From: Desulfobulbus sp. | GTDB taxonomy: Bacteria > Pseudomonadota > Gammaproteobacteria > Burkholderiales > Rhodocyclaceae | Direction of reading: 5' to 3' | DNA: 11,853 nt | Assembly (NCBI GenBank): GCA_009782025.1 | Contig: WQUQ01000180.1 | Span: forward strand, 1 to 11,853 | Part shown: positions 1 to 11,853 of the stretch, piece after piece | Layout of the letters: each line of letters opens with the position of its first letter | Position numbering within the stretch: the first letter of the stretch is position 1 | Notes under the pieces: generated by a model | What the model saw: the letters and a program-made list of their open reading frames with translations, nothing else | What the model was told of the DNA's origin: nothing | The model's database searches: none | Position numbers and translations under genes: made by a program

Positions 1-56
1 AATCGGAAGTGTGAATTTATGGTGGCTGTCGTTTAAGGAAACGGTATTGACCCTAG

Positions 57-80
57 CCCTCCCCCGCAAGCAGGGGAGGG
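57..80. repeat. GC-rich palindromic intergenic repeat (left hairpin)
   Basis: CCCTCCCC at 57-64 pairs with GGGGAGGG at 73-80. A short inner GC/GC pair flanks an AA tip, with one C-A mismatch between the two stems. It is the first of two similar hairpins downstream of parB. C/G-tract palindromes of this kind are dispersed in many proteobacterial genomes. There is no U-tract on either strand, so a simple intrinsic terminator is not supported, although it could mark the 3' end of the par operon transcript. Confidence 0.6.
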
Positions 81-89
81 AACAAAGCC

Positions 90-113
90 CCTTCCCCCGC
101 CTGCGGGGGAAGG
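90..113. repeat. GC-rich palindromic intergenic repeat (right hairpin)
   Basis: CCTTCCCCCGC (90-100) and GCGGGGGAAGG (103-113) form a perfect 11-bp stem with a 2-nt CT tip. It is followed by TTGGGATGGGGGGG, a tail common behind repeats of this type. It resembles the hairpin at 57-80 in sequence, so the pair probably belongs to one dispersed repeat family. The rest of 1-165 shows no gene that I can support. The next gene to the left is not visible. Confidence 0.65.
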
Positions 114-165
114 TTGGGATGGGGGGGCGGCGCCAGATTGTGTAAGCATTTGAACCGAACTCGCT

Positions 166-1017
166 CTAGCGCAACCTGCCGAGGATGCCGTCGAGTTGTT
201 CGAGGTCGCCGAATTCGATGGTGATCTTGCCGGCGCCCTTTTTGTTGCTGCGGATGGCCACGGCGGCGCCGATGGTATCGGAGAGTTCTTCTTGCAGGCG
301 CAACAGATCGCGGTCGACCGGCCGGGCCGGCGCTGCTTTTGGCGGATTCAGGATGTTTTGCACCAGCCGCTCGGTGTCGCGCACCGACAGGCCCTTTTCG
401 CCGATGCGCCGGGCCACGGCCGCTTGTTGCGCGGCGGGCAAGGGTAGCAGGGCGCGGGCGTGGCCCATGTCGAGTTGGCCGGCGAGCAGCAGTTCCTGCA
501 CCGGCGCGGAGAGTTGCAAGAGGCGCAGCAGGTTGGAGGCGGCCGGGCGCGAACGGCCGACGGCGTCGGCGGCTTGCTGGTGAGTGAGGCCGAATTCGTC
601 GACCAGGCGTTGCAGCCCTTGCGCTTCTTCGAGCGGGTTGAGGTTTTCGCGCTGGATGTTCTCGATCAGGGCCATCGCCAGCGCCTGTTCGTCGGGAATG
701 GCGCGCACCAGCACCGGTACATCGGCCAGGCCGGCCAGTTGAGCGGCACGCCAGCGGCGTTCGCCGGCGACGATTTCGTAGCGCTCGGCCCCTGGCGTGT
801 TGTCGACGGCGCGCACCAGGATCGGCTGCATGATGCCCTGCGCTTTGATCGAGGCCGCCAGTTCGGCCAGCGAGTCCTGATCCATCCGCGTGCGCGGCTG
901 GTATTTACCGGGGCGCAGGCGTTCGACCGGCAGGTCGCGCTGTTCGTCGCCCTGCGCCTTGTCGTTGCCAGCAAGCAGCGCGTCGAGGCCGCGGCCGAGT
1001 CCTTTCATTTTTATCAT
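166..1017 (-). CDS. parB: Chromosome-partitioning protein ParB (Spo0J family)
   Basis: A 283-residue ParB, the usual length for chromosomal members. The N-terminus KGLGRGLDALL is the classic ParA-interaction motif. The CTP/arginine-patch motif GERRWRA lies at residues 85-91 and ENIQREN at 119-125. A helix-turn-helix around 144-167 (LTHQQAADAVGRS and on) recognises parS, and a short C-terminal dimerisation segment ends the protein. ParB loads on parS near the origin as a CTP-dependent clamp and stimulates ParA ATPase to segregate replicated origins. Its ATG overlaps the parA stop as ATGA. A second in-frame ATG three codons later (MKGLGRG) could be the true start. It is the last gene of the mnmG-rsmG-parA-parB operon. 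I saw no consensus parS in the window, but parS sites often lie elsewhere. Confidence 0.96.
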   Translation of the reverse strand: MIKMKGLGRGLDALLAGNDKAQGDEQRDLPVERLRPGKYQPRTRMDQDSLAELAASIKAQGIMQPILVRAVDNTPGAERYEIVAGERRWRAAQLAGLADVPVLVRAIPDEQALAMALIENIQRENLNPLEEAQGLQRLVDEFGLTHQQAADAVGRSRPAASNLLRLLQLSAPVQELLLAGQLDMGHARALLPLPAAQQAAVARRIGEKGLSVRDTERLVQNILNPPKAAPARPVDRDLLRLQEELSDTIGAAVAIRSNKKGAGKITIEFGDLEQLDGILGRLR

Positions 1018-1775
1018 GGGGCGGCCCTTTCGAGAATTTCCCTGGCCAGGGCGCTGTAGGCTTGCGCACCTCTGGAGCTTTTATCAAAAGCGATGACCGG
1101 CTTGCCGTAGGAGGGCGCTTCGGCCAGCCGCACATTGCGCGGCACGATGGTCTGGTAGACCTTGTTGCCGAAATGGCTTTCCAGTTCGTTCGAGACTTGT
1201 TGCGTCAGCGTGCTCTGGCTGTTGACCATGGTGCGCAACAGACCTTCGATTTCCAGCCGCGAGTTGAGATGAGCGCGCACTTTGCGTAGCGTCTCGACCA
1301 GATCGGACAAGCCTTCCAGCGCGTAGTACTCGCACTGCATGGGAATCAGCACTGAATCGGCGGCAACCAGGGCGTTGACGGTCAGCATGTTGAGCGCCGG
1401 CGGGCAGTCGATGAGCATGAAATCGTAGCGGTCGCGGTTGTTCTGTAGCGCGTTTTTCAGGCGGTATTCGCGCTGTTCGAGGTCGATCAGTTCGACCTCG
1501 GCTCCGGCCAGTTCGCGGTTGGCGGGCAGGATGTCGAAAGCGAAATCGGTGTGCAGGCAAACCTCGTTCAATGAGGCGGCGCCGATCAGCAACTGGTAAA
1601 CCGTGGGCAGCGCCTCCTTCTTGGTGATGCCCGAGCCGGTGGTGGCGTTGCCTTGCGGGTCCATGTCGATGAGCAGCACGCGCTGGCCCTCGGCGGCCAG
1701 CGAGGCGGCCAGGTTGACGGCGGTGGTCGTCTTGCCGACGCCGCCTTTCTGGTTGGTGATGGCGAGTACCCTCAT
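1014..1775 (-). CDS. parA: Chromosome-partitioning ATPase ParA (Soj, MinD/ParA superfamily)
   Basis: A 253-residue small ParA lacking the N-terminal DNA-binding domain of plasmid type Ia ParAs, so it is of the chromosomal Soj class. The deviant Walker A motif KGGVGKTT is at residues 10-17, with the signature lysine K10. The A' segment [13 protein letters not shown] follows at about 33-45 and the Walker B motif [10 protein letters not shown] near the middle. ParA binds DNA nonspecifically as an ATP dimer, and ParB-triggered hydrolysis moves the origins. The start ATG (1775) overlaps the rsmG stop by 4 nt and the stop overlaps the parB start by 4 nt, indicating translational coupling. No anomalies are seen. 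Confidence 0.97.
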
Positions 1776-2392
1776 TGATTCGCTTTCAGGATGACTAAAT
1801 GGCGTTCGGCGTTCTTCAACCCCGGTACATGCAGCGGCAGAACCGCCTCGACGGCGATGTCGGCCGGCAGGGCGGCGATTTCGCCATCCGGGCGAATGCC
1901 TTTCATGGCCAGCCAGCGGCCGCCCGGGGCGAGCAGGTGGCGGGTCAGATCGACGAAAGACTTGAGCTCGGCAAAGGCGCGCGACGTGATCTGCGCATAC
2001 TGACCGCGCAGATCCTCGACGCGGGTATGGCGGGCGACGACGTTTTTCAGCCGGAGTTCGATGGCGACCTGTTGCAGGAAACTGACTTTCTTCTGCACCG
2101 CGTCGACCACACCCACGATCAGTTCCGGCCTGGCAATGGCCAGCGGTATACCGGGCAGGCCACCGCCGCTACCGACATCGAGCAACGGGCCGGTGCCGAC
2201 CCGCGGCAGGATGGCCAGCGAATCGAGCAGGTGATAGGAAACCGCCATCGCCGGATCACTCAGCGCCGTCAGGTTGTAAGTCCGGTTCCACTTCAGCAGC
2301 AGGTCGCGGAAGGCGAGCAACTGCTGCTGCGCCGTAGCGGGCAGATCGAGGCCGAGGGCGGCCAGGCCGGCGGACAGGTGGTTCGCGTTCAT
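1772..2392 (-). CDS. rsmG: 16S rRNA (guanine-N7)-methyltransferase RsmG (GidB)
   Basis: A 206-residue class I methyltransferase, the normal length. The N-terminal motif [13 protein letters not shown] (residues 34-46) and the SAM-binding loop [14 protein letters not shown] (70-83) are diagnostic. They are followed by [14 protein letters not shown] (96-109), the adenosine-ribose binding strand and helix of this family. RsmG adds N7-methyl to G527 (E. coli numbering) in the 530 loop of 16S rRNA; loss of the enzyme gives low-level streptomycin resistance in several bacteria. It sits between mnmG and parA with ATGA overlaps on both sides. Confidence 0.97.
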
Positions 2393-4287
2393 GCCGCCAG
2401 CGACAGCTTGCAGCGTTTCAGGTGGATCAGCAGCAGGGAAATCGCCGCTGGCGTGACGCCCTGAATGCGCGAAGCCTGGCCGATGGTCTGCGGCTGGTGC
2501 AAACCCAGCTTCTGCCTGACCTCGTTGGATAGGCCAGCCACCGCGCCGTAGTCGAGATCAGCCGGCAGCGTCGTGTTCTCGTAACTGGCGGCGCGGGCCA
2601 CCTCCTCGCTCTGGCGGTCGATGTAGCCCTGGTATTTGGCTGAAATCTCCAGTTGCTCGATGACCAGCGGGTCGTTCTCGGCGGGATGTTCGGCATCAAC
2701 CGCGCCGGGCAAGGTCATCAGGCTGGCGTAGGCGACTTCCGGCCGGCGCAGCAACTCGAACAGGGTGTACTCGCGCTCGATGGTCTTGCCGAGCACGCGC
2801 CGGCAATCGTCGGCGGGCGTGACTTTGGGATTGACCCAGGTCGATTTGAGCCGTTCCTGCTCGGCGGCGATGGCGTCGCGCTTCACGCAGAAGGCTGCCC
2901 AACGCGAATCATCGACCAGGCCGAGCGAGCGGCCCTGCTCGGTCAGGCGCAAATCGGCATTGTCCTCGCGCAGCGACAGGCGGTATTCGGCGCGGCTGGT
3001 GAACATCCGGTAGGGATCGGAGACGCCGCGCGTAATCAGGTCGTCGACCAGCACGCCGAGATAGGCTTCGTTGCGCCTCGGGCACCAACCCGCCTCGCCG
3101 CGCCCGTGGCGGGCGGCGTTGATGCCGGCGAGCAGGCCCTGCGCCGCCGCCTCTTCATAGCCGGTGGTGCCGTTGATCTGGCCGGCGAAAAACAGGCCGC
3201 TGATCTGCCTGGTTTCCAGCGTGTCCTTCAGGGCGCGCGGATCGTAAAAATCGTATTCGATGGCGTAGCCGGGGCGCAGGATGTGACAGTTTTCCAGGCC
3301 GCGAATCGAGCGCACCAGCGCCAACTGGATGTCGAAAGGCAGGCTGGTGGAGATGCCGTTCGGGTAGATTTCGCGGGTGTGCAGCCCTTCCGGTTCGAGA
3401 AAGACGTTGTGGCTGTCCTTGTCGGCGAAACGGTGGATCTTGTCCTCGATCGACGGGCAATAGCGCGGGCCGACGCCCTCGATGACGCCGGTGTACAGCG
3501 GCGAGCGGTCGAGGCCGCCGCGGATGATGTCGTGGGTGCGCTCGTTGGTGGCGCTGATCCAGCACGGCAACTGCTGCGGATGTTGGGCGGCGCTGCCGAG
3601 GAAGGAAAACACCGGCAGCGGGTCGTCGGAATGCTGTTCCTCCAGCGCCGAGAAGTCGATGGTCTTGCCGTCCAGGCGCGGCGGCGTGCCGGTTTTGAGC
3701 CGCCCTTGCGGCAGCTTCAGTTCCTTGAACCGGGCGGCCAGCGACACCGAGGGCGGATCGCCCATGCGGCCCCCGGCGGCGCTTTCCAGGCCGACGTGGA
3801 TCTTGCCGTTGAGAAAGGTGCCGGCGGTCAGCACCACGGCCTCGGCCAGGAAGCGGATGCCCAGTTGCGTCACCACGCCAACCGCCCGCTCGCCTTCGAC
3901 GATCAGATCGTCGCAAGCCTGGGCGAACAGGGTCAGATTGGGCTGATTTTCCAGGCGCGTGCGGATCGCCTGCCGGTACAGCGCGCGGTCGGCCTGGGCA
4001 CGGGTGGCGCGCACCGCCGGACCTTTGGAGGCGTTGAGAATGCGAAACTGGATGCCGGCCTCGTCGCTGGCCGCCGCCATCGCGCCGCCCAGCGCATCGA
4101 CCTCGCGCACCAGATGCCCCTTGCCGATGCCGCCGATGGACGGGTTGCAACTCATCGCCCCGAGCGTGTCGAGGCTGTGCGTCAGCAGCAGCGTGTTCGC
4201 GCCCGCCCGCGCCGCGGCCAGCGCGGCTTCGGTGCCGGCATGGCCGCCGCCGACGACGATGACAGCGAAACGGGTGGGATAAAGCAT
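2389..4287 (-). CDS. mnmG: tRNA uridine-5-carboxymethylaminomethyl(34) synthase subunit MnmG (GidA)
   Basis: A 632-residue FAD protein of typical length. The Rossmann FAD motif [12 protein letters not shown] starts at about residue 11. The family signature [14 protein letters not shown] is at 46-59 with Cys47, and the second signature [11 protein letters not shown] (273-283) carries Cys277, the same number as the E. coli catalytic cysteine. A C-terminal helical domain ends in an [18 protein letters not shown] segment. With MnmE it installs cmnm5 on U34 of tRNAs reading NNA/NNG codons. The chosen ATG gives the canonical start [18 protein letters not shown], but no Shine-Dalgarno sequence is visible before it. 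It is the first gene of the operon, and a weak promoter candidate lies at 4322-4350. Confidence 0.98.
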
Positions 4288-4321
4288 CGGGGATGGTATT
4301 GCGGCGCGGAAACGACCGCGA

Positions 4322-4350
4322 ATTTTACGTCAGGGCGCTGAAAATACGAA
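4322..4350 (-). promoter_or_regulatory. Candidate sigma70 promoter for the mnmG operon
   Basis: On the minus strand, TTCGTA (4350-4345) and TAAAAT (4327-4322) are separated by 17 nt. The -10 is good and the -35 matches only about half the consensus. It would place transcription start roughly 25-30 nt before the mnmG ATG. No other strong pair was seen in this short upstream region. Confidence 0.35.
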
Positions 4351-4372
4351 GTTTTTGCCTTGTCTTGCACTT

Positions 4373-4391
4373 GTTGCCGCCAGCCGGCAAC
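4373..4391. other. Small inverted repeat in the divergent mnmG / FecR-protein intergenic region
   Basis: GTTGCCG (4373-4379) and CGGCAAC (4385-4391) form a perfect 7-bp stem with a CCAGC loop. It lies in the 217-bp divergent region, between the mnmG promoter candidate and the FecR-type gene. It could be an operator or a leader hairpin, and no function can be assigned from sequence alone. Confidence 0.35.
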
Positions 4392-4504
4392 ATCCTGAAA
4401 CGACTTGCCATGGATTGCCGGTAGTTCGCCGACCGGACTCGTGCGTTAATCCGCCTACGGATCGCGGCCCGCGCCGCCGGTCGACCTGCTCAAGAGGATC
4501 AAAA

Positions 4505-6502
4505 ATGCTCAACTCATCCCGTTCGGCCCTCGGCCGTTTCTTGCTGGCCTTGGCCCTGTGCCTGTCCCTGCCGCTGGCGGCGCAGACCGAGAGCGGGCCG
4601 GTGGCCGACCCGCCGGGCCGCGTCGGTCGCCTCGGCCAGATCGAGGGCGAGGTCACCTTCCGTCCGCAGCGCGAGGCGACCGCCGACCCGGCCACCGCCA
4701 ACTGGCCGTTGAGCAGCGGCGCGGTACTGGAAACCGGAGCGGATGGCCGGGCCGAAGCCTGGATCGGTTCCATCGCCCTGCGCCTGGGCCAGGCCAGCCG
4801 GCTCGAATTCACCGCCCTCGACGACCGTCAGGCGCTGCTCGACCTGACTGCCGGCCGCTTCGCGCTCAGCGTCATGGATGCCGAACAGGTCGCCGATCTG
4901 CGGCTGCGCTCGCCCGACGGCCAAGTCCGGTTCACCGCCGCCGGGCGCTATCGCCTCGACGTTCTGGCCGACCGCAGCGAGTTGACCGTTTTCGCCGGCA
5001 GCGCCAGCATCGAGCACGATGGCGGTAACACCCAACTGGCCGCCGGCAAGCGGGCCACGCTGTTCGCCGACGGCAACCTGCGCATCGACGAGGCCGGGCG
5101 GCCCGATGCCTTCGACCGCTGGGTCGCCGAGCGCGAGAACGCCACCGTCGCCAGCGCCGCCCGCAGCCACGTTTCGCCCGGCATGACCGGCTTTCAGGAT
5201 CTCGATACTTACGGCGACTGGAACAACAATTCCGATTACGGCGCGGTCTGGTTTCCGCGCGCCGTCGCCAGCGACTGGGCGCCCTACCGTTTCGGCCGCT
5301 GGGCCTGGATCGCCCCCTGGGGCTGGACCTGGATCGACGCCGCGCCGTGGGGCTTCGCCCCCTTCCACTACGGCCGCTGGGTGATGCTTGGCGGCCGCTG
5401 GGCCTGGGTGCCGGGCCAGCGCAGCATCCGGCCGGTGTATGCCCCGGCGCTCGTAGCCTGGATCGGCAATCCCGGCTGGAGCGTCAGCTTCGGCTTCGGC
5501 GCGGCGCCGGCCGTTGGCTGGTTCCCGCTGGCCCCGCGTGAAGTTTTCGTGCCGTATTTCCGCTTCAGTCCCGCTTTCATCTGGCGTCTCAATATCGCCC
5601 ATGTTCATGATGTCACCATCATCGAGCGCGCCGTTCGTGGCGGGCCGCCGCCGCGCTTCGCCTTCCGCGACAGCCCGCAGGCGGTGACCGTGATACCGGC
5701 GCAAAAATTGCGCGAAGGACGGCCGATCGGCGCCCGCGATTTCCAGCGCATCGAGCGCCGTGACCTGGAACGGGCGCCGGCAAGCGCCGGCCGCGACTGG
5801 CTGGCGCCCACCGCCGAGGCCCGCCGACCGTGGGCCGAAGCCAGACCGGGGCAGCCCGGCGCTCCTGGTCTGGCCGGGCCGAGCGGGCGGCCGGGGCCGG
5901 AACGCCGTGATGACATCCGGTCATCGCCAGCCCCCTTCGCCGCAGCGCCGAATCGCCGCGACGGGCCGGCAGCGGCCTTGACCCCGCGCCAGCCGTGGAC
6001 CGGCAACCGGCAGCCGGAACCGATGCCGCCCCGCGAGTCGCGCGATATGCCGCATCCCGCGGCCACAGCGGGCGCTCGCCAATCGCCCGCGACGCCCGCG
6101 CAAGCGCCGTATCCAGCGCCGTCGCAGCGCATGGAGCGCGGCGACCGTCCGGCGCCGCCATCGGCTAATCTGCCTGGGGCACCGACACCGGCCATCCGGC
6201 GCGATGATGCCTTCCAGCGGCCGGCGGCCGGGATGCCGAATGCGCAGCCATCGCGCCCCCAGCCCGCGCCGGAAATGCGTCCATCGCGGGAAATCATGCG
6301 GCCGGCGCCGCAGCCGGACGAAGGCCGGAGTTTTCGCCGGGCCGAGCCGGAAGCGCCGCGGCCGGCCATGCGCGGGCCGGAAGTCAGCCGGGACAGAGAG
6401 CGCGGCAGCCGTGAGCAGAGCGACAGCAGCGACCGCCCGGGTCGCGGCGACCCGAGCGGCGGCGGCCGGGGCGGCGAGCGCGGATCGCGCTGGGACCGGT
6501 GA
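4505..6502 (+). CDS. Exported FecR-domain / DUF6600-type protein with Trp-rich core and Pro/Arg-rich tail
   Basis: A 665-residue exported protein of unknown function. Residues 1-26 form a signal peptide (RFLLALALCLSLPLAA, likely cut before QTES). Residues about 40-187 resemble the FecR beta-rich domain (GQIEGEVTFRP, later LTVFAGSASIEH and AAGKRATLF). Residues about 237-375 match DUF6600-type sequence, with a Trp/Gly-rich core in which YRFGRWAWIAPWGWTW (261-276) is echoed by FHYGRWVMLGGRWAWV (287-302). From about 420 to the end the protein is low-complexity Pro/Arg/Ala, probably disordered, ending in a basic Arg/Gly-rich stretch. The start at 4505 is preferred over an in-frame ATG at 4355 because it begins the signal peptide and follows AGAGGA at 4493-4498. 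No sigma/anti-sigma partner is adjacent, so a role like FecR proper is doubtful; a periplasmic or envelope role is inferred. Confidence 0.8.
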   Translation: MLNSSRSALGRFLLALALCLSLPLAAQTESGPVADPPGRVGRLGQIEGEVTFRPQREATADPATANWPLSSGAVLETGADGRAEAWIGSIALRLGQASRLEFTALDDRQALLDLTAGRFALSVMDAEQVADLRLRSPDGQVRFTAAGRYRLDVLADRSELTVFAGSASIEHDGGNTQLAAGKRATLFADGNLRIDEAGRPDAFDRWVAERENATVASAARSHVSPGMTGFQDLDTYGDWNNNSDYGAVWFPRAVASDWAPYRFGRWAWIAPWGWTWIDAAPWGFAPFHYGRWVMLGGRWAWVPGQRSIRPVYAPALVAWIGNPGWSVSFGFGAAPAVGWFPLAPREVFVPYFRFSPAFIWRLNIAHVHDVTIIERAVRGGPPPRFAFRDSPQAVTVIPAQKLREGRPIGARDFQRIERRDLERAPASAGRDWLAPTAEARRPWAEARPGQPGAPGLAGPSGRPGPERRDDIRSSPAPFAAAPNRRDGPAAALTPRQPWTGNRQPEPMPPRESRDMPHPAATAGARQSPATPAQAPYPAPSQRMERGDRPAPPSANLPGAPTPAIRRDDAFQRPAAGMPNAQPSRPQPAPEMRPSREIMRPAPQPDEGRSFRRAEPEAPRPAMRGPEVSRDRERGSREQSDSSDRPGRGDPSGGGRGGERGSRWDR

Positions 6503-6510
6503 CCACGGCG

Positions 6511-6629
6511 CAAGCGAGAAGCCCGGCCTTCAGGCCGGGGTCAAGCGAGCCATGCGTGATTTCGGTGCCGGAGGCACCCCAAACTCGTGGCGAGGAAGCT
6601 CCGGGCTTCAGCCCGGAGTGACTCACGAG
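6511..6629. repeat. REP-like palindrome cluster between the FecR-type gene and ribE
   Basis: Two related hairpins with invariant TTCA loops are present. The first has stem CCCGGCC/GGCCGGG at 6522-6539, and the second CTCCGGGC/GCCCGGAG at 6599-6618. Both sit in a shared unit beginning GCGAG(G)AAGC and ending in GT, with compensatory base changes between copies. Between them lies a third hairpin, GGTGCC-GGA-GGCACC (6564-6578). The second hairpin is nested in CTCGTG/CACGAG (6584-6589 and 6624-6629). CAAGCGAG occurs on both sides of the first hairpin (6511-6518 and 6542-6549). This is typical of REP/BIME-type intergenic elements; it may also attenuate read-through into ribE. Confidence 0.7.
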
Positions 6630-6674
6630 CGTGCTAAAGTTGGCCCTTTCCCTTCACAGACAACGGGTTCAGTC

Positions 6675-7268
6675 ATGTTCTCAGGAATCATCGCGGCGGT
6701 CGGCCGCATTACTCACCTGACCTCGCGCGAGGCCGGATTTCGCCTGCATGTCGACGCCGGCGCGCTCGGCCTCGACGATGTCGTCCTCGGCGATTCCATC
6801 GCCCACAACGGCGTTTGCCTGACCGTCGTCGGCAAGGAAGGCAATCAATTCATGGTCGACGTCTCGCCGGAAACCCTGTCCTGTACCGTCGGCCTCGACG
6901 CGCCGGGGCCGGTCAATCTGGAAAAGGCGCTGCGCCTCAACGACGTCATCGGCGGCCACCTGGTCTCCGGCCATGTGGACGGCGTCGGCGAGGTGCTGCG
7001 CTTCGATCCGGTCGGCGACAACCGCCTGCTGGAAATTCTGGCGCCCGAAGGACTCGCCCGCTACATCGCACGCAAGGGGTCGATCACCGTCGACGGCGTC
7101 AGCCTGACCACCAACGACGTCAACGGCCCGATCTTCACCATCAACCTGATACCGCACACGCTGGAAAACACCACGCTGCACCGGCTGACGCCAGGGGCAC
7201 GGGTCAATCTCGAAGTCGACCTGATCGCCCGCTATGTCGAGCGCATGCTCAACGCCAGCCCAGGCTAG
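6675..7268 (+). CDS. ribE: Riboflavin synthase, alpha chain
   Basis: A 197-residue protein with the two tandem lumazine-binding domains of riboflavin synthase (about 1-97 and 98-190). The internal duplication is visible: MFSGIIAAVG and HNGVCLTVV (44-52) in the first half correspond to HLVSGHVDGVG (95-105) and DGVSLT (140-145) in the second. The enzyme dismutates two 6,7-dimethyl-8-ribityllumazine molecules to riboflavin and the pyrimidinedione in the last step of riboflavin biosynthesis. The start is the ATG of MFSGI, the invariant family N-terminus, although a longer upstream frame is open. The Shine-Dalgarno sequence is weak. It stands apart from other rib genes here, and I see no FMN riboswitch (RFN) in its short upstream region. 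The symbol ribC is used in some genomes. Confidence 0.97.
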   Translation: MFSGIIAAVGRITHLTSREAGFRLHVDAGALGLDDVVLGDSIAHNGVCLTVVGKEGNQFMVDVSPETLSCTVGLDAPGPVNLEKALRLNDVIGGHLVSGHVDGVGEVLRFDPVGDNRLLEILAPEGLARYIARKGSITVDGVSLTTNDVNGPIFTINLIPHTLENTTLHRLTPGARVNLEVDLIARYVERMLNASPG

Positions 7269-7366
7269 CGCGTCACGGGTCACCAGTGACGAAGGAACGG
7301 AGCGGTGTTACGCGGCATCACGGAGTGTTACGGAGTTTTTCTACAGCATCTCCTCCACGGGACGTA

Positions 7367-7382
7367 TACCTAGGGGTAGGTA
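7367..7382. promoter_or_regulatory. Perfect 16-bp inverted repeat, candidate operator of the DUF5610-type gene
   Basis: TACCTA-GGGG-TAGGTA is a perfect 6-bp inverted repeat with a 4-bp spacer, centred about 42 bp before the ATG of the next gene. Arrangements starting TAC and ending GTA resemble the two-heptamer sites of NarL/FixJ (LuxR-type HTH) response regulators, which is inference from shape only. A possible -10 (TATTTT, 7387-7392) follows closely, so the site would overlap the -35 region. Confidence 0.45.
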
Positions 7383-7416
7383 GAACTATTTTGCTCATTC
7401 CCCAAGGAGGCAGATC

Positions 7417-8001
7417 ATGTCCATGTCCATCCAGAATGCCAGCGCCTCGCTTTACGCCGCCAATTCCGCTACCGCCGCCGACAAGGCCGGGCCGCGAAAA
7501 CTGGAGAGCGACGCCAGCATGCCAACCACCGCGGCGGGCATCCATCAGGCCGTGCGGCAATCCGTCAACAGGCAGATTCTACAAGAAATCTCCGCCCGGG
7601 TGACGCTGACGGCGGGCCAACAGTCGCAGACTTTGCTGTATCGCTCGGCCATCGACCGGATCAATGACGAATTGGCGCCGCAAATGGGGCCGAACGCGAT
7701 TCAGAACACGATCTCGGCGGGCGTGGATACGTCACCGGAAGCCACGGCAAATCGCATTCTTTCATTTTCAACCGCATTTTTTGAAAGATACGCCGCGCAA
7801 AATCCGGGCAAAGACCGCAATCAATTGGCAACCGATTTTGTCGCCCTGATTCGCGGCGGTTTTGAAAAAGGCTTCAACGAGGCGAAGAATATCCTCAAGG
7901 GCCTTGGCGTTTTGCAAGGCAGCATCGCCGAGGGCATTCAAAAAACCTGGGATTTGGTGCAAAAGGGTTACGACGATTTTCTGGCGTCAAAACTGAACTG
8001 A
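7417..8001 (+). CDS. DUF5610-type protein of unknown function
   Basis: A 194-residue soluble protein with no signal peptide or membrane segment visible. Residues about 1-40 are low-complexity Ala/Ser, followed by an amphipathic helical stretch. The C-terminal two thirds matches what I recall of the DUF5610 family: SPEATANRILSFSTAFFERY (106-125), then FVALIRGGFEKGFNEAKNIL (141-160), and a terminal GIQKTWDLVQKGYDDF. No enzymatic motif is recognisable. A near-perfect Shine-Dalgarno AAGGAGG (7404-7410) lies 6 nt before the ATG, suggesting strong translation. The second half of the gene is visibly richer in A/T than its neighbours. A 16-bp inverted repeat upstream implies dedicated regulation, and it appears to be a single-gene unit between ribE and ssrA. 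The family assignment is from memory of the motif. Confidence 0.75.
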   Translation: MSMSIQNASASLYAANSATAADKAGPRKLESDASMPTTAAGIHQAVRQSVNRQILQEISARVTLTAGQQSQTLLYRSAIDRINDELAPQMGPNAIQNTISAGVDTSPEATANRILSFSTAFFERYAAQNPGKDRNQLATDFVALIRGGFEKGFNEAKNILKGLGVLQGSIAEGIQKTWDLVQKGYDDFLASKLN

Positions 8002-8029
8002 ATTCGTGAAGTATTGCCTGATTCAGCCC

Positions 8030-8058
8030 TTGAAAGCCCGCGCCAGCGCCCCCATAAT
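8030..8058 (+). promoter_or_regulatory. Sigma70-type promoter of ssrA
   Basis: TTGAAA (8030-8035) and CATAAT (8053-8058) are separated by exactly 17 nt, each matching five of six consensus positions. Transcription would start near 8065, just upstream of the tmRNA acceptor piece. This fits the strong constitutive expression expected for tmRNA. Confidence 0.75.
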
Positions 8059-8128
8059 GAAGCCATGGTTGTAATTCCGGCAATCTGGAGGCGTTCTGGA
8101 CAGGGGTTCGATTCCCCTCACCTCCACC

Positions 8129-8153
8129 TGAACCCATCACGGTGGGTTGAGTT
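8129..8153 (+). other. Intervening segment of the permuted tmRNA precursor
   Basis: These 25 nt lie between the acceptor piece 3' end and the coding piece 5' end. AACCCA (8131-8136) and TGGGTT (8143-8148) form a perfect 6-bp stem with a TCACGG loop. The segment is expected to be removed by 5' processing of the coding piece (RNase P-like) and 3' trimming of the acceptor piece, leaving two RNA chains held together by base pairing. Confidence 0.75.
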
Positions 8154-8238
8154 GGGGGTGTACTGGCTTCGACAGGGCGGGCAAAGGTGCGCAGGCAACC
8201 CGAAAGGTGACGGACGTAATCCGCACAAATCCATAAAC

Positions 8239-8271
8239 GCCAACGATGAGCGTTTCGCTATCGCCGCCTAA
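8239..8271 (+). other. tmRNA tag-peptide reading frame (ANDERFAIAA)
   Basis: The resume codon GCC is followed by nine codons and TAA, giving the tag ANDERFAIAA. The preceding CATAAAC matches the usual A-rich context before the resume codon. The hydrophobic C-terminus AIAA is a variant of the common ALAA degron recognised by ClpXP and related proteases; the first residue Ala matches the charged amino acid of tmRNA. Confidence 0.92.
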
Positions 8272-8315
8272 ACGGCATAGCTGGGGCCGCTGAAGCCTTA
8301 TTACCCAAGACAGCC

Positions 8316-8337
8316 GGCGGGGACTTCGGTCCCCGTC
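8316..8337. terminator. Hairpin terminator between ssrA and tonB
   Basis: GGCGGGGAC (8316-8324) pairs with GTCCCCGTC (8329-8337) over nine positions, including one G-U, around a very stable TTCG tetraloop. The U-tract is short (ATTT after 4 nt). It lies where ssrA and the opposite-strand tonB converge and may serve both. Confidence 0.65.
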
Positions 8338-8358
8338 GTCATTTGCGTCAGCGCTCGC

Positions 8359-9054
8359 TCAACCGTCGAGGTGAAAGTCGATGGGTACGATCACCGAGGA
8401 CTCCACCGCTTCGCCGCCGCGCCGGGCCGGCACGAAGCGCCAGCCGGCAACGGCCTGGCAGGCGGCTTCATCGAGGCGGGAGAAATTGCTGGTCTTCTCC
8501 ACATCCACCGCGCCAGGCCGACCATCGGCCGTTACCCGCACCCGGAGCAGCACCTTGCCTTCCTCGCCGAGCCGGCGCGACAGGGGGGGATATTTCGGCT
8601 TCGGATTGTTCAGATAGGCCGCGTTGTAGCGAGCGGCAATCACCACGGGTTCGGCCGAGGGCGCTGCCGCCACGGCGGCGGCGGGGGGGGCGGCGGGAGC
8701 CGCTTCCGTCACGTTCTCGGGCGGCGCGGCGACAAGCGGCGTATCCGGGGTCGGCGGTTGTCGTTCCGGCGACATGGCCAAGATCGGCCGCCGCCGCAGC
8801 GGGTGTTCGACCTGTTTGGCCGGCGTCGGCGACGAGGCGCTGACCGGCTGCGGTTCTGGAATCGGCGGCTGGACTTCGACCGGCCGGACGTCGGCCAATT
8901 GCACCTGCAACGGCCGTGGCATGGCCGCCACAGCCGGGGTGCGCGGCAAAGCCAGCACCGCCAGATGCAACGTCGCCGCGATGAGGAAAAAAGGGCCGCT
9001 CCTGCGCCATTCGGGCAGTTCGGGCGAGCGGTCAGGGCATGGTTCGCGGGACAT
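8359..9054 (-). CDS. tonB: TonB family energy-transducing protein
   Basis: A 231-residue TonB-like protein. Residues about 21-37 (FFLIAATLHLAVLALP) form the single N-terminal membrane anchor with a central His30, equivalent to the functional histidine of the TonB transmembrane helix. The Ser four residues earlier in E. coli is Ala here. A Pro/Ala-rich periplasmic spacer spans about 38-140, and the TonB C-terminal domain about 143-231 (KPKYPPLSRRLGEEGKVLLRV, then ACQAVAGWRFVPA). It couples ExbBD proton-motive energy to outer-membrane receptors. It lies directly downstream of and co-oriented with a TonB-dependent receptor, so it is probably that receptor's dedicated partner; no exbB/exbD are in view. 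An in-frame TAA four codons before the ATG fixes the start, yet there is no Shine-Dalgarno and TAAAAT lies just upstream, consistent with leaderless translation. Confidence 0.9.
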   Translation of the reverse strand: MSREPCPDRSPELPEWRRSGPFFLIAATLHLAVLALPRTPAVAAMPRPLQVQLADVRPVEVQPPIPEPQPVSASSPTPAKQVEHPLRRRPILAMSPERQPPTPDTPLVAAPPENVTEAAPAAPPAAAVAAAPSAEPVVIAARYNAAYLNNPKPKYPPLSRRLGEEGKVLLRVRVTADGRPGAVDVEKTSNFSRLDEAACQAVAGWRFVPARRGGEAVESSVIVPIDFHLDG

Positions 9055-9060
9055 TGCAGC

Positions 9061-9066
9061 ATTTTA
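9061..9066 (-). promoter_or_regulatory. Candidate -10 element of tonB
   Basis: TAAAAT on the minus strand ends 6 nt before the A of the tonB ATG, so an RNA starting at the normal distance would begin at the start codon itself. No convincing -35 hexamer is seen at 16-18 nt. A terminator separates tonB from the receptor, which makes a separate promoter plausible. Confidence 0.4.
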
Positions 9067-9194
9067 CGCGCGCTGGTATGGGCGGCGGTGCAGGCCAGCG
9101 GAGGCGGGGTCCGGTTACGTCAGGCGACCATCATGCCGATTGAGGGGATGGCGGGAAATGACATTTTTCAACTTCTTTCGATTTGCGGAAAAGA

Positions 9195-9224
9195 AAAAAC
9201 CCCGATCGACCGATCGGGGTTTTT
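9195..9224. terminator. Perfect bidirectional Rho-independent terminator after the TonB-dependent receptor
   Basis: AAAAACCCCGATCG (9195-9208) and CGATCGGGGTTTTT (9211-9224) form a perfect 14-bp palindrome with a 2-nt AC centre. Excluding the A/T ends, it is a 9-bp GC-rich stem followed by five U in both directions. It sits 13 nt past the receptor stop codon and should separate the receptor from tonB transcription. Confidence 0.93.
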
Positions 9225-9236
9225 CGCTGACGGGCG

Positions 9237-11522
9237 TCAGAATTTGAGATTGAAGCCGGCGTACAGCGAGCGGCCCATGCCCGGTACGACCGTGCCCCAC
9301 AGCGGCACGACGCCATTGGGCGTCAGGCTGGTCGTCATGGTTGTCCCCTGGCCCAGGTAGGCGCCGCCGAGCGGCATTTCGTAGTAGCGGTTGAACAGGT
9401 TTTCGACGCCGATGTCGACGCGCAGCCGTTGCCAGGTGTAGCTGGCGCGCAGGTTGACCAGGCCATAGCCGCGGGTCTGCATCTCGTTGCGCTGATCGGA
9501 GGTTCTGTTCTTGGCGGCGACGCCGATGATTTCCAGCGCATTGTCCCAGCCGCTGATCTGCTGGGTCAGCGTCAGCTTGGCGTTGAGCGGCATGATGTTG
9601 TACAGGCCGTCGCCGGTGTCACGGTTGGTGCCGTGGGTGTAGTTGACCAGCGCCCGCAGGCCAAGGGCGCCGAAGCCGGTATCGGCCAGCGGCATTTGTC
9701 CCGACAGGTTGATACCGTAGAGGCGGGCCGACTGGTTGGTATAGCGCAGCACGGTGAACTGATCGCGCAGCGGGACGGTGCGCGGACTGTTGCTGGCGCT
9801 ATCCCACTGAATCGCGTCGATGTAGTCATCGACATGGGTGTAGAACGGCGTGGCCTTGAATTCCCAGCGGCGGTCGGCGGCGTGCCAATCGAAACTGGCC
9901 GACAGGGTGTAGGCCTTCTCCGGCTTCAGATCGGGATTGCCGATGTAGCCGTTGCCGTCGCCGACAAAATTGTTCATCAGCGCCGCCATGGCCCAGGTCG
10001 ACCAAGGATAGACTTCATACAGATTCGGCGAACGAACCTTGCGCGCCAGGCCAACCTCGATGTCCTGATTGGCGCTGGCGGTATAGCGAGCGAGCGCGGT
10101 CAGATCCCAGTTGTCGTCGCTACGCGAACGGTTGCGGGCATTGAAGGCGTCCGCATCGCGCTTCTGGTTGCCCATGCCCATCGGCGCCATGTTGTAACCC
10201 TGCACTTGGCCGGCATCCATGCGCACATTCTCGTAGCGAACGCCGAGCAGCGTCATCCATTGCGGGCTGTAGGCGCGTTCCCATTCGGCAAACAGCGCAT
10301 CGCGGTCGCGCTGGCCATTATTGATGTTGGTAAAGGTGTTCGGCCACATGCCGGCGCCGGACGCCGGCCACCAGTCATCCAGATCATAGCGTTGGGCTTC
10401 CGCGCCGACGCGCAACAGATCGCGCTCGCCCAGCGCGATGTCGGCCTTGAGGCTGGCACCGGTCGTTCTGCTCTCGGTGTGCATCGGCATGCCGGCGGCG
10501 CAACTGGCGCTGATCGGCGAACAGGGAAGCGGATTGACCGCGCCGGGGCCGCCGGTGGCGCTGCCATACCAGTAACGCTTGTCGCGGCCGAAATCCATCA
10601 GGTGATCGACTGTCTCGTGGTAGGCGCGCGCTTCCAACTGGCCCCAGTCGAACTGCCCGAGCCAGCGCAGGTTGATGCGTTTCTGCTCGTTGTCGAGCAG
10701 GTCCATGCGCTGATTGGGGAAGCCTTGGTACGGCATATTCTGATAGCCGAAGGTCACTTCAAACAGATTCTTGTCGCTGCGCAGCGCGAAACCCAATAAA
10801 TGATTGGTCGTTTCGTAAGCCGTCGAGCCGACCACGTCGCGGCCCAGCGTCTCGCCGGCCCGACCGGTTGCCGTGAAGCTCTTGAAATTGCGACCGGCGG
10901 TGTAGTTGCCGGCCTTGCTGTAGGCGCCGTTGTACCAGACACTGAAATTCTCGTTGGCCAGCGTGGCCGACAGGTTGCCGCCGCGAGCATCGTTGTTGCC
11001 GCGATAGAACGCGCCGATTTCGCCGCCGGTGATGACGCCCTGGCCGGGAGCCGCGAATTGCGGCGCGCGGGTTTCGGCAACGATGGCGCCGCCGATGCTG
11101 TCGCCGCCAACGCTGACCGGCGTGACACCGGCATAAACGGTCAGCTTGCCGACGTGACTCGGGTCGACGTAGGAAAGCGCCGGATTCATGTGATTGGGAC
11201 AGGAGGCGAGCAGATCCATGCCGTCGACCTTGACCCGTAGCCGATCGTCGGCCAGACCATTGATGACCGGCAGGCTGGAGACGCCGCCAGCGCCGTACAG
11301 GCTGACGCCGGGCACGTCGCGCAGCAGGCTGGCGGCGTCGCTGCTGGCCGCGCGCAATTGCTGCTGCCGGGCAGGAGCAAGCGTGCTGCTCTCTGGCGCC
11401 GGGCGAATACGCTCGGCGGCAACCACAACCTCATCGAGTTGCTGCGTTTCGGCCACGGCCGGAACAGCGCCAACGAACAGCGCCGCCACGGCTGCCGCCA
11501 GCGGGCGGATACGAATTCCCAT
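9237..11522 (-). CDS. TonB-dependent outer-membrane receptor, OprC/NosA copper-receptor type
   Basis: A 761-residue outer-membrane receptor. Residues 1-24 are a signal peptide (cleavage after AVA), followed by the TonB-box-like LDEVVVAAE (29-37). The plug domain spans about 45-155 (LLRDVPGVSLYGAGG, then VYAGVTPVSVGGDSIGGAIV), and a 22-strand barrel follows, ending in the YAGFNLKF C-terminus with terminal Phe. Within the plug, C108-PNH-M112 matches the CxxxM motif of OprC/NosA copper receptors, and H307-L-M309 supplies the second HxM element of that site. The flanking CPNHMNPALSYVDPSHVGK is also typical. Transport of copper ions across the outer membrane, energised by TonB, is therefore inferred. 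NosA is linked to copper supply for nitrous oxide reductase. The start has a GGGAG Shine-Dalgarno. The tonB gene lies downstream. Confidence 0.88.
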   Translation of the reverse strand: MGIRIRPLAAAVAALFVGAVPAVAETQQLDEVVVAAERIRPAPESSTLAPARQQQLRAASSDAASLLRDVPGVSLYGAGGVSSLPVINGLADDRLRVKVDGMDLLASCPNHMNPALSYVDPSHVGKLTVYAGVTPVSVGGDSIGGAIVAETRAPQFAAPGQGVITGGEIGAFYRGNNDARGGNLSATLANENFSVWYNGAYSKAGNYTAGRNFKSFTATGRAGETLGRDVVGSTAYETTNHLLGFALRSDKNLFEVTFGYQNMPYQGFPNQRMDLLDNEQKRINLRWLGQFDWGQLEARAYHETVDHLMDFGRDKRYWYGSATGGPGAVNPLPCSPISASCAAGMPMHTESRTTGASLKADIALGERDLLRVGAEAQRYDLDDWWPASGAGMWPNTFTNINNGQRDRDALFAEWERAYSPQWMTLLGVRYENVRMDAGQVQGYNMAPMGMGNQKRDADAFNARNRSRSDDNWDLTALARYTASANQDIEVGLARKVRSPNLYEVYPWSTWAMAALMNNFVGDGNGYIGNPDLKPEKAYTLSASFDWHAADRRWEFKATPFYTHVDDYIDAIQWDSASNSPRTVPLRDQFTVLRYTNQSARLYGINLSGQMPLADTGFGALGLRALVNYTHGTNRDTGDGLYNIMPLNAKLTLTQQISGWDNALEIIGVAAKNRTSDQRNEMQTRGYGLVNLRASYTWQRLRVDIGVENLFNRYYEMPLGGAYLGQGTTMTTSLTPNGVVPLWGTVVPGMGRSLYAGFNLKF

Positions 11523-11559
11523 GAAATGCTCCCTCGGTCATTATTTGTCATGCGGGGAC

Positions 11560-11593
11560 GCATTCTGCCCGGCCAGGCGGGCGGCTGGAATGC
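11560..11593 (-). promoter_or_regulatory. Structured leader hairpin upstream of the copper-type receptor
   Basis: GCATTC (11560-11565) pairs with GAATGC (11588-11593), enclosing an inner stem GCCCG (11567-11571) / CGGGC (11578-11582). The combined structure lies 38-71 nt before the receptor ATG. It might be a leader RNA structure, or simply part of a compound DNA-binding site because its outer arm abuts the palindrome at 11592-11606. It does not match a riboswitch class I recognise. Confidence 0.35.
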
Positions 11594-11606
11594 GACATAT
11601 TGTCGC
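11592..11606. promoter_or_regulatory. 15-bp perfect palindrome, candidate operator of the receptor gene
   Basis: GCGACA-TAT-TGTCGC is a perfect 6-3-6 inverted repeat about 70-85 bp upstream of the receptor ATG. Its minus-strand centre CAATAT could double as a weak -10, which would suit a repressor site. It does not look like a standard Fur, Zur or CueR box. The regulator is unknown. Confidence 0.5.
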
Positions 11607-11653
11607 GTTCAGGGAGCGGCGGTCGATTGTGGCCGGCTCATTCCATTTTTAAA

Positions 11654-11670
11654 TCAGCCGAGGAGGCTGA
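11654..11670 (-). terminator. Terminator-like hairpin after the partial transposase
   Basis: TCAGCC (11654-11659) and GGCTGA (11665-11670) form a perfect 6-bp stem with a 5-nt loop. Read on the minus strand it follows the transposase stop by about 20 nt and runs into ATTTAAAAA, a weak U-tract. It may also lie within the insertion-sequence end. Confidence 0.35.
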
Positions 11671-11688
11671 GTTCGCCTTACCCGTGTT

Positions 11689-11853
11689 TTACTGATACGA
11701 GGTACGCAGGGCATGAAACAGGAATTGCTGGGGGGTGAGGTTGTCTTTGAAGCGATCAAGCAAACGACGCCAGCCCAGATAGTTCGCGAGATATTTTGTT
11801 GCCACGCCGCGAAAGCGGGCGATCCAGGTTTTCAGGCTGGCATCGTAGCGATT
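11689..11853 (-). CDS. Transposase C-terminus (IS1595-like), truncated by the window edge
   Basis: The minus strand is open from the right edge to TAA at 11689-11691, giving 54 residues: NRYDASLKTWIARFRGVATK, then YLANYLGWRRLLDRFKDN and a short tail ending TSYQ. The segment FRGVATKYLxNYLGWRR is the characteristic C-terminal end of IS1595-type DDE transposases as I recall them; another DDE family is possible. The catalytic residues would lie outside the window, so integrity cannot be judged. It points to a mobile element about 165 bp upstream of the receptor gene. The inverted-repeat end of the element could not be identified with certainty. Confidence 0.7.
   Translation of the reverse strand, partial: NRYDASLKTWIARFRGVATKYLANYLGWRRLLDRFKDNLTPQQFLFHALRTSYQ

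Follow-up and report, generated by a model that had tools for sequence, protein, structure and literature searches.

A circularly permuted, betaproteobacterial-type tmRNA gene from an Azonexus-like draft genome, and the two gene forms among its relatives

The betaproteobacterial two-piece tmRNA, the lineage that Rfam covers as RF01850 (beta_tmRNA), reportedly goes back to a founding paper by Sharkady and Williams in 2004. The alphaproteobacterial two-piece tmRNA (RF01849; Caulobacter) is alike in principle, with a permuted gene and a two-piece product, although its lineage is separate; the Caulobacter molecule is reported to function (PMC3985003). Three forms of the tmRNA gene, 11,946 unique permuted sequences and a merged model are described in PMC11915505. 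The corresponding Rfam model, RF04321 (tmRNA_permuted), is a general one: it shares the tRNA-like domain and the permuted order with the locus studied here but lacks clade-specific 5' and 3' regions.

We analysed a window of 11,853 nucleotides. The gene found in it does not differ in any essential respect from RF01850, with which it shares the order of the pieces, the acceptor and connector helices, the T-arm, the tag, the terminal hairpin and a full-length score. The pairs printed in that model, however, do not include the intervening helix that we describe below. A permuted gene in itself is a routine annotation result; what is added here is a covarying intervening helix and a repeated change of gene form within the genus.

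Identity and parts of the gene

Rfam RF01850 matches positions 8017–8341 of the plus strand with 282.5 bits (E 1.6e-91; cut-off 84) and covers the model from 1 to 331 of its 331 positions, and RF04321 matches 8067–8271 with 172.4 bits (cut-off 47). ARAGORN called a permuted tmRNA at 8037–8362, with the tag ANDERFAIAA. The beta two-piece and merged permuted Rfam models and ARAGORN, searches of the kind that the original prediction had suggested, returned a permuted gene, and the span it had proposed (8065–8337) agrees with the RF01850 match, which also takes in a promoter-like site. This is the single match to RF01850 above the cut-off across the host genome; since the assembly is a draft (2.36 Mb in 360 contigs, 79% complete), there is some room for another tmRNA elsewhere in the host. 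An open reading frame at 8014–8271 was considered as a protein gene and discarded: it has no Pfam match at E 0.001 and corresponds to the tag frame, which is open upstream.

Table 1. Features of the permuted tmRNA gene in the window.
Feature	Position	Strand	Basis
Sigma-70-like promoter, TTGAAA-17 nt-CATAAT	8030–8058	+	10 of 12 consensus matches; consensus match only
Acceptor piece (3' part of the tmRNA, encoded first)	8060–8128	+	ARAGORN and Rfam; 5' limit approximate
Connector helix (P2), outer strand GGTTG, pairs with 8196–8200	8067–8071	+	RF01850/RF04321 structure line
T-arm, AGGGG TTCGATT CCCCT	8102–8118	+	Sequence and Rfam; sole T-arm-like match on the + strand of the window
Acceptor stem, 3' strand CACCTCC	8119–8125	+	Sequence, Rfam, folding, covariation
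Discriminator A and CC of the tail	8126–8128	+	Sequence
Intervening segment, 25 nt, presumed removed	8129–8153	+	Folding and covariation
Coding piece (5' part of the tmRNA, encoded second)	8154–8337	+	ARAGORN and Rfam; 3' limit approximate
Acceptor stem, 5' strand GGGGGTG	8154–8160	+	Sequence, Rfam, folding
Connector helix (P2), inner strand CAACC	8196–8200	+	Rfam
Tag frame ANDERFAIAA and stop TAA, ends AA-stop	8239–8271	+	Sequence, ARAGORN
3' terminal hairpin, GGCGGGGAC TTCG GTCCCCGTC	8316–8337	+	Part of the Rfam model; without a T-run

The two acceptor strands lie exactly where they had been predicted (Table 1) and pair over all seven positions; six of the pairs are Watson-Crick, and 8123 with 8156 is U-G. 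This pairing is far beyond chance, since the RF01850 match covers the complete model at the E value given above. The U-G pair, the third of the acceptor stem, is present in 53 of the 53 sequences of the covariation set described below; G-U as the third acceptor pair is the alanine identity pair in tmRNA. The T-arm and the 3' acceptor strand are located, as claimed, upstream of the part that carries the tag. Moreover, the T-arm pattern matches the plus strand of the window only at 8105, so on this strand no T-arm lies 3' of the tag, that is, downstream of 8271, in agreement with the absence that had been proposed.

These results bear directly on whether the gene could be a standard one-piece tmRNA that has its 3' end beyond the tag, with an unrelated T-arm upstream. 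The standard model RF00023 does give a sub-threshold match at 7994–8129 (35 bits; cut-off 47), but nothing resembling a T-arm follows the tag on the plus strand of the window, RF01850 is matched at full length, and the permuted order was found in 37 of 48 genomes of the same genus. We therefore consider that a standard gene has virtually no chance of being the right reading, and note that RF00023 has no match above its cut-off anywhere in the 2.36-Mb draft genome. That reading, a standard gene whose 3' end had been overlooked, was rejected on the comparison of the models together with the T-arm scan.

Since the base that follows A-C-C (8126–8128) is T, the full CCA is not encoded, and its last A would have to come after transcription. 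Sites like the promoter-like one at 8030–8058 occur on average 0.1 times in shuffled sequences. A downstream terminator had also been claimed: the hairpin at 8316–8337 is real, but its status as a terminator is unproven, because it has no T-run and a terminator pattern scan of 7900–8500 found none.

The RF01850 score of this gene is in the lower range for the genus, whose scores reach 335.9 bits, the intervening helix carries one mismatch, and four positions are flagged as non-standard pairing in each of the Rfam alignments, a few inner positions being among those marked. A permuted tmRNA that has become degenerate or inactive in the host genome could look like this, but we regard such a pseudogene as very improbable: the acceptor stem, the T-arm, the outer connector pairs, the tag and the stop are all intact; smpB is encoded in the host genome, on another contig (G000:C155:6-407, 186.9 bits); and the genes of the related genomes G012, G032 and G041 are very similar (98% over 185 columns for G012). 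The locus is apparently an intact permuted tmRNA gene and a further member of the published family.

In the mechanism that we propose, a single transcript would begin at the promoter-like site and contain, in the order given by the sequence, the acceptor piece, the 25-nt intervening segment and the coding piece. The two pieces would be held together by the acceptor stem and by the connector helix, with the intervening segment extending the acceptor stem, as judged from folding and covariation. RNase P would cut at G8154, and 3' trimming and CCA completion would take place at 8128. Removal of the intervening segment would then leave a nicked two-piece tmRNA, and we infer this cleavage into two RNAs from what is known of the family. 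Charged with alanine and bound by SmpB, as expected from the family, the two-piece tmRNA would rescue stalled ribosomes and tag their products with ANDERFAIAA. Taken together, we assign a probability of roughly 0.96 to the whole explanation, a circularly permuted ssrA of the kind known from Betaproteobacteria, carried by an Azonexus-like draft genome and giving a two-piece tmRNA.

A helix between the two pieces

Positions 8119–8160 fold as a single hairpin (-26 kcal/mol, z -3.5), and none of 200 shuffles equalled it. Stacked atop the acceptor stem, 8128–8129 pair with 8150–8151 and 8131–8137 with 8142–8148; the intervening pair, 8130 with 8149, is broken (G-G).

For the covariation analysis, a regular expression, which can miss odd genes, extracted 65 distinct segments from relatives and named genomes. 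Twelve were dropped (three of 8 nt and nine longer than 34 nt), leaving 53 distinct sequences with segments of 27–34 nt. Three elements were counted jointly: the acceptor stem; the discriminator A paired with the U that precedes G1, a pair present in all 53 sequences; and ten more pairs, beginning with one in which the second C of the tail takes part. Rows in which the 3' strand was shifted were scored as unpaired. Over the acceptor stem and the intervening helix, 93.6% of the cells were paired, compared to 38.5–53.9% when the partners were slid by 1 to 3 columns. Double-sided changes were seen in 52 cells over seven pairs, one of them a pair of the acceptor stem, compared to 13.9 ± 2.7 in shuffles, none of 500 being as high; note that the significance from shuffling is overstated because the 53 sequences are related. 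The intervening segment is thus, by comparative prediction, a covarying helix that extends the acceptor stem.

A second class of permuted genes has just 8 nt between the acceptor strands and encodes CCA (seven loci: L202, L269, L271, L275, L277, L281 and L287). Since 8 nt leave no room for the helix, this element is common but dispensable in some lineages. In the same seven loci about four bases lie between the encoded CCA and G1, which leaves hardly any intervening segment.

Two forms of the gene in one genus

We infer that the genus of the host is Azonexus in the wide GTDB sense. RF01850 was above its cut-off in 37 of 48 genomes of this genus, the host included, several of the genes being cut by contig ends. 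Seven others carry a standard tmRNA (175.8–197.5 bits) and no permuted gene above cut-off, and neither form was found in the remaining four (G020, G022, G035 and G037, which are 74–86% complete). The family draw adds to the genus one permuted (G141) and one standard genome (G225, no permuted gene at E 1e-12), giving 38 permuted, 8 standard and 4 with neither form found among 50. The standard-form genomes are G010, G014, G015, G016, G019, G029, G031 and G225; their RF00023 genes belong to the same genus, have the same function and lie near tonB in several species, but differ in their uninterrupted order, their length of 358–362 nt, the encoded CCA and a longer region between tag and T-arm. The order with swapped ends is a known arrangement; a gene of ordinary order in several close relatives is less expected.

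In the family draw, the permuted gene was above cut-off in 75 of 199 genomes and in 33 of 68 genera, while none passed the cut-off of RF01850 or RF04321 among 32 genomes that belong to the same order but to different families. Among named genomes, a DNA pattern returned 47 stretches titled Azonexus, Dechloromonas, Thauera and unclassified bacteria. Three other genera (g39, g60 and g62) also have both forms, in different species. Note that the permuted genes of G260 and G166 could be misbinned, since their contigs have only 4,701 and 8,296 bases.

Among 86 relatives that carry a permuted gene and were checked for a standard one, a single genome (G091) has both; the 86 comprise all 37 same-genus permuted relatives and 49 of the 71 permuted genomes from other genera. 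In the first 80 of them the standard gene was sought at E 1e-20 or better, and G091 alone had one; it was absent from the six further ones (G026, G040, G011, G023, G104 and G145). G091, a draft of about 110 contigs, carries the permuted gene on C87 (L269) and the standard one at C3:3502-3875 (L308), which is either coexistence or a misbinned contig.

Several draft contigs end in or at the tmRNA gene (G003, G004, G006, G008, G011 and G025, permuted; G016, standard), as if the assembly graphs branched at this conserved gene. The permuted gene of G026 (L203, G026:C10, about 5558–5849) lacks, relative to G042, 39 nt that run from ahead of the tag into its first codons; the gene may be damaged, or the assembly may be wrong here.

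Host trees were built with mnmG (80 genomes queried, 78 matched and 74 used; G008, G028 and G056 were partial and G087 had an inner stop) and with rpoB (51 queried, 43 matched and 42 used; G001 was split). These are quick trees whose support comes solely from SH-aLRT, and the rpoB branch of G010 is long (0.46). In the combined rpoB and mnmG tree of 42 genomes, the standard-form species fall in six places; at least six changes of form are required, all six forced by starred branches, although such counts alone cannot separate gain from loss. A single clade of the eight standard species was rejected (p-AU 2.4e-6). The tree of rpoB alone also gave six changes and rejected the single standard clade; with mnmG alone (51 rows) there were six changes, five of them forced, and the single standard clade was not rejected (p-AU 0.078). 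On the rpoB and combined trees the form labels were barely more clustered than shuffled ones (43–63 of 500 shuffles were as low). Since the first branch within the genus (G000, G012 and G032) is permuted, these trees suggest that the standard form came later in the genus.

In the tree of the tmRNA genes themselves, a single long branch (0.982) separates 58 permuted cores from 27 standard ones. The permuted form of the family therefore looks like one old lineage, long branches calling for caution. Permuted and some standard genes lie on opposite strands beside tonB, which raised the idea that the permutation arose by inversion of each half in place. This idea is unsupported, because the cores group apart, so that the local permuted genes do not appear to descend from their standard counterparts nearby.

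How, then, did both forms come to be in one genus? The ancestor may have had both, each species losing one or the other with no horizontal exchange. All but one of the eight standard genes found in the genus do group in a single clade of the gene tree (95/97), with hosts that are scattered, that of G029 being identical to that of G031 and that of G014 close to those of G010 and G225; tonB is near both forms in several species; and AU tests on the short tmRNA genes reject nothing, whether the clade imposed holds the genus's eight standard genes (p 0.105) or its 37 permuted ones (p 0.158, or 0.723 without G040). We nevertheless think such differential loss rather unlikely: none of the 37 same-genus permuted relatives carries a standard gene, coexistence is limited to the one genome in 86, and two genes have their closest affinities outside the genus, the standard gene of G019 being closest to that of G082 (89%) and the permuted gene of G040 pairing with that of G091 (100/99). 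Horizontal replacement appears from these gene comparisons to be the better reading, although it is not proven: the permuted gene would have been swapped for the standard one several times in the genus, probably by horizontal transfer, as the trees suggest. We see it as an even bet that permuted and standard ssrA are interchangeable, near-exclusive versions of a housekeeping gene in this genus, with about six horizontal replacements, partly beside the same tonB, and that the covarying helix may aid processing wherever the gene lands.

The origin of the permutation and the retention of the split RNA are usually studied across deep lineages and old events. Sister species that differ in form within a single genus could matter here, as they offer matched pairs to compare processing, fitness and island integration. 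Among the literature matches listed, titles and abstract openings showed no paper on switching of form within a genus, which by itself does not establish that there is none.

Neighbourhoods and mobile carriage

In the window, parB, parA, rsmG and mnmG are found on the minus strand. The other neighbours are genes for a DUF6600 protein, a lumazine-binding (riboflavin-synthase-like) protein and a DUF5610 protein; next come tonB, convergent with the tmRNA gene, and a TonB-dependent receptor. For 13 of the 18 permuted loci mapped in the genus the stretch includes a right-hand neighbour, which is a convergent tonB in seven cases. The same gene adjoins the standard tmRNA gene in G010, G225, G015 and G014, and in G031 the standard gene adjoins a member of the tonB cluster that we take to be exbD-like. 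Outside the genus, 9 of 19 mapped standard loci have the standard gene directly after gph, itself after ubiG (names that we presume from the sequences), and permuted genes occupy that gph-adjacent place in G099, G132 and G260.

Islands at tmRNA genes are well known (PMC4383910). In the genus, the standard gene of G019 is followed by a phage-type integrase, and that of G015 has an integrase arm domain next to it. Gene family F18, found after the standard gene of G019, also follows in G082, G085 and G107.

Among 50,697 phage records, 13 matched the gene, all of them cyanophages and over just 12% of the query, and 2 of 72,556 plasmid records matched. A Cupriavidus plasmid of 278 kb (L329, NZ_CP017753.1, 240718–241005) has an apparent permuted tmRNA, with 78.6% identity over 99% of the query, at a place where an incomplete annotation table lists no gene. 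Finally, 20 contigs of a viral collection carry a short pattern of the gene; all 19 that were scanned (L319 was left out) pass RF04321, and 8 of the 19 pass RF01850, seven of these with 87.8–130.4 bits. The best of the scanned contigs, L326 (IMGVR_UViG_3300045950_000336), carries at 177–502 a permuted tmRNA of beta type that scores 298.2 bits.
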